Shown here in pieces: positions 1-64,000 of a stretch of DNA of 64,000 bases; within the stretch, counting starts at the first letter, position 1; each line of letters begins with the position of its first letter. The translations under genes and the position numbers were made by a program. The DNA is from Actibacterium lipolyticum (lineage in GTDB: Bacteria; Pseudomonadota; Alphaproteobacteria; Rhodobacterales; Rhodobacteraceae): the NCBI RefSeq assembly GCF_900184935.1, contig NZ_FXYE01000001.1, positions 310,001 to 374,000 of the forward strand. Direction: 5' to 3'. The notes beneath the pieces were generated by a model. That model did no database searches. It saw nothing but the letters and a program-made list of their open reading frames with translations, and had not been told where the DNA came from.

Positions 1-2
1 AC

Positions 3-383
3 GTTGACATCGTCTTCGAACACCCCGGCGAGGCGACGTTCCCGGTTTCGACATTCGTCTGTAAAAAGGGCGGCATGGTCGTGATCTGCGCGGGCACCAC
101 CGGCTTTAACTGTACGTTCGACGTTCGTTACATGTGGATGCACCAGAAGCGCCTTCAGGGCAGCCACTTTGCGCACCTGAAACAGGCTGCTGCTGCGAAC
201 CGTCTGATGATTGAGCGCCGGATTGACCCTTATATGTCCGAAGTGTTCCCATGGGATGAAATCCCCGCCGCGCACACGAAGATGCTGCGCAACGAGCACA
301 AGCCGGGCAACATGTCTGTTCTGGTTCAGGCCCCGCGCACTGGCCTGCGGACATTGGAAGACGCGCTTGAAGCTGCGAAGTAA
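3..383 (+). CDS. ccr: Crotonyl-CoA carboxylase/reductase, C-terminal part (cut by window edge)
   Basis: Only the last 126 residues are in the window; the reading frame is open from base 3. The visible part is the end of an MDR-type (zinc-less alcohol dehydrogenase-like) reductase: a GGMVVICAGTTG nucleotide-fold strand-loop, then RYMWMHQKRLQGSHFA, which is characteristic of crotonyl-CoA carboxylase/reductases. The enzyme reductively carboxylates crotonyl-CoA to ethylmalonyl-CoA with NADPH and CO2 and is the hallmark of the cytoplasmic ethylmalonyl-CoA pathway for acetyl-CoA assimilation. The assignment rests on recognised family sequence; the N-terminal half cannot be checked here. Confidence 0.9.
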   Translation, partial: VDIVFEHPGEATFPVSTFVCKKGGMVVICAGTTGFNCTFDVRYMWMHQKRLQGSHFAHLKQAAAANRLMIERRIDPYMSEVFPWDEIPAAHTKMLRNEHKPGNMSVLVQAPRTGLRTLEDALEAAK

Positions 384-385
384 AC

Positions 386-401
386 AACCGCTTTAGCGGT
401 T
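386..401. terminator. Short hairpin just after ccr
   Basis: A 6-bp perfect stem (386-391 with 396-401, loop TTTA) begins 3 bases after the ccr stop. It is followed by ATTAAAAG rather than a T-tract, so it is at best a weak terminator or a 3'-end stabilising hairpin. Confidence 0.3.
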
Positions 402-453
402 ATTAAAAGCCCCGCCCTGCTCAGCTGGCTCGTTCCGGGATTTGGGACATGAG

Positions 454-480
454 CACCCGGAAACAATTTGTTTCCGGGTG
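454..480 (+). terminator. Probable ccr terminator hairpin
   Basis: A perfect 11-bp inverted repeat (454-464 with 470-480, loop AATTT) lies 70 bases past the ccr stop and is followed by TTCATAGTTTTCC. The stem is strong but the T-tract is interrupted. It is the most likely transcription end for ccr. Confidence 0.5.
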
Positions 481-729
481 TTCATAGTTTTCCTTAGGGC
501 AAATTGGCTTTTGGGGTAGGCATCCGAAGTGCTATCGCAAACATGGTGGCAAGCGGTCGATTATGACCGAGTGCGTCAATCATGAGTTTTGTATGATGGC
601 GTATGCACGACCTTCGTATTGTGGGAAGGATATGTTGCGCCCATGGAAGGTTGTTGTGCATGCCCTTGCATCGGTTCGGACGAAGGCTTCCATGGGGGAT
701 TCAAGACCTGACGCGAAGGATTTTTTGAG

Positions 730-2211
730 ATGACAGCGGGATTACATCTACCGATCAAGGCTCTTGCGGCGATTGGGGCAATCCTATCGGCGACCTCTCT
801 CAGTGCCGATACATACTGCGTCCGGGATGTCGTTGGCGGCGAAGCGAAACTGCCCGTCGAAATCGAACAGCCATATCGCATTGCCAGCGATCCGATCACC
901 ATCCCTGGTTTTGATGGCTTGGTTTTCAAAGCAGTCAATCGTCATCAGCTCTACGAATACGACGGGTCGCGCTACAACCTGATCGAAAGCGACTTTCCAC
1001 ATGTCTGGGGCTTTGCCTTTGAGCATGGGATACATGTGAACCTGAATGGAAATGCCTATGGTTTCGGTTCCAAACCGAAGGTGATTTTCTACCATCAAGA
1101 TGGGACTTCATCATGGGAACCCATTGAAGCGACACGGGACTACTGGGACGCCTTCTTTGATCAGGGAGCGGGTGAGGCTTATTTTCGCACATCGAGGCGA
1201 GCCGACGCATGGAACCGTATCGTAGCGGGACGGGTGCAACCGCAAGAGCCATTGCCAATTTTCCATGGCGACATAACGAGGTCAGTCCGCACTGTCCCCG
1301 AAATTTCAGGCGCGTTCGCACTGACAGGTGGGCCGAGCCTGACCGTTCGACAATCAAGTTCGATCTGGTTTCGCGCCGATGGTGGCACATGGCGCAGAAT
1401 ACCGATGACCCTGCCAGACGGCGCGCGACTGTTCGACACGTTGCTGGATGCGGTGATCGAGGTCAGCGGCGATCTTGTCAGGATCTTCCCTGAGAACAAC
1501 GCCTTCAAGCCCCTGTTTTTCAAGCTGGCCGATGGTAATATGACGTTCGCAGGTTTCGCGCCGGCCGGGGACTGGACCCGTCATCCGGCAACCGGGGTCT
1601 GGTTCGGTTGGAGCGGTCCAGATGCCCAGACGAAGCGGGGTGTGGAAAGGATGCGGCCAAAGGCCTTCATGCTTGGCCCGGGGGAGGTCAGGGCCACACT
1701 TGTCGAAAACCTCGAACCACCCGTCTTGGACAAGGACTTCTACCTGCCCAAAACCGTGATGTTGAGTGGAGAGATGCCAGCTTTTCTCAGCGATAGCCAC
1801 GGATTTCTTGCATTCGACGGCTCGGGCTTCTCAAGACCGGCGGGCTTGAGCTACGAAAATCTCGGTGACCTTCCCCGCGTTCGATCACTGGGCGGAAAAC
1901 ATCTCAGCCAGTCCGAAAAGGGCGTTTTCGAGATAAAGGAAGACCTTTCCGTCGTCCGGTTCGACAATTTCCCCATCGTCCAGCCTTGGACGCATCTGGT
2001 CAGCATTGACTATGTCGACGCATGGGAGGTTTTCGTCATCGCGGACAAGGCTTCAGGCAAACTGTTCGCATCAAGCAACATGCAAGAGTTTGAGGTCATC
2101 CCCTCAACGGAGCCACTTCGGTCTATAATCTCCATCTTGGATGAACCGCCCTCGGTTTTGATTGGTGGGCAGGCTGGCCTCGTGTCAATGACCGATCGCT
2201 GCCCGCCATGA
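730..2211 (+). CDS. Secreted protein of unknown function, 493 aa
   Basis: I do not recognise a family. Residues 1-26 form a signal peptide with a hydrophobic core (KALAAIGAILSATSLSA) and an Ala-x-Ala-like end, so the mature protein should be periplasmic or exported. The remainder is rich in short alternating strands and aromatic or Gly turns (for example GFDGLVFKAVNRHQLYEYDG), suggesting a beta-propeller-like fold; this is inference. Cys30 near the mature N-terminus and Cys491 three residues from the C-terminus could close the propeller with a disulfide. The start is ATG; a purine-rich stretch lies upstream. The stop codon lies 4 bases before a candidate transposon end, so the original 3' end may have been altered by insertion. 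Confidence 0.6.
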   Translation: MTAGLHLPIKALAAIGAILSATSLSADTYCVRDVVGGEAKLPVEIEQPYRIASDPITIPGFDGLVFKAVNRHQLYEYDGSRYNLIESDFPHVWGFAFEHGIHVNLNGNAYGFGSKPKVIFYHQDGTSSWEPIEATRDYWDAFFDQGAGEAYFRTSRRADAWNRIVAGRVQPQEPLPIFHGDITRSVRTVPEISGAFALTGGPSLTVRQSSSIWFRADGGTWRRIPMTLPDGARLFDTLLDAVIEVSGDLVRIFPENNAFKPLFFKLADGNMTFAGFAPAGDWTRHPATGVWFGWSGPDAQTKRGVERMRPKAFMLGPGEVRATLVENLEPPVLDKDFYLPKTVMLSGEMPAFLSDSHGFLAFDGSGFSRPAGLSYENLGDLPRVRSLGGKHLSQSEKGVFEIKEDLSVVRFDNFPIVQPWTHLVSIDYVDAWEVFVIADKASGKLFASSNMQEFEVIPSTEPLRSIISILDEPPSVLIGGQAGLVSMTDRCPP

Positions 2212-2215
2212 TGTG

Positions 2216-2228
2216 GGGACTTTGTCCG
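2216..2228. repeat. Candidate left terminal inverted repeat of the transposase-like element
   Basis: GGGACTTTGTCCG here resembles, in inverse orientation and with one inserted T, the palindrome GGGACAAAAGTCCC at 4855-4868. The two flank the 788-aa transposase-like gene. The match is short (about 12 bases), the right copy is itself palindromic, and I found no flanking target duplication, so the call is tentative. Confidence 0.3.
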
Positions 2229-2370
2229 GGTTTGCTGGGGAGCGTTTGCCCCCTGACCGAACTTTTTGCTTAAGAGAGATGGGATTGATGTTCTTCAGTG
2301 AAGAAACCGCCTGATAGGGATATAAGAGTGGCGATAAATCTGGCGAGAGCGATATCCACTTGCGAGTGGT

Positions 2371-4737
2371 TCACCGGTTCTCGAACTTCCTCCATAACGG
2401 CGTTCCGTGGTAAAGCCATGGCCGGTAGAGAACCCGCCTCGGGTCAGGTGCCTTGCGCGGACGTCCGTTCGGTTTCTCCGGATCTGCCCCGAGCCGCATT
2501 GCTGGCGTGAGCATAACCGGCGCCGTCGTTGCCATTTTCGGGACCTCGAGTGACTCCTTGGTACCCGGGATGCGGATGGAGGACATCCCTGCTGGGACCG
2601 GAGACTCGCTTCCGGCGGCCGCTCCCGGCCCCTTGTATTGTCGTGCCTCGAACCAGTTGTAATAGACCCGAAAAATGTTGAGGAACGCCATTAGCACGGC
2701 AGGATTGAAGACCGCTCCATTGATGTATGCCGGACCAGTTCGTGCTCCCTTACCGCCGGCCCGTTTCGACGGGCTTGTGCGATGGCGCAGGGAACTCATG
2801 AAGGTCGATACGGGCTGAATGGTCGCTTTCAGGGCTCGTCGCGTCAGCGCTGCGCGAAGTTCAGGGTCATGGACCTTCTGGTCGAAAGCCAGCTTCTTCA
2901 AAGGGTCTCGATACTTCTTCCGAAGGACAGGAAACCCCACGACTTTCTGTGTCTCCCCAAAATACTGAGCCGGCGTCTTTATCCAGACCTGGGGGAACTG
3001 GCGAGACTGGAAGTTCGGGATCGCATGCGAGTATTTCGTGCCATTTCGTCCCTCGATGCATGCTGTTGACATCCGTTTGGTGCAATAGTGCTCTAAGAGT
3101 TCGCGATCCGAAATATCGTCTCCGAGCTTTGCCCGCGCCCTTTCCTTGAAGGCCTCCAAACCCTCAGTGAAACGGGCCATACGCTCCTTGCTTTTGGGTG
3201 CGGAGACTTCTTTGTCGAAGGAGATCACGAACCACTCGAACATGTCTTCGTTGATCATGTCGCGGAATACGTGTGGCACGACGCGAACCATCGTCGCTTC
3301 CTGCTCACCGACCAGGGTAATCTTGCCCTTGGGCAGCATATCCCGGAGGCAGGCAAGATGCGCCGCCTTGGTGTATGTCGGCTTCACAACGCTCCCATTG
3401 AAGCTGCCCCGAAAGTCGCGATCCGTGTCGTGGAAGCCGAAATACCCCTGCCGGATCTGGTCCAGCTGATATCTCTTGTCGTCGGCTTCAGCGATCTTTT
3501 CCTGGGCCTCAGGAGGAAGGGCGAAGCCGGCATTCACGGTCTTTTCGTATGCATTCTGCACACGCTCGGAGAACACCCTCCAGCGGCCTTCCGCGCTGGC
3601 GAATAGCATGGCCTCATCGAGCCGTCCGCTGGGGCGCTGGAATTGCATCTTGGGTGCGGTGAAGGTGACTCCCGATTTCTGGGAGTAATGTTGCCGGAGG
3701 TTCGTGGGCTGGCCTGTGTCGTCGAGATAGTGCTCTTGGATGAACTCCACGGGATCGACATTCGGGTCGAAGTTTGCGTCGATCCGGAAGACATATCCGC
3801 TCCGAATGTCGGCGGAGACCGAAAACTGAAGGGGCGTCAGCCGTCGATCGAAGCGGCTTTCCCAGTTGACCGAGATCGTGACGTCGTCGAGGGCGATCCG
3901 CATGTGGCTGAAGCGATCGGACGCCTCTACTCGCTGCTTCCATTCCTTTAGCTTTGCGCGCTCGAAGGCGAGCAAGGTCTTCTCCAACCAGAAGACTCGG
4001 CTGTAGAGGCGGCTCACGCCGATCTGCTTTCCGGTGTCGGGGTCAGCCAGAACACGGCGCATGGTCGTGATGCTGTCTCCGTTGACGATGCATCTTAGGA
4101 TGCGGACGTTGTCGCGCAACTCCTTCTGGGCTTGGTGATCCAGCGATACCGAGAGCCTCGCACCAGGCTTGCCTTTGCAGGGGCGGTGGATGATCCGGAA
4201 CCCTGATGGTTTTGCCTTTCGGCGATTGCCACCTGGTGCCAGCTTCCCGTGCGTGCCGTTGAAGATGAACTCGTCGGGGTTCTCAAGATACCGCGCACCG
4301 CACGCGCCGCAAACAGGACCTTCAAGGCAGCCGCCAGCTAAGAGCAGCCGGTAATACTCTTCCAGGAAATGCTCGTTCGACAGGACCGCGAAGCTGATGT
4401 TGCAGATGCTGTTGCCGCGCTGATGACCGCACTCCATGGAGCGACCATCATCCCATCCAACCGGATCGCCGGCGTATTCGAAGACCTCCGAGATACGGGG
4501 ATGATGATCATCGCTCGACATGGTGTAGGAGCCGAGCCCGGTCGTCAGGGCCGGGATGCTCGCCGCGGCCGCCTGTTTGCGTTGCGCAGCGTTTTTTCCC
4601 TTGAACACCGGGATAGTGAAGTCCGGCGCAACGCCGAAGTTGCCGCAGTCCGGGTCACCGCAGGTATTGAGGTTGAAATCTGCCAGAACGGCAGGGTAAA
4701 CTTGAGAAAGGTTCATATGCTGGAGCGTCTTGACCAT
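2371..4737 (-). CDS. Large zinc-finger DDE-like transposase, 788 aa (putative IS1-type relative)
   Basis: The N-terminus has a zinc-binding pair, CGDPDCGNFG (Cys26/Cys31), and a second cluster GPVCGACG (Cys143/Cys146) with Cys187 further on. A helix-turn-helix-like segment follows (about 210-255). Residues 278-325 look like the first strands of an RNase-H fold (IALDDVTISVNW, then FSVSADIRSGYVFRIDANF). A second acidic patch (LVGEQEATM, about 475-482) and a C-terminal block with FLNIFRVYYNWFEARQY (about 684-700) resemble the tail of IS1-like transposases. The start chosen is ATG at 4737 with GGAG 6 bases upstream; the frame is open further to a TTG at 4827. It is a solitary gene on the opposite strand to its neighbours and far longer than a usual IS1 transposase (about 230 aa). 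The catalytic triad is my inference. An alternative is a domesticated DNA-binding protein. Confidence 0.55.
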   Translation of the reverse strand: MVKTLQHMNLSQVYPAVLADFNLNTCGDPDCGNFGVAPDFTIPVFKGKNAAQRKQAAAASIPALTTGLGSYTMSSDDHHPRISEVFEYAGDPVGWDDGRSMECGHQRGNSICNISFAVLSNEHFLEEYYRLLLAGGCLEGPVCGACGARYLENPDEFIFNGTHGKLAPGGNRRKAKPSGFRIIHRPCKGKPGARLSVSLDHQAQKELRDNVRILRCIVNGDSITTMRRVLADPDTGKQIGVSRLYSRVFWLEKTLLAFERAKLKEWKQRVEASDRFSHMRIALDDVTISVNWESRFDRRLTPLQFSVSADIRSGYVFRIDANFDPNVDPVEFIQEHYLDDTGQPTNLRQHYSQKSGVTFTAPKMQFQRPSGRLDEAMLFASAEGRWRVFSERVQNAYEKTVNAGFALPPEAQEKIAEADDKRYQLDQIRQGYFGFHDTDRDFRGSFNGSVVKPTYTKAAHLACLRDMLPKGKITLVGEQEATMVRVVPHVFRDMINEDMFEWFVISFDKEVSAPKSKERMARFTEGLEAFKERARAKLGDDISDRELLEHYCTKRMSTACIEGRNGTKYSHAIPNFQSRQFPQVWIKTPAQYFGETQKVVGFPVLRKKYRDPLKKLAFDQKVHDPELRAALTRRALKATIQPVSTFMSSLRHRTSPSKRAGGKGARTGPAYINGAVFNPAVLMAFLNIFRVYYNWFEARQYKGPGAAAGSESPVPAGMSSIRIPGTKESLEVPKMATTAPVMLTPAMRLGADPEKPNGRPRKAPDPRRVLYRPWLYHGTPLWRKFENR

Positions 4738-4854
4738 TCGATCTCCGATCTTTCGGTATTGATGTGTCAAGAATGCCTCCGGGACCGAATGGGATGTTCG
4801 CCGTTTTGCCCGACAACGAAATCCCAAAACGATTTTTCTGCTTACTGTTGCGTC

Positions 4855-4868
4855 GGGACAAAAGTCCC
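4855..4868. repeat. Candidate right terminal repeat, palindrome GGGACAAAAGTCCC
   Basis: A perfect 5-bp stem palindrome around AAAA lies about 118 bases upstream of the transposase-like start codon. Its inverse matches the sequence at 2216-2228 except for one base of spacing, so the pair could be the ends of a roughly 2.65-kb element. Confidence 0.3.
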
Positions 4869-4970
4869 GCAGCTCGTGTAAACGGCCCTGGAAAATATGC
4901 TCGCAAAATCAAACGGCTACCGAGGATTTTCTCGATAGCCGCTGCAGTTGTGTCCCAAAAGCCGGAACTA

Positions 4971-4989
4971 GCCACTGCTCAGCAGTGGC
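4971..4989 (+). terminator. Hairpin followed by a T-rich tail
   Basis: An 8-bp perfect stem (4971-4978 GCCACTGC with 4982-4989, loop TCA) is followed by GGGGCTTTGCTTTTC. In the plus direction it resembles a terminator, although no plus-strand gene ends nearby. It may be left from the pre-insertion arrangement. Confidence 0.35.
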
Positions 4990-5134
4990 GGGGCTTTGCT
5001 TTTCTGGGTTCGAAACGGCGCTGATGTTAGATCGGTCCGCTTGCCCGTCGGCGACCCAGAAAACCGGCGCTTGGCAAGGTTATGTCAACACGTCACTGTC
5101 AGCCTCATTAGATATCGCCTTTGGAGTGCAGCAT

Positions 5135-5674
5135 TTGAGAAAACTAATTTTTGTCCTGTTCAGCTTGATGGCAGGGCCGGCCTTCGCGGATGGGTTTTGG
5201 GAATACGGCTCGTGGCGCGTATTCGTGCAAGAGGTAGACACCGGAGAGGATCTGCGCAGATCTTGCAGCGCGATGACCGGCGGTGACGGCGAACCAAGCG
5301 TTGTCGTTTCGATGAGCAATGGCGATGCCGGGCCACCCGACTTCTTCCCTTCGGTTCTGGTCCGCGAGCACGCTCCAAGGGGCCACCGAACCATGCTGCA
5401 AGACGGCCAAGCCGCCTACATCCGGTTTGATAACGAGGATGTCATGGATGGCGTGGTTAAGGGTGATTTCGATGAAGAAGGCTTTGCCTATGCAGAAATA
5501 GCCTTCGATCATCCGCTTAGCCAATGGGTCCTGCGTGCGATGCGGGTAAACGGCCAATTTGATGTGGTCGTCGATGACAAGGTTTTCATGTACGCCTATT
5601 TGGATGGCTTTACGGCCTCGTATCTGAAAATGGCCGAGGAATGCGGGTTCAATGGCGCAGGTGTCGTTGATTAG
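5135..5674 (+). CDS. Secreted protein of unknown function, 179 aa
   Basis: A TTG start at 5135 is chosen because GGAG sits 8 bases upstream and translation then begins directly with a signal peptide (LRKLIFVLFSLMAGPAFA, cleavage after about residue 18). Longer in-frame starts upstream would bury this signal. The mature part is acidic, about 160 aa, with two Cys residues (RRSCSAM near the start and EECGFNG near the end) that could form a disulfide. No family is recognised. It and the 493-aa secreted protein at 730-2211 lie on the same strand on either side of the transposase-like gene. Confidence 0.65.
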   Translation: MRKLIFVLFSLMAGPAFADGFWEYGSWRVFVQEVDTGEDLRRSCSAMTGGDGEPSVVVSMSNGDAGPPDFFPSVLVREHAPRGHRTMLQDGQAAYIRFDNEDVMDGVVKGDFDEEGFAYAEIAFDHPLSQWVLRAMRVNGQFDVVVDDKVFMYAYLDGFTASYLKMAEECGFNGAGVVD

Positions 5675-5889
5675 CGCGGGACACTTTGGCATGCACAAGA
5701 GGGGGGACTCCTAAGGCCCGGCCACTGTGTTGATCAATCGAACTGGCCAGCTTCAACCCGCAGCGCAAAGTAATCTGATGTTCACCAGCAGACCCTAATT
5801 TTCGAGAAAACACAAAAGGGTATGCAAATGTGGATTTCTCGGTATGGTTGAATCTGCATACAAAACAATCACGCATGAGATGTTTTTCT

Positions 5890-6084
5890 ATGGCAGATGA
5901 GTGGATAATCGAGGTGCTATCTGACTTGCGCAATTTTGCGCAAAACAACGGCCTTCCGCATTTGGCGAGTGAGCTGGAAAACACAGTCGCCGTCGCCAGC
6001 CAAGAGCTTTGTACTGGTGTTGGTGCCGGCGCTGCGGCTGGCGGCGGGGCTGGGCAACACACAAAGCACCACAAGAAGATGTAA
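5890..6084 (+). CDS. Small protein, 64 aa, Gly/Ala/His-rich tail
   Basis: The ATG at 5890 gives MADEWIIEVLSDLRNFAQNN, an amphipathic helical N-terminal half (about residues 1-40). A low-complexity tail of Gly/Ala (GVGAGAAAGGGAG) follows, then basic QHTKHHKKM. The start is supported by the protein-like sequence from this point; the longer frame from 5830 lacks such character and only a weak GAG precedes 5890. It lies 51 bases before the RecD-like helicase on the same strand and may be co-transcribed. I believe similar small proteins occur in related bacteria but cannot verify this. The His/Lys tail could bind metal or nucleic acid; that is speculation. Confidence 0.55.
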   Translation: MADEWIIEVLSDLRNFAQNNGLPHLASELENTVAVASQELCTGVGAGAAAGGGAGQHTKHHKKM

Positions 6085-6135
6085 GCGCGTCGATCTCACT
6101 GGTACCTCGTGGTCAGTGGCGATAGGTTCCGTGTC

Positions 6136-7674
6136 ATGTCTTTGCCCACGTTAACCTTCTCTGATGATCAGGCCGAAGCCTTTGATCGCGTGGCCGAAAC
6201 GCTGCGCGGTGTTGGCGTTGATCTTGAACAATCAATCATCACGCCCCGCGCCGAAGGCAAAACAACGCGCGTGCTTTCGGTCATTGGCAAGGCCGGTTCC
6301 GGTAAGACAATGCTTCTTGCCAAGCTTTACGAGGCGTTGGAGGAAGCCGGCGTCGAAATCGTTTCGGGCGACTATGAAAACCGCCGACGTAAAGACCGCC
6401 GCACGCTTGCGATTTTGGCACCGACGAACAAAGCGGCCAGCGTACTGCGTACCCGTGGTGTGCCGGCCACCACGATCCACCGCATTCTTTATACGCCCGT
6501 CTACGATCCGGAATACGAAAAGATCGCCGATTGGCTTGCCGGAAATGGTGACCGCCCCGAGGTTGAGGGCCTGACAGACGCCGCGCTGGACCGCGCCTTT
6601 GCGTTCTATCAGTCGAACAAATCAATTCCGGGCGCTTTGGCTGCGGCTGGTCTGCGCGGATCAGATTTCATTTTGGGGTGGAAACGGCGCGACGACCCGC
6701 TGGATATCGGGTTCGTGGACGAAGCATCGATGTTGGACGCCAAGCAATTCGCCGATTTGCAGGAAATCTTTCCCACGCTGGTCATTTTCGGCGATCCTGC
6801 GCAGCTGGCGCCCGTCAACCAATCCGGGCAGATGGTGTTCGACACGCAGCCCGAAGATCACAAGCTGATCTTGCACCGCATCCACCGTCAGGCCGAAGAT
6901 AACCCCATTCTGGATTTGGCCCACGCCCTTGCCGACCCCGAACTTGGGTTCGAGGATTTCGAACGGATGATCGAACAAGCCGCCGCGCGTGATGATCGCG
7001 TGGTCATGGCCAGCCGGGTAGAGGCTGATCTGATGGCGCGTTCGCCCGTGTTGGTGTGGCGCAACGCGACGCGCATCCGCTTGATACAGGCGTTTCGCGC
7101 GGCCTATGGCGCGCCCGCAGACGAATTGCTACCCGGAGAGCCGCTGATCTGCGACGGTATCGAATTGCCGCTAAAGCACCGTAAAAAGCGGTTGGACCTA
7201 GAGGCGCGTGGCCTGATCAAAGGCGCGCAGGTGATTTACCTCGGCCCTGGCCGCCGGGCTGGGTTTTCGCGGTTGCATGTCATCGGTGCCGAAGACCCGC
7301 AAGTGTCCGCCGCGTCCATCGTTAAAATCGAATTGCCGGATGAGGAGGAGCCGTTCATCCCCTTCGCCGCGAATATGGGGGCGGCCTTCCTTCATGGTGC
7401 CGCAGTCACGATTCACAAAGCGCAGGGATCGCAGTGGGAAAACGTTCAGGTATTCGCGCCTGATTTGTTTGCCGCCGCGCGGATGGGGCGGGTCGAAGCC
7501 GGACAGCCCCTGTGGAAACGGCTGGCCTATGTCGCCATTACACGGGCCGAAAAGAGGTTGATGTGGGTCGTTCGCAACCGGCTTGCACGCCCAACAGCAC
7601 CACTTTCGGTGGAAGACCTGCGCAGCGCCCCAGCGCCGTTAGAGTTGACGGCTGAAACCACGGATGAAGCATAG
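6136..7674 (+). CDS. RecD-like superfamily 1 DNA helicase / AAA ATPase, 512 aa
   Basis: The sequence shows superfamily 1 helicase motifs in order: Walker A GKAGSGKT (about 51-58), motif Ia LAPTNKAASVLR, Walker B DEASML, motif III FGDPAQLAPV, and C-terminal UvrD/RecD motifs TIHKAQGSQWENV and YVAITRAEKRLMWV. This is the architecture of stand-alone RecD2/Dda-type 5'-3' helicases rather than the RecBCD subunit, since no recB or recC is nearby and the N-terminal extension is short. It probably acts in DNA repair or recombination in the cytoplasm. ATG at 6136 (MSLPTL) is preferred over an in-frame codon at 6109, which adds nine residues without family character. A 64-aa gene precedes it on the same strand. 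Confidence 0.85.
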   Translation: MSLPTLTFSDDQAEAFDRVAETLRGVGVDLEQSIITPRAEGKTTRVLSVIGKAGSGKTMLLAKLYEALEEAGVEIVSGDYENRRRKDRRTLAILAPTNKAASVLRTRGVPATTIHRILYTPVYDPEYEKIADWLAGNGDRPEVEGLTDAALDRAFAFYQSNKSIPGALAAAGLRGSDFILGWKRRDDPLDIGFVDEASMLDAKQFADLQEIFPTLVIFGDPAQLAPVNQSGQMVFDTQPEDHKLILHRIHRQAEDNPILDLAHALADPELGFEDFERMIEQAAARDDRVVMASRVEADLMARSPVLVWRNATRIRLIQAFRAAYGAPADELLPGEPLICDGIELPLKHRKKRLDLEARGLIKGAQVIYLGPGRRAGFSRLHVIGAEDPQVSAASIVKIELPDEEEPFIPFAANMGAAFLHGAAVTIHKAQGSQWENVQVFAPDLFAAARMGRVEAGQPLWKRLAYVAITRAEKRLMWVVRNRLARPTAPLSVEDLRSAPAPLELTAETTDEA

Positions 7675-7702
7675 AGCCTGATAAATAAGGGGCTGCGCCG
7701 TG

Positions 7703-7720
7703 GTGAGACTTTAGTCTCAC
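7703..7720. terminator. Hairpin between convergent genes
   Basis: GTGAGAC-TTTA-GTCTCAC forms a 7-bp stem in the 79-bp gap between the convergent helicase and TIGR02186 genes. It has no T-tract on either strand, so it would be a weak bidirectional terminator. Confidence 0.4.
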
Positions 7721-7753
7721 GCGTTGTGGGTCACCTGTAACACTGCTGCAAAG

Positions 7754-8518
7754 CTATCCGCGGATGTAACGGAACACGGCGGACGCCGCCCAGCCTGCCG
7801 TAATCGCGATGATCAACGACAGAATGCCGTAAATCAGCGGCTGTTCGTGCGCGAGGTTGAAGGCCCAGCGTTCAAACCCGACCATGGTGACATCCAGTGT
7901 CGTTTCGTAGGTATCAATCACCTTGCCGTCCCGTGTCAGGAAAATGCGCGTCGCATAAAGGCCTTCGGTCAAGTTCGCGGGCAGGGCGATTGCACTTCGA
8001 AATAGGGTATCCTCTGACAGGATCACGCCGCTTTCGTTCATCACGTAACGGCCGGTGTTTTCGCGCACACGAATAAGAGCTTCGGTAAAGGCTTCGGCGT
8101 CGGGCACATCCTTGGGCGCACCAACCGATCGGATCATTTGCGGGATCGTAACCTTGTGGCGCAGATCTTCGGTATGGGAAAGCACCTCGCCCATCGGGGC
8201 GGTGGTCGCGATGGCATAAAAGCTGGCTGCGGAATCGACCTCTACGGATGATGTGTTCACCCAAATGCCAAAGCGGCGGCTTTTACGGCGCACGACGACG
8301 GGTTCATGCGGGCCAGAAACCGTGACGATCACCTGCAAAGGCGACCCTTCGGGGATCGGAGAGTTACGTTTTACCGCTCCGAACACCAAAATCTCGGACC
8401 CGGCAAAATCGGCGGTGATGGCAACGCGGGCTTGACTTAGGCCAGCGACAACCTCTTCCTCGGCCTGGGCGGCAAACGGAAGGACAAGCGTGAACAGCAG
8501 GGCAATCAGCGCGCGCAT
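7754..8518 (-). CDS. TIGR02186 family membrane-anchored periplasmic protein, 254 aa
   Basis: This matches the alphaproteobacterial TIGR02186 family, usually encoded with a TauE/SafE permease as here. It has a signal peptide (RALIALLFTLVLPFAAQA), a periplasmic beta-rich body (including VSGPHEPVVVRRKSRRFGIWVN) and one C-terminal membrane helix (IYGILSLIIAITAGWAASAVF). ATG at 8518 overlaps the permease stop as TGATG, so the pair is translationally coupled; a GTG one codon earlier is also possible. The biochemical role is unknown. Linkage suggests it assists anion or organosulfur transport by the permease. Confidence 0.85.
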   Translation of the reverse strand: MRALIALLFTLVLPFAAQAEEEVVAGLSQARVAITADFAGSEILVFGAVKRNSPIPEGSPLQVIVTVSGPHEPVVVRRKSRRFGIWVNTSSVEVDSAASFYAIATTAPMGEVLSHTEDLRHKVTIPQMIRSVGAPKDVPDAEAFTEALIRVRENTGRYVMNESGVILSEDTLFRSAIALPANLTEGLYATRIFLTRDGKVIDTYETTLDVTMVGFERWAFNLAHEQPLIYGILSLIIAITAGWAASAVFRYIRG

Positions 8519-9432
8519 CACAGACGACCCCGCGTGATCGAATAAAGCTCGTTCGGTTCCAGCAGTAGATCAAGGGCGAGCTTAACGCAGACGGCGATAA
8601 CGATGACGGCCAGCAAAATCCGCAACTGTTCAGCCCGCAGTTTCAAACCGATCTGCGTTCCGATTTGCGCGCCGACCACACCGCCCAAAATCAAGATCGC
8701 CGCAAGCGCCATATCGACCGTGTAATTGGTGACCGCGTGCATCAAAGTGGTGAACCCGGTAACAAAGATGATCTGGAACAGCGACGTTCCCACGACCACT
8801 TTCGTCGGCATGTTCAGCAGATAAATCATGGCCGGAACCATGATAAAGCCACCGCCAACGCCCATAATTGCGGCCAGAACCCCGACCGAGGCACCGACCA
8901 AAATCGGCGGAATGATGGAAATATAAAGCCCCGAGGTGCGGAATTTCATTTTAAGGGGCAGGGCATCCACCCACCCGCGATGCCGCCGTTTGGGAACCAC
9001 GCCTTTGCGTTTCGACCGTTGCAACGCACGCAGGCTTTCGATCAGCATCAGCGTGCCGACGATACCCAGAAACACCACGTAACAAAGGGTAACCAGCAGA
9101 TCGACCTGCCCAAGCTTTGACAGCAGGTTAAAGATCCAAATCCCGACGCCCGACCCCATAAGCCCGCCAATCAAAAGGACGGTGCCCATCTTAAGGTCTA
9201 CGGTTTTCCGCCTAAGATGCGCCAGCACCCCCGAAACAGAGGACGCGACGATTTGGTTCGCGCCTGTCGCGACGGCCACCGCCGGGGGTACGCCGATGAA
9301 GAACAGCAAAGGGGTGATCAGAAACCCACCGCCGACCCCAAACATACCGGACAAGATGCCGACCAACCCGCCCAGCCCCAACAGGAGGAACAGGTTGACC
9401 GATACTTCGGCGATAGGGAGGTAGATTTGCAT
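8518..9432 (-). CDS. TauE/SafE family permease (putative sulfite/anion exporter), 304 aa
   Basis: A polytopic inner-membrane protein with the two glycine-rich repeats typical of the TauE/SafE (DUF81) family: GGLVGILSGMFGVGGGFLI near the N-terminus and VGVLAAIMGVGGGFIMVPA in the second half. About eight membrane helices are visible, separated by a basic loop (RSKRKGVVPKRRHRG). Family members export sulfite, sulfoacetate or related anions, but the substrate cannot be told here. It is followed with a 1-base overlap by TIGR02186. The ABC permease upstream ends 53 bp away, with no obvious promoter in between. Confidence 0.85.
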   Translation of the reverse strand: MQIYLPIAEVSVNLFLLLGLGGLVGILSGMFGVGGGFLITPLLFFIGVPPAVAVATGANQIVASSVSGVLAHLRRKTVDLKMGTVLLIGGLMGSGVGIWIFNLLSKLGQVDLLVTLCYVVFLGIVGTLMLIESLRALQRSKRKGVVPKRRHRGWVDALPLKMKFRTSGLYISIIPPILVGASVGVLAAIMGVGGGFIMVPAMIYLLNMPTKVVVGTSLFQIIFVTGFTTLMHAVTNYTVDMALAAILILGGVVGAQIGTQIGLKLRAEQLRILLAVIVIAVCVKLALDLLLEPNELYSITRGRL

Positions 9433-9485
9433 ATCCTATCCCTAGTCCAGCACGCACATGGCGGGCAAGAGGCTGCGCGCGCGGC

Positions 9486-10454
9486 TCACCTTTCCTTCGC
9501 GTATGGTTCGCCGCCAGCGCGTGGAGGGATTGCTTTGCCAACGAAGCCTGCAAGGATCACCACGGTCAGGATATATGGAAGTGCATCCATGAACTGCACG
9601 GGAACCACGAACCCGCCCAAGTCGATATTCTGATACCGCAGCGCGATTGCCTGAAGGAAGCCGAACAGCAAAGTGGAAGACAGCGCATACCAAGGCCGCC
9701 ACTTCGCAAAGATCAGTGCCGCCAGCGCGATATATCCACGCCCCGCCGTCATATCCTTAACAAAGCCCGCTTGTAGTGCTGTCGCCAGATAGGCCCCCGC
9801 AATGCCGCACAGAAGCCCACAGATGGCCACTGCGGCGTATCGGATGCCGATGACCGACACGCCTGCTGTATCAACCGCTGCGGGGTTCTCCCCCACGGCG
9901 CGCAGGCGCAGGCCAAACCGTGTGCGGAACAACAGCCACCATGTCAGCGGCACCATCGCAAAAGCGATGTACACCAAAGCCGTGTGACCCGAGATAAGCT
10001 GGTAATAAGTTTGACCAATGATCGGCACATCCTTCACGGCCTCGGCGAAGGGTAGTTCAATTGGCGAAAACCGCGCCCCGCCGACAAGCGAAGGGGTGCG
10101 CCCGCCTTGTTGGAACCAGTCCTGCGCAATGACCACCGTCAGGCCCGCGGCCAGAAAGTTGATCGCAACGCCTGAAATCAGCTGGTTCCCGCGGAACGTA
10201 ATCGATGCCAAGCCATGGATGCCTGACAGCGCCATCGACGCGGCGATGCCTGCCAATAGTCCCAGCCAGACCGAACCGGTCACGGCCGCCACTGCGCCCG
10301 AAAAGAAGGCTGCGGCAAGCATCTTGCCTTCTAGGCCGATATCAAAAATCCCGGCGCGTTCTGAATAAAGCCCGGCCAGACAGGCCAGCAGCAAAGGCGT
10401 GGCCAGACGAACGGTAGAGTCAAAGACTTGAAGAACGGTCGCGAAATCCATCAC
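9486..10454 (-). CDS. BMP-type nucleoside ABC importer, permease 2, 322 aa
   Basis: A branched-chain/ribose-type permease (BPD_transp_2 fold) with about eight to nine membrane helices. It carries the conserved block LRAVGENPAAVDTAGVSVIGIRYAA, which contacts the ATPase, and GIFDIGLEGKMLAAAFFSG in the first third, typical of YufQ/NupQ-like nucleoside permeases. It overlaps the stop of permease 1 by 4 bases. Together with the binding protein, double ATPase and permease 1 it forms a four-gene importer probably taking up purine nucleosides or related compounds. The substrate is inferred from family membership only. Confidence 0.85.
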   Translation of the reverse strand: MMDFATVLQVFDSTVRLATPLLLACLAGLYSERAGIFDIGLEGKMLAAAFFSGAVAAVTGSVWLGLLAGIAASMALSGIHGLASITFRGNQLISGVAINFLAAGLTVVIAQDWFQQGGRTPSLVGGARFSPIELPFAEAVKDVPIIGQTYYQLISGHTALVYIAFAMVPLTWWLLFRTRFGLRLRAVGENPAAVDTAGVSVIGIRYAAVAICGLLCGIAGAYLATALQAGFVKDMTAGRGYIALAALIFAKWRPWYALSSTLLFGFLQAIALRYQNIDLGGFVVPVQFMDALPYILTVVILAGFVGKAIPPRAGGEPYAKER

Positions 10455-11545
10455 ACGTCCTCCTTGCGCAAAGTGAGGAACAGCTTTTCAAGCGGCACGC
10501 GTACCATGTTGTCTAACGCGCCCGTGAATAGAATGACCAAAGCTTGAATGACGACGATCAGTTCGCGCGGGATCGACGTCCACAGGGCCAGCTCTGCGCC
10601 GCCTTGATAGAGGAACCCAAACAGGATCGCCGCTAGGAACACGCCAAACGGGTGCGAGCGGCCCATCAGGGCCACGGCGATACCGATAAAGCCCGCGCCT
10701 TCGACCGAGTTCATGACAAGACGCTCGGCCTCGCCCATGACGTTGTTGACGGCCATCATGCCAGCCAAACCACCCGATATCAGCATCGACACCATGATGA
10801 TTTTAACAGGCGATATCCCTGCATAAACCGCGCCCGGTTCCGACTTGCCATAGGCACGCAGTTCATACCCAAGCCGGGTGCGCCAGATCAGCAGCCAAAC
10901 GCCAAAGCACGCCAGAACAGCAATGATGAAGCTGATGTTAGCCGGGGCCGCTTTGGAAAACGGAATGCCGAACACCGCCAGAATGTCGTGCAGGGTGGGC
11001 AAATGCGTGCCTTCGCTGAACTTTGCGGTTGCCGGGTCCATGGACCCAACGGGCCGCATGACGTTGACCAGAAGGTAGTTCAAAAGCGAGGCGCCGATGA
11101 AGTTGAACATGATCGTGGTGATCACGATGTGGCTGCCGCGTTTCGCCTGTAGATAAGCAGGAATAGCGGCCCAAAGCGCGCCGAACAATGCCGAACCAAG
11201 CACCGCGACAGGCAAGGCAATGGCCCAGTGCGGCCATGGCAACGCCAGACAGACAACTGCAACGCCCAGCCCGCCCAGTGTTGCCTGCCCTTCGCCGCCG
11301 ATGTTGAACATCGACGCATGAAAGGCCACAGCAACGGCCAAGCCGGTGAACATGAAGTTCGTCGCGTAATAAAGCGTATAGCCCCACCCGTAGGTCGAAC
11401 CGACCGCGCCCTTTACCATCATTTGCACGGCGGCGACGGGGTCTTCGCCGATGGCGATGATCACAAGGCCCGACAGGATAAAGGCAATCAGCAGGCTGAT
11501 TAGCGGAATAAGGACAACGTCGGCCCATTTTGGCATGCGTTCCAT
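10451..11545 (-). CDS. BMP-type nucleoside ABC importer, permease 1, 364 aa
   Basis: The larger of two homologous inner-membrane permeases (YufP/NupP-like). Features are the hydrophobic N-terminus LIPLISLLIAFILSGLVIIA, the motif MFNIGGEGQATLGGLG in the first third, and ELRAYGKSEPGAVYAGISPVKI in the cytoplasmic coupling loop. It starts 1 base after the ATPase stop and overlaps permease 2 by 4 bases, so the three genes are coupled. Permeases of this type pair as heterodimers with a double-domain ATPase. Confidence 0.85.
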   Translation of the reverse strand: MERMPKWADVVLIPLISLLIAFILSGLVIIAIGEDPVAAVQMMVKGAVGSTYGWGYTLYYATNFMFTGLAVAVAFHASMFNIGGEGQATLGGLGVAVVCLALPWPHWAIALPVAVLGSALFGALWAAIPAYLQAKRGSHIVITTIMFNFIGASLLNYLLVNVMRPVGSMDPATAKFSEGTHLPTLHDILAVFGIPFSKAAPANISFIIAVLACFGVWLLIWRTRLGYELRAYGKSEPGAVYAGISPVKIIMVSMLISGGLAGMMAVNNVMGEAERLVMNSVEGAGFIGIAVALMGRSHPFGVFLAAILFGFLYQGGAELALWTSIPRELIVVIQALVILFTGALDNMVRVPLEKLFLTLRKEDV

Positions 11546-11546
11546 A

Positions 11547-13112
11547 CTATGCGACCTCCCCGTTGACCCCGGCCATCAACAGGCCCAGTTCTTTTTCGTC
11601 GGTTTCTTGGGGCAGGCGTTCGCCCATAATCTTACCATCGAACATCACCGCAATGCGATCGGACATCGATAGGATTTCCTCCAACTCTACGCTGACCAAT
11701 AGGATGGCTTTACCGGCGTCCCGCAGTTCGATGATCTGTTGATGGATGAACTCAATCGCACCAATATCGACGCCGCGTGTGGGCTGCCCGATCAAAAGTA
11801 GGTCGGGGTTGCGCTCTATCTCTCGGGCCAGAACGATTTTCTGTTGGTTCCCGCCCGAAAAGCTTTTGGCCGGAAGGTTCGGGTCGGGTGGGCGCACGTC
11901 AAAGCGCTCCATCTTGCCCTCGGTTTCGTTTTGGATGGCCGCATTGTCCATCAGAAACTTGTTTTTCTGATAGGCCGGATCGTGGTGATAGCCGAACACG
12001 CTATTTTCCCACGCCGTGAAATCCATGATCAGGCCTTCGCGCTGGCGGTCTTCGGGCACATGGGCGATGCCGCGCGCGCGGCGCGATTGCGCATCAGAAT
12101 GCTTGCCCGTCAGGTCAATTTCTTGCCCTTTGATCCGGATAGAGCCGGTGCCGTGAGCAACGCCCCCCAGTACTTCCAGCAATTGCGACTGGCCGTTGCC
12201 CGCCACGCCAGCGATCCCCAAAATCTCTCCGGCGCGGACGTTAAGGGAAATGCCTTTCAGCCGCTCTACGCCGTCTTCGTCGACCACGCGCAGGTTTTCG
12301 ACCTCCAGCACGTTTGCACCGGGGGCCGCGGGCTTCTTGTCGACCCGCAGCAACACTTTGCGCCCGACCATCAACTCTGCCAGCTTTTCGGGGCTGGTTT
12401 CTGCGGTTTTCACCGTCGCCGTCATCTCTCCGCGTCGCATCACGCTGACTGTGTCGGTGATATGCATGATTTCCCGCAGCTTGTGGGTGATCAGGATGAT
12501 CGTCTTCCCCTCGCGCTTCAGGTTTTCAAGGATGCGGAACAGGTGGTCGGCTTCGGCTGGGGTTAGCACGCCGGTGGGTTCATCCAAGATCAGGATGTCC
12601 GCCTCGCGGTACAGTGCTTTAAGGATTTCGACCCGCTGCTGGTGGCCGACGGACAAATCTTCGATCAACGCGTCGGGATCGACGTTAAGTTCGTATTCCT
12701 CAGCGAGGCGTTTCAGCGTGCCTCGAGCTTTGGAAAGGGAAGGTCTTAAAAGCGCGCCATCCTCGGCCCCGAGGATCACGTTTTCAAGAACCGTAAAATT
12801 CTGCACCAGCTTGAAATGCTGAAAAACCATACCGATGCCCGCGCGAATGGCGGTTTGGCTGTCAGGAATGGGGGTAAGATTGCCGTTGATGAAAATCTCG
12901 CCGGCGTCGGCTTTGTAAAAGCCATAAAGAATCGACATCAGCGTGGATTTCCCCGCGCCGTTTTCGCCGATGATCCCATGGATCGTGCCGGGCATAACGC
13001 GGATCGAAATATCCTTGTTGGCCTGTACAGGCCCAAAGGCTTTGGAAATACCGCGAAGTTCAATGGCTGGGGCGGCAGTTTCCTGCCGCCCCGTTTGTGT
13101 GACCGTATTCAC
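11547..13112 (-). CDS. BMP-type nucleoside ABC importer, double ATP-binding protein, 521 aa
   Basis: Two ABC domains in one chain, as in RbsA/YufO. The first has Walker A GENGAGKSTLMS and signature LSVGHQQRVEI followed by LILDEPTGVLTP. The second has a degenerate Walker A (GVAGNGQSQL) and signature FSGGNQQKIVLAREI, the usual pattern for this class. The start is GTG at 13112, 11 bases after the binding-protein stop, with only a weak Shine-Dalgarno sequence. A strong hairpin (13069-13092) falls inside codons 7-15 and may lower translation relative to the abundant binding protein. Confidence 0.88.
   Translation of the reverse strand: MNTVTQTGRQETAAPAIELRGISKAFGPVQANKDISIRVMPGTIHGIIGENGAGKSTLMSILYGFYKADAGEIFINGNLTPIPDSQTAIRAGIGMVFQHFKLVQNFTVLENVILGAEDGALLRPSLSKARGTLKRLAEEYELNVDPDALIEDLSVGHQQRVEILKALYREADILILDEPTGVLTPAEADHLFRILENLKREGKTIILITHKLREIMHITDTVSVMRRGEMTATVKTAETSPEKLAELMVGRKVLLRVDKKPAAPGANVLEVENLRVVDEDGVERLKGISLNVRAGEILGIAGVAGNGQSQLLEVLGGVAHGTGSIRIKGQEIDLTGKHSDAQSRRARGIAHVPEDRQREGLIMDFTAWENSVFGYHHDPAYQKNKFLMDNAAIQNETEGKMERFDVRPPDPNLPAKSFSGGNQQKIVLAREIERNPDLLLIGQPTRGVDIGAIEFIHQQIIELRDAGKAILLVSVELEEILSMSDRIAVMFDGKIMGERLPQETDEKELGLLMAGVNGEVA
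13069..13092 (-). promoter_or_regulatory. Intercistronic GAAA-capped hairpin at the start of the ATPase gene
   Basis: A perfect 10-bp stem (GGGGCGGCAG with CTGCCGCCCC) closed on the transcribed strand by a GAAA tetraloop. It starts about 31 bases after the binding-protein stop and overlaps early codons of the ATPase gene. It has no T-tract. Such hairpins after binding-protein genes can protect the upstream mRNA or restrain downstream expression. Confidence 0.5.
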
Positions 13113-13123
13113 CGACGCCGCCC

Positions 13124-14113
13124 TTATTTAACCGGGCAGGCGTTATCGGACATGTAGTCATGTACCGCGATTTCACCGGCAACGATTTTGGCTTTCGCAG
13201 CTTCAACAGCGGCAACCATTTCGTCAGAAACGAGCGGTGCGTTGTTGTCGTCCATTGCGTAGCCAACGCCGTCTTCGGCAAGACCCAGCACGTTAAAGCC
13301 GGTTTCCAGATCCATACCGCCAGCGAATGCATCGTATACAGCGATATCAACACGCTTGGTCATCGACGTCAGAACTTTGCCAGGGTGCAGGTGGTTCTGG
13401 TTGCTGTCCACGCCGATCGACAGGATGCCTTCGTCGGCAGCAGCTTGCAGAACGCCAACGCCCGTACCGCCAGCAGCGGCATACACCACATCAGCGCCTT
13501 GGCTGATTTGTGCTTTCGTCAACTCACCGCCCTTAACCGGGTCGTTCCATGCGGCTGGGGTGGTGCCGGTCATGTTCTGAATGATGGTCGCGTCTGGGTT
13601 TGCCGCTTTTACACCCTGAACATAGCCACAGGCGAATTTGCGGATCAGCGGAATATCCATCCCGCCGATGAAACCAACGGTGCCGGATTCGGATGCCATC
13701 GCGGCCATCATGCCAACCAGATACGAACCTTCGTGTTCGTTAAACACAACCGAACGTACGTTTGGCGCATCGACGACCATGTCGATGATTGCAAATTTCG
13801 TGTCGGGGTAATCTGGGGCAACTTCACCCAAGACAGAGCCGAACGCGAAGCCCGTCATGACGATCGGGTTGTTGCCAGCTTCGGCAAAGCGGCGCAGGGC
13901 TTGCTCACGCTGAGCTTCGGACTGAAGTTCGATCTCGTTGTAGCTATTGCCGGTATCGGCTTTCCACTTTTCTGCGCCAACATGGGCAGCTTCGTTAAAA
14001 GATTTGTCAAACTTGCCGCCAAGATCATAGATCAGGGCAGGGTCGGCCAATGAAGCGCCGGCGCTAAGGGCAAGCGTCGCAGCAGCGCCCAGAAATTTTT
14101 GCATCATGGTCAT
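13124..14113 (-). CDS. BMP family ABC substrate-binding protein (nucleoside type), 329 aa
   Basis: A signal peptide (about MMQKFLGAAATLALSAGASLA) is followed by the Bmp fold: LIYDLGGKFDKSFNEAAHVG near the N-terminus is the family signature, and VVYAAAGGTGVGVLQAA lies in the second lobe. BMP/PnrA/Med proteins bind purine nucleosides in the periplasm. It is the first gene of the four-gene importer. ATG at 14113 is preceded by CGGGAG with 7-base spacing. The 166-bp upstream gap contains a TTGACC hexamer and an A/T-rich TAAATT about 19 bases apart, a possible promoter with imperfect spacing. Confidence 0.88.
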   Translation of the reverse strand: MTMMQKFLGAAATLALSAGASLADPALIYDLGGKFDKSFNEAAHVGAEKWKADTGNSYNEIELQSEAQREQALRRFAEAGNNPIVMTGFAFGSVLGEVAPDYPDTKFAIIDMVVDAPNVRSVVFNEHEGSYLVGMMAAMASESGTVGFIGGMDIPLIRKFACGYVQGVKAANPDATIIQNMTGTTPAAWNDPVKGGELTKAQISQGADVVYAAAGGTGVGVLQAAADEGILSIGVDSNQNHLHPGKVLTSMTKRVDIAVYDAFAGGMDLETGFNVLGLAEDGVGYAMDDNNAPLVSDEMVAAVEAAKAKIVAGEIAVHDYMSDNACPVK

Positions 14114-14199
14114 GAACGAACTCCCGATTGTTTTGGGTTGGCATCGACTGTTTGGCGCACACCCAGCGTCAAACCCTCTCGCCTATTAAGATCATATTC

Positions 14200-14230
14200 A
14201 ATTTAGGCCGCAGCAGGCGCAGAGGGTCAA
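14200..14230 (-). promoter_or_regulatory. Possible promoter of the nucleoside importer operon
   Basis: On the minus strand TTGACC (14230-14225) is followed after 19 bases by TAAATT (14205-14200), about 87 bases before the binding-protein start codon. The hexamers are reasonable but the spacing is one to two bases longer than ideal. Confidence 0.3.
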
Positions 14231-14279
14231 CCGGTTTTTGCTTATTTGGTCAGAGAATCGGGTGACGCAGCGGCATTCT

Positions 14280-14690
14280 CTAAAGGGATTTCCGCAGTAT
14301 AAGCGCGTCAACGGGTTGCCCATCTGCGCCCTTATAATACCCAAGTCGGCGTCCCGCTTGGCCGTATCCAGCCGCAGAATACAGCGCCAGCGCTGGGGTG
14401 TTATCGGCGGCCACTTCCAAGAATGTCTCGGTCGCACCAAGGTTTTTGGCGCTTTCGTCGAAAGCGGCCAATAGGCGGCGACCGTTGCCTGATTGGCGGG
14501 CATCGGGATGGACTGCGATGGTCAAAACTTCGGCCTCGTCGGCGATGACGCGGCCCAAGACGAATCCGTTTTCGTCGCCGTGCAAGAACGCGCCAGAAGT
14601 TCTCAAAACGCTGCGAAATTCATCGACGCCCCAAGGTCGCGGGGTCGTGAAGCAAAGCGCGTGCAGTTCGGCCAGCGTTTCAGGCGTCAT
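14280..14690 (-). CDS. rimI: GNAT acetyltransferase, RimI-like (ribosomal protein alanine N-acetyltransferase), 136 aa
   Basis: A single GNAT domain with the acetyl-CoA-binding motif A VHPDARQSGNGRRLLAAF (about 75-92) and motif B ETFLEVAADNTPALALYSAAGY, typical of RimI. RimI acetylates the N-terminal residue of ribosomal protein S18 and is often encoded next to tsaB, exactly as here; the stop/start overlap with tsaB is 4 bases. Length is slightly short for RimI (about 148), mainly at the N-terminus. The sequence could equally be a RimI paralog with another target. Confidence 0.78.
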   Translation of the reverse strand: MTPETLAELHALCFTTPRPWGVDEFRSVLRTSGAFLHGDENGFVLGRVIADEAEVLTIAVHPDARQSGNGRRLLAAFDESAKNLGATETFLEVAADNTPALALYSAAGYGQAGRRLGYYKGADGQPVDALILRKSL

Positions 14691-15388
14691 GGAAGGATCA
14701 CAGGGGGCGGGTCAGACGCAGGCGCGGCATCCGCCGGGCGTACATACAGCGGGGCAGGGCGTGCCGATGCATCAAAGCCGTCCGCCTTAAGGCGGATTGC
14801 CGCGATACGCGCCATATGGGCAGCCACACGTGACGGGCCGACAAGCTGAAACGCTGCTTGATGAGGTTTGGCGATCTCGTCGGCGCGAAAACCGCGCACG
14901 ATGATGTTGGCAGGAAGGTCCAAATCGGTCGGAGGAGCCTCCGGGTCGATCAGCCGGGGGGCTGATTGTGCGCTTCCATAGCTGAAGTGCTGGATATACG
15001 CGCGGCCTCGCGGGGCTTCGATGCTTAGGAGTTCGGCGGGCTGGGAAAGTGGGTCGTCCCAATCCAGCAATGCTTCGAACATGGACACGCCGATGGCCGG
15101 AATGCCCAGCGAAAGCGCCAGACCACGTGCCGCAGAAACAGAGATTCGGATGCCGGTAAAGTTGCCCGGCCCCACGCCGACGGCGATGGCATCAAGGTCG
15201 CCCCAGGTACCGCCAGCTTCGCCCAACAACTCTTCCAGCAGCGGCATCAGGCGTTCAGCCTGGCCGCGCTTCATGGCTTCGTCGCGCTCTGCCAGTATGG
15301 CGTCGGACATGACCGCGCCCGACACATGCGGCAGGCTTGTATCAAAGGCTAGAATATTCGGGGATAACCCGCCCTTGGGCTTCATCAC
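14687..15388 (-). CDS. tsaB: tRNA threonylcarbamoyladenosine biosynthesis protein TsaB, 233 aa
   Basis: The N-terminus (ILAFDTSLPHVSGAVMSD) and the block IAVGVGPGNFTGIRISVSAARGLA are diagnostic of TsaB/YeaZ. TsaB is the scaffold partner of TsaD and TsaE in forming the t6A37 modification of ANN-decoding tRNAs in the cytoplasm. It lies between nfu and rimI with ATGA overlaps on both sides, forming a coupled three-gene operon. The C-terminal half is more variable, as is usual for the family. The start may be either of two consecutive Met codons. Confidence 0.9.
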   Translation of the reverse strand: MMKPKGGLSPNILAFDTSLPHVSGAVMSDAILAERDEAMKRGQAERLMPLLEELLGEAGGTWGDLDAIAVGVGPGNFTGIRISVSAARGLALSLGIPAIGVSMFEALLDWDDPLSQPAELLSIEAPRGRAYIQHFSYGSAQSAPRLIDPEAPPTDLDLPANIIVRGFRADEIAKPHQAAFQLVGPSRVAAHMARIAAIRLKADGFDASARPAPLYVRPADAAPASDPPPVILP

Positions 15389-15945
15389 GCCGCGACAGGG
15401 CGCACTTCAAGCACTTCTGGGATGTAGTGGCGCAGCAGGTTTTCAATGCCCATCTTCAGCGTCAATGTCGACGAAGGGCAACCGGCACAGGCGCCTTGCA
15501 TGTGCAGATACACCACACCGCGCTCAAAGCCGTGGAAGGTGATGTCGCCACCATCCTGCGCAACGGCAGGGCGCACGCGTGTATCCAAAAGCTGTTTGAT
15601 CTGCTCCACGATGTCAGAATCGGGACCGTCGTGATCGGCGTGGCCCGCATCCGCGGCTTCGCCCATCATCACCGGCTGGCCCGACTGGAAATGTTCCATG
15701 ATCGCGCCAAGGATCGCGGGCTTGATATGTTCCCATGCGACGGCGTCGTTTTTCGTGACGGTCACGAAGTCATTGCCGAAAAATACCCCGGTTACGCCTT
15801 CGACCGCGAAAATACGGGTCGCAAGCGGAGAATTCCCCGCAGCATCGGCTGTTGGGAAATCAGCGGTTCCCGCGTCTAGCACGGACTGGCCGGGCAGGAA
15901 TTTCAAAGTTGCCGGGTTCGGCGTGGATTCTGTTTGAATAAACAT
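15385..15945 (-). CDS. nfuA: NifU/Nfu-type Fe-S cluster scaffold protein, 186 aa
   Basis: An N-terminal Nfu_N domain (FIQTESTPNPATLKFLPG, about 1-85) precedes a His/Asp-rich linker (GHADHDGPDSD) and the C-terminal NifU domain with CAGCPSS (Cys153/Cys156), the ligands for a transferable 4Fe-4S cluster at a dimer interface. It delivers clusters to apoproteins in the cytoplasm. The start is the ATG at 15945 rather than five codons earlier, because the family begins MFIQTE. A near-perfect Irr-box palindrome 57-75 bases upstream suggests iron/heme regulation. The gene leads the operon with tsaB and rimI. Confidence 0.9.
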   Translation of the reverse strand: MFIQTESTPNPATLKFLPGQSVLDAGTADFPTADAAGNSPLATRIFAVEGVTGVFFGNDFVTVTKNDAVAWEHIKPAILGAIMEHFQSGQPVMMGEAADAGHADHDGPDSDIVEQIKQLLDTRVRPAVAQDGGDITFHGFERGVVYLHMQGACAGCPSSTLTLKMGIENLLRHYIPEVLEVRPVAA

Positions 15946-16001
15946 TTGGCGCGTCCTCATCTGACGCAGTGGATATGCGCCTTCGTGCCGTCTAAGTCAA
16001 G

Positions 16002-16020
16002 GTTTAGAACTGTTCTAAAC
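16002..16020 (-). promoter_or_regulatory. Irr-type ICE box upstream of nfu
   Basis: The sequence is GTTTAGAAC-T-GTTCTAAAC, a perfect 9-bp inverted repeat with a single central base. It contains TTTAGAA-N3-TTCTAAA, the consensus described for Irr (iron control element) in alphaproteobacteria. It sits in the only non-coding stretch upstream of the Fe-S scaffold gene. Confidence 0.6.
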
Positions 16021-16022
16021 TA

Positions 16023-16478
16023 TTAGGTGACTGCTTCCAGCCGCTCTTTCGAAAGCTCGCCGGGCACAATTGTCAGTGGAACCGGCAATGTTCCGGCGCT
16101 ACGCGTCAGCTGTGTGATAACCGGGCCGGGGCCCTTTTTACCGCTGCCCGCGCCAAGCACGATAACGCCAATTTCGCTGTCTTCGCGCACCTGATCCAAC
16201 AGTTCGTCGGCGGCTTCGCCTTCGCGCACGACCAGTTCTGGTTCGATTTTGTGCTTATCGCGCATCCATTTTGCGAACACTTCGAAATGCGCTTCGATCC
16301 GTTCGCGGGCTTCTTCGCGCATCAGATCACCAACACCGATCCAGTGGTTGAACTCTTCGGGCGCGATGACCGAAAGGATGATCACCCCGCCGCCGGTATT
16401 TTCGGCGCGCATCGCGGCGAACCGCATCGCGTTCAGGCATTCGCGGCTGTCGTCCAGAAGAACAAGAAACTTTCGCAT
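16023..16478 (-). CDS. Universal stress protein UspA family, 151 aa
   Basis: A single Usp domain. It starts MRKFLVLLDDSRECLNAMRFA and ends with VLGAGSGKKGPGPVITQLTR followed by VPLTIVPGEL. The G-x2-G-x9-G(S/T)-type nucleotide-binding motif is partly recognisable, so ATP binding is plausible but uncertain. The start is the ATG at 16478 with the strong Shine-Dalgarno GGGGAGGGGG upstream; the open frame continues further without family sequence. It is followed by the nfu operon, which has its own regulatory region, and preceded by the aminotransferase gene. Confidence 0.85.
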   Translation of the reverse strand: MRKFLVLLDDSRECLNAMRFAAMRAENTGGGVIILSVIAPEEFNHWIGVGDLMREEARERIEAHFEVFAKWMRDKHKIEPELVVREGEAADELLDQVREDSEIGVIVLGAGSGKKGPGPVITQLTRSAGTLPVPLTIVPGELSKERLEAVT

Positions 16479-16541
16479 ACTTACCCCCTCCCCAGCTTTC
16501 CGGGATGATGAAGTGCCCGTGTCGGCCATGCAAGCGCGCTG

Positions 16542-17405
16542 TTACGTGGTGGAATGTGCCCAGTCCCAATAAAGGTCGCGCACGCGCCGTGTCATAGCAC
16601 CGACCTGATAGTGCGTACCGTCAAATTCAGTGACCGGGGTGACCTTCATCATGTTGCCCGAAAGGAAAACTTCGTCCGCTTGGTGGAAGTCGTCAAAGGT
16701 AAGCACCGTTTCATGCACGCGCAGGCCATCGGCGGCCAGATTGTCGATATGGCGCGCGCGGGTGATGCCGGACAGGAACGTGCCGTTTGGCACCGGGGTA
16801 AACACCTCTCCGTCTTTGACCATGAACACGTTGGCAGTGGCGCTTTCGGCGACATTACCCAGCGCATCGGCGACCAACGCGTTGCCGAACCCTTTTGCGC
16901 GGGCTTCGGCCAGCATGCGGGCGTTGTTTGGGTACAGGCAGCCCGCTTTGGCGTTCACAACTGCGTCTTCCAGCACGGGGCGGCGGAAACGGGTTGTCGT
17001 CAGTGTGGTGGACACACTGGGCGGTGCCATTGCGATTTCTTCCAGACAGATCGCAAAGCCCGTAGAATTGGGTTTAGGTACGATCCCCAGATCACCGCCA
17101 TCAAGTGCCCAGTACATCGGGCGAATGTAAACCGCCGCAGCAGAGGAATATGCCTTCAGCCCGGCCCACACGATGTCGACCATATCTTCGGGCGACACTG
17201 TGGGCGTGATCATCAGCGCTTCGGCCGAGCGGTTGACCCGCGTGCAATGCGCCAGCAGATCGGGCGCGATCCCTTCGAAGTAGCGCGCGCCGTCGAAGAC
17301 AGTTGTGCCAAGCCAACTGCCGTGATCGGCGGCATTCATCACGGGCAGGTCGCCCTTGTGCCATGCGCCGTTGAAATATGTTCGGATATTTGTGCCGGTT
17401 GCCAT
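16542..17405 (-). CDS. Branched-chain amino acid aminotransferase-like (class IV PLP enzyme), 287 aa
   Basis: A fold-type IV PLP aminotransferase. N-terminal YFNGAWHKGDLPVMNAADHG and TTVFDGARYFEG match the small domain; VVNAKAGCLYPNNARMLAEA carries the likely PLP lysine; and GNVAESATANVFMVKDG with GTFLSGITRARHI matches the IlvE block that binds the cofactor phosphate. It probably interconverts branched-chain amino acids and their 2-oxo acids with glutamate in the cytoplasm; a related 2-aminotransferase role is possible. Of two adjacent ATGs the second (17405) has the better spacing from GGAGG. The upstream region is structured and ends in a terminator. Confidence 0.8.
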   Translation of the reverse strand: MATGTNIRTYFNGAWHKGDLPVMNAADHGSWLGTTVFDGARYFEGIAPDLLAHCTRVNRSAEALMITPTVSPEDMVDIVWAGLKAYSSAAAVYIRPMYWALDGGDLGIVPKPNSTGFAICLEEIAMAPPSVSTTLTTTRFRRPVLEDAVVNAKAGCLYPNNARMLAEARAKGFGNALVADALGNVAESATANVFMVKDGEVFTPVPNGTFLSGITRARHIDNLAADGLRVHETVLTFDDFHQADEVFLSGNMMKVTPVTEFDGTHYQVGAMTRRVRDLYWDWAHSTT

Positions 17406-17462
17406 CATTCCCTCCGGATTTGCGCCACGGTAGCTGAGCATTCGGCCATGCGCCAGACCCAG

Positions 17463-17498
17463 AAACAAAGCGCCCCCAGCGTGGAAGGGCTGGGGGCG
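17463..17498 (-). terminator. Strong rho-independent terminator, minus strand
   Basis: A 10-bp GC-rich stem (17471-17480 with 17489-17498, 8-base loop) is followed on the minus strand by TTTGTTTC. It lies about 190 bases downstream of the VOC gene stop and 58 bases upstream of the aminotransferase start. Confidence 0.7.
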
Positions 17499-17687
17499 GG
17501 GCGCCTGGGGTGGGGTAACCTGTTTGGCACCAAATGTCCGGGGAACGGATCGGTAAGAATCCGACGACCCTTGGGGATGACGAGAGGCAGCTTTCCCCGG
17601 GAAAGTCGCGCATCGCGCGACTGGACAAGGCCAGGCTACGAACGGCGAGATTCTCTTTAGTGACGGTTCTGAATCGGTTTCGTGAAT
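17463..17687 (-). ncRNA. Structured intergenic region, candidate small RNA or long 3' UTR
   Basis: Between the VOC gene stop and the terminator, the minus strand holds consecutive stems: AGTCGCGC-GAT-GCGCGACT, CGGAT...ATCCG and TTTGG-TG-CCAAA, then the terminator. It does not match 4.5S RNA, RNase P RNA, tmRNA or a riboswitch I know. No clear promoter was identified, so it could also be a 3' UTR of the VOC gene or an attenuator for the aminotransferase. Confidence 0.3.
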
Positions 17688-18176
17688 CTATTTCTTCCGT
17701 TCGGCCAAAAGCGCGGGCACATCCAGCGGTGTGTTGTTCATCACAAGCTGGCCGGATTCGTCGCGTGGCCATTCGTTTTCGGGACGGTCACGGTAAAGCT
17801 CTACGCCGTTTCCATCGGGGTCGCGCAGATAGACCGCTTCGCTGACGCCATGATCGGCGGCACCGTCCAATGGGATGCCCGCATCCAGCACGCGGGCGAT
17901 GGCATCGGCCAGTTCTGCGCGGTCAGGATAAAGAAACGCGGTGTGATAAAGCCCGGTGTGCCCGGCAGGTGGTTGGGTTCCGCCAAGGCTTTCCCATGTG
18001 TTCAGCCCGATGTGGTGATGGTACCCGCCTGCAGACAGGAACGCTGCCGAGCCGCCATAGTATTGCTGTACCTCAAACCCCAAAACGCCTGCATAAAAGG
18101 CGATGGCGCGATCAAGGTCAGAGACTTTCAAATGGACATGCCCGATACGGGCAGCCGGGTGCACTGGATTGGTCAT
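17688..18176 (-). CDS. VOC family (glyoxalase/extradiol dioxygenase-fold) protein, 162 aa
   Basis: Two beta-alpha-beta-beta-beta modules. The metal-ligand positions are visible: His in RIGHVHLKVSDLDRAIAFY, His in GHTGLYHTAFLYPDR and Glu in DPDGNGVELYRDRP. YHHHIGLNTW is typical of the CatE-like catechol-2,3-dioxygenase or glyoxalase-related subgroup. The exact reaction cannot be assigned; ring cleavage, glutathione-dependent or other metal-dependent chemistry are all possible. It stands alone, 105 bp from a membrane-protein gene upstream. Confidence 0.8.
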   Translation of the reverse strand: MTNPVHPAARIGHVHLKVSDLDRAIAFYAGVLGFEVQQYYGGSAAFLSAGGYHHHIGLNTWESLGGTQPPAGHTGLYHTAFLYPDRAELADAIARVLDAGIPLDGAADHGVSEAVYLRDPDGNGVELYRDRPENEWPRDESGQLVMNNTPLDVPALLAERKK

Positions 18177-18281
18177 TTCGTTTCGTCCTTTTCAGATTTG
18201 CAGCAAAAGTACGAATGTGTGTGGCTTGACAAAAGGCTTCTTGGCGCATGGAGTTCGTTCGTAATCGCACAGAGGCGGCGG

Positions 18282-19346
18282 TCAGATGGCACGCGCGATC
18301 CGTCGTGAGAGCCGCGCCCATATGAATGACCCGAGCAGTGACAATGCCGCCAAGAACAACGCCAACACGCTTGCGGCCAGTACCCATGCTGTGCGCGAAA
18401 AGCGGATGGTTGTGCGCAATAAGCGCGATTTCCCCAGCACCTCCATCCGGCCAACGGTTCTTGCGCCCAGAACCTCGCTTACCTTGGCGATCTGTTTGGC
18501 CTCTGCGGCGTCATCGACATATCGCAGCATGTGCAATGTCGCGGTGCCGCCCAATGCGCCCCGCATCCGCCCGATGTTTTGGGCGGTGTCTGCCAGCGGG
18601 CCAATCACATCGGGCCGCAGGGTGGCGGAAAGGTCATCAATGCTGCGCGCGCTGGGCACGGCCTGCCAGTCAACGCCACGGGTTGCGGCATCATTGATCA
18701 TCCGCCCCAAACGGGGAGAGATGACATTCATCTTCCGCGCTAGTTTCAGACTGCTTGCGCCAATCTTGATGCTGGCGGAGCTTCCGCCGGTTATGACAAC
18801 CAGCCCAACAGCGGCCAAACCGATCAGTGACAGGGTCAGGTTGACCTGATCAACAGGTTCCCCGGCCACGAAATGCGCCCCTTCGGTTGCAACACCAGCG
18901 ATGTCACCAATGGGCGTCAGCGCGACGGGGGCCTGACACAGCAACACTGCGGAAAACTCGCAGTGCGCGGCGTCGATCATGCAGCGCCCGCATTTTTGGG
19001 CTTGGGTGATCAGGCCGGTATCATCGGTGCGGGCTTGATCAAGTTGCGCCACTAACGTGGCAGAGGGGGCAATCCCACGATCCGCCGCGACCTGAGCGAC
19101 GGCATCAATCGCCAGCCAGTTGCGCGGGGTTTCCGACAATAGTGTGAAAAGCCGCTGTTCGATCCGCGCGGGCGTCGCAGCGCGTGCCATAGCTTGGTCC
19201 GAGGCGCGCGCGATTTCGTCCGCCGTTCGGTCAACGAAGATGCGAACGGCCGGGTTGTTGGCCAGTTGAAAGGCGGTCAGCGCGGTGCAAGCCAGCGACA
19301 CGATCATGACCAAAGTCAGAACCGCGCGTGCCGCTGGCCGCAACAT
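18282..19346 (-). CDS. Membrane protein of unknown function, 354 aa
   Basis: No family is recognised. An N-terminal hydrophobic segment (AVLTLVMIVSLACTALTAF) could be a membrane anchor or signal. A central pair of hydrophobic stretches (LTLSLIGLAAVGLVVITGG) and a C-terminal helix (AWVLAASVLALFLAALSLLGSFIW) give about three membrane passes. The first extracytoplasmic segment has a cysteine cluster (QKCGRCMIDAAHCEF, and LLCQA) that could form disulfides or bind a metal. It ends with a basic tail. Its start overlaps the trpS stop by 1 base, so it is probably co-transcribed with trpS. Confidence 0.6.
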   Translation of the reverse strand: MLRPAARAVLTLVMIVSLACTALTAFQLANNPAVRIFVDRTADEIARASDQAMARAATPARIEQRLFTLLSETPRNWLAIDAVAQVAADRGIAPSATLVAQLDQARTDDTGLITQAQKCGRCMIDAAHCEFSAVLLCQAPVALTPIGDIAGVATEGAHFVAGEPVDQVNLTLSLIGLAAVGLVVITGGSSASIKIGASSLKLARKMNVISPRLGRMINDAATRGVDWQAVPSARSIDDLSATLRPDVIGPLADTAQNIGRMRGALGGTATLHMLRYVDDAAEAKQIAKVSEVLGARTVGRMEVLGKSRLLRTTIRFSRTAWVLAASVLALFLAALSLLGSFIWARLSRRIARAI

Positions 19347-20377
19347 TATGCGCCTGTCGAGCGGACCATCCCGACGATGTCATAGGTCCGTTCCAAGATC
19401 GGGTTGGCGATTTCACGCGCCCGATCAGCACCTTTGCCAAGGATCCGGTCGATTTCGGCCGGGTCTTTCATCAGGCGGTCCATCTCTTCGGAAATGGGCG
19501 ACAGCTTGGAAACCGCCAAATCCGCCAGCGCGGGTTTGAACTGTCCCCAACCGGCACCGGCATATTCCGTTACAACCGCTTCGGCAGACGTGTCGGAAAG
19601 CGAGGCGTAGATATCGACAAGGTTCCGCGCCTCGGGCCGTTCCGAAAGCTCTTTATAGGTTTCGGGCAGCGGCGCAGGGTCGGTGCGGGCCTTTTTGAAC
19701 TTCTTGGCGATGGTGGCGGCGTCATCGGTCATGTTGATCCGCTCCATATCGCTTTCGCCGGACTTCGACATCTTCTTGGTCCCGTCGCGCAGGTTCATCA
19801 CGCGAGTGGCCGGGCCTTCGATCACGGGTTCGGGCATCGGGAAGAACCCGTCGGCCTTGTAATCGTGATTGAACTTGGCGGCGATGTCGCGGGTCAGTTC
19901 CACATGCTGTTTCTGATCCTCGCCCACAGGTACGTGGGTCGCGTGATACAGCAAAATGTCGGCGGCCATCAGCGAAGGATAGGCATAAAGGCCCAGCGAC
20001 TGCTTTTCAGCGTTCTTGCCAGCCTTTTCCTTGAACTGGGTCATCCGGTTCATCCAGCCAAGCCGCGCAACGCAGTTAAAAAGCCAGCCCAATTCCGCAT
20101 GGGCCGACACTTGGCTTTGGTTGAACAGGACAGATTGATCCGGGTCGATGCCCGATGCCAAATAACCCGCTGCAACTTCGCGCGTTGCATTGCGCAGATC
20201 AGCAGGGTCTTGCCAGACGGTGATGGCGTGCAGGTCGACCACGCAATAGATGGTGTCCATGCCTTGGCCTTGTGTTTCCACAAAGCGTTTGATGGCGCCA
20301 AGATAGTTGCCAAGGGTCAACCCGCCCGAGGGTTTGATCCCCGAAAAGACGCGCGGTGTGTGTGCCACGTCCGTCAT
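19346..20377 (-). CDS. trpS: Tryptophan--tRNA ligase, 343 aa
   Basis: A class I aminoacyl-tRNA synthetase with the HIGH-equivalent in [17 protein letters not shown] (near the N-terminus) and the KMSKS loop as KKMSKSGES. Length fits bacterial TrpRS (about 330-350). It charges tRNA-Trp in the cytoplasm. The start is the ATG at 20377 (MTDVAH); the longer open frame to 20527 crosses into the divergent rhomboid gene and has no family character. The 76-bp gap to the divergent start at 20454 must hold both promoters. An unknown membrane-protein gene overlaps its end. Confidence 0.95.
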
Positions 20378-20453
20378 GATGCGTTCTCCGTCTGGAATTT
20401 CATGCTCTGCTCGCTTACCCATGGTCGGCAAGCCCGTCAACCGGAGGCGCCAA

Positions 20454-21140
20454 ATGGCCCAAGACCCAAACGCATCACCCATCAACCCGCTGCCGACCGT
20501 TGTTTGGCTGCTTGTGTTGCCCATCATTGCGCTGGAAATCGTATTCGGTGCCGGTGCGCGCGGACTGGCCGGTGGCCCCGCGGCGATCGGATGGCGGCTG
20601 GATGCGATACAAGACTATGCAGTGTCTGGCGCGGTGGTGAAGTGGATGTTTACAACATGGCAGTTCCCGACCGAACACTTGCTGCGCTTCGTCACTTACC
20701 CGTTCGTGCACTACAGCTTTACCCACGCGCTGTTCGTCGTGGTGTTCATGCTGGCGCTTGGCAAAATGGTGGGCGAGGTGTTCCGCCTGTGGGCGGTGCT
20801 GATCATCTTTTTCGCCTCGGCGATTGGGGGCGCGCTGGCCTATAGCTTGCTGTTGAACGAATCCATCCCATTGGTGGGCGGATACCCGGCGGTCTATGGG
20901 TTGATCGGTGCCTATACGTTCTTGCTGTGGGTCAGCATGTCGGGCCGCGGGTCGGACCAATTCCGGGCGTTTTCGCTTATCGGGTTCTTGCTGGGCATAC
21001 AGTTGCTGTTTGGCATTCTGTTCGGCGGATCGCGCGATTGGGTGGCTGACATTTTCGGCTTTGCCACGGGCTTCGCGCTGTCGTTCGTTGTTGTGCCCGG
21101 CGGCTGGGCGCGGCTACGCGCGCGCCTTCGCCACCGATAG
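20454..21140 (+). CDS. Rhomboid-family membrane protein lacking catalytic residues, 228 aa
   Basis: Six or more membrane helices and the rhomboid landmarks [11 protein letters not shown] (His86, His91), [24 protein letters not shown] and [12 protein letters not shown] are visible. The catalytic Ser of GxSG is Tyr144 (VGGYPAVYG), the oxyanion Asn after the second His of helix 2 is hydrophobic, and the helix-6 His position is Asp199 (VADIFG). All three essential residues are therefore replaced, so this should be an inactive rhomboid (pseudoprotease). The start at 20454 has the good Shine-Dalgarno GGAGG. It is divergent from trpS and convergent with murJ, with 1 base between stops. Confidence 0.8.
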
Positions 21141-21141
21141 G

Positions 21142-22683
21142 TTAGCCCCGGCGCATGGCCCGGCGGAATTCTGACAACCGGAATGCGCCAAGTACGTGGC
21201 CAAGGCCAAAATACGCAACGATGCCAATCGCAACCAAAACCGCCAGCGCGGCGTAACGGATGGTGCCCGCCAGCAGCCAAGGTTCAAGCAATTTCGCCGC
21301 GCCGAACAAGATGCCGCCCATCAGAGCAGAGGCAAGGACGATCCGGCCAAGCCGCTGGCGAAAGCGGTCATCCATGACCGAAGCCTCGCCCATGTCGCGT
21401 GACCCGTTCCAAAGCAGAACAACCATTGCCCACCCGGCAAGCGTCGTCCCAAGTGCGGCAGCAAGGTAGCCGATGAACGGAGCAAGCCCGACGGCGACAA
21501 TCACATTCACCAGCAAAGAAACCAGCGCGTAGTAGAAGGGCGCGCGGGTGTTTTCACGCGCGAAGAAAAGCGGTTGCAGCACCTTTTGCATAACAAAGGC
21601 AGGCAGGCCCAAACCGTAAACGGCGACGGCTGCGGCGGTGGCGGCTGTATCGGTCGCATCGAACGCGCCGCGCTGAAACAGAACGCCGATCAGCGGGCCG
21701 GGAATTGCGATCAGGGCAAAAGCGGCAGGGACGGTCAGGGCCAGCGAAAGCTCGCCCGCGCGGTTAAACGCGTCTTGCCCGCCCGCAGTGTCGCCTGCAC
21801 GCAACCGGCGTGACAGGTCGGGCAAAAGGACCACGCCAATGGCGATGCCCACAACGCCCAGCGGCAGTTGATACAGCCGGTCGGCATAGTTCAGCCAAGC
21901 AATCGCACCGTCGAAAAAGCTGGCGACCTGACGGCCAACCAACAGGTTTACTTGCACCACACCACCGGCCAGTGCGGCTGGACCTGCGATGATGGCAAGG
22001 CGTTTCAGTTCTGGCGTCATTCTGGGGCGGCGGGGGATCAGGCGGTACCCGGCACGCGACGCGGCCACCCAGACCAGCGCCATTTGCGCCAAACCCGCAA
22101 CCGGCACGGTCCAGGCAAGGGTGTCTCCGATCGGCCAGCCTGCGAAGCTGGCCACGGCCATCGCACTGATAAACAGGATGTTCAGAAGTACCGGCGCAGC
22201 GGCGGCGGCAACAAAACGGCCCGTCGCGTTCAGCACCCCCGAAAGCAATGCCCCCAGCGAGATGAACAAGATATAGGGAAAGGCGATGCGCCCGAAGTGA
22301 ACCGCAAGGTCAAAGCGGTCATCGGTGGCAAAGCCCGACGCCATCGCGAGAACCAGCCATGGCATGAAAACCTGAGCAATCACCGTGAACACGATCAGAA
22401 TTGTCGCAAGCCCAGTGAATGCATCGCGGGCAAAGGTTTCAGGGTCTTCGCCGCCCTCTAACTTTTTAGAAAACATCGGCACAAAGGCCATGTTGAACGC
22501 GCCTTCGGCAAAGAACCGGCGGAACATGTTGGGCAGAGAAAACGCGATCAGGAACGCCTCGGCCACGGGGCCGGAACCCAGATAGGCGGCAATCAGGATG
22601 TCGCGTACGAACCCCAAGATGCGGCTAAGCAGGGTCCAAACGCCGACCGTCAGAAACCCCGAGACAAGGCGAATAGGTTTCAT
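21142..22683 (-). CDS. murJ: Lipid II flippase MurJ (MviN), 513 aa
   Basis: A polytopic MOP-superfamily protein with about 14 membrane helices. The N-terminus (GFLTVGVWTLLSRILGFVRDILIA) and GPVAEAFLIAFSLPNMFRRFFAEGAFN are diagnostic of MurJ/MviN, including the conserved Arg residues needed for lipid II flipping across the inner membrane in peptidoglycan synthesis. It starts at the glnD stop with a 1-base overlap, so the order LppC-like lipoprotein, glnD, murJ is a compact unit, a common arrangement in alphaproteobacteria. Confidence 0.95.
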   Translation of the reverse strand: MKPIRLVSGFLTVGVWTLLSRILGFVRDILIAAYLGSGPVAEAFLIAFSLPNMFRRFFAEGAFNMAFVPMFSKKLEGGEDPETFARDAFTGLATILIVFTVIAQVFMPWLVLAMASGFATDDRFDLAVHFGRIAFPYILFISLGALLSGVLNATGRFVAAAAAPVLLNILFISAMAVASFAGWPIGDTLAWTVPVAGLAQMALVWVAASRAGYRLIPRRPRMTPELKRLAIIAGPAALAGGVVQVNLLVGRQVASFFDGAIAWLNYADRLYQLPLGVVGIAIGVVLLPDLSRRLRAGDTAGGQDAFNRAGELSLALTVPAAFALIAIPGPLIGVLFQRGAFDATDTAATAAAVAVYGLGLPAFVMQKVLQPLFFARENTRAPFYYALVSLLVNVIVAVGLAPFIGYLAAALGTTLAGWAMVVLLWNGSRDMGEASVMDDRFRQRLGRIVLASALMGGILFGAAKLLEPWLLAGTIRYAALAVLVAIGIVAYFGLGHVLGAFRLSEFRRAMRRG

Positions 22684-25505
22684 TAACTGCGCGCCCTTTT
22701 CGCACCTTGCTCAACAGCTGCTCGCAACTTCTTTTCCAGCCCGTCTTGTTTGGCTTTGGAGTGCAGCTTTAGCCCGAACATGTCTTTGACATAGAAGCTA
22801 TCGACCACCTGCGCGCCGTATGTCGCGATCATAGCCGAGGCGATATAGATGTTGTTGTCCGCCAACACGCGGGTCAGATCGAACAACAGGCCGGGACGGT
22901 CACGGGTATCAACTTCGATGATCGTGTAGATTTCCGAACCTTCGTTGTCGAACGTGATGGTCGTCGGGAACTGAAAGCCGCGCTCGCGTTTGCCAAGCTT
23001 GTCGCGGTCAGCCAGCTTTTCGCGCGCGATGATTTCACCGGCCAGCGTCTTTTCGATCATCTGGCGTAGACGGGGCAGGCGGCCCGCTTCGTACGGGGCG
23101 CCATCAGCGTCTTGAATCCAGAACACGGCGGTCGCATAGCCATCTTTTGAGGTATACGTCCGCGCATCCACCACGTTCGCGCCGACCAGCGCCAGCGCGC
23201 CTGCCAGACGGGAAAAGATACCGGGGTGATCTTCAAGTGCGAAACACGCACGTGTGGCATCGCGATCTTCGTCAGGCTTTAGGTCGATGTGGATTTCATC
23301 GCTTGCCAGATTGTTCAAAAGCTCGGCGAAAATCACGTGGCTGGCGGTTGGAAGGCCTTGCCAATAGGGGCCATAGTGGCGACCGGTTTCGACACGCAGC
23401 GCCTTTTTGTCCCAATCCGGCAGCGCGTCGCGGAGGGCCTTTTTAGCCTCGCTTTCACGTGCTTCGCGGTTCAGATCTTCAAGCCCGTTTTCAAGTGCGT
23501 CTTCGGTTTCGCGGTAAAGCGTGCGCAGCAGCTGCGCTTTCCAGTTGTTCCACGTGCCGGGCCCAACGCCGCGAATGTCGCAGACGGTCAGCACGGTCAG
23601 CAGATCCAGCCGTTTTTTGCTTTTCACAACCTTCGCGAATTCGCGCACGGTACGCGGGTCTGAAATATCGCGCTTTTGCGCCACATCGGACATCAACAGG
23701 TGATAGCGCACCAGCCATTCAACGGTTTCGCATTCGTCAGGTTTTAGCCCCAAACGCGGCGCCACCTTGCGCGCGATCCGCGCCCCCAGAAGAGAGTGAT
23801 CTTCAGGGCGCCCCTTGCCGATGTCATGCAGCAGCAAAGCAACGTACAAAATCTTACGGTTCACACCTTTTTTCAGGATGCGGCTGGCGACGGGCAGTGC
23901 CTCCACCAGCTCTTCACGCTCAATCTGCGCCAGAACCGAGATGCACTGAATCGTATGCTCATCAACGGTGTAGTGGTGGTACACGTTGAACTGCATCATC
24001 GCGAGGATGGGTTCGAATTCTGGAATGAACGCGGCCAAAACGCCCAGTTCGTTCATGCGGCGCAGCGACCGTTCGGGATTGCCGTGCTTTAGCATGAGAT
24101 CAAGGAAGATACGCTGTGCTTCCTTGTTGTTGCGCAGCTCATCGTCGAACAGTTCCAGATGGGACGAGATCAGGCGCATCGCGTTCGGGTGAAGCAAGGT
24201 GCCTGTGCGCAATGCCTCTTCGAAGATGCGTAGGATGTTCAGCTTGTCATCGAAAAAGGTCGTTTCGTCCGCAACGCCCAGCCTGTTCTGCACGATTTCG
24301 TAGCCCGGCTTGGCCCGCTTTTTGCGGCGGAAGAAACCGATCAGCATCGGCTCGCTTTTCACGTGGCTTGCTTCCAGCGCGGTCAGGAAGATGCGCGTCA
24401 GGTCGCCCACGTGGGTCGCGTGGCGGAAATAGTCTTGCATGAAATGCTCAACCGCGCGCCGGCCATCGTGATCAGTGTATCCAAGGCGTTCGGCCACTTC
24501 GACCTGAAGGTCAAAGGTAAGCTGATCCATCGCGCGCCCGGTAATCAGATGCAGATGGCACCGCACGGCCCAAAGAAAATTCTCTGCGTTTTCGAAGTCG
24601 TGGAATTCGTCTGCGGTAAAGACACCCAGATCGACCAAGGCAGCGGTCGTATCAACGCCGTGCACGTATTTCGCGATCCAGAACAAGGACTGAAGGTCGC
24701 GCAGGCCGCCTTTGCCCTCTTTGACATTGGGTTCCAGCATATATCGCTGGCCACCCTGTTTACGGTGCCGTTCGTCGCGTTCAGCCAGTTTCGCTTCGAC
24801 GAAGTCAGAGGCCGTAGAGCTGAACAATTCGTTCCAAAGGCGCGTCTTCAACTCGTCTGCCAATGGTTCATGCCCGCCTAGGAAACGATGCTCCAGCAGG
24901 GCGGTGCGAATGGTGTAATCTTCGCGGCCAAGGCGAACGCAGTCTTTCACAGTGCGGCTGGAATGGCCCACCTTCAGGCGCAAATCCCAAAGGATATAAA
25001 GCATCGACTCAATCACGCTTTCGGCCCATGGCGTGATTTTGTAAGGCGTCAAAAACAACAGATCGACGTCGGACGACGGAGCCATCTCTGCGCGGCCATA
25101 GCCGCCCACGGCGATAACGGCGATGCGTTCGCCCTCTGTCGCGGTTTGTAGCTTGTGAAGGCGCTGTGTGGCGACACTCAGCACCGTGTCGATGATGCCG
25201 TCCATCAGGTAGGAATATGACCGAACAACCTGACGCGCATCAAAGGGGCGGGCCGCAAATGCGTTGGCAATAACAGCATTCCCGGCTTTGCGTGCAGCAG
25301 CCAGTTGCGTGACAGTGGCGGCACGAATTTCGCGGCTATCGGTCACGCCGTCCAATGCGGCGTCCAGCGCTGCATTAACCGCGTTCTGGTCAAAAATATC
25401 GATCGCCGGGCAGATCAAATCGCCCGGCGATAATTCGGATGGGTCGGTTTCTGCTGGCTTAGAAGCCAGCGCCACCGAAGCTTTTGGGGGCAGGGTCAAT
25501 AACAA
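22683..25505 (-). CDS. glnD: Bifunctional uridylyltransferase/uridylyl-removing enzyme GlnD, about 940 aa
   Basis: Domains in order: nucleotidyltransferase (VGGYGRAEMAPSSDVDLLFL), GlnD helical linker, HD phosphohydrolase (HDIGKGRPEDHSLLGARIA) and two C-terminal ACT domains (GIFSRLAGALALVGANVVDARTY and RPGLLFDLTRVLADNNIYIA). It uridylylates PII under nitrogen limitation and deuridylylates it when glutamine is high. The start is uncertain: the longest frame begins with TTG at 25505 and overlaps the upstream gene by 47 bases, while an in-frame GTG at 25475 gives a 17-base overlap; neither has a clear Shine-Dalgarno sequence. murJ follows with a 1-base overlap. Confidence 0.93.
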   Translation of the reverse strand: MLLTLPPKASVALASKPAETDPSELSPGDLICPAIDIFDQNAVNAALDAALDGVTDSREIRAATVTQLAAARKAGNAVIANAFAARPFDARQVVRSYSYLMDGIIDTVLSVATQRLHKLQTATEGERIAVIAVGGYGRAEMAPSSDVDLLFLTPYKITPWAESVIESMLYILWDLRLKVGHSSRTVKDCVRLGREDYTIRTALLEHRFLGGHEPLADELKTRLWNELFSSTASDFVEAKLAERDERHRKQGGQRYMLEPNVKEGKGGLRDLQSLFWIAKYVHGVDTTAALVDLGVFTADEFHDFENAENFLWAVRCHLHLITGRAMDQLTFDLQVEVAERLGYTDHDGRRAVEHFMQDYFRHATHVGDLTRIFLTALEASHVKSEPMLIGFFRRKKRAKPGYEIVQNRLGVADETTFFDDKLNILRIFEEALRTGTLLHPNAMRLISSHLELFDDELRNNKEAQRIFLDLMLKHGNPERSLRRMNELGVLAAFIPEFEPILAMMQFNVYHHYTVDEHTIQCISVLAQIEREELVEALPVASRILKKGVNRKILYVALLLHDIGKGRPEDHSLLGARIARKVAPRLGLKPDECETVEWLVRYHLLMSDVAQKRDISDPRTVREFAKVVKSKKRLDLLTVLTVCDIRGVGPGTWNNWKAQLLRTLYRETEDALENGLEDLNREARESEAKKALRDALPDWDKKALRVETGRHYGPYWQGLPTASHVIFAELLNNLASDEIHIDLKPDEDRDATRACFALEDHPGIFSRLAGALALVGANVVDARTYTSKDGYATAVFWIQDADGAPYEAGRLPRLRQMIEKTLAGEIIAREKLADRDKLGKRERGFQFPTTITFDNEGSEIYTIIEVDTRDRPGLLFDLTRVLADNNIYIASAMIATYGAQVVDSFYVKDMFGLKLHSKAKQDGLEKKLRAAVEQGAKRARS

Positions 25506-26640
25506 CTACCTGATTATTGCGGATTTCTGCGACAGCAAGGCCGCGTTCGTTAGTGCCATCGCCAAGAAGACGGAATACGCCGTTTACCCCGGCAAAGCCA
25601 GCCCCTTGGGTCAGTGCAGTTGTTGTCAGGGCGTTGGATTTACCCTTGCGCACCAATGCGCCGATCGCCGCGATGCCGTCATAGGCAAGGCCCGAAATCG
25701 GATGCGGCTGAGCGCCATACGCCGCCTGATAACGCGCGTTGAAGCGGTTTGTCAGGCCGGGGTCTGGCAAGGCGAACCAGCCCCCCTGAACGCCGGGCAG
25801 TGATAGCGTTGCATTGGGAACGTCCCAGCGGGTCAAGCCGATGAATTTGGTGACCGCTGGATTAACGCTGTTTTCTGGAAGCAGTTGCGCCAGCAGCGGA
25901 AGTGCGCCAGCGGTGTCAGCAGTAAAGAACATCGCCTGCGCGCCTGAATTGCGCGCCTGCGCGGCAATACCGGGAACGGCTTGAACGACGCCGTTTTGCG
26001 AGAATTCGTAAGATCCCTCTGCAACGATAGATGCGCCACCTCGTGCTGCCGCCTGACGGATGGCCGCCGCGCCCAATTCACCGGCTACGTTCTGGTCACG
26101 TACGACCATGATCTTTGAACGACCGGTCTTTGCAGAATAGCGCACCAACCGGTTCGCGGTGTTCTGGAAGGTTGGGCCCAAGACGAACACGTTGCCGCCC
26201 GCGATCTGGGTGTTGTTCGAAAAGCTAAGAACATTCACGTTCCGACCCGCAACGGCAACACCGGCTGCGTTCGCGGATTGAGCGTACACAGGGCCAAGAA
26301 TGATCTTTGCGCCATCGTTTACCGCTTGGGTCGCTACATTCGACGCCATCGCCGCGCTGCCCGCCGTATTGTAAACGCGCAGATCAATCTGGACGCCGTC
26401 AAGGTCTGCGATGGCCAGACGTGCCGCGTTTTCCAACCCTTTCGCCAGCAACGCGTCGCTTGCTTGGCCCGATCCACCAGGAACCAGAAGGGCCACGGGT
26501 ACAGGCGCTTTCGTGTTGATGCTGGGTCCAGTGTCACCACTTAAAGAAACGGGCTGACATGCGGTCAGTGCTGTGACAGCGGCAAGAGCCATCACTCCCT
26601 TTGTGATTGACTTGCGGACAGGCCCAAAAACGGCAAACAT
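25459..26640 (-). CDS. LppC/LpoA-like penicillin-binding protein activator lipoprotein, 393 aa
   Basis: The N-terminus has a lipoprotein signal (GVMALAAVTALTAC, acylated Cys28). The body has a periplasmic binding protein type I fold: PVALLVPGGSGQASDALLAKGLENAARLAI, VNVLSFSNNTQIAGGNVFVLG and GLAYDGIAAIGALV. This is the alphaproteobacterial LppC/penicillin-binding-protein-activator family; E. coli LpoA activates PBP1A, but activity here is inferred. It is divergent from rsmI with a gap of about 98 bp, a common genomic pairing. Its 3' end overlaps the open frame of glnD. Confidence 0.85.
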   Translation of the reverse strand: MFAVFGPVRKSITKGVMALAAVTALTACQPVSLSGDTGPSINTKAPVPVALLVPGGSGQASDALLAKGLENAARLAIADLDGVQIDLRVYNTAGSAAMASNVATQAVNDGAKIILGPVYAQSANAAGVAVAGRNVNVLSFSNNTQIAGGNVFVLGPTFQNTANRLVRYSAKTGRSKIMVVRDQNVAGELGAAAIRQAAARGGASIVAEGSYEFSQNGVVQAVPGIAAQARNSGAQAMFFTADTAGALPLLAQLLPENSVNPAVTKFIGLTRWDVPNATLSLPGVQGGWFALPDPGLTNRFNARYQAAYGAQPHPISGLAYDGIAAIGALVRKGKSNALTTTALTQGAGFAGVNGVFRLLGDGTNERGLAVAEIRNNQVVVIDPAPKSFGGAGF

Positions 26641-26738
26641 GGCATTTCTCCCTACACCCGGGCCACCGGCCCGTATCTGCTGCGGACCCTAAGCGGTTCG
26701 GCAGTCCAAGTAAATGTCAGAGAAAGCCCGAGGCCCCC

Positions 26739-27599
26739 TTGCAGATCGAAACAAAGCCCCTTTCGCCCGGCCTGTATTTTGTCGCCACGCCGATTGGCAC
26801 CGCGCGCGATATTACGCTGCGGGCGCTGGACATCTTGGCCTCGGCCGATGTGATCGCGGCCGAAGACACGCGAACGGCAAAGCACCTGATGCGAATTCAC
26901 GGGGTTTCGCTGGGCGACCGCCCGGTGATTGCATATCACGATCACAGTGGGCCAGATATGCGCGCGCGGATTGTTCAGATGATTTCTGACGGTAAATCAG
27001 TTGCTTACGCAAGCGAGGCGGGCACGCCATTGGTGGCGGACCCCGGTTTTCAATTGTCCCGCGCTGTCATCGACGCAGAACTGCCATTGATCGGGGCGCC
27101 GGGGCCGTCGGCGGTTTTGGCGGCCCTGACTGTGTCAGGTTTGCCGACCGACAAATTCATGTTCGCGGGATTTGCGCCAACCGCAAAAGGCGCGCGCAAA
27201 AAATGGCTGACAGAGCTGACGGACCTGCAGGCAACGCTTGTTCTCTACGAATCGCCCAAGCGTCTTTACGCCCTGTTAACCGACCTTGTGCAAACCTTTG
27301 GGGAAGAGCGGCAGGCCGTCGTCTGCCGGGAACTGACCAAGAAGTTTGAAGAGGTGGTTCGCGCCCCGCTTGCGGAATTGGCCGAGTCATTCAAAGACCG
27401 CGCTGTGAAGGGCGAAATTGTTGTTTTGGTAGACCGCGCACCCGTGCGGGTCGCCGACGAAGCATCGTTGGAGGATGCATTGCGCGACGCGTTGAAAAGC
27501 CAATCGGTGAAAGATGCGGCAACGGATGTGGCCGAAGCGTTGAACCTGCCACGGCGGCAGGTTTACCAGGCGGCGTTGAAGCTGGCCAAAGACGAATGA
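26739..27599 (+). CDS. rsmI: 16S rRNA (cytidine(1402)-2'-O)-methyltransferase, 286 aa
   Basis: A tetrapyrrole-methylase-fold SAM methyltransferase. GLYFVATPIGTARDITLRAL, DVIAAEDTRTAKHLM, AYASEAGTPLVADPGF and PGPSAVLAALTVSGLPTDKF are diagnostic of RsmI. It methylates the ribose of C1402 in 16S rRNA. A TTG start at 26739 with GAGG 5 bases upstream is preferred because the family sequence begins there; the frame extends upstream into the divergent lipoprotein region without homology. yraN follows with a 4-base overlap, a very common pair. Confidence 0.93.
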   Translation: MQIETKPLSPGLYFVATPIGTARDITLRALDILASADVIAAEDTRTAKHLMRIHGVSLGDRPVIAYHDHSGPDMRARIVQMISDGKSVAYASEAGTPLVADPGFQLSRAVIDAELPLIGAPGPSAVLAALTVSGLPTDKFMFAGFAPTAKGARKKWLTELTDLQATLVLYESPKRLYALLTDLVQTFGEERQAVVCRELTKKFEEVVRAPLAELAESFKDRAVKGEIVVLVDRAPVRVADEASLEDALRDALKSQSVKDAATDVAEALNLPRRQVYQAALKLAKDE

Positions 27600-27949
27600 G
27601 CGGCTCCGTCGCGTATCACTCCGGTCGTGTGGCCGAAGATATCGTGGCGGAGCATTACATTCGACGCGGTTTCAAGATCGCGCACAAACGCTGGCGCGGC
27701 GCAGGTGGCGAAATTGACCTGATCGCGCGCGATGGGGATGCGCTTATTTTCATCGAAGTAAAGAAAAGCCGTTCGTTCGCGCGGGCGGCTGAACGTCTTT
27801 CTCCGCGTCAGATACAGCGCATTTTTGATACCGCGTCAGAGTTTGTTTCGGGGGAGCCGAACGGGCAACTGACCGATATGCGCTTTGATGTTGCGATGGT
27901 CGATGGGCAGGGCCGGATTGAGATTTTGGAGAATGCTCTGGGCATTTAA
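27596..27949 (+). CDS. yraN: YraN family (UPF0102) nuclease-fold protein, 117 aa
   Basis: A small PD-(D/E)xK nuclease-fold protein: GRVAEDIVAEHYIRRGFKIAHKRWR, then GGEIDLIARDGDALIFIEVKKS carries the Glu-Asp-Glu-x-Lys catalytic signature. It is conserved next to rsmI across bacteria; the cellular role is not settled and probably concerns DNA or RNA processing. The start overlaps the rsmI stop by 4 bases (ATGA). Length is typical. Confidence 0.9.
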   Translation: MSGSVAYHSGRVAEDIVAEHYIRRGFKIAHKRWRGAGGEIDLIARDGDALIFIEVKKSRSFARAAERLSPRQIQRIFDTASEFVSGEPNGQLTDMRFDVAMVDGQGRIEILENALGI

Positions 27950-28018
27950 AGTGAAAGTGTCATTGCAACCCGGCGCGTGGCGGGCCATGTAATTCCCTGA
28001 ACATTGGGAGAGTTTTGC

Positions 28019-28960
28019 ATGTCGCTCAAAGTTGCCATTCAGATGGACCCGATCGAACCGATCGACATCAACGCTGATAGCACGTTCCGCATCGCCCTAG
28101 AGGCGCAAAAACGCGGGCATGAGTTGTTCTATTACACACCGGACAAACTTTATTGGAACAACGGTCGCGTGATGGCGCGTGGCTGGCCGCTGACGCTGCG
28201 CCGTGAAAAGGGCAACCATTTTACGCTGGGCGCGGAAACAGATGTGGACCTTGGCGAATGGGATGTTGTCTGGCTGCGCCAAGACCCGCCCTTCGATATG
28301 GGGTACATCACGACCACCCATCTGTTGGAACGTATCCACCCGAAAACGCTGGTGGTGAATGACCCGTTCTGGGTGCGCAACTTCCCCGAAAAGCTGTTGG
28401 TGCTGCAATTCCCAGATTTGATCCCGCCCACCCTGATCGCGCGGGATTTGGCGACGATCCGCGAATTCAAAGACCATCATGACGATATCATTCTGAAACC
28501 GCTTTACGGCAACGGCGGTGCTGGCGTGTTCCGGCTGGACCCAAACGACAGAAACCTGTCGTCGCTGCACGAATTATTCACTGGGCTAAGCCGTGAGCCG
28601 CTGATCGCACAGAAATTCCTGCCCGATGTGTCCAACGGCGACAAGCGGGTGATCCTTGTGAATGGCGAACCCGTCGGTGCCATCAACCGCGTACCTGCCA
28701 GTGGCGAGACGCGGTCCAACATGCACGTTGGCGGGCGGCCCGAAAAGATTGGCCTGACCAAACGCGATCTGGAAATCTGCGAGGCGATTGGCCCAACCCT
28801 GCGTGATCATGGCCAGATCTTCGTCGGCATCGACGTGATCGGCGATTATCTGACCGAAATCAACGTGACCTCGCCCACGGGCATTCAAGAGCTTGAGCGT
28901 TTCGATGGAACGAATGTCGCTGAAAAAATCTGGGAAGTGATAGAGGCAAAACGCGCATGA
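28019..28960 (+). CDS. gshB: Glutathione synthetase, 313 aa
   Basis: An ATP-grasp enzyme joining gamma-glutamylcysteine and glycine. [13 protein letters not shown] at the N-terminus, [35 protein letters not shown] (ATP-binding) and [25 protein letters not shown] are characteristic of prokaryotic GshB. ATG at 28019 follows GGGAGAG at good spacing. The alpha/beta hydrolase gene overlaps its end by 4 bases. Glutathione made here would support the GST-like enzyme and oxidative-stress genes nearby. Confidence 0.95.
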
Positions 28961-29862
28961 GCGTAATGCGCGCCATCTTGAACCCCTTTTTGCGGCTGAC
29001 GGAAAAGCCGCATCTGGCGCGCGCGACACCGGAAAAACTGCGCAGTGTATTGGAAAAGAAGGCACCTCTTTTCTTTCGCGCGCCTCGTGGCACTTTGTAC
29101 GAGGATGCGCTGTTGCAAGACGGCGGTGCGAAGGTGCCCGCGCTTTGGGCCATTGGGCCGGGCGCAGATCGAAACGCGCCGGTGGTTCTATATTTTCACG
29201 GTGGCGGATACGTGTTTGGTTCGCCGAATACGCACAAAGCGATGTTGGCGCGTCTGTCTTCGTATTCCGGCATGCCGGCCTGTTTGCCCAAGTATCGTTT
29301 GGCCCCAGAACACCCGTTTCCGGCCGCGATTGAGGATGCGTTGACAGCGTACAAGGCGCTGCAAAACCATCCGGCAGGCGTGGTCCTTGGAGGTGATAGC
29401 GCGGGTGGTGGCCTTGCCTTGGCTTTGCTGGGCGAGATTAATCGTTTGGGTCTGGTCGCGCCGTTGGGCTGTTTCGCGTTTTCGCCGCTGACTGACCTGA
29501 CATTTTCAAGCGATAGCTTAACCCAAAACGCAGCCAAAGATGTGGTTCTGCCAGCAGCCCGCGCCACCGAGATGGCGCAAATGTACCTGAACGGTCACGG
29601 CGATACGGACCCGCGCGTTTCGCCGCTGCATGCAGCGTTTGCAGGTGCGCCGCCTGTATGGCTGACGGTCGCCGATGCCGAAATTTTGTTGGATGATACA
29701 CAAAAGATGGCGGCACATCTGCGCAACGAAGGCGTTGAAACCCATGTGACGGTCGAACAAAACCTGCCGCATGTCTGGCCGCTGTTTCACAACATACTAC
29801 CCGAGGCGCGGCATAGTTTGCGTAACGTGGCGCAGTGGCTTAGCTCTCTACCGTCGCGCTGA
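28957..29862 (+). CDS. Alpha/beta hydrolase, hormone-sensitive-lipase type (HSL family), 301 aa
   Basis: The oxyanion-hole motif HGGGYVFGS (about 80-88) and nucleophile elbow [12 protein letters not shown] (about 145, Ser nucleophile) define the HSL/family IV esterases. A catalytic Asp in [12 protein letters not shown] and a His in NLPHVWPLF complete the triad. It probably hydrolyses short-chain esters in the cytoplasm; the substrate is unknown. It overlaps gshB by 4 bases and runs 23 bases into the convergent comM gene. Confidence 0.87.
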
Positions 29863-31354
29863 TACGGAAACTCGCCGCCTCTGCGATGTGGTTCTTGCGC
29901 ACTGTCGAAGAGGCATCCAGATCGGCGATGGTGCGCGCCACCCTAAGCACACGATGATACCCGCGCGCCGAAAGGCCAAACCGTTCCGCGACTTTGCCCA
30001 GCAACGCTTTTCCATCGGCATCGGGTGTGGCTATTTCTTCCAACAGTTGGCCTTCTGCATCGGCGTTGCAGCGAAGGCCGTCATGATCCTGAAAGCGCGC
30101 TGCCTGAACTGACCGGGCTTGCGCAACGCGCGATGCCACTTGGGCAGAGGTGTCGCCGGTATCGGGCAGGTCCAGATCAGCGAACGACACAGGCGGCACT
30201 TCGACGCGAAGATCGAACCTGTCCATCAACGGGCCAGAGATGCGCCCAAGGTAATCGTCGCCGCATTGGGGAACGCGTGCACAGGCGCGCTCGGGCTCTG
30301 TTAGATAGCCGCATTTGCACGGGTTTGCCGCAGCCACCAACAGAAACTTGCAGGGATAACGCATGTGCGCATTGGCGCGGGCAACTACGACCTCGCCGTT
30401 TTCGATGGGCTGGCGCAGGGTTTCCAGAACCGTGCGCGGGAATTCCGGAAATTCATCCATGAACAGCACGCCGTTATGGGCCAACGAGATTTCACCGGGT
30501 TTCGCGCCCCGTCCGCCACCCACGATCGCGGCCATTGATGCCGTGTGATGGGGTTCGCGAAAGGGGCGGGCGCGGGAAATGCCCCCTTCGTCCAACAGGC
30601 CCGACAGCGATTGGATCATGGAGGTTTCAAGCGCCTCTGCCGCCGTAAGCGGGGGCAGAATTCCGGGCATCCGTGCCGCAAGCATTGATTTGCCCGACCC
30701 CGGAGAGCCGACCATCAGCATGTGATGTCGCCCAGCTGCCGCGATTTCCAACGCCCGTTTGGCGCGTTCCTGCCCTTTTACGTCGCGCAGGTCGCGATGA
30801 TGGGGGGCGGCAGAAACCTCTCCGGGTTCTGCGGGGGTAAGGGGGGCTTGGCCGGTGTAGTGGCGTACAACTTCGCCCAAGGACGCGGCTGGCAATACCT
30901 GCGTCGCGCCAACCCACGCAGCTTCGGCTCCGCATGCCTTGGGGCACAGCAACGCGCGGTCATTTTCGGCGGCCGCCATCGCGGCGGGAAGGGCGCCGAT
31001 GACCTGTACCAAAGACCCATCAAGGGACATTTCGCCAAGGGCAACCGTTTGTTCCACGTCATCGCGCGGCACCACATCCAACGCCGCCAACAGGGCAAGC
31101 GCGATGGGCAGGTCGAAATGGGACCCCTCTTTCGGTAAATCGGCCGGGGACAGGTTGATGGTGATCCGCTTTGACGGAAGGGCAAGCGCCATGGCCGACA
31201 GCGCCGCGCGCACCCGTTCGCGGGCTTCGCTGACCGCCTTGTCGGGTAGTCCCACGATGGAAAACGATGGCAACCCGGCTGTGACGGCGCACTGCACCTC
31301 GACCAAGCGCGCCTCTATGCCTTGGAATGCCACCGTATAGGCCCGAGCGACCAT
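29840..31354 (-). CDS. comM: YifB/ComM family Mg-chelatase-like AAA+ ATPase, 504 aa
   Basis: An N-terminal ChlI-like domain (VEVQCAVTAGLPSFSIVGLPDKAVSEARERVRAAL... family block) is followed by a AAA+ core with Walker A GSPGSGKSMLA, Walker B GVLFMDEFPEF and a C-terminal Mg-chelatase-C helical domain (ARGYHRVLRVARTIADLD). A cysteine set (ANPCKCGY, ERACARVPQCGDDY) sits between strands, as usual in the family. ComM is a hexameric branch-migration helicase that helps integrate incoming DNA during natural transformation. ATG at 31354 is preceded by GGAGGCGGGA. A TTAACCGTTAAC sequence lies 25 bases upstream. Its 3' end overlaps the convergent hydrolase. Confidence 0.92.
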   Translation of the reverse strand: MVARAYTVAFQGIEARLVEVQCAVTAGLPSFSIVGLPDKAVSEARERVRAALSAMALALPSKRITINLSPADLPKEGSHFDLPIALALLAALDVVPRDDVEQTVALGEMSLDGSLVQVIGALPAAMAAAENDRALLCPKACGAEAAWVGATQVLPAASLGEVVRHYTGQAPLTPAEPGEVSAAPHHRDLRDVKGQERAKRALEIAAAGRHHMLMVGSPGSGKSMLAARMPGILPPLTAAEALETSMIQSLSGLLDEGGISRARPFREPHHTASMAAIVGGGRGAKPGEISLAHNGVLFMDEFPEFPRTVLETLRQPIENGEVVVARANAHMRYPCKFLLVAAANPCKCGYLTEPERACARVPQCGDDYLGRISGPLMDRFDLRVEVPPVSFADLDLPDTGDTSAQVASRVAQARSVQAARFQDHDGLRCNADAEGQLLEEIATPDADGKALLGKVAERFGLSARGYHRVLRVARTIADLDASSTVRKNHIAEAASFRISATVES

Positions 31355-31378
31355 TCCCGCCTCCGTGTTATTGGTTGA

Positions 31379-31390
31379 TTAACCGTTAAC
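31379..31390 (-). promoter_or_regulatory. TTAA repeat upstream of comM (possible CtrA-type half-sites)
   Basis: TTAACCGTTAAC contains two TTAA tetramers 3 bases apart, 25 bases before the comM start. CtrA sites are TTAA-N7-TTAA or TTAACC-type half-sites, and comM belongs to CtrA-linked competence genes in some Rhodobacterales. The spacing does not fit a full site. Confidence 0.25.
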
Positions 31391-31400
31391 GCGGGAAGGT

Positions 31401-32273
31401 TTACGAATGGTAAATGTCCATGAACGCAGGAAATGCCTCTGGATCATTCGCAGTTTTATCGCGGCAATTTGAATTGCAGAACCCAAAGACGCGGCCCTCT
31501 ACTTCCAGGAAATCTGTGACGGGGTTGCCGGAATATGGGCACATCGCATTTTCGGATGGGCCTTTGGCAACGGCACGTGCGGCAAGGGGCGCGGGGCCGG
31601 GCCAGGCAACGGTTTCAAGGTCCATCGCATAAGGTTCGGGATCGTAACTGTTTGTCAGCCCCTCGGCCCGCCAGCGGCGGAAGGCGGGGTCTGCAAGATG
31701 GGTCGCGACGTAGTCTTGGGCGGCTTTTCCAACCGGCAAGCCGTATCCTGCAATCCGCGCGGCGATGGGCGCATAGAACACATCCGCGACTGAATACGCG
31801 CCGAAAAGCCATGGGCCTTCGGTCTGAAACCGTTCACGCGCCGTCGTCCAAAGTTGTTCGATCCGGGCAAGGTCGGCACGCACTTCTTGCGAAGGAGCAA
31901 ACCCTTTGTACGCCTTGCCAAGGTTCATCGGGCACGCGCCGCGCAACGCCATAAAACCGGAATGCATTTCAGCGGTCAGCCAGCGGGCAAAAATACGCTG
32001 TGACGGGTCCGCAGGCCAGAGCCCGGCATCCGGATGCCGCTCTGCCAATGTTTCGGCCATCGCCAAGGTATCCTGCAGCGGGTCACCTTCTGGGGTGCGC
32101 ATAACAGGGACCAAACGCGCCGGTGCCAAGGGCAACAGGTCTTGCGCCATCGTTCCTGAATAAAGGCCAACCATTTTCACCCTGACGGGCAAGTCGAATT
32201 TTTCGAACATCAACCAGCCGCGCAATGACCAACTGGAGAATGTTCTGTCACCAAGGAAAAGTTCATAAGTCAT
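31401..32273 (-). CDS. Glutathione S-transferase with C-terminal YHS-like Cys-rich domain, 290 aa
   Basis: Residues 1-85 form a GST thioredoxin-like domain (TYELFLGDRTFSSWSLRGWL with the Ser-rich active-site loop; LVPVMRTPEGDPLQDTLAMAE). Residues 90-205 form the helical GST domain. After a linker, residues 243-290 add CPYSGNPVTDF (Cys245) and VFGFCNSNCRDK (Cys266, Cys270) and end in YHS, resembling the YHS/TRASH metal-binding domain. Glutathione conjugation or a thiol-reductase role is expected, with the tail probably binding a metal. It lies between comM and the rpoH2 promoter region and is divergent from rpoH2. Confidence 0.8.
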   Translation of the reverse strand: MTYELFLGDRTFSSWSLRGWLMFEKFDLPVRVKMVGLYSGTMAQDLLPLAPARLVPVMRTPEGDPLQDTLAMAETLAERHPDAGLWPADPSQRIFARWLTAEMHSGFMALRGACPMNLGKAYKGFAPSQEVRADLARIEQLWTTARERFQTEGPWLFGAYSVADVFYAPIAARIAGYGLPVGKAAQDYVATHLADPAFRRWRAEGLTNSYDPEPYAMDLETVAWPGPAPLAARAVAKGPSENAMCPYSGNPVTDFLEVEGRVFGFCNSNCRDKTANDPEAFPAFMDIYHS

Positions 32274-32611
32274 AAGGTTAGCCTATCCAAAACGTTTTGC
32301 CCGATAAAATGATCTGTTGTGCGGGGTAACATCACAGTCGTTGATAATAGTCAGATTCGCGCAGGCGTTGTGCGCTTAATCACGGCAATTTTTCTGTTTT
32401 AGCGCCTGATGCTGAAATACAAAGTCAAAACAACGCTTGGGATGTTTTAGGTTCGCCAGCCACCTGTTCAGATCGTTCAAAGACGCCTTTATCGTCGAAG
32501 CTCCGTCGCCGCCACTGAAACTATTCCTGATCCAGATGCGTTGAGCCTTCGTAATGAAAATATACGACGTCAGTTAAATATCGACAGCCACGCAAACCCA
32601 GGGGGGCGCAA
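32274..32611. other. 338-bp divergent regulatory region, GST versus rpoH2
   Basis: No gene fits here. The region carries an RpoE-like promoter for rpoH2 (32528-32557), and its left half must hold the GST promoter, which I could not identify. It is A/T-richer than its surroundings. No hairpin terminator is evident. Confidence 0.5.
32528..32557 (+). promoter_or_regulatory. Candidate RpoE (ECF11)-type promoter of rpoH2
   Basis: TGATCC at 32528-32533, 18 bases, then TAATGA at 32552-32557, 55 bases before the rpoH2 start codon. TGATCC is the -35 element of Rhodobacter RpoE promoters, and RpoE is known to drive rpoHII under singlet oxygen stress. Confidence 0.6.
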
Positions 32612-33490
32612 ATGGCACTTGATGGAAACCCTGAACGGACCTTTTCACGCCGCGCAATGACGGCGGAATTACTGGACGCGGAAACAGAGCTTCAACTTGC
32701 GTATGCATGGCGCGATCAGCGCGATGAACAGGCCCTGCATCGTCTGATAACGGCATATATGCGCTTGGCTATTTCCATGGCGTCCAAGTTCAAACGCTAT
32801 GGCGCCTCGATGAATGATCTTATTCAGGAGGCAAGCCTTGGGTTGATGAAGGCCGCTGACAAGTTTGACCCCGATCGCGGCGTGCGCTTTTCGACCTATG
32901 CCGTTTGGTGGATCAAAGCGTCGATCCAAGATCACGTGATGCGCAATTGGTCGATGGTGCGGACGGGTTCAACCTCTTCGCAGAAATCGTTGTTCTTCAA
33001 CATGCGCCGGATACAGGCTCAGTTGGAACGGCAGGCGATGTCGAAGGGCGAAACGCTTGACCGCCACCAACTGCGCCAGCTTATCGCAACCGAAGTCGGC
33101 GTTTCCCTTGGCGACGTAGAAATGATGGAGGGGCGGCTTTCCGGGTCTGACTTTTCGCTAAACGCGACCCAATCGACCGAGGATGACGGCCGCGAATGGA
33201 TCGACGCGTTGGAAGATGACGGGGTGCAGGCCGCCGAAACTGTCGCGCAAGATCATGACTTGGCCACGCTGCGCGTTTGGTTGACCGACGCCATTGCGCA
33301 ACTGAGTGACCGTGAACAGTTCATCGTTCGCGAACGTAAACTGCGCGATCAACCGCGAACGCTTGAAAGCCTTGGTGACGAACTTGGCCTATCGAAAGAG
33401 CGCGTGCGCCAACTAGAGGCTGCGGCCTTCGGAAAAATGCGCAAAACCCTTGAAGCGCACGGCGGTGAGGTGCATGAATTCTTGTTGTGA
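32612..33490 (+). CDS. rpoH2: RNA polymerase sigma factor RpoH, RpoHII-like, 292 aa
   Basis: A sigma-70 family heat-shock type factor. Region 2 shows YMRLAISMASKFKRYGASMNDLIQEASLGLMKAADKFD and the -10 recognition helix RFSTYAVWWIKASIQDHVM; the RpoH box region is QKSLFFNMRR; region 4 is RTLESLGDELGLSKERVRQLEAAAF. The second-type RpoH features and the RpoE-like promoter upstream favour RpoHII, which in Rhodobacter directs oxidative-stress genes. It starts at ATG 32612 after GGGGGGCGCAA. The chaN-like gene begins with GTG overlapping its stop, so the two are coupled. Confidence 0.9.
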   Translation: MALDGNPERTFSRRAMTAELLDAETELQLAYAWRDQRDEQALHRLITAYMRLAISMASKFKRYGASMNDLIQEASLGLMKAADKFDPDRGVRFSTYAVWWIKASIQDHVMRNWSMVRTGSTSSQKSLFFNMRRIQAQLERQAMSKGETLDRHQLRQLIATEVGVSLGDVEMMEGRLSGSDFSLNATQSTEDDGREWIDALEDDGVQAAETVAQDHDLATLRVWLTDAIAQLSDREQFIVRERKLRDQPRTLESLGDELGLSKERVRQLEAAAFGKMRKTLEAHGGEVHEFLL

Positions 33491-34302
33491 AACACGTCAT
33501 CTCCCTTTGTTGCTTTCTTGCCGGTTTTGCGCACGCGTCTAGCGCGTCGTCGCAACAGATTGCGCCAGATGCGCTGACCCGCTTGCCGGATGCCGATGTG
33601 GTCATCTTGGGCGAAATTCACGACAATCCAGTCCATCACACCAATCAGGCCTTGGCCCTGCGCGCGCTTCAGCCCCGTGCGGTGGTGTTTGAGATGTTGG
33701 ATAGCGATCAAGCCGCGCGGATTGAAGACGTTGACCGCGCCGATGCCAGCGCGCTTGAGCAGGCTTTGAATTGGGGCGAAAGCGGTTGGCCCGATTTCAC
33801 GATCTATCACCCGGTTTTCACGGCTTCCCCCGGTGCCGTTATCTATGGCGGTGGGCTTGCGCGTGCGCAGGTGCGTCGCGCGATCACAGAAGGGGCCGCA
33901 GCCGTGTTTGGCCCTGACGCGGGTTCATTTGACTTGGCCGAACCCTTGGACGAAACGCAGCAATCCGAACGCGAAGAGGGGCAGCAGCTGGCCCATTGCA
34001 ACGCTTTGCCACCCGAATTACTGCCCGGCATGGTCGAGGCGCAGCGCTTGCGCGACGCTGGCTTGGCGCGGGCCGTGAAACAGGCGCTGGATGAAACCGG
34101 TGGCCCGGTTGCCGTGATTACGGGCAACGGCCATGCGCGCAAAGATTGGGGGCTTGCCTACGCTTTGAACGCCGCGGCGCCGGATGTAAGCATTCTGTCC
34201 ATCGGGCAATTCGAAGATGCACCAGACACCCCAACCCCGTTCGATCTGTGGCTGGTAACTCCGCCGACCGAAAGGGAAGATCCCTGCGCCGCTTTTCAAT
34301 AG
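33487..34302 (+). CDS. ChaN family haem/iron-regulated protein, 271 aa
   Basis: The ChaN-type (DUF399) domain is recognised from DADVVILGEIHDNPVHHTNQ near the N-terminus, VVFEMLDSDQAARI and the C-terminal GNGHARKDWGLAYAL. An N-terminal signal-like segment (ISLCCFLAGFAHASSA) suggests export; a strict lipobox is not clear. ChaN from Campylobacter binds two cofacial haems at an outer-membrane site; function here is inferred. The GTG start overlaps the rpoH2 stop by 4 bases, placing it under RpoE-like control, fitting a stress or haem-handling role. Confidence 0.8.
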   Translation: MKHVISLCCFLAGFAHASSASSQQIAPDALTRLPDADVVILGEIHDNPVHHTNQALALRALQPRAVVFEMLDSDQAARIEDVDRADASALEQALNWGESGWPDFTIYHPVFTASPGAVIYGGGLARAQVRRAITEGAAAVFGPDAGSFDLAEPLDETQQSEREEGQQLAHCNALPPELLPGMVEAQRLRDAGLARAVKQALDETGGPVAVITGNGHARKDWGLAYALNAAAPDVSILSIGQFEDAPDTPTPFDLWLVTPPTEREDPCAAFQ

Positions 34303-34327
34303 TAACGCCGCCCAAGGGTCGCGGCTT

Positions 34328-34355
34328 CTTGTAAGCTTGGTTTAATCGCCATACT
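34328..34355 (+). promoter_or_regulatory. Candidate RpoH-type promoter before coaBC
   Basis: CTTGTAA (34328-34334), 14 bases, then CCATACT (34349-34355) resembles the sigma-32 consensus CTTGAAA-N11-16-CCCATnT. It ends 28 bases before the coaBC start. Two mismatches are present, so support is moderate. Confidence 0.35.
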
Positions 34356-34383
34356 GTCGGCCTTGCTAAAATCGGGGGCACGG

Positions 34384-35577
34384 ATGCTGGCAGGCAAACG
34401 CATTCTATTGATCATCGGCGGCGGGATCGCGGCATTCAAATCCTTGGATCTGATCCGGCGGCTGCGGGAACGCGGCGCAACAGTGACGCCAGTTCTGACC
34501 ACGGCGGCTGAAGAATTCGTAACGCCGCTGTCCGCTTCGGCATTGGCCGCGCAAAAGGTTTACCGCGATCTGTTCGATCTGACAGACGAGGCCGAAATGG
34601 GGCATATCGAACTGTCCCGCTCGGCGGATTTGGTGGTTGTTGCACCGGCGACGGCGGATCTGATGGGTAAAATGGCGGGCGGTTTAGCGAATGACCTTGC
34701 CTCAACCCTGTTGATGGCCACCGACAAGCGCGTGTTGATCGCGCCAGCGATGAATGTGCGCATGTGGCTGCACCCGGCCACACAGCGCAACATCGCGCTG
34801 TTGAAAGAAGATGGGGTGTTGTTCGCCGGCCCGACCGAAGGCGATATGGCCTGTGGTGAATTCGGCCCCGGCCGCATGGCAGAACCGTTAGAGATTGTGG
34901 CCGCCGTAGAAGCCGCACTGGCCGATGGGCCACTGAAGGGCAAGCGCATCATTGTGACTTCGGGGCCGACACATGAACCGATTGACCCGGTCCGCTATAT
35001 CGCGAACCGTTCGTCGGGGGCGCAGGGCACGGCCTTGGCGCGTTCGTTGGCCGCGCTTGGGGCAGAGGTTGTATTTGTGACAGGCCCCGCCGATGTCGCC
35101 CCGCCTGATGGGGTTGTGGTGGAAAAGGTCCAGACAGCGAAACAGATGCTGGATGCGGTTCAGGCCGCTCTGCCGGCCGATGCTGCGGTTTTCGCGGCCG
35201 CCGTTGCCGATTGGCATGTGACCAACGCGGCCGACAGCAAAATCAAAAAGACCAAATCGGGCCTGCCGATGCTGGAATTTGCAGAAAACCCAGACATCTT
35301 GGCGACCGTAAGCCAGATGAAAACGGGCCGCCCGGGCCTAGTGGTTGGCTTTGCGGCGGAAACCGATGACGTGGTCGCCCACGCCACCGCCAAGCGCGCG
35401 CGCAAGGGGTGTGACTGGATCGTCGCGAATGATGTTTCGCCCGAAACCGGCATCATGGGCGGTTCGGAAAATGCGGTAACGCTGATTTCGGATGACGGGG
35501 CTGATAGCTGGCCGCGCATGGGGAAAGATCAGGTGGCCAACCGCCTTGCACAACTGATTGGCGAGGCGCTGAAATGA
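34384..35577 (+). CDS. coaBC: Bifunctional CoaBC: phosphopantothenoylcysteine decarboxylase / phosphopantothenate-cysteine ligase, 397 aa
   Basis: An N-terminal flavoprotein decarboxylase (Coa[24 protein letters not shown], and [18 protein letters not shown] with the PXMNXXMW-like motif, and [13 protein letters not shown]) is followed by a C-terminal ligase (Coa[40 protein letters not shown], and KIKK). It makes 4'-phosphopantetheine for CoA. ATG at 34384 with GGGGG upstream is chosen; a TTG seven codons earlier is also in frame. dut overlaps its end by 4 bases. This pairing of coaBC and dut is common in bacteria. Confidence 0.95.
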
Positions 35578-36041
35578 CACCGACCGTTCAGATTCTTTGG
35601 GACGACTGGGCGGATACAGCCCTGCCACTGCCATCCTATGAAACGCCGGGCGCGGCGGGCGCAGATATTCGCGCGAACTTGCCCGCAGATATTCGCGAAA
35701 CTGGTTTCACGCTGCAACCGATGGAACGGCGGATTGCGCCAACCGGCATTCGGCTGGAAATTCCGCAAGGGTATGAGGTGCAGATCAGGCCGCGTTCGGG
35801 GCTGTCATTGAAGCACGGAATTACGCTGCCCAACACGCCGGGCACGATCGACAGTGACTATCGCGGGCCGCTGGGGGTCATTCTGGTTAACTTGGGCACC
35901 GAACCCTACACGGTGCATCACGGCGACCGGATCGCGCAGATGATCGTCGCGCCGGTGGTTCAGGCCGCATTCACCGTTGTGGATGGCCTAACAGAGACTG
36001 ACCGCGGGGCTGGCGGTTTCGGTTCAACCGGGCGCGGCTGA
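35574..36041 (+). CDS. dut: Deoxyuridine 5'-triphosphate nucleotidohydrolase (dUTPase), 155 aa
   Basis: All five trimeric dUTPase motifs are visible: [10 protein letters not shown] (motif 1), [11 protein letters not shown] (motif 2), [17 protein letters not shown] (motif 3), [12 protein letters not shown] (motif 4) and the C-terminal [12 protein letters not shown] (motif 5). It hydrolyses dUTP to dUMP, preventing uracil incorporation. The start overlaps coaBC by 4 bases and the stop overlaps the next start by 1 base, so the three genes are translationally coupled. Confidence 0.95.
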
Positions 36042-37084
36042 TGGGGTTGGTCTTTGCCATGGCAGCGGTCCTGTGGGGCATTGGTCATGTGATGAAAACC
36101 CCGATCAAGGCGCGGATATTGATGATCGCGCTTTTGTATGTGGCGGTTCTGATTGTTCAGGTCGTCTTTCCCGATGGGCACGCGTTGCGCCAAGCCACGG
36201 GCGGTTCAAAAGAAGCCTGGTTCGGCCTTGGCGCGGTGGTTGGCATCGTTGCGGGGTATCGTCACCTTTTGGGGCGGCTTAAGGCCAAGGCGCGCCCGGC
36301 TGAAACTGCAAAGCCGAAAGGCACGTTTTCACCGGCAGAGTTGGACCGCTACGCCCGCCACATCGTCCTGCGCGAGGTCGGCGGCCCGGGTCAGAAAAGC
36401 CTGAAAGACGCCAAAGTTCTGGTGATTGGGGCAGGGGGTCTTGGTTCGCCTGTGTTGCTCTATCTGGCGGCGGCAGGCGTGGGCACCATTGGCGTTATTG
36501 ATGATGACGAGGTGGATGCCTCAAATCTTCAGCGTCAGGTTATTCATACCGACGCGCGCATCGGCATGCCCAAGGTCTTTTCCGCCGAAGAAGCGATGCG
36601 CGCGCTTAACCCCTATATCACCGTGCGCCCCTATCACCGGCGTCTGGAAGAGGCCGACGCCGCGGATTTGTTCGCCGAATACGACCTTGTGCTGGATGGC
36701 ACAGATAATTTCCAAACTCGTTTCATGGTCAATCGCGTTGCTGTAGCAACTGAAACTCCGCTGATCGCTGCCGCGATTGCCCAGTGGGAAGGGCAGATCA
36801 GCCTGTATGCCCCCGCCGGTGATGCGCCGTGTTATCAGTGCATCTTTCCCGAAGCGCCCGCCGATGGGCTTGCCCCCAGCTGTGCCGAGGCAGGCGTGAT
36901 GGGCGCGCTTCCCGGCGTTGTCGGTTCGATGATGGCAGTTGAGGCGATTAAGGAAATCACCGGCGCCGGGGCCAGTTTGCGCGGGCGGATGCTTCTTTAC
37001 GATGCGCTTTATGGTGAAAACCGTCAGGTCACGCTGAAACGGCGCGCAAACTGCCCGATCTGCGGCAACCCGGATCACGCCTAA
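36041..37084 (+). CDS. Membrane-anchored MoeB/ThiF/HesA E1-like adenylyltransferase, 347 aa
   Basis: The C-terminal two thirds is an E1-like ThiF domain: RYARHIVLREVGGPGQKSL, ATP-binding VLVIGAGGLGSP (about 126-137), SNLQRQVIH, and the zinc pairs CYQC (264/267) and CPIC (338/341), matching MoeB/ThiF enzymes that adenylate the C-terminus of MoaD- or ThiS-like sulfur carriers. Residues 1-78, however, contain three hydrophobic segments (about 1-17, 25-44 and 59-75), giving a membrane anchor not usual for MoeB. Molybdopterin synthesis is suggested by xanthine dehydrogenase in the window, but ThiS activation is equally possible. It is coupled to dut by a 1-base overlap. Confidence 0.83.
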   Translation: MGLVFAMAAVLWGIGHVMKTPIKARILMIALLYVAVLIVQVVFPDGHALRQATGGSKEAWFGLGAVVGIVAGYRHLLGRLKAKARPAETAKPKGTFSPAELDRYARHIVLREVGGPGQKSLKDAKVLVIGAGGLGSPVLLYLAAAGVGTIGVIDDDEVDASNLQRQVIHTDARIGMPKVFSAEEAMRALNPYITVRPYHRRLEEADAADLFAEYDLVLDGTDNFQTRFMVNRVAVATETPLIAAAIAQWEGQISLYAPAGDAPCYQCIFPEAPADGLAPSCAEAGVMGALPGVVGSMMAVEAIKEITGAGASLRGRMLLYDALYGENRQVTLKRRANCPICGNPDHA

Positions 37085-37150
37085 GCTAGACAGCGCCAGC
37101 AATCGCGCCCTAACGTGGCTTATATCGCCATTTTACGGGGAGCTTTCATC

Positions 37151-37939
37151 ATGAAAATTATCGCCGCCCTGACCGGGCTTGCCACCGCCGCATTCGCCAC
37201 CATAGCCACCGCTGAATTGCCCGATTTGAATGGGCGAGAGGTGGTCGTGGTCACCGAAAATGCCTATCCGCCCCTGCAATTTGTAGAGCCGGGTACCGGC
37301 GACGCCATCGGGTGGGAATATGACGCGATGGCCGAAATCGCCAAGCGTCTGAACTTTGCGCTGGAATACGAAAACATCAGCTGGGACGCGATGATCCCCG
37401 CCGTTTCTGAAGGGCAGTATGATCTGGGAATGACGGGCATTACGATCCGTGATGACCGCAAAGAAAAGGTCGATTTTTCCGCCCCGTATATGCGTTCGGA
37501 AATGGTGATGCTTGTCCGTGGCGATGAAGAGCGGTTCGCCGACGCAAAAAGCTTTGCCGCGAACGAAGACCTCTTGATGGCCGCACAACCGGGCACCACG
37601 CCGTTTTACGTTGGGGTTTACGATGTGCTGGACGGGAACGAACAGAACCCGCGCATCGTAACATTTGAAACTTTCGGTGCCGGGGTTCAGGCCCTGCGCA
37701 CGGGTGACGTTGACCTTGCGCTGACCGATAGCACCGCTGGCAACGGGTACGTCACCGCGTCGAACGGCGGGCTGAAGATTGTGGGTGATCCGCTGGGAAC
37801 CGAGGATTTTGGGTTCATCTTCCCCAAAGGTTCTGACCTTGTTGCGCCGATCAACGCAGCCATTGCCGCGATGAAAGAGGATGGCACCATCGATGCGCTG
37901 AACCAGAAGTGGTTCCTCGACTATAAGCTTGGGGAATAG
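37151..37939 (+). CDS. Amino-acid ABC transporter periplasmic binding protein, 262 aa
   Basis: A signal peptide ([20 protein letters not shown], cleaved near residue 21) precedes a type II periplasmic binding fold (SBP_bac_3): [58 protein letters not shown] and [19 protein letters not shown]. It belongs to the polar-amino-acid family; the ligand is unknown. ATG at 37151 is 6-8 bases after a purine-rich GGGGAG. The permease follows after 21 bp and no ATPase gene is adjacent. Confidence 0.88.
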
Positions 37940-37960
37940 GCCCGGCGTGGGCGCAACGCG

Positions 37961-38755
37961 ATGATCCCGGATACAAAGCCGGACAAGGATTTTCCGTGGT
38001 GGCTGATCTTCGCGGGCGGGCTTGCCGCGATGTTCCTTTACCGGGTGATTGCCGATGACCTTTACGCGCAGGTGTTCAGGACCCTGAGCAAGGGCATCGG
38101 CATCACCGTTTTCGTGACCGTGGTTGGGTTTTCGCTGGCGTGTCTGATTGGGCTGGCGCTGGCCACCGCGTGTCTTTCGCGGTTCTTGGTGCTGCGGCAA
38201 CTGGCGCGGTTCTACATCGAAATCGTGCGCGGCATCCCCATCCTTGTTTTGTTGCTCTATGTGGCTTTTGTTTTGGCCCCGGCAGCGGTGGCAGGATGGA
38301 ACTGGTTGGCAGAGGGGTTGGGCCAAGACCCCATTCGAACGCGCGATTTCCCGTTGTTGTGGCGGGCCGTTATGGCGTTGACCATCGGCTATTCCGCCTT
38401 CTTGGCAGAGGTGTTTCGCGCGGGCCTTCAATCTGTCGACGAAGGCCAGATCGAAGCGGCAGAGGCGCTGGGCCTGAATGGCTGGCAAAGGTTTCGTTAT
38501 ATCGTATTTCCACAAGCTTTCCGCATGATCCTGCCCCCGCTGGGCAATGATTTTGTTGCAATGGTGAAAGACAGCTCTTTGGTTTCGGTGCTGGGCGTGG
38601 CGGATATTACGCAGCTGGGTAAGGTCACTGCCGCCGGGAACTTTCGCTATTTTGAAACCTACAATGTGGTGGCGCTGATTTACCTTATGATGACGGTTTC
38701 GCTTTCCCTTTTGCTGCGAAAGTTCGAGGCGCGTCTAAGAAAACGCCCCGGTTAG
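37961..38755 (+). CDS. Amino-acid ABC transporter permease (HisM/GlnP type), 264 aa
   Basis: A BPD_transp_1 permease with the N-terminal segment WWLIFAGGLAAMFLYRVI and the HisMQ-type signature IGYSAFLAEVFRAGLQSVDEGQIEAAEALGLNGWQRFRY, in which the EAA loop contacts the ATPase. About five to six membrane helices are visible. It pairs with the binding protein 21 bp upstream. The following gene is an M3 peptidase, so the ATP-hydrolysing subunit must be encoded elsewhere or shared. Confidence 0.88.
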   Translation: MIPDTKPDKDFPWWLIFAGGLAAMFLYRVIADDLYAQVFRTLSKGIGITVFVTVVGFSLACLIGLALATACLSRFLVLRQLARFYIEIVRGIPILVLLLYVAFVLAPAAVAGWNWLAEGLGQDPIRTRDFPLLWRAVMALTIGYSAFLAEVFRAGLQSVDEGQIEAAEALGLNGWQRFRYIVFPQAFRMILPPLGNDFVAMVKDSSLVSVLGVADITQLGKVTAAGNFRYFETYNVVALIYLMMTVSLSLLLRKFEARLRKRPG

Positions 38756-38807
38756 CTCTGGAACTTCGCCCGGTCCGCGCATAGCTTTTCCCGCAAAGGA
38801 GAACGCA

Positions 38808-40832
38808 ATGACAAACCCGCTTCTGTCTGACTGGTCCACACCGTTTGAAATCGCGCCATATGCCGATATTTCGGACGAAGATTTCGCCCCCGCGTTCGAT
38901 GCGACGATGGATGAAAGCCGCGCGAACATCGCGGCAATCGCTGATAATGCTGACCCTGCGACCTTTGCCAACACCATCGAAGCCCTGGAAATGGCGGATG
39001 GGGCGCTGGACCGAATGCTGGGCGTGTTCTATTCCTTGGCGGGCACCGACAGCAACAAAACCCGCGAAGGGTTGCAGCGGGATTTCGCGCCAAAGCTTTC
39101 GGCCTATTCGTCCGAAATCACAATGAACGCAAAACTGTTCCAGCGGATCGAAGAGCTTTGGCAAAAACGCGAAACGCTTGGCCTGAACGATGAACAGATG
39201 CGGGTGCTGATGCTGACGCGCCGTGGTTTCGTGCGGTCCGGAGCGTTGCTGGAAGGGGCGGCGCGTGATCGGCTGAAAGATGTGAACGCGCGGCTTGCGG
39301 TGCTGGGCACAGAATTCACGCAGAACCTTTTGGCTGATGAACGTGAATGGTTCATGGACCTGTCCGAAGATGACCTGGAGGGGCTACCGGATTTCGTGAT
39401 CGCCACGGCCCGCGCCGCAGGTCAGGAAAAGGGTGCAGACGGGCCGGTTGTGACGCTGTCACGGTCGCTCATTGTTCCATTCCTGCAATTTTCGCCGCGT
39501 CGTGATTTGCGCGAAAAAGCGTACGAGGCATGGGTCGCGCGCGGCGCCAATGGCGGTGACACCGACAACCGCGCCATCGCAGCAGAGGTGCTGAACCTTC
39601 GCGCCGAACGGGCCACGCTTTTGGGATATGCGGATTTCGCCAGCTATAAGTTGGAAACCGAAATGGCCAAATCGCCCGACCGCGTGCGCGACCTGTTAAT
39701 GGCGGTGTGGGAGCCGGCAAAAGCATCGGCAAATGCAGACGCCGAGGTGCTGGCCGACATGATGCACAAGGACGGCGTGAATGGTCAGCTAGAGGCATGG
39801 GATTGGCGGTATTATTCTGAACAGCGCCGCAAGGCGGAACATGATCTGGATGAGGCAGAGCTAAAGCCATATTTCCAGCTTGATCGCATGATCGACGCAT
39901 CGTTCGACTGCGCAAACCGGCTTTTCGGGTTAGAGTTCGCCCCGCTGGATGTGCCGCTGCACAACCCCGATGCCCGCGCATGGGAGGTGACGCGAAACGG
40001 TGAACATGTCGCCGTGTTCATCGGTGATTACTTCGCGCGCGGGTCTAAACGGTCCGGGGCGTGGTGTTCGGCCAGCCGTTCGCAAAAGAAACTTGGCGGA
40101 AACACACGGCCCATCGTGCACAACGTCTGCAATTTCGCCAAACCCGCTGCGGGTGAGGCGGCGTTGTTGTCCTATGACGATGCGCGCACCCTGTTCCACG
40201 AATTCGGCCATGCGCTGCACCAGATGCTGTCGGATGTAACGTATGAGTCCATCTCTGGCACATCGGTCGCGCGTGACTTTGTTGAGCTGCCCAGCCAACT
40301 GTACGAACACTGGCTAGAGGTGCCAGAGGTGCTTGCGAAATATGCCACGCATGCCAAAACCGGCGAACCCATGCCAAAGGAAATGTTGGATCGCCTGCTT
40401 GCCGCCGCGACATATGACATGGGCTTCCAGACGGTTGAATATGTTGCCTCGGCCTTGGTCGATCTGGCCTTCCACGAAGGGCAGGCACCCGCCGACCCGA
40501 TGGCGAAACAGGACGAGGTGCTGAATGCCCTTGGCATGCCGCACGCCATCCGTATGCGCCATGCCACGCCGCATTTCGCGCATGTGTTCTCTGGGGACGG
40601 ATATTCCAGCGGCTATTACAGCTATATGTGGTCCGAAGTGATGGATGCTGACGCGTTTGAAGCGTTCGAAGAAGCCGGCAACGCGTTCGACCCAGAAACC
40701 GCCAAAAAGCTGGAAGGGTTCATCCTGTCCACCGGTGGTTCGCAGGAAGCCGAGGACCTTTACACTGCCTTCCGCGGCCGCCTGCCGGGGGTTGAGGCAT
40801 TGTTGAAAGGGCGTGGCCTGAACGCGGCTTAA
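38808..40832 (+). CDS. M3 family metallopeptidase (peptidyl-dipeptidase Dcp / oligopeptidase type), 674 aa
   Basis: The zinc motif HEFGHALH (about 463-470) with a downstream Glu defines the thimet-like M3 family. The N-terminus (NPLLSDWSTPFEIAPYADISDEDFAPAFDATM) and DYFARGSKRSGAWCSAS match Dcp/PrlC subfamilies. It degrades oligopeptides, releasing dipeptides from the C-terminus if Dcp-like. The length is typical. ATG at 38808 follows AAGGAG at ideal spacing. The gene is convergent with the CDF transporter, overlapping its stop by 4 bases. Confidence 0.93.
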   Translation: MTNPLLSDWSTPFEIAPYADISDEDFAPAFDATMDESRANIAAIADNADPATFANTIEALEMADGALDRMLGVFYSLAGTDSNKTREGLQRDFAPKLSAYSSEITMNAKLFQRIEELWQKRETLGLNDEQMRVLMLTRRGFVRSGALLEGAARDRLKDVNARLAVLGTEFTQNLLADEREWFMDLSEDDLEGLPDFVIATARAAGQEKGADGPVVTLSRSLIVPFLQFSPRRDLREKAYEAWVARGANGGDTDNRAIAAEVLNLRAERATLLGYADFASYKLETEMAKSPDRVRDLLMAVWEPAKASANADAEVLADMMHKDGVNGQLEAWDWRYYSEQRRKAEHDLDEAELKPYFQLDRMIDASFDCANRLFGLEFAPLDVPLHNPDARAWEVTRNGEHVAVFIGDYFARGSKRSGAWCSASRSQKKLGGNTRPIVHNVCNFAKPAAGEAALLSYDDARTLFHEFGHALHQMLSDVTYESISGTSVARDFVELPSQLYEHWLEVPEVLAKYATHAKTGEPMPKEMLDRLLAAATYDMGFQTVEYVASALVDLAFHEGQAPADPMAKQDEVLNALGMPHAIRMRHATPHFAHVFSGDGYSSGYYSYMWSEVMDADAFEAFEEAGNAFDPETAKKLEGFILSTGGSQEAEDLYTAFRGRLPGVEALLKGRGLNAA

Positions 40833-41707
40833 CGCACCGGGTCTTTGTGGATAATGACATCGGTGCCGGGGTAGGCGTCGATAATCGCGCGTTTCAATGC
40901 CGCGCCGATGTCATGCGCTTCTGTCAGGGTTTGGTCGCCATCAAGTTCGATGTGCAGGTTGACGAACACCTTGCTGCCCGCCGTGCGGGTTTGCATGTCG
41001 TGAAAACCGTGAACGCCGGGCCAGTTTCCGGCGATCTTTTCGATGCCTGCCACGATTTTGGGATCGGCGGCACGGTCCATCAGCGCATGCCACGCGTTTC
41101 TGCCGATGCCCAATGCGCCGACGGCCAACATCACAGCCGCACCCAAGGCAACCACGCTGTCCAACCGGGCGAACCCGAATTGCGCGGAGGCCCAAAGCGC
41201 CAGAATGGCCCCGATGTTGGGCAGGAGATCCCCCAGATAATGAAGCGAGTCGGCCTGAACCACCTTGCTTCCTGTGCGCCGCGCGACACGGCGTTGCCAT
41301 AGCACCAGCGCGATGGTCAGCACGATAGAGATGCTCATGACCAAAATCCCGCGCCCCTCGGCGGCCAAGGGGGCGGCGGTTTCGGCAAGCAGCCGTTGCG
41401 CAGAGGCCCAGAAGATCACGCCAGCAGATACAAGGATGAACAAAGATTGCCCCAGCGCGGCAAGGTCTTCGGCAGAAGAATGGCCAAATGCGTGGTCTTC
41501 ATCCGGTGGCCGCGCGGCATAGATGATCGCGGCAAGACCACCCAGCGATACCATCAGATCCAGCGCGCTGTCGGCAAGGGATGCGGCAACTGAAAGGGCG
41601 TGCGTTTCGCCAAGCGCCCATAGTTTCAGAAGCACCAGAACGAATGCCACCGTCACAGAGCCCAGCCCGGCCGACAGGTTCAGACGGCTATCTTGACGGG
41701 TGCTCAT
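40829..41707 (-). CDS. Cation diffusion facilitator (CDF) metal exporter, FieF-like, 292 aa
   Basis: Six membrane helices with the CDF metal sites: SLADSALDLMVSLGG (helix 2, DxxxD) and AVVLQADSLHYLGDLLPN-like VQADSLHYLGDLLPN (helix 5, HxxxD), plus PPDEDHAFGHSSAEDLA in the cytoplasmic loop. A C-terminal ferredoxin-like cytoplasmic domain (GVHGFHDMQTRTAGSKVFVNLHIELDGDQTL) ends in IIHKDP. The D/H/D/D set matches FieF/ZitB-type Zn/Fe(II)-proton antiporters; the cation is unproven. It is followed 85 bp upstream by an SH3 protein gene on the same strand. Confidence 0.9.
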   Translation of the reverse strand: MSTRQDSRLNLSAGLGSVTVAFVLVLLKLWALGETHALSVAASLADSALDLMVSLGGLAAIIYAARPPDEDHAFGHSSAEDLAALGQSLFILVSAGVIFWASAQRLLAETAAPLAAEGRGILVMSISIVLTIALVLWQRRVARRTGSKVVQADSLHYLGDLLPNIGAILALWASAQFGFARLDSVVALGAAVMLAVGALGIGRNAWHALMDRAADPKIVAGIEKIAGNWPGVHGFHDMQTRTAGSKVFVNLHIELDGDQTLTEAHDIGAALKRAIIDAYPGTDVIIHKDPVR

Positions 41708-41793
41708 CGGATTCTCCGAACAGTGGTGGCGATGGCCTCTGCCTATCGAATGAAACGCACCACGCGCAACCGGTTAGAAAAGCGCAGGGTGGG

Positions 41794-42285
41794 TTATTCC
41801 AGTATTTCGTCGGGGTCTACGCCCCAAAGGGCGGTCTTGGGAACCCATCCGGTTTGCCCGCCCGCCGTGATCTTGCACCAGTCTATGTGGCACGCGCCAA
41901 GCTTGGCAACGACACCGAATTCGGCGTTGGCGGCAGTGGCGGCATCTTTGGTGGGTTTGCGGCGCAGGGGCAGCAGGTCAACCTCGACCAATACGGTGCG
42001 AACGCCGGATAGCAGAGAATAATGCATCCAGCCGCCAGCACCGTCTTTGTCACGAACGCGGCGCCAGTGACCGTATTCGGCAGTAACCTCTAGCGGTTGA
42101 TTGCGGTGCTTATAGACCCAGTCGATGCGATGGGTTTTGCCCGGACCATGCCGCGCATACCCTTCTGCGGCCTTCATCGACACATACCGCGGCAACGGCA
42201 AATTCGTCACCGGCCCGCGTTCCTGTGCCGTACTGGTGGTTCCAAGAATCGCGGAAAGAACAAAAACCGCTAAAAACGCCCGCAT
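41794..42285 (-). CDS. Secreted bacterial SH3 domain protein, 163 aa
   Basis: A signal peptide (RAFLAVFVLSAILGTTSTAQ) is followed by two bacterial SH3-like repeats: VSMKAAEGYARHGPGKTHRIDWVY with EYGHWRRVRDKDGAGGWMHYSLL, then AKLGACHIDWCKITAGGQTGWVPK. Proteins of this kind (SH3_3/SH3_4, formerly DUF1058) are secreted and sometimes bind peptidoglycan. Two Cys (GACHIDWCK) may pair. The role is unknown. It is divergent from the hydroxyacid dehydrogenase. Confidence 0.8.
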   Translation of the reverse strand: MRAFLAVFVLSAILGTTSTAQERGPVTNLPLPRYVSMKAAEGYARHGPGKTHRIDWVYKHRNQPLEVTAEYGHWRRVRDKDGAGGWMHYSLLSGVRTVLVEVDLLPLRRKPTKDAATAANAEFGVVAKLGACHIDWCKITAGGQTGWVPKTALWGVDPDEILE

Positions 42286-42410
42286 ACTCGCCTCGTCCGT
42301 TCACTGATTGACGTGAAAACTGCCACTATTGTCGCGGGGTCTTGTACCTTGCCCCGATCTCGGACAGTTTGCCATTAAGCCTGAGGGTTGAAAAGAAGGG
42401 GAGGCCTCGG

Positions 42411-43397
42411 ATGCCCGCTGAACGTCTAAGTGTTGTCGTGACGCGACGGTTACCGGAACCCGTGGAGACACGGATGAAGGAACTTTTCGATGTCGAGCTT
42501 TCCGAAGATGATAAGCCGATGTCGCGTGAGGCGCTTGTTGATGCGATGCAACGTGCAGATGTCATCGTGCCGACAGTCACAGACACAATCGACCAAATCT
42601 TGCTGTCGCGCGCTGGTGACCGGCTAAAGCTGATCGCCAACTACGGCGCTGGTGTTGACCACATCGACGTTCACACGGCGCGTCAACGCGGGATATTGGT
42701 GTCCAACACGCCCGGCGTGGTGACCGAAGATACCGCCGATATGACCATGGCCCTGCTATTGGCCGTCACGCGCCGCATTCCCGAAGGATTGGCCGTGATG
42801 CAGGCAGGCCGCTGGGACGGATGGGCGCCAACTGCGTTTCTTGGGGGGCGTATCAGTGGTCGCCGCCTTGGTATTTTGGGCATGGGGCGCATTGGTCAAG
42901 CTGTGGCACGCCGTGCCAAGGCGTTTGGCATGCAAATCCATTACCACAACCGCCGCCGTCTTCGCCCCGAGGTCGAACAAGAGCTTGAGGCGACCTATTG
43001 GGAAAGCCTTGATCAGATGGTCAGCCGAATGGACGTGGTTTCCATCAACTGCCCGCACACGCCATCAACCTTCCACCTTATGAACGCGCGCCGTTTGAAG
43101 CTGATGAAACCTGATGCGGTGATCGTAAACACCTCACGCGGGGAGGTGATCGACGAAAACGCACTGACGCGAATGCTGCGTGCGGGTGAAATCGCCGGGG
43201 CGGGCTTGGATGTGTTCGAACATCGGCACGAAATTAACCCACGCTTGCGCGAACTGAAGAACGTGGTGCTGTTGCCCCATATGGGGTCAGCCACCGTTGA
43301 AGGCCGCCTAGAGATGGGCGAGAAGGTCATCATCAACATCAAAACCTTCGCCGATGGGCACCGCCCGCCGGATCTTGTTGTTCCCGCAATGCTTTGA
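42411..43397 (+). CDS. D-2-hydroxyacid dehydrogenase (glyoxylate/hydroxypyruvate reductase-like), 328 aa
   Basis: The NAD-binding motif is LGILGMGRIGQAVARRAKAFGM. The catalytic Arg is in LKLIANYGAGVDHIDVHTARQRGI and NTSRGEVIDENAL; Glu is in DVFEHRHEINPRL and His in VVLLPHMGSATVE, giving the Arg-Glu-His triad of D-isomer-specific 2-hydroxyacid dehydrogenases. The GyaR/glyoxylate reductase subgroup is likely; substrates could be glyoxylate, hydroxypyruvate or similar. ATG at 42411 follows AAGGGGAGG. The next gene starts at or just after its stop. Confidence 0.9.
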   Translation: MPAERLSVVVTRRLPEPVETRMKELFDVELSEDDKPMSREALVDAMQRADVIVPTVTDTIDQILLSRAGDRLKLIANYGAGVDHIDVHTARQRGILVSNTPGVVTEDTADMTMALLLAVTRRIPEGLAVMQAGRWDGWAPTAFLGGRISGRRLGILGMGRIGQAVARRAKAFGMQIHYHNRRRLRPEVEQELEATYWESLDQMVSRMDVVSINCPHTPSTFHLMNARRLKLMKPDAVIVNTSRGEVIDENALTRMLRAGEIAGAGLDVFEHRHEINPRLRELKNVVLLPHMGSATVEGRLEMGEKVIINIKTFADGHRPPDLVVPAML

Positions 43398-43408
43398 GTG
43401 ATCGTATC

Positions 43409-44875
43409 ATGGTTACGCCTTCTTCCCCGCAAGCGCGCCGCGTTACTGCGGTTTTCCTCGCCGCGATAACGCTGTATTTCGCTGCTCAGATCGTGCTGCG
43501 GCTTGTTCTGGGCGGTGCTCTGGAAACAGACGAGGCTGAAATGATGGTCATGACGCCGGGCTTTCAGCTTGGCTATGGGCCGCAATTGCCGTTGTATAAC
43601 TGGCTTCAGGTCGCTTTGTCCGCGGTGTTCGGTAAGTCTTTGTTTGCGCTTGCGATTCTAAAGAACACGCTGCTGTGGCTGACTTATCTTCTGGTGTTTC
43701 TGGGGCTTCGTTTGTGGGTGCCTGCGTCGCTGGCGGCGATTGGCGCGCTTTCTCTGTTCATCCTCCCCGATGTCGCATGGGAGGCGCAGCGCGCCACGAC
43801 CCATTCCAACATGCTTTTGGCCACCTGTGCGGCCACCTTGGCGGCGTTCCTGTGGGTGCTGAAATCGGGGCGCTGGGCGGCCTATGTGGCGCTGGGCGTT
43901 GCAATTGGCCTTGGCGGGCTGGCGAAATACAATTTCTGGCTGGTTCCCGTTGGGTTGTTCGTGGCAGGCGTCACGGTTGAACAGCTGCGACCGCGGTTGA
44001 TCGCGGCGCGTACGGCGGTTGTACCCGTGATTGCGGCAGCGATTGTTGCGCTGCCTTATGCGTGGATGTTCCAGAACCCCACACTGGCGTTTTCATCCAC
44101 CAGCAAACTGGCGATGGAAGAGGTTGAAAAGTCCTTCTCGTTCGACGGGCTGATCGCGTTGATCGGGGCAATGGCGATTTTGGCGGTGCTGCCTGCACTG
44201 GTCGCCGCGGGGATTTATCTGTTCAACCGTCGCCACGTGTCGGATGCGATCAACCCTGCGAACCTGACCACGCTGCTGTGGCGCGCGTCGGCACTGTTGG
44301 CGGCTGTGCTTGTGGTGGGTGTCGCTGCGGCGGGCGTTGGCCACATCACGCCGCGCTGGTTATTGCCGTTGTTCTTCCTTGCGGTCCCTGCGCTGTTTAT
44401 CGATGTTTTCGGCAGGCTTAACGGGCATGGGCAACGCGCATTTTCCGTTGTTGTCGCGGTGATCGCAGTGGCCGTGCTTGTTGGCCTTGCCTTTGATCGC
44501 AACAAGCCAACCGCGCGCCGCGCTGTGGATTTCACTGGCCTGCCTGCGCAGCTTCAAGAAATCGCACCGATGAACACAACGCCGGTTATCGCGGAATTCT
44601 TTGTGGCCGGGAACTTGGCCCGCCAAGAACCCGATTGGCGCGTTGCGCCCTATCTTGGCTTCGCGGGGCCGGATTTCGCGGGCGAAACCGTGTTGTTCCT
44701 GTTCCGCAAAAACATCCCGCCTAACCTGCGCGCAGGGATGCGCCAAACGGGCTGGCCCGAAGGGGCCGAGGGGGAAATCCTGCAAGAAGGGCGCATTATC
44801 CTGCCTTACGACAGTGGCCCCGAAAAAATGCTAAAGCTGGACTATAAATTGGTGAAAACACCGGCCCTTCCATAG
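43409..44875 (+). CDS. Glycosyltransferase family 39-like membrane protein, 488 aa
   Basis: A multi-pass membrane protein with about ten hydrophobic helices. After the first helix comes ETDEAEMMVMTPGFQLGYGPQLPLYNWL, the acidic periplasmic loop of GT-C glycosyltransferases (PMT/ArnT family), which use polyprenyl-phosphate sugars on the periplasmic face. The Pfam PMT_2 (GT39-like) family is the closest I recognise. The acceptor is unknown: lipid A, a protein or a surface polysaccharide. ATG at 43409 (MVTPSS) is preferred; a TTG at 43394 would overlap the previous stop. It is coupled to the dehydrogenase gene. Confidence 0.78.
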   Translation: MVTPSSPQARRVTAVFLAAITLYFAAQIVLRLVLGGALETDEAEMMVMTPGFQLGYGPQLPLYNWLQVALSAVFGKSLFALAILKNTLLWLTYLLVFLGLRLWVPASLAAIGALSLFILPDVAWEAQRATTHSNMLLATCAATLAAFLWVLKSGRWAAYVALGVAIGLGGLAKYNFWLVPVGLFVAGVTVEQLRPRLIAARTAVVPVIAAAIVALPYAWMFQNPTLAFSSTSKLAMEEVEKSFSFDGLIALIGAMAILAVLPALVAAGIYLFNRRHVSDAINPANLTTLLWRASALLAAVLVVGVAAAGVGHITPRWLLPLFFLAVPALFIDVFGRLNGHGQRAFSVVVAVIAVAVLVGLAFDRNKPTARRAVDFTGLPAQLQEIAPMNTTPVIAEFFVAGNLARQEPDWRVAPYLGFAGPDFAGETVLFLFRKNIPPNLRAGMRQTGWPEGAEGEILQEGRIILPYDSGPEKMLKLDYKLVKTPALP

Positions 44876-44980
44876 CGCAGGTCGGATTTGCACCATGTTG
44901 GGTCGGATGAACCTCTCTTAACGTCGCGGAATTCGCATAATTGATGGGAAACCGGTCCTGAAAAAGAAGAGTCGCGTCCT

Positions 44981-47470
44981 ATGAAAACCCATGTCAAAGC
45001 CCTTGTCGTCGGCGGTGGTGCGGTCGGAACGTCCATCGCGTACCACCTTGCAAAAGCGGGTTGGTCCGATGTGATGCTGTTGGAACGCGACGAGCTGACC
45101 AGTGGGTCAACATGGCATGCGGCGGGGCTTTTGCCGTATTTCAACATGTCCTACGCGACGACGCATATCCACGACTATTCGATCAAGTTCTATAAAACGC
45201 TTGAGGAAGAAACCGGCCTGAACGCGGGCTTTTCCGTCGTTGGTAACCTGCGAATGGCGCAGTCCAAGGCGCGGATGGATGAATACATGCTCTATGCCTC
45301 CACGGCCGAGACATGTGGCGTACCCTATGAATGGATGACGCCAGACCAGATCAAACAGCGCTGGCCGCTGGTGCGCACCGAAGATCTGGAAGGTGCGATT
45401 TATCACCCGACGGATGGCTACATTAACCCCGCTGATGTGACCATGGCGATGGCCAAGGGCGCGCGTCAACGTGGTGTGGTAATCGAACGCAAATGGCAGG
45501 TTGATGCCTATCATTGGAACGGGTCCGAATGGATCGTGACCTGCACCAAGATGGCCGACAAGGGCGGCAACCTTGTTGCCACGGATGAGCAGATCGAAAT
45601 CACGGCCGAACACGTCGTTACCGCCACCGGCAACCACGCGCAGCGCACGGCAAACCTGCTGGGGATCAAGATTCCGGCCATTCCGGTGGAACATCAGTTC
45701 ATCGTGACCGAACCCGACCCCGTGCTGGTGGAATACCGCAAGACCCACGGCGAACACCCCGTTTTGCGCGATGCCGATGCCAAATGGTACGTGCGCGAAG
45801 AGCGTGGCGGCTGGATCCTTGGCCCTTATGAACGCAACGCGCCCGCGCGGTTCGAATATGGCTGCCCCGATAGCTTCCGCGCCGATCTGTTCCCGCTGGA
45901 TCTGGAACGGATCGAAGAAGAATACATGTCGATGATCCACCGTATTCCGTCGTCGGAAACGGTTGGTTTGAAGGACGATTTCAACGGCCCGATCTGTTAC
46001 ACGCCCGACGGCAACCCGCTGCTTGGCCCCGCGCCGGGCCTGCGTAACATGTGGCTGGCCGAAGGGTTCAGCTTTGGCATCACTGCGGCCGGCGGTGCCG
46101 GTGAATACCTTGCCCAACTGATGGTCGAGGGCGAGGCAGAGATCGACATGGCCAGCCTTGACCCCAAGCGGTACGGCAGCTGGATGACCACCGAATACGC
46201 CGCCCGCAAGAACGAAGAGGCCTACGAACACGTTTACATCCTGCACCACCCAGATGAAGAGCGGCCCGATTGCCGCCCGCTGCGGACCTCGCCTGCGTAT
46301 GACCGCCAAAAGGCGGCTGGCGCGCAGTTTGGTCAGGTGAACGGCTGGGAACGCCCGAACTATTTCGCGCCCGAAGGGTTCAACGACCATGACGCGCGCA
46401 GCTTCCGCCGTGGCGGTTGGTGGCAATATGCGGCGGACGAAGCAAAGGCCATCCGCGAAGGCGCAGGCCTGATCGACGCGACCGCGTTCACCAAGCATCT
46501 GGTGCGCGGCCCCGGCGCGACGGCGTTCCTTGACTGGTTCACCACCAACAGCTTGCCCAAGGTCGGGCGCATCAACCTGACCTATGCCCTGACCGGGGCG
46601 GGCACCACGCGCACGGAATACACGATCGTGCGTTTGGCCGAAGATGAATATTACCTCGTCTCTGCCGGGGCGTGGCAAGCGTATGACAGCGATTTCCTGC
46701 AAAAGGCTGCCGAAGATAAACGCGGCGAATTCGGCTGGATCGACATTCATGATGTAACCACGCAGTGGGGCGTTTTCGCCATCGCGGGACCGAAGTCTCG
46801 CGAAATTCTGAAGGAAATCGTGAAGGACGCGGAACCGGATACAGTGCTGACAAATAAGCGCTTTCCGTGGCTTTCGATGCGCAACATCGAACTGGGCATG
46901 TGCCCCGTCCGTGCCATCCGCGTAGCCTATACCGGCGAACTTGGTTGGGAGCTTCACCACCCGATTGAGATGCAGAATTACCTTTACGACCAACTGATGG
47001 CGGCGGGCGAAAAGCATGGGCTGAAACTGGTTGGCGCGCGGGCGCAGAACTGGCTGCGGCAGGAAAAATCCTATCGTGCGTTCGGCACTGAACTGGGCCG
47101 CGATGCCACCCCGCTGGAGGCTGGTCTGGATCGCTTCGTCGACCTTGAAAAGGACTTCCATGGCAAAGCCGCGATGGAGGCGGTGGGCATCCGCTCCAAA
47201 TGCGTGACGCTGCTGATCGACGGGCCGGATGACGCGGACCCATGGGGGCGCGAGGTGCTGTATCACGGTGAGACGCGCGTTGGCCGCCTGACGTCGGGCG
47301 GGTATTCTGTGGCCTTCGGCAAGTCCATCGGCATGGGTTATGTGAAGCCCGACCTGACGGCGGTTGGTACCAAGCTGAAGGTTAAGATGTTTGATCAGCT
47401 TTGGGATGCAGAGGTTGTTGAAGACAGCCCCTATGATCCAACCAACACCACGATCCGCGTTAACGGTTAA
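44981..47470 (+). CDS. FAD-dependent dimethylglycine/sarcosine dehydrogenase-like enzyme with GcvT domains, 829 aa
   Basis: An N-terminal DAO-type FAD domain (ALVVGGGAVGTSIAYHLAKAGW, then LTSGSTWHAAGLLPYF, where the His is the covalent-FAD position of DMGDH) is followed by an FAO_M linker and C-terminal GcvT_N and GcvT_C aminomethyltransferase domains (FAIAGPKSREIL, YTGELGWELHHP, LEAGLDRFVDLEKDFHGKAA). It would oxidatively demethylate an N-methylated amine and pass the one-carbon unit to tetrahydrofolate. Candidates are dimethylglycine, sarcosine or related osmolyte breakdown products; the substrate is not proven. The length is typical. The 105-bp region upstream probably carries its promoter. 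Confidence 0.9.
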   Translation: MKTHVKALVVGGGAVGTSIAYHLAKAGWSDVMLLERDELTSGSTWHAAGLLPYFNMSYATTHIHDYSIKFYKTLEEETGLNAGFSVVGNLRMAQSKARMDEYMLYASTAETCGVPYEWMTPDQIKQRWPLVRTEDLEGAIYHPTDGYINPADVTMAMAKGARQRGVVIERKWQVDAYHWNGSEWIVTCTKMADKGGNLVATDEQIEITAEHVVTATGNHAQRTANLLGIKIPAIPVEHQFIVTEPDPVLVEYRKTHGEHPVLRDADAKWYVREERGGWILGPYERNAPARFEYGCPDSFRADLFPLDLERIEEEYMSMIHRIPSSETVGLKDDFNGPICYTPDGNPLLGPAPGLRNMWLAEGFSFGITAAGGAGEYLAQLMVEGEAEIDMASLDPKRYGSWMTTEYAARKNEEAYEHVYILHHPDEERPDCRPLRTSPAYDRQKAAGAQFGQVNGWERPNYFAPEGFNDHDARSFRRGGWWQYAADEAKAIREGAGLIDATAFTKHLVRGPGATAFLDWFTTNSLPKVGRINLTYALTGAGTTRTEYTIVRLAEDEYYLVSAGAWQAYDSDFLQKAAEDKRGEFGWIDIHDVTTQWGVFAIAGPKSREILKEIVKDAEPDTVLTNKRFPWLSMRNIELGMCPVRAIRVAYTGELGWELHHPIEMQNYLYDQLMAAGEKHGLKLVGARAQNWLRQEKSYRAFGTELGRDATPLEAGLDRFVDLEKDFHGKAAMEAVGIRSKCVTLLIDGPDDADPWGREVLYHGETRVGRLTSGGYSVAFGKSIGMGYVKPDLTAVGTKLKVKMFDQLWDAEVVEDSPYDPTNTTIRVNG

Positions 47471-47545
47471 GTCGCGCGTTAGGAAAACGGGCCGGTGACT
47501 GCTATGATGCCTGTATTGTTTTACAGGTATTATGGGGGGTCGCTC

Positions 47546-48301
47546 GTGTTTGAAACACTTGACCAGCGCGCCTTGGGCGTTGCGATTTTCGTCTTCTTTC
47601 TGGCGCTTATCATGGCGTGGGCTTTGAAGAAGTTCCAAGTCACTGACAGCGTAGGTTTTATTGCGCTGATCGTGCTGCCGCTGGCCGCTTATGGCGTGGC
47701 CTCGGGCTATGTCGCTAAAATCTCTGTCCCCGGCGGCTGGGCGGCAGAGTTCCGCGAGATCGCAACCGCAGAAATCAAACCCGCCAAATTGGTGGAAGAG
47801 GTCGAAGACCTTAGCATCATCGAAAAGGGCGGCATCTCTGCGATACAAGAATACCGTGAGAATCTGGAGGTCGGGAAGCCAATCGCTATTTCCCTGCGCA
47901 TGGGGCGGCAGGGGTATTATTCCGAACGCGCCATTGCCGAATACATCCGATCATTCCTGACATTTGATCCGGACCTGACGGTCATCTTCGTCGAAGAAGG
48001 GTCGCGGCGTTTCGTTGCATCGTCCAACGGCAACAGCGTGTTGGCGGCGTTGGAAATTCAAGACTACGATCAGCGTTTCCTGCGCGCGATTGAAGGCGAA
48101 GACCTACTGGAGTTACGTCGCCTTGTGGTGCTGACAAGCAGTTCAGTCCATGAGGATACCACCAACGCCGAGGCGCTTCAGATGATGGTGAATGACGGCG
48201 TGGATGCGATCATCAAAACCGATGGCGCGGGCCTGCCCGTGGGGCTGGTACGGCGAGACGAGATTATCTCGCGATTGATGGTTAAACTGGCCGAGGGGTA
48301 G
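47546..48301 (+). CDS. Membrane protein with CBS-like C-terminal segment, 251 aa, unknown
   Basis: No family is recognised. Two hydrophobic helices (GVAIFVFFLALIMAWAL and VGFIALIVLPLAAYGVASGY) anchor the N-terminus. The rest is soluble, and its end (ALQMMVNDGVDAIIKTDGAGLPVGLVRRDEIISRL) resembles a CBS-type ligand-binding segment. GTG at 47546 is chosen because GGGGGGT lies 7 bases upstream; GTG at 47495 and ATG at 47504 are also in frame but lack a Shine-Dalgarno sequence. It lies 75 bases after the dimethylglycine dehydrogenase-like gene on the same strand and is convergent with the DUF938 gene, overlapping by 20 bases. Confidence 0.65.
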   Translation: MFETLDQRALGVAIFVFFLALIMAWALKKFQVTDSVGFIALIVLPLAAYGVASGYVAKISVPGGWAAEFREIATAEIKPAKLVEEVEDLSIIEKGGISAIQEYRENLEVGKPIAISLRMGRQGYYSERAIAEYIRSFLTFDPDLTVIFVEEGSRRFVASSNGNSVLAALEIQDYDQRFLRAIEGEDLLELRRLVVLTSSSVHEDTTNAEALQMMVNDGVDAIIKTDGAGLPVGLVRRDEIISRLMVKLAEG

Positions 48302-48947
48302 GGGCCTTTCGCGCCAAGAACGTCAGGTTGCTTGCGGGCATTTCGACCGTTTCCACCTGATCGAAACCGGCGGCGTTCAGGGCCGATGTGACGGCGGTGA
48401 CATCCTTATACCCAATCTCGGCCTCCTGACTTTGCAGGCTGGCGTGAAAGGCGGCGTCCCCGTCAGAGGCAAAGCCCGTTTCGCGCCGGAACGGGCCGTA
48501 AAGGAACCACAGCCCCCCGGGGGCAACGGCCCGGCCTGCCTGTTCGATAATCGCCCGCATTTCCGGATCACTGATCAGGTGCAACAGGTTCACGGTGATC
48601 AACAGATCGACCGGCCCGTGTTCACCCGCCCACGGCTGCGCGGCGTTCATCAGGATGGGCGGCAATAGGTTTGGGGTGCCTTCGGACCATGTGCGGATGC
48701 TGACAAGGTTTTGTTCGGCCAGATCGGTTGGTTGCCATGTCAGGCGCGGCAAAGCTTCGGCGAAGGCGCGGATGTGCTGGCCGGTGCCCGAGGCGATTTC
48801 CAGCGCTTTGCCTGTTTCGGGCGCGTGTTGCAGCAGCAGTTCCAGAATGGGCGCGGCATTGCGGCCTGCCGATGGGGCAAAGCGGCGGCCATCGTCGGCG
48901 GCCTCATTCACCGCTGTGGTGTCGGGCAGATGCAGCTTGCGTGTCAT
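48282..48947 (-). CDS. DUF938 family putative SAM-dependent methyltransferase, 221 aa
   Basis: The DUF938 signature is clear: RRFAPSAGRNAAPILELLLQH, then the SAM-binding motif ALEIASGTGQHIRAFAEAL, WQPTDLAEQNLVSI and LLITVNLLHLISDPEM. The fold is that of class I methyltransferases; the substrate is unknown. It follows the FAD oxidase gene with a 4-base overlap, forming a two-gene unit. The 3' end overlaps the convergent CBS-like gene. Confidence 0.85.
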   Translation of the reverse strand: MTRKLHLPDTTAVNEAADDGRRFAPSAGRNAAPILELLLQHAPETGKALEIASGTGQHIRAFAEALPRLTWQPTDLAEQNLVSIRTWSEGTPNLLPPILMNAAQPWAGEHGPVDLLITVNLLHLISDPEMRAIIEQAGRAVAPGGLWFLYGPFRRETGFASDGDAAFHASLQSQEAEIGYKDVTAVTSALNAAGFDQVETVEMPASNLTFLARKAPTPRPV

Positions 48948-50023
48948 CGGGCGAACCTTTGCGGGGAAAGCTGGGTGGCCAGTTCGGTACCAACCTCTGG
49001 CGCGCGGCCTGCGATCAGGTCGGCAGCCAGTTGGCTGGCGGCGGGCGAGGTTTGAAAGCCGTTCCCGCCTTGCCCCGCATGCCAGAAAAACGCGGGATCG
49101 TGCGGGTCGTGGCCGATGACCATCACGCGGTCGGGCGACATGGTGCGCAGCCCTGCCCAGGATGTTTCAAGCCGGGTTACAGGCTCTGTCACCATCTCTT
49201 CATACCGGGCCAGCCCTTCGGCCAGCACCATATCATCGGCCCATGCGTCGTGGGGCTCTTGCAGGTCTTCCTCGGCCGGGGAGACCAGAAGCTTGCCTGC
49301 GTCGGGCTTGGCGTACCACGTTTCCCCGGCGCCAAGCACCATTGGCCAGCCGCCAACATCATGCCCGCCCGGCGCGGGCAGCCGCGCCATTGAGCGGCGC
49401 ATGGGTGTGAAGCCCAAAGGCGTAATACCGGCCATCTGCGCGATCTGATCGACCCACGCACCGGCGGCGTTCACCAGTATCCGCGCCTCATGCGCCTGAT
49501 CCTTGGTGTGAACGCGCCAACCCTGCGCGGTGCGTTCGATCCGTTCGGCGCGTTGGGTGGTCAGGATATTGCCGCCGTTGCGGCGCACCTGTTTCGCGAA
49601 GTTCTGCATCAGCAGGTCGGTATCCATATCCCACGCATCGGCGTGAAAGGCCGCGCGAGACAGGGTTTTGGGGTTCAGTATGGGGATCATATCGCGCGCT
49701 TCGCTGGGCGCGATTTCGTCCATCTTCATCACGCGAATGTCGTGCTCAAAAGCCGCGTCATCCTGCGTGCGTGCCACGATCATCAATCCCCGATCCGACA
49801 GGATGCCGCCATTGGCGGTGGCGTGATAGTCGCGACTGGCCCGGTTAAGCGCCGTGGCGGTGGGGTGGCCATAGGTTTCATCGAAGAGGGCCGCCGACCG
49901 CCCCGAAGCGTGATAGCCAAGCGCCTCCTCTGCCTCCAAAATGGTAACAGTGCCAAGCGCGGACAAGCGCGCGCCAACCGAAAGCCCGGCGATGCCGCCG
50001 CCTATGATCAGGAAATCATTCAT
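48944..50023 (-). CDS. FAD-dependent DAO-type amine/amino-acid oxidoreductase, 359 aa
   Basis: The Rossmann motif [20 protein letters not shown] starts at residue 4. ALGYHASGRSAALFDETYG, VNAAGAWVDQIAQMAG and the C-terminal FFWHAGQGGNGFQTSPAAS are typical of the D-amino-acid oxidase/glycine oxidase family. The family covers sarcosine, glycine, D-amino-acid and opine oxidases, and the substrate is unknown here. The start is placed at the ATG at 50023 because the GxGxxG motif follows directly; another in-frame ATG lies 5 codons earlier and neither has a clear Shine-Dalgarno sequence. Confidence 0.83.
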   Translation of the reverse strand: MNDFLIIGGGIAGLSVGARLSALGTVTILEAEEALGYHASGRSAALFDETYGHPTATALNRASRDYHATANGGILSDRGLMIVARTQDDAAFEHDIRVMKMDEIAPSEARDMIPILNPKTLSRAAFHADAWDMDTDLLMQNFAKQVRRNGGNILTTQRAERIERTAQGWRVHTKDQAHEARILVNAAGAWVDQIAQMAGITPLGFTPMRRSMARLPAPGGHDVGGWPMVLGAGETWYAKPDAGKLLVSPAEEDLQEPHDAWADDMVLAEGLARYEEMVTEPVTRLETSWAGLRTMSPDRVMVIGHDPHDPAFFWHAGQGGNGFQTSPAASQLAADLIAGRAPEVGTELATQLSPQRFAR

Positions 50024-50063
50024 CCGCTGATGGGGCATTTCGTGCTGTCAGGTGTCAAGCCAC

Positions 50064-50097
50064 GAAAAAGGCCCGCGCGGGTGTCCGTGCGGGCCTT
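50064..50097 (-). terminator. Strong rho-independent terminator of the xanthine/purine operon
   Basis: A 9-bp stem (50068-50076 with 50089-50097) is followed on the minus strand by TTTTTCG. It begins 22 bases after the binding-protein stop, closing the 9-kb xdh-BMP transporter operon. Confidence 0.85.
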
Positions 50098-50118
50098 CGT
50101 TGTCTATTCGAACAGAAA

Positions 50119-51192
50119 TCAGTTCGGGATTTCGGCGGTGATACCTTCGACGTAGAAGTTCATGCCAGCCAGCGTGCCGTCATCGGCCACTTCGCCTTCG
50201 GCCAGCCAGTCCGAACCGTCAGCCTTTTTCAGCGGACCAGTGAACGGGTGGTATTCGCCAGCACCGATCGCGTCTTTGATGGCCAGTGCTTCGGCTTTTA
50301 CGTCGGCCGGAACTGCGTCGGTGATTTCACCGATACCAACCATGCCGGTGCTGATGCCGTCCCATGTATCAACGCTTTCCCATGTGCCATCGATAACGGC
50401 CTTGGTGCGGGCGATGTAATAGGGGGACCAGTTGTCGATGATCGATGTAACGCGTGGGCTGGGTGCGTATTCAGCCATGTCAGACGCTTGGCCAAAGCCG
50501 ATCACGCCTTCAACTTTTTCAGCCGCTGCCAGTGGTGCGGTGGAATCGGTGTGCTGCATGATCACGTCAGCGCCTTGTTCGATCAGCGCGTTTGCGGCGT
50601 CAGCCTCTTTCGCCGGGTCGAACCATGTGTAGGCCCAGATGATCTTGAACTCGACATCCGGGTTCACCTTTTTAGCGTGGATGTAGGCAGAGTTGATGCC
50701 GCGGATAACCTCTGGGATCGGGAAGGACGCGATGTAGCCGACGATGTTCGACTTGGTCATCTTGCCCGCAATGTGGCCCTGAACCGCGCGGCCTTCGTAA
50801 AAGCGAGCGGAGTAGGTAGAGACGTTATCGGCGCGCTTGTAACCTGTCGCGTGCTCAAACTTCACATCTGGGAATTTCGCGGCAACGTTGATCGTTGGGT
50901 CCATGTAGCCGAACGAGGTGGTGAAGATCAGGTCGGCACCCGAAAGGGCCATCTGCGTCAGAACGCGTTCAGCATCGGCGCCTTCTGGCACGCTTTCCTG
51001 ATAGACGGTTTCAACCGCATCGCCAAATTCTGCTTCCACGGCCAGGCGGCCTTGGTTGTGTTCATAGGTCCAGCCGCCATCGCCGATGGGGCCAACAAAT
51101 ACGAAGCCAACCTTTGTTTTGTCTTGCGCGAATGCAGCGCCGCCAAAGCCAATTGCCAGAGCTGTAGCAGCAAGCAGTGTTCTGCGTTTCAT
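50119..51192 (-). CDS. BMP family ABC substrate-binding protein (purine type), 357 aa
   Basis: A signal peptide (RTLLAATALAIGFGGAAFA) precedes a Bmp fold with KVGFVFVGPIGDGGWTYEHNQGRLAVE at the N-terminus, DLIFTTSFGYMDPTINVA and EQGADVIMQHTDSTAPL. It is the last gene of the xdh operon, 43 bases after the second permease. ATG at 51192 follows GGAG at 8 bases. The context with xanthine dehydrogenase suggests it binds a purine base or nucleoside such as xanthine, hypoxanthine or guanosine. Confidence 0.87.
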   Translation of the reverse strand: MKRRTLLAATALAIGFGGAAFAQDKTKVGFVFVGPIGDGGWTYEHNQGRLAVEAEFGDAVETVYQESVPEGADAERVLTQMALSGADLIFTTSFGYMDPTINVAAKFPDVKFEHATGYKRADNVSTYSARFYEGRAVQGHIAGKMTKSNIVGYIASFPIPEVIRGINSAYIHAKKVNPDVEFKIIWAYTWFDPAKEADAANALIEQGADVIMQHTDSTAPLAAAEKVEGVIGFGQASDMAEYAPSPRVTSIIDNWSPYYIARTKAVIDGTWESVDTWDGISTGMVGIGEITDAVPADVKAEALAIKDAIGAGEYHPFTGPLKKADGSDWLAEGEVADDGTLAGMNFYVEGITAEIPN

Positions 51193-51235
51193 GTGGGATA
51201 CTCCCCTGTTGGTGTGGGCGCGTGGCCCGTGGTTG

Positions 51236-52171
51236 CTAGTTTGAGGCATGGAAAATTCGGCCCAAAGAGGCGGGCGCATTCAGCGCCGCGCGGCTTCGGT
51301 CCGCCGACATGATGACCAGCACTAGGATGGTTATCAGATAAGGTGACATCGACAAATACTCGACCGGGACAGCGACGCCTGCGGCCTGAAGGTTCAGCTG
51401 CAAAACGGTGACGCCGCCGAAAAGATAGGCGCCCAGAAGGGCGCGACCGGGTTTCCACGATGCGAAGACAACAATCGCAAGCGCGATCCACCCGGCACCT
51501 GCGGTCATGCCTTCGGTCCATTGTGGAACGCGCACAAGGCTTAGATACGCGCCGCCAAGCCCGGCACAGGCCCCCCCAAAGGCAATCGCCATCAGGCGGA
51601 TACGGATCACCTTGTACCCCAAGGCGTGGGCCGCATCATGGTTTTCACCCACGGCACGCAGGATCAACCCGGCGCGGGAATATTTCAGCACAGCCCAAAC
51701 CACCAAGACCAGCGCCAGCGACAGATAGACAACCAGATCGTGCTGAAACAGAACGCGGCCCAGCACTGGGATATCCGCCAAAGGCCCAAGGTCCAGTTTG
51801 TCCGTCGCAGGCGGTTTCACCCCAACATAGCTTTGCCCCATCAGCGCAGACAGCCCAAGCCCGAACAGGGTAAGCGCAAGGCCGGTCGCCACCTGATTGG
51901 ACATCAAAACCTGTGTCAAAAACCCAAAGACCAGCGACAGTATCGCGCCCCCAGCCATTGCCGCCAGAAACCCGATTGTGGGGCTCCCTGTTTCGACGGC
52001 GATTGCGAAGCCACAGATCGCGCCGGTGATCATCATGCCTTCGACGCCAAGGTTCAAAACCCCGGCTTTTTCGACGACAAGTTCGCCAATCGCGGCCAAC
52101 AGGATTGGCGTGGCCGCCACCATGATAGAGGCCATCAAGACCAGCGGGTTGATTGCGGAAAGATCCATCAC
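51236..52171 (-). CDS. Second BMP-type ABC importer, permease 2, 311 aa
   Basis: About eight membrane helices. KAGVLNLGVEGMMITGAICGFA in the N-terminal third and LRAVGENHDAAHALGYKVIRIRLMAI in the ATPase-coupling loop match YufQ/NupQ-like permeases. It overlaps permease 1 by 4 bases, and its counterpart in the window is the permease at 9486-10454. Together with permease 1 and the ATPase it forms a purine-type importer. Confidence 0.85.
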   Translation of the reverse strand: MMDLSAINPLVLMASIMVAATPILLAAIGELVVEKAGVLNLGVEGMMITGAICGFAIAVETGSPTIGFLAAMAGGAILSLVFGFLTQVLMSNQVATGLALTLFGLGLSALMGQSYVGVKPPATDKLDLGPLADIPVLGRVLFQHDLVVYLSLALVLVVWAVLKYSRAGLILRAVGENHDAAHALGYKVIRIRLMAIAFGGACAGLGGAYLSLVRVPQWTEGMTAGAGWIALAIVVFASWKPGRALLGAYLFGGVTVLQLNLQAAGVAVPVEYLSMSPYLITILVLVIMSADRSRAALNAPASLGRIFHASN

Positions 52172-53253
52172 GCCACCTCTGACCGGCCAAAACGGATGCG
52201 GAAGTTGGTAAGAACATCCACCCCAAGTAAGAAGAACAGCAACATGCCCTGAAACGCCTGAATGGCTGCGGCGGGAAGGCCTAGCATGAACTGCGCCAGT
52301 TCGCCTCCGATATAGGTAAGGGCCATCAGCAGCCCGGCCAGCAAAATGCCAATCGGATGCAGCCGCCCAAGGAAGGCAACGATAATCGCGGTGAAGCCGT
52401 AGTTCTGGTTAAAGTCGATGCTAATCTGCCCGGCGGGGCCGGACACCTCGAACAGGCCGGCCAGCCCGGCTAGCGCGCCGGAGGTACCCATGCAGAACAA
52501 TGTCAGGGCCGTTGGGTTGACCCCAGCAAACCGTGCCGCGCGCGGGCTTTCGCCCGTCAGCCTGATCTGAAAGCCCAGCATGTGACGGTTCAGCAGGATA
52601 TAGGCGAAGATGACCGCAATGAACGCGGCAACCACGCCCCAGTGCATCCCGGTGCCTGCGATCAGTTCAGGGTTTGAAGCGGCAGGGTATTGCTGCAAGT
52701 TCCGGCTGCCCGGAAAACCACCGCCCTCTGGGTTGCGCATCGCGCCCAACGCCATGGAGGCAAGCAATTGTTCGGCCACATAGACCAAAAGTAGTGAGAC
52801 TAGGATCTCATTAGTGCGGAAATGCGTTTTTAATAACGCTGGAATCATGGCCCAAGCCCAGCCCCCCAACGCCCCCGCGATCACCATTAGCGGAAAGATG
52901 TACCACGCCTCTGCGGGGTAAAACGCCAGCCCCACACCCGCGCCGCACAGCGCGCCGATGATGTATTGCCCTTCGGCGCCGATGTTCCAAATGCCTGCGC
53001 GAAAGCCCAGTGACAGGCCAATTGCGATCAGGATCAATGGCCCGGCTTTTACCAACAACTGAGGGCGCGAATAGCTGGCGAATTGCTCGTTGAACAACGG
53101 GTCCCAAAAGATCGTGCGGATCGCTTCGAACGGGTCTTTGCCCAATGCCGCGAACAACAGCCCGCCCGCGATCATCGTTAGGGCAACTGCCAGCAATGGC
53201 GTTGCCGCCATCCAAAAGCGTGACGGGGTAGGCCGTTTTTCAAGCCGGATCAT
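52168..53253 (-). CDS. Second BMP-type ABC importer, permease 1, 361 aa
   Basis: A permease of the larger NupP/YufP class. MAATPLLAVALTMIAGGLLFAAL forms the first helix, IWNIGAEGQYIIGALCGAG is the conserved block, and RLTGESPRAARFAGVNPTALT is the coupling loop. It overlaps both neighbours by 4 bases. The order here is ATPase, permease 1, permease 2, binding protein. Confidence 0.85.
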   Translation of the reverse strand: MIRLEKRPTPSRFWMAATPLLAVALTMIAGGLLFAALGKDPFEAIRTIFWDPLFNEQFASYSRPQLLVKAGPLILIAIGLSLGFRAGIWNIGAEGQYIIGALCGAGVGLAFYPAEAWYIFPLMVIAGALGGWAWAMIPALLKTHFRTNEILVSLLLVYVAEQLLASMALGAMRNPEGGGFPGSRNLQQYPAASNPELIAGTGMHWGVVAAFIAVIFAYILLNRHMLGFQIRLTGESPRAARFAGVNPTALTLFCMGTSGALAGLAGLFEVSGPAGQISIDFNQNYGFTAIIVAFLGRLHPIGILLAGLLMALTYIGGELAQFMLGLPAAAIQAFQGMLLFFLLGVDVLTNFRIRFGRSEVA

Positions 53254-54761
53254 TCCGCCACCTCCAGGTCATGCGCGCCGCCCATCATCAGGCCGATTTC
53301 TTCCATCGTCAGGCCGCGTGCGGGGCGCGGGGTCGAAAGGCGCCCTTCGTTCAGCGCGGCAAAATTGTCGGAAACCTCTAGCAATTCGTCCAAGTCCTGA
53401 CTGATCACGATCACGGCGGTGCCGTTGCCCGCCAGATCAAGCAGGGCCTGACGAATGGCCGCTGCGGCCGAGGCATCAACGCCCCATGTCGGCTGGTTGA
53501 CGACCAGCACATCCGGGCGCTGCAAAACTTCGCGCCCGATGACGAATTTCTGAAGGTTGCCGCCGGACAGGGATCGGGCCGCGTTGGCGGGGCCAGGCGT
53601 GCGCACGTCAAAGGCTTGAATGATGCGTTCGGCAAAACCGCGCGCCGCAGGCCATTTCAGGAAGCCCCGGTTCACAAGCCCCTCGCGGATTGCCGCCGTC
53701 AGTAGGGCATTTTCCGTCAGGCTCATGTCGGGCGCGGCGGCGTGGCCCAAGCGTTCCTCGGGGGCGGCAAGAATGGCGATCTTGCGGCGTGGGTTCGGGC
53801 CCAAATGGCCGACCCCATCCCCATTAAGCTTGACGCATCCGGTTGGCGTAGGTGCCTCGCCCGACAGGGCGGCCAACAGTTCGTCCTGACCGTTGCCCGC
53901 GACGCCGCCAATCCCAAGGATTTCACCGGCGCGCACGGTAAAGCTGATGTCTTTGAGGGTGGTGCCAAACGGGTTCGCCGATTTCAGCGAAAGCGCGGTA
54001 ACCTGCAGCAGCACGTCACCGGGTTCAGTGCGTTCGCGGTTGGGGACATGCAGCTTGGTGCCCACCATCATTTCCGCCAGTTCTGCCGCGGATTTTTCGC
54101 GCGGATTGCAACTGTCCACGACCTTACCCAGCCGCAACACCGTTGCGGTGTCGCACAGGGACCGGATTTCTTCCAATTTGTGCGAAATATAAAGAATCGC
54201 GGTACCTTCGGCCGACAGTTTGCGCAGGGTGGTGAACAGAATCTCCACCTCTTGCGGGGTCAGAACAGAGGTTGGTTCGTCCATGATCAGCAGCTTGGGG
54301 TCCTGCAGCAGGCAGCGAATAATTTCGACCCGTTGCCGTTCCCCTGCGGAAAGGTCGCCAACCGTGCGATCTGGGTCAAGCGGCAGGCCGTAGTTTTCGG
54401 AAACGTCGCGAATGCGTGCTGCCAGTTGGCGTTGGGCGGGCGGGTTTTCCATGCCCAGCGCGATGTTTTCAGCAACGTTCAGCGCATCAAACAGCGAAAA
54501 ATGCTGGAACACCATCGCAACGCCAGCCGCGCGCGCGGCGCGTGGTTCTGCGGGTTCAAACGGGGCGCCGCGCAGCGTCATGTGCCCAGAATCCGGCTTC
54601 ACCAAGCCGTAGATCATTTTAACCAGCGTCGATTTCCCTGCGCCGTTTTCCCCCAACAGCGCATGAATTTCGCCTTCGCCAATCGCGAACGAGACGTCGT
54701 CATTGGCCACGACGCCGGGATAGGCTTTCGTTAGCCCGTCGATAGTTAAAAGTTCCGTCAC
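53250..54761 (-). CDS. Second BMP-type ABC importer, double ATP-binding protein, 503 aa
   Basis: Two ABC domains. The first has LLGENGAGKSTLVKMIYGL, signature LSAGERQRVEII and MDEPTSVLTP. The second has a degenerate Walker A (GVAGNGQDELL) and signature LSGGNLQKFVIGREVLQ. It follows xdhC with an ATGA overlap. Homologous to the ATPase at 11547-13112. Confidence 0.88.
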   Translation of the reverse strand: MTELLTIDGLTKAYPGVVANDDVSFAIGEGEIHALLGENGAGKSTLVKMIYGLVKPDSGHMTLRGAPFEPAEPRAARAAGVAMVFQHFSLFDALNVAENIALGMENPPAQRQLAARIRDVSENYGLPLDPDRTVGDLSAGERQRVEIIRCLLQDPKLLIMDEPTSVLTPQEVEILFTTLRKLSAEGTAILYISHKLEEIRSLCDTATVLRLGKVVDSCNPREKSAAELAEMMVGTKLHVPNRERTEPGDVLLQVTALSLKSANPFGTTLKDISFTVRAGEILGIGGVAGNGQDELLAALSGEAPTPTGCVKLNGDGVGHLGPNPRRKIAILAAPEERLGHAAAPDMSLTENALLTAAIREGLVNRGFLKWPAARGFAERIIQAFDVRTPGPANAARSLSGGNLQKFVIGREVLQRPDVLVVNQPTWGVDASAAAAIRQALLDLAGNGTAVIVISQDLDELLEVSDNFAALNEGRLSTPRPARGLTMEEIGLMMGGAHDLEVAE

Positions 54762-55705
54762 CCCGTCGCGCCTTTTGCAGCTTCGTCCGCGCTTTTTTCC
54801 ATGATTAGCGCGGCAGCGACGCCAACTGCAATGGCTTGCGGGTGTTTGCCCAGCTCTGGTTGCCCAATCGGGCAGCGAATGCGCGAAATTTGTGCGCTTG
54901 TGTGGCCCAAACCCGCCAACCGCTTACGGAATCGCGCCCATTTGGTTGCAGAGCCAATCAGGCCAGCGCTGGCAAACCCGTGGCACAAAAGCTGGTGGCA
55001 AAGCTCCAGATCCAGCGCGTGGGAATAGGTTAGGATAAGGTGATGCGCATCGGCCGGGGCATAGCGGGCCACTTCGGCGGGATTTTGGGCGATGATACGC
55101 TCTACGTTATCTGGGATCGTGTCGGGAAACCGGTTTTCGGCGGTGTCGATCCAGCTGATGTTGAAGTCGGGCAAGGGGGCCATGGTGTGAACCAAGGCGC
55201 GCCCAACATGGCCTGCGCCAAACACCCAAAGCGCGCTTGCGGGTTTTTCCATGGGTTCAACCAGCCAACCATCTAAAAGCTGCGCCTGAACCGGTTGGCC
55301 GGCGTTGCGCGCCCCTTGAAGGATGCGGTTGACCGAAATTGGGCAATCGGACGGCGCGCCAATCGGGCGGGCAAAAACGTCTTGGGGAAGAGTGGCCAGC
55401 CGGGCGTCGTCAAACACTTCGGTCAACAAGGTAACGGCACCGCCACAGCACTGCCCCAGCGTTGGGCCCAGTGGAACGCGGGCCATTGCCTGTGTCTTGC
55501 CGATGGCCAACTGCGCGCGCGCGCCTTTTGCGGCCTCGTACTCCAACGTGCCGCCGCCAATTGTGCCGGATTGCCCGTCGGGCCAGACTAGCATTGCCGT
55601 TCCGACTTCGCGCGGGGTGGAGCCATCGATGGCGGCAATCACGACGCGCGCGACCGGGCCGTGGGTGCGGATTGCTGCGGCAAGCTGGTGACGATCAAAG
55701 CTCAT
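54758..55705 (-). CDS. xdhC: Xanthine dehydrogenase accessory protein XdhC, 315 aa
   Basis: XdhC/CoxI N-terminal motifs are visible: GSTPREVGTAMLVW and GTIGGGTLEYEA, followed by GQCCGGAVTLLTE. The C-terminal Rossmann-like domain shows ALWVFGAGHVGRALVHTMA and RIRCPIGQPELGKHPQAIAVGVAAAL. XdhC binds and delivers sulfurated molybdenum cofactor to XdhB. The ATG at 55705 overlaps the xdhB stop (ATGA); the frame extends 12 codons further without family sequence. Confidence 0.92.
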   Translation of the reverse strand: MSFDRHQLAAAIRTHGPVARVVIAAIDGSTPREVGTAMLVWPDGQSGTIGGGTLEYEAAKGARAQLAIGKTQAMARVPLGPTLGQCCGGAVTLLTEVFDDARLATLPQDVFARPIGAPSDCPISVNRILQGARNAGQPVQAQLLDGWLVEPMEKPASALWVFGAGHVGRALVHTMAPLPDFNISWIDTAENRFPDTIPDNVERIIAQNPAEVARYAPADAHHLILTYSHALDLELCHQLLCHGFASAGLIGSATKWARFRKRLAGLGHTSAQISRIRCPIGQPELGKHPQAIAVGVAAALIMEKSADEAAKGATG

Positions 55706-58005
55706 GATGTGCGCCCCCGGTTCACTGCGTTGAACACGCATTCTGGGGTCGCGGGTGCGTCCAGCGCCGGATAGGCATCGCCACAGGCGGCAACCGCATC
55801 TGACAGGGCCATGAAGCCAGATATGCCCAGCATGAACGGCGGCTCTCCGACTGCTTTGGAGCGATAGATCGTATCTTCGCGATTGCGCCCCTCGGACCAG
55901 AGGCTGACGTTGAAAATGTCGGGCCGGTCCGAACAGGCCGGGATCTTATAGGTCGATGGCGCGTGGGTGCGAAGGCGACCTTTCGCATCCCAGATCAGCT
56001 CTTCCGTGGTCAGCCAGCCAGCCCCCTGAACGAACCCGCCTTCGACTTGGCCGATATCCAGTGCGGGGTTCAGCGATGTCCCCGCGTCGTGCAGGATATC
56101 GGCGCGTAGCATCCTGTTTTCACCGGTCAGGGTGTCGATCACAACCTCTGTCACGGCCGCGCCATAGGCGAAGTAAAAGAACGGCCTGCCTTGGCCCTTC
56201 AGCCTGTCCCACGCCAAATCAGGCGTTTTGTAGAACCCGGTCGTTGAAAGGCTGACCCGCGCCTGATAGGCCGATTGAGCGGCTGCCGCGAATGTCATCT
56301 CGTCATCGCCGACAAAGACTTTGCCGTTTTCAAAATAGACCCGTCGGGGGTCCGTTTGGTGCGTTTGGGCCAGATGTTCGGCGATCCGTTCGCGGATTGT
56401 GTCACAGGCGGCCTGCACAGCCATACCGTTCAGGTCAGAACCAGACGACGCCGCCGTGGCGGATGTGTTTGGCACCTTGCCCGTATCGGTGGCGGTGATT
56501 TTCACGGCCTCAACGTCCACGCCGAAACTGGCGGCGGCAACCTGCGCGACCTTCTGGAACAGGCCTTGCCCCATCTCTGTCCCGCCGTGGTTCAGGTGGA
56601 TTGATCCGTCCTGATAGACATGCACCAACGCACCGGCTTGGTTTAGGTGAGTCAGGGTAAAGGAAATCCCGAACTTCACGGGGGTATAGGCGATCCCCTT
56701 TTTCAAGACGGGGTTTTGCGCGTTCCACGCGGCCACCGCTTTGCGTCGCGCGGCATAGTCGGATTGCGCAAGCAGGGTTTCGGTAATCTCGTGCAAAACG
56801 AAATCATCCACGGCCTGGCCGTATGGCGTTGTTTGCGGCTTGGTCGTTTCGGAAATCTGTTGGCTGGCGGTGTAGAAGTTGCGTTGCCGCACCTCAACCG
56901 GATCATATCCCAGATGGTGCGCAATGTGGTCCATCACCCGTTCGATCCCGACCATACCTTGCGGCCCGCCGAACCCGCGAAACGCGGTGGCCGATTGGGT
57001 GTTGGTCTTAAGGCGGTGGCTTTCGATCCGGGCGTGGGGCAGGTGATAGGCGTTGTCGGCGTGCAGCATGGCGCGGTCGGCGACGGGCAGCGACAAGTCC
57101 TGCGCCCAGCCGCAGCGGGCATAGTGCACAAACTCCACCCCGCGCAGCAGCCCGTCATCATCAAACCCCGCACGATAGGTGATGCGGAAATCGTGCCGCT
57201 TGCCCGTGATGATCATGTCATCGTCCCGGTCATAGCGCATTTTGCACGGGCGCTGTGTCAGGCGGGCAGCAACGGCGCAAGATACGGCCAAGGCGTTGCC
57301 CTGACTTTCCTTGCCGCCGAACCCGCCACCCATCCGGCGGACCTCAACCCGGACGGCGTGCATTGGCACGTTCAGCGCCTCGGCCACTTTGTGTTGAATT
57401 TCGGTCGGGTGCTGGGTTGAGGAATGGACCAGCACATCGTCGCCCTCTAACGGCAGGGCAAGGGCGGCTTGGCCTTCTAGGTAAAAGTGTTCCTGACCGC
57501 CGATTTCCATCGACCCTTCAATAGTGTTGGGGGCGTCTTTGATCGCCGTGGCGCTGTCGCCCTTTTCATAGACGCGCGGCCCATCTTCGAAGCGGCTGTT
57601 GGCGGCCATGGCTTCGTCGATTGTTAGGATCGCGGGGTGTTCATCATAGGTGACCGTGGCCAGACGTGCGGCTTTGCGCGCTGCCAGATGCGTTTGCGCG
57701 ATGACCAGAAAAAGCGGCTGTCCGACATAGTGAACCGTGCCCTCGGCCAAAAGCGGTTCATCGTGTGCAGAGGGGGACACATCATTGGCGCCGGGCAGAT
57801 CAGCCGCTGTCAAAACCGCGACAACGCCGGGGGCCGCGCGGACCTTGCCAAGGTCAAGTTTCGTGATCTTGCCATGGGCGATTTCACTCAGCCCAAAGGC
57901 CAGATGCAGGGCGTCACGCGGGGGTGGGATATCATCAACATATCGGGCTTGGCCGGTGACATGCAGGCGGGCTGCGTCATGTGGCAGGGGTTTGGCGATG
58001 CTCAT
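55702..58005 (-). CDS. xdhB: Xanthine dehydrogenase molybdopterin-binding subunit, 767 aa
   Basis: Molybdenum hydroxylase large subunit: [20 protein letters not shown] at the N-terminus, [14 protein letters not shown] (Mo site), [21 protein letters not shown], and [20 protein letters not shown]. The catalytic Glu appears in [11 protein letters not shown]. These match bacterial two-subunit XdhB, which oxidises hypoxanthine and xanthine to uric acid. It overlaps xdhA and xdhC by 4 bases each. It needs molybdopterin, so it connects with the MoeB-like gene at 36041-37084. Confidence 0.94.
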
Positions 58006-59375
58006 GCCTGAACCTCCTGCACGCGGGTTTGATGGCCGGTATGTTCCGCGAAATAGCGATGCAGCATGCCCTTGGCCGCATTCATCCGATAGTCAGCCGA
58101 GGCGCGCATATCGCTAAGCGGGGTATAGTCGTTGGCGAACTCATCGGCGGCGGCGTTTATCGTGTCTTGTGTCCACGCGCGGCCTATAAGGGCGCGTTCG
58201 ACATTGGCGGCGCGTTTCGGGGTGCCGGCCATGCCACCAAAAGCGATGCGGGCCGCGGTGACAGTGCCGTCGGTGATCACGACGTTGAAACACCCGCAAA
58301 CGGCAGAGATATCCTGATCAAAGCGTTTGGAGAGCTTATAGCATTTCAGATTGTCAGGCTGGCGGGGCAGGCTGACGGCCTCGACAAATTCGCCGGGCTG
58401 GCGGTCTTGTTGGCCGTATTCGATAAAGAAATCCTCTAACGGGATGGCGCGTTGTGCCTTGCCCATTCGCAGGTGAAGCGTCGCGCCCAAGGCGATCAGC
58501 GCGGGCGGGCCGTCACCGATTGGCGACCCGTTTGCGATGTTTCCACCAATCGTTGCGGCATTACGCACCTGTACAGACCCGTACCGCCGGATCATCGCGG
58601 CAAAATCGGGATGATAGGCGGCGATCAGCGCCCCCAGATCCGTGATCGTGACCCCTGCGCCGATCTGAATGTCATCGTCGGTCACCGTGATGTTCTGTAA
58701 ATCGCGACAGGCACCAAGGAATGCGATGGGTTCAAGGTCACGCAGCCCCTTTGTGACCCACAGTCCAACATCCGTGGCCCCGCCGATCAGCGTTGCATCG
58801 GGGTTGGCGTGATACCAATCGGCCAGCTCCTCCACAGTTTGGGGAAGGGCGACGCCGGGCGCATCAAGGCCTTGAAGATCGGCCAAATCGTCGGCCATCC
58901 AATCAGGCACGGGGGCATCTGCGGCGGCTTCGGCGGCGCGTATGATCGGGGCGTATCCAGTGCAGCGGCACAGGTTTCCGGCCAGCTGATCGTCAAAGTC
59001 GGTCGCGCCGTTGCGGTGGGCTGTTGCCATCGAAACAACAAAGCCGGGCGTGCAGAACCCGCACTGCGACCCGTGGTGTGTGATCATTGCGTCCTGCACA
59101 GGGTGCAGCGCCCCATTGGGGCCTGCGATGCCTTCGACTGTACGCACGGCTTTGCCATGAAGCTGGGGCAGGAACAGGATGCAGGCATTCAGGGCGCGCG
59201 CACCATTGGCGTCACTGACCATTACGGTGCAGGCGCCACAGTCCCCTTCATTGCAGCCTTCTTTGGTTCCGGTTAGTCCGCGCCGTTCGCGCAGCCAGTC
59301 AAGAAAGGTGCGCGTGGGCGGCTCATCACCGATGCGCACTGTTTCACCGTTCAGATGAAACACGATGTCTGACAT
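58002..59375 (-). CDS. xdhA: Xanthine dehydrogenase small subunit (2Fe-2S and FAD), 457 aa
   Basis: Two 2Fe-2S clusters: the plant-type ligand loop [12 protein letters not shown] and the helical-domain cluster CGFCTPGFV with CRCTGYAPI. The FAD domain follows ([18 protein letters not shown], and [27 protein letters not shown]), and a CO dehydrogenase flavoprotein C-terminal domain ends it. Electrons pass from XdhB through the clusters to FAD and NAD. ATG at 59375 ([10 protein letters not shown]) begins the ferredoxin fold; the longer frame upstream has no homology. It is the first gene of a six-gene overlapping run plus the binding protein. Confidence 0.94.
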
Positions 59376-59547
59376 TAGATAACCCGCCGCTTTCTCTGCA
59401 TCAGGCCAATGCGCCCCCGCCCGATGCGGCGTAAAGCAGTGCGGCGCGGCCCGCCATTGCGCAGGAAAGCGGCATTTGCCATCGTTTGCAAGCATATCAC
59501 TGGGGCGGAGCGCCAAAATATCTACCGGATGATCAAAATATGGGCGA

Positions 59548-59569
59548 CTTGATTTTGAGGCTGATCAAG
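59548..59569. promoter_or_regulatory. Perfect inverted repeat upstream of xdhA, possible operator
   Basis: CTTGAT-N10-ATCAAG lies in the 244-bp divergent region between xdhA and the DUF6544-like gene, 173 bases before xdhA and about 50 before the other gene. It could be a dyad operator; it is not an FNR box, whose spacing is N4. Confidence 0.3.
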
Positions 59570-59619
59570 GGCGGGTCATACTGCGCGTGTCATGCTGGCA
59601 CCCGTGCGGAGGGTTTGAT

Positions 59620-60432
59620 TTGAAAATACTGTTGGGGCTGATCGGGGTGGTCATAGCTGCCGTATTATGCGGCAGCATCTGGCGCGTGCGCGTGGTCGAA
59701 CGGCTGCGCGACACGGTGTTGACCGATGACCTGCCCAGCGCCGCCGTGCCGTCCTTACCCCCGATCATAGAGGCCTTTGCCGCAAAGGCGGGGTCTGTCC
59801 GTGGTGATCTGGCAAGTCAGATTGCGATGTCACAATCCGCCGAGATACGACGCGGGAAGGGCGCGGATTTTATGATGTTGACGGCGGACCATCTGGCATC
59901 GGTAGGGCACACCGCATTTGTCTGGAACGCGCGGGTGCCGATCGGCCCGTTTTCAGCGGTTCGTGTGATCGACAGCTTCACGGCGGGCACCGGATCGTTG
60001 CAGGTTTGGCTGCTGGGCGCGCTGCGGGTGGGTAACGCAACAGGGCCTTGGCTGAACAAAGGCGAAGCCATGCGCTATTTGGCCGAACTTCCCTGGTTCC
60101 CTGATGCAATTCTGGGCAACCCCGCCTTGCGGTGGCAGGTGGTCTATGCCGACCGGGTGCGTGTTTCCACCAGTGTCGGCAATGAAGACGTCGCAGTTGA
60201 GTTTCTGTTCAACGCGGCCGGGGACATCGTTGAAATGCATGCCAAGGACCGCCCGGATGATGTGGGGGGAACGACTGTTCTGCGGGACTGGCGCGGGTAC
60301 TATCGCGACTATGGAGAGATTAACGGACGGCGCATCCCCCTTTCGGCAGAGGTTGGGTATGACTACCCCGACGGGTACGAGGCGTATTTCTTTGCCACCG
60401 TCACCGACTACACGCTGACGCACCGCGATTGA
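59620..60432 (+). CDS. DUF6544-like membrane-anchored protein, 270 aa
   Basis: A TTG start at 59620, with GGAGGG 8 bases upstream, opens with one membrane helix (LKILLGLIGVVIAAVLCGSIW). The body includes WNARVPIGPFSAVRVIDSFTAG, GEAMRYLAELPWFPDAIL and YDYPDGYEAYFFATV, which I associate with the DUF6544/DUF6920 family of unknown function. The domain probably lies outside the cytoplasm. It is divergent from xdhA and 40 bp before dnaE. Confidence 0.7.
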   Translation: MKILLGLIGVVIAAVLCGSIWRVRVVERLRDTVLTDDLPSAAVPSLPPIIEAFAAKAGSVRGDLASQIAMSQSAEIRRGKGADFMMLTADHLASVGHTAFVWNARVPIGPFSAVRVIDSFTAGTGSLQVWLLGALRVGNATGPWLNKGEAMRYLAELPWFPDAILGNPALRWQVVYADRVRVSTSVGNEDVAVEFLFNAAGDIVEMHAKDRPDDVGGTTVLRDWRGYYRDYGEINGRRIPLSAEVGYDYPDGYEAYFFATVTDYTLTHRD

Positions 60433-60472
60433 CGGCTTCCCCTTTGCCGCGAAGCTGGGATAGTTTCACCGG

Positions 60473-63400
60473 ATGAACAGCACCCCTCGATTCATCCATC
60501 TTCGCCTTCACACCGAATACTCGCTTCTTGAAGGCGCGGTTCGGGTCAAGAAACTTGCCGGAATGTGCGAAGCGGCGGGAATGCCCGCAGTGGCCGTGAC
60601 GGACACCAACAACATGTTCGCCGCATTGGAATTTTCGGTCGCGGCCGAGGGTGCGGGTATTCAGCCTATCGTGGGCTGTCAGGTTGATGTGGCATACGAT
60701 CAGGCTGCGCCGGGTGAAAAACCACGTGCGCCTGCGCCGGTCGTTTTGTTGGCGCAGAACGAAACCGGCTATGAAAACCTGATGAAGCTGAATTCGTGCC
60801 TGTACCTTGATAACGGGGGCGAACTGCCGAAGGTTTCGTTGGACGAGTTGCAGCAATACTCCGACGGTCTAATCTGTTTGTCCGGCGGGCCAGAGGGGCC
60901 GGTGGGCAAGTTTCTGGAAGCAGGTCAAAGACCAAAGGCCGAGGCGTTGATGACCCGCCTTGCCGCGACCTATCCCAACCGTCTGTATGTTGAGCTTCAG
61001 CGCCATCCGGGCGAAGGCGGGCAAGTCACGGCCGCAGAACGCGCGACAGAGCGTGGGCACGTGGAAATGGCCTATGCGATGGATCTGCCGCTGGTTGCGA
61101 CCAACGATGTCTATTTTCCCAAGTCGGATATGTACGAAGCGCACGATGCGCTGATCTGTATTTCCGAAGGGGCCTATGTTGACCAACAACAAGACCGCCG
61201 CCGGCTGACCGCACAGCACTATTTCAAAACGCCCGAAGAAATGGCGACACTGTTCGCCGACCTTCCCGAGGCGTTGGAAAACACCGTTGAAATTGCCCGC
61301 CGCTGCGCCGTGAAATCGGTGCGGCGCGATCCGATCCTACCCAAGTTTGCCGATAACGAGATCGAAGAACTGCGTCGCCAAGCCAAAGAAGGCCTGAAAG
61401 CGCGGCTAGAGGTGATCCCCCACGCCGCACCAGTTGAAGAATACGAAGCCCGTCTGGATTTTGAGATGGGTATCATCGAAGGGATGGGATTCCCCGGTTA
61501 CTTCCTGATCGTTGCCGACTTTATCAAATGGGCCAAGGATCACGACATTCCGGTCGGCCCCGGCCGTGGTTCGGGTGCGGGCAGTCTGGTGGCCTATGCC
61601 CTGACGATTACCGACCTTGACCCGCTGCGGTACAGCCTTCTGTTCGAACGGTTCCTGAACCCCGAACGGGTTTCGATGCCTGACTTCGATATCGACTTTT
61701 GCATGGACCGCCGGGAAGAGGTGATCCGTTATGTGCAAGAAAAATACGGCCGCGATAAGGTGGGGCAGATCATCACGTTTGGTGCGCTGTTGTCTAAAGC
61801 CGCGGTGCGCGATGTGGGCCGGGTTTTGCAGATGCCTTACGGGCAGGTTGACCGCCTTTCCAAGCTGATCCCGGTGGAAGGGGTGAAACCCGTTTCCATC
61901 ACCCAAGCGTTGAACGACGAACCCCGCCTGCGCGAAGAGGCAAGGAACGAAGAGGTCGTGGACCGCCTGCTGACCTATGGCCAACAGGTCGAAGGACTGC
62001 TGCGTAACGCATCCACCCACGCGGCGGGTGTGGTGATCGGCGACCGGCCACTGGATGCGCTGGTGCCATTGTATCAGGATCCGCGGTCCGACATGCCAGC
62101 GACCCAGTTCAACATGAAATGGGTGGAACAGGCCGGGCTGGTAAAGTTCGACTTTCTGGGCCTGAAAACGCTGACGGTTATTCAGGGCGCGCTGAACCTG
62201 TTGAAACAGCGCGATATCGAATTTGATATCGGCCTGATCCCGCTGGACGACAAAAAGACCTACGACCTGTACGCCAGCGCTAAAACGGTTGCGGTGTTCC
62301 AGGTTGAAAGTTCGGGCATGATGGACGCGCTGCGCCAGATGAAGCCCACCTGTATCGAAGATATCGTTGCGCTTGTGGCGCTGTATCGCCCCGGCCCGAT
62401 GGAAAACATCCCGACCTATTGTCAGGTGAAGAACGGCCAGAAAGAGCGTGAATCCGTTCACCCGCTGATTGACCATATCCTTGAGGAAACCCAAGGCATC
62501 ATCGTCTATCAGGAACAGGTGATGCAGATCGCGCAGGTCATGGCGGGCTATTCGCTTGGCGGCGCTGACCTGCTGCGCCGCGCGATGGGTAAGAAGATCA
62601 AAGAGGCGATGGACGCCGAGCGCCCGAAATTCGAAAAAGGCGCGGGCGAAAACGGGGTTCCGGCCAAGAAAGCGTCCGAAGTTTTCGATCTTCTTGAAAA
62701 ATTCGCCAACTACGGCTTCAACAAATCCCACGCGGCGGCCTATGCGGTGGTCAGCTATCAAACCGGGTATCTGAAGGCGAACTATCCGGTGGAATTCATG
62801 GCCTCGGTCATGAATTGCGATATCCATCTGACCGACAAGCTGAACACCTATGCCGAAGAGGTGCGCCGCGGGCTGGATATCGAAATTATCCCACCTTGCG
62901 TGAACCGTTCGGGCGCGGTGTTCGGGGTGAAGGACCAAAAGCTGGTCTATGGTCTTGGCGCGCTGAAAAACGTCGGCGCCGACGCGATGCGCCTGATCGA
63001 AGAGGGGCGCGGCGATAAACCCTTTGCCACGCTGTTTGATTTTGCCCGCCGGGTTGATCTGAAACGCATCGGCAAACGCCCGATGGAGATGCTGGCCCGC
63101 GCCGGTGCCTTCGATCAGCTTGACCCGAACCGCCGTCGGGTGTTCGACAGCCTTGACCCGCTGGTGAATTATTCCGCCGCGATCCATGAACAGCGTGCCT
63201 CGAACCAGGTGTCCCTGTTTGGCGAGGCGGGCGACGATTTGCCCGAACCGCGCCTTTCCCCGGTCGGCGATTGGCTGCCTAACGAACGCTTGGCCGAAGA
63301 ACACAAGGCAATCGGTTTCTACCTGTCTGGCCATCCGTTGGATGACTACATGGCGGCGCTAAAGCGCAAAAAGGTGATGACGTTAGTTGAAGTCACCGAA

Positions 63401-63922
63401 GCCGCCCGATCTGGCCCCACGATTGCAAAGATGGCCGGGGCGGTCGCTGGGAAACAGGAACGCAAATCCGCCAAGGGCAACAGATTTGCCTTTGCTCAGC
63501 TGTCGGACCCGACCGGGCTTTACGAGGTTACGCTGTTTTCCGACGTGCTAGAGTCTTCGCGCGATCATCTGGAAACCGGGGCCAACGTCGTGCTGTCGGT
63601 TGAGGCGACGATGGAAAGCGAACAGTTGAAGCTGTTGGCCCGCGGGGTTCAGCCGATTGACAATGTCGTGGCTGACGCGGGTTCGATGGGTTTGAAAGTG
63701 TTCATCGATGATGGCTCTGCCGTGGCTGCCGTTGCGGGCGTACTTGAGCGTGCGAAAAACGAAAGCGGCATGCGCGGGCGCGGCCCGGTTCAGTTCTGTC
63801 TGATGGCACCTGACCTGCCGGGCGAGGTTGAGATCGCCTTAGCCGAGGATTTTCCCGTGAACCCGCAGATCAAGGGCGCAATCAAATCGCTGCCCGGCGT
63901 CATGATGGTCGAAGAGGTTTAG
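60473..63922 (+). CDS. dnaE: DNA polymerase III alpha subunit, 1149 aa
   Basis: Replicative C-family polymerase. An N-terminal PHP domain (FIHLRLHTEYSLLEGAVRV) is followed by the palm with the catalytic aspartates in MPDFDIDFCMDRREEVI, GPGRGSGAGSLVAYALTITD and the beta-binding and OB-fold C-terminal part (KGNRFAFAQLSDPTGLYEVTLFS). Length and layout fit DnaE1. It synthesises DNA at the fork with the beta clamp and epsilon proofreading subunit. The start ATG at 60473 has only a weak Shine-Dalgarno sequence. No terminator is visible in the 78 bases after its stop. Confidence 0.96.
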   Translation: MNSTPRFIHLRLHTEYSLLEGAVRVKKLAGMCEAAGMPAVAVTDTNNMFAALEFSVAAEGAGIQPIVGCQVDVAYDQAAPGEKPRAPAPVVLLAQNETGYENLMKLNSCLYLDNGGELPKVSLDELQQYSDGLICLSGGPEGPVGKFLEAGQRPKAEALMTRLAATYPNRLYVELQRHPGEGGQVTAAERATERGHVEMAYAMDLPLVATNDVYFPKSDMYEAHDALICISEGAYVDQQQDRRRLTAQHYFKTPEEMATLFADLPEALENTVEIARRCAVKSVRRDPILPKFADNEIEELRRQAKEGLKARLEVIPHAAPVEEYEARLDFEMGIIEGMGFPGYFLIVADFIKWAKDHDIPVGPGRGSGAGSLVAYALTITDLDPLRYSLLFERFLNPERVSMPDFDIDFCMDRREEVIRYVQEKYGRDKVGQIITFGALLSKAAVRDVGRVLQMPYGQVDRLSKLIPVEGVKPVSITQALNDEPRLREEARNEEVVDRLLTYGQQVEGLLRNASTHAAGVVIGDRPLDALVPLYQDPRSDMPATQFNMKWVEQAGLVKFDFLGLKTLTVIQGALNLLKQRDIEFDIGLIPLDDKKTYDLYASAKTVAVFQVESSGMMDALRQMKPTCIEDIVALVALYRPGPMENIPTYCQVKNGQKERESVHPLIDHILEETQGIIVYQEQVMQIAQVMAGYSLGGADLLRRAMGKKIKEAMDAERPKFEKGAGENGVPAKKASEVFDLLEKFANYGFNKSHAAAYAVVSYQTGYLKANYPVEFMASVMNCDIHLTDKLNTYAEEVRRGLDIEIIPPCVNRSGAVFGVKDQKLVYGLGALKNVGADAMRLIEEGRGDKPFATLFDFARRVDLKRIGKRPMEMLARAGAFDQLDPNRRRVFDSLDPLVNYSAAIHEQRASNQVSLFGEAGDDLPEPRLSPVGDWLPNERLAEEHKAIGFYLSGHPLDDYMAALKRKKVMTLVEVTEAARSGPTIAKMAGAVAGKQERKSAKGNRFAFAQLSDPTGLYEVTLFSDVLESSRDHLETGANVVLSVEATMESEQLKLLARGVQPIDNVVADAGSMGLKVFIDDGSAVAAVAGVLERAKNESGMRGRGPVQFCLMAPDLPGEVEIALAEDFPVNPQIKGAIKSLPGVMMVEEV

Positions 63923-64000
63923 CAAACTCCACTTGTCTTTTCCCGATTTCAGGCGCTTCCATTAACGGTAAATCGTCAGTGAAAGGCTGAGTCGTCCGGT

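Follow-up and report, generated by a model that had tools for sequence, protein, structure and literature searches.

A terminator is a harmless landing place for a mobile element, and one that is present in nearly every bacterium. Group IIC introns insert next to intrinsic terminators; they are RNA-based retroelements and have neither inverted repeats nor target duplications. IS1272 and TnSha1 of the IS1182 family, too, are described as inserting into hairpins, of which many are confirmed terminators, and show no primary sequence preference; TnSha1 in addition carries a passenger resistance gene, according to the accessible portions of the two reports (PMC4923244, PMC5678879). In Tn916, a tested terminator near one end shields the element from host transcription, to the benefit of the host, as the available part of that study states (PMC11658703). 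Tn7491, of 3.3 kb, with the repeat TAAGTAGTTCAGTTTTGGAGTACAAAA, a 9-bp duplication and evidence of movement, was originally noticed within Tn6198 of Listeria monocytogenes. Its second copy has convergent genes on its two sides; neither "terminator" nor "hairpin" is used in the main text of the paper, which is the part of it considered here (PMC10763498).

The locus analysed here lies in a window of 64,000 nucleotides from Actibacterium lipolyticum (Rhodobacteraceae; contig NZ_FXYE01000001.1, positions 310,001 to 374,000), and coordinates are those of the window unless another locus is named. We think it very probable that it holds a transposon of the DDE type, distantly IS1-like and from a family not described before, which inserts selectively into the loops of intrinsic (rho-independent) terminators.

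The element, its transposase and its family

The whole transposon measures 4,549 bp (426..4974, on the minus strand in transposase orientation) and is delimited by inverted repeats and a 9-bp duplication. The terminal inverted repeats are of 24 nt, the left one on the 5' or transposase side (4951..4974, minus strand) and the right one 3' of the transposase (426..449, plus strand), and the target duplication CTGCTCAGC is found at 417..425 and again at 4975..4983. The transposase gene, with its Cys clusters and helix-turn-helix (HTH) region, runs from an ATG at 4737 to a stop at 2371 on the minus strand and encodes 788 aa, or 818 aa if started from an upstream TTG. Between it and the right end lies a passenger gene for a possible secreted protein of 493 aa (730..2211, plus strand). 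The sequence-only reading of this DNA had recognised the 788-aa frame, which is real and lies on the minus strand, and had seen no target duplication. The ends that it proposed, 2216-2228 and 4855-4868, are both internal, the first falling in the passenger segment and the second in the body common to the related copy L002; its description of the gene as alone between two secreted proteins was misleading, as the left-hand one belongs to the element.

With up to three mismatches allowed, the 24-nt end sequence occurs in exactly two places, inverted, in the whole 3.9-Mb assembly, compared with none for a control pattern. The transposase ORF is single-copy in this genome, and no solo ends or short non-autonomous copies were detected in it beyond the element's own two ends. 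Relatives occupy seven loci in the genome collection, and the nearest have 94–97% protein identity and come from a Rhodobacteraceae MAG and from Roseovarius dicentrarchi; near-identical copies with the same ends, which the sequence-only reading had proposed to look for, do exist in other genomes. The L002 element is 93% identical in DNA by pairwise alignment and ends at 5764-5787 and 8484-8507 with the same 24-nt inverted repeat. What the two copies have in common starts from 4975, and on the other side it breaks off at the transposase stop (2373) and resumes at 405-475. The same ends are found in L002 and in the split copy L005/L006, with different 9-bp duplications (GAGCGATCG and GCGCAATGC) and different surroundings. 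Such a pattern is what a transposon leaves when it moves, and we infer that the A. lipolyticum copy has moved too. Just past the right end of the L002 element, at 8583-8776 of that locus, GC-rich near-palindromes (CCCGGGTCNNGCCCGGG) recur about every 50 bp.

Within the same family, 22 of the 394 genomes contain homologues, many of which are broken by stops or lie in scattered pieces. By profile search, matches came from 39 of the 390 genomes searched in the order and from 20 of 398 in the phylum, both counts including A. lipolyticum itself and the latter including eight genomes of a Vibrio-like genus in which the gene is not mobile. Around each homologue, inverted repeats with an 8–10 bp duplication were searched for, hairpins being ignored; 25 matches stood above a gap in the score (at least 52 versus at most 44), 22 of them distinct. 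These 22 bounded elements form two clades, the first with transposases of about 780 aa and repeats like TGACGCATTCCG, the second with about 590 aa and repeats like CCAGCCCCTT, which includes plasmid copies, for example in Pseudomonas aeruginosa. The third clade, a distant one, consists of the protein adjoining dfrG in enterococci, staphylococci and Listeria, that is, Tn7491. Its protein matches the family profile at positions 24-650 and is 26% identical to the relative at L039 over 93% of the length (E 2e-37). The L039 protein matches 131 plasmid records, 90 of them from Enterococcus, and ten Tn7491 copies chosen for variety were examined, nine from those plasmid records and one from a phage. 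Tn7491, a distant relative of the A. lipolyticum element, is the transposon that spreads the trimethoprim-resistance gene dfrG among staphylococci and enterococci. Scanning of phages with the L039 protein gave two Staphylococcus phages; no relatives were found in the viral contigs scanned, nor in phages with the A. lipolyticum transposase. A strict inverted-repeat pattern retrieved no non-autonomous copies in 149 genomes of the family, which says little because most true copies deviate from that pattern. The suggestion that this could be a little-described transposase family is well borne out by the copies that other genomes have, which share its ends and lie between other duplications.

In the transposase, Cys26, Cys31, Cys103, Cys112, Cys187, Asp284 and Asn291 are invariant among 34 homologues outside the Vibrio type, and Cys143, Asp324, His460 and Lys509 are kept in 33 of them; the zinc-binding clusters read earlier around Cys26/31 and Cys143/187 agree with this conservation. 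Position 478 is always acidic (22 D, 12 E), and of the 30 homologues that have a residue at position 595, 26 have E. We think that the protein has a putative DDE core with D284, E478 and E595 as candidates, the third of which is not kept in the aligned Tn7491 protein. The AlphaFold model (11 alignment rows) has a mean pLDDT of 35 and does not confirm the RNase-H fold that had been read; because the model is unreliable, the catalytic residues stay predictions. Against the A. lipolyticum transposase, Pfam and NCBIfam returned no family and no transposase model at E up to 1, the PHROG scan one match at chance level (E 0.14), and a sequence search of the PDB chance-level matches only.

Some relatives approach IS1 more closely. 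The IS1 transposase model NF033558, with a cut-off of 100 bits, gives 25.9–33.1 bits (E 8e-6 to 5e-8) for the Tn7491, L039 and Vibrio-type proteins; no family member tested reaches the cut-off, and the A. lipolyticum transposase has no match. The models Zn_ribbon_InsA and IS1_IS1595_Zn match weakly, in relatives only and below their cut-offs, and two proteins of 308–350 aa that match the IS1 model are weakly collinear with the family at the zinc/HTH part and in the C-terminal tail. Both the zinc/HTH region and the IS1-like tail of the sequence-only reading find some weak resemblance in IS1-like proteins, and 9-bp duplications are typical of IS1. The differences are that the protein has 788 aa as against about 230 aa, that the ends are unrelated and that the InsA/InsB frameshift arrangement was not seen. 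A distant kinship with IS1 may exist, and we do not place the element in the IS1 family.

Ten homologues of the Vibrionaceae type, of about 490 aa (L109 3959-5449, L110 3983-5452, and L075-L082), form one branch with an SH-aLRT of 100 in a quick tree, in which the branch is long. The same gene lies upstream at all ten loci, identified as deoD in the two tested, and the end search at eight of the ten gave nothing above background. Their cysteines are kept in 10/10; position 478 is Pro in 10/10, none of them has Asp at position 324, and the seven whose residue 284 was read have E, K or A there. This clade is probably a domesticated transposase that has lost its putative catalytic residues. The earlier idea of a domesticated relative therefore suits this branch of the family and not the A. 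lipolyticum copy.

Passenger genes

More than 300 bp separate the transposase match from the right end in 11 of the 22 bounded elements, although in L016 and L068 the transposase match itself is truncated. Among the ORFs found 3' of the transposase are matches to Abi_C (E 2e-7), HEPN_RiboL-PSP (E 7e-6, just below the cut-off), DUF6338 and, weakly, a hydrolase. The Abi_C and HEPN-like domains belong to passengers of L053 and L016, which suggests that some elements may carry defence-like genes; a defence library gave no matches to five passengers.

The 493-aa protein has no family match, and a different origin can be thought of for its gene, namely a later foreign insertion between the transposase and the right end. 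The L002 element is shorter, has no such gene and ceases to be homologous exactly at the transposase stop; a relative of the gene is present in just 2 of 248 genomes of the family, A. lipolyticum included, and in the other, G056, the homologues have no clear inverted repeats of the family beside them. Half of the bounded elements nevertheless have room for a gene at this position, and it is here, 3' of the transposase, that Tn7491 has its dfrG, so that we regard a foreign insertion as possible though somewhat doubtful. The homologues in G056 (L143-L149) are several, fragmentary and on short contigs, some of them with stops.

Terminator loops as probable targets and terminator-like hairpins at the ends

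The A. lipolyticum element has inserted into the loop of a hairpin just after ccr, the gene of crotonyl-CoA carboxylase/reductase, whose C-terminal part occupies 3..383 (plus strand; TIGR01751, E 5e-54). The hairpin is split by the element, the left half of the ccr terminator, AAAAGCCCCGCC, being at 405..416 and the right half, GGCGGGGCTTTGCTTTT, at 4987..5003, both on the plus strand. The DNA after ccr is free of the element in 29 relatives, this being the homologous place and not the identical site, and many of these stretches have by eye an obvious stem and T-tract. An empty allele of the same site was not found, as the right flank is absent from the one other genome of the genus. An Rfam scan of positions 1-6000 gave no match.

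For a wider comparison 33 insertions were assembled, formed by the 22 distinct elements, L005/L006, the plasmid copies L098 and L099, and eight Tn7491 sites, their ends and duplications having been located without reference to hairpins. The set leaves out L097 and L108 (Tn7491 copies at one site, with no target duplication and apparently rearranged), L007 and L036 (decayed ends), loci of which a single end was within reach, including L003, L010, L011, L017, L018, L020, L024 and L025, and repeats of the same locus. When the flanks are rejoined, a recurrent picture appears, consisting of A-tract, stem, loop, stem and T-tract with the duplication in the loop, as in the Listeria copy of Tn7491 (L101), which reads AAAAAAAAGACCCGTCTAGTTTTAGACGAGTCTTTTTTTT. 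When 3,300 positions drawn at random from the same flanks serve as controls, 24 of the 33 sites have an axis-restricted stem score no lower than the 99th percentile. The hairpin axis lies within 1.5 bp of the centre of the duplication in 22 of these 24, as against 27% of control hairpins. By clade the hairpin targets number 9/11, 10/14 and 5/8, terminator loops being the targets at five of the eight Tn7491 sites examined. The nine sites without a strong hairpin are L013, L015, L068, L088, L098, L099, L100, L102 and L103; in some of them the stem is weak or imperfect, and neither L098 nor L099 resembles a terminator.

The strong sites are all hairpins and no primary sequence is common to the target sites, which would also be expected if any strong palindrome were targeted, as by IS1272 and REP-targeting elements, terminators being merely the commonest. 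What speaks against this is the sequence beside the stems: an A- or T-tract borders 21 of the 24 target hairpins and 22 of the 128 equally strong hairpins found elsewhere in this DNA (Fisher p 4e-11), with a hairpin cut-off of 24 that was set from the 33-site test and used again in the intergenic control below. The 128 may themselves include terminators, which would work against the difference seen. The tracts could also ease the extrusion of a hairpin, which leaves room for an enzyme that reads structure, and we consider targeting of palindromes in general unlikely, though it deserves serious consideration. Judged from these sites, the target is an intrinsic terminator and not merely a palindrome.

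The element brings hairpins of its own. Just inside its inverted repeats are two inward-facing, terminator-like hairpins with T-rich tails, at the left end (4912..4943, minus strand) and at the right end (449..485, plus strand). Among 26 elements, one Tn7491 copy included, a hairpin in this position is above the 95th shuffle percentile in 24 on the left and 22 on the right, and above the 99th in 21 and 19, respectively. In the 44 hairpins with a score of at least 20, the tail side, which faces inward, has 5.7 T per 10 bases, compared with 3.0 on the outward side and 2.7 from composition. The 14-pair stem of the left end forms in 94.9% of cells over seven relatives, and four of its pairs are changed on both sides, with a covariation score higher than in all 500 shuffles; covariation among seven related sequences is supportive and not proof. 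An independent terminator scan of the window has 449-485 (plus strand) and 4943-4912 (minus strand) as its first two rows, with by far the longest stems, its total of seven being not above that of shuffles (mean 5.5).

Nearly all elements have these hairpins right beside their inverted repeats, a place in which one would expect subterminal binding sites, and they might then be structures for transposase binding or regulation and not terminators. Their sequences differ widely between elements, whereas the stem and the inward T-tail are kept, and we find this alternative rather improbable. We favour end hairpins that would act as terminators on incoming host transcripts: with one facing inward at each end, a host transcript that passes the split terminator would meet a new one whichever end it entered.

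Proposed mechanism and comparison with known systems

That any intergenic DNA is accepted, and that selection purges the harmful insertions and leaves those near terminators, which are intergenic and where insertions are tolerated, is very improbable, given that such a hairpin occurs at only 37 of 2,793 intergenic positions of the window, or 0.36% once the axis condition is added, while the corresponding counts for the 33 sites are 24 and 22.

Insertion into terminator loops could proceed as follows. The zinc domains and the helix-turn-helix would bind the ends of the element, and an RNase-H-like core with D284, E478 and E595 as candidate residues would carry out strand transfers 9–10 bp apart, symmetrically about the hairpin axis. 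The target may be recognised as an extruded DNA hairpin or by way of the terminating transcription complex, cues that are proposed because no primary sequence is common to the sites. Insertion would split the host terminator, and the terminators of the element would stop host transcripts from either side, which could limit the damage to the host and keep outside transcription off the transposase gene. The balance is about even, in our opinion, for a broader reading in which a superfamily extending over Alpha-, Beta- and Gammaproteobacteria and Firmicutes would read the shape of the terminator or the stalled transcription complex, join symmetrically about its axis and swap in terminators of its own, making the insertion silent; the same targeting would steer dfrG as it spreads, and the Vibrionaceae version of the transposase would have been tamed to a host DNA- or terminator-binding protein beside deoD. 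A structure-finding transposase that keeps both halves of its target and supplies replacement terminators would, if this is true, be a new way for a parasite to spare its host, and the choice of target by Tn7491, with its dfrG, would be predictable from the genome sequence. It also raises the question of whether the enzyme sees a DNA hairpin or the terminating RNA polymerase.

In the literature covered, which included few subscription journals and excluded preprints, nothing was found to say that this family or Tn7491 targets terminators. Hairpin targeting as such is already known from IS1272, there without a target duplication. IS1272 and TnSha1 bluntly replace part of the stem and make no target duplication, as far as the accessible portions of the reports go (PMC4923244, PMC5678879), whereas the present family keeps both half-stems and duplicates 9–10 bp; unlike the IS1182 family, moreover, the A. 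lipolyticum transposase matches no transposase model of Pfam or NCBIfam (E up to 1). Tn916 differs in being an integrative conjugative element with an unrelated integration enzyme, and it is not terminator-targeted as far as the available text states (PMC11658703). MITEAba12 is unrelated according to the portion of its description at hand (PMC6382973). Among the closest described systems is Tn7491, whose protein is very divergent and of about 600–650 aa, whose repeat sequence is unrelated, whose hosts are Firmicutes and which has an extra ORF of 98 aa, with no family match, upstream of the transposase. It resembles the A. lipolyticum element in its homologous transposase, its inverted repeats, its 9-bp duplication, its one passenger 3' of the transposase and its terminator-loop targets.
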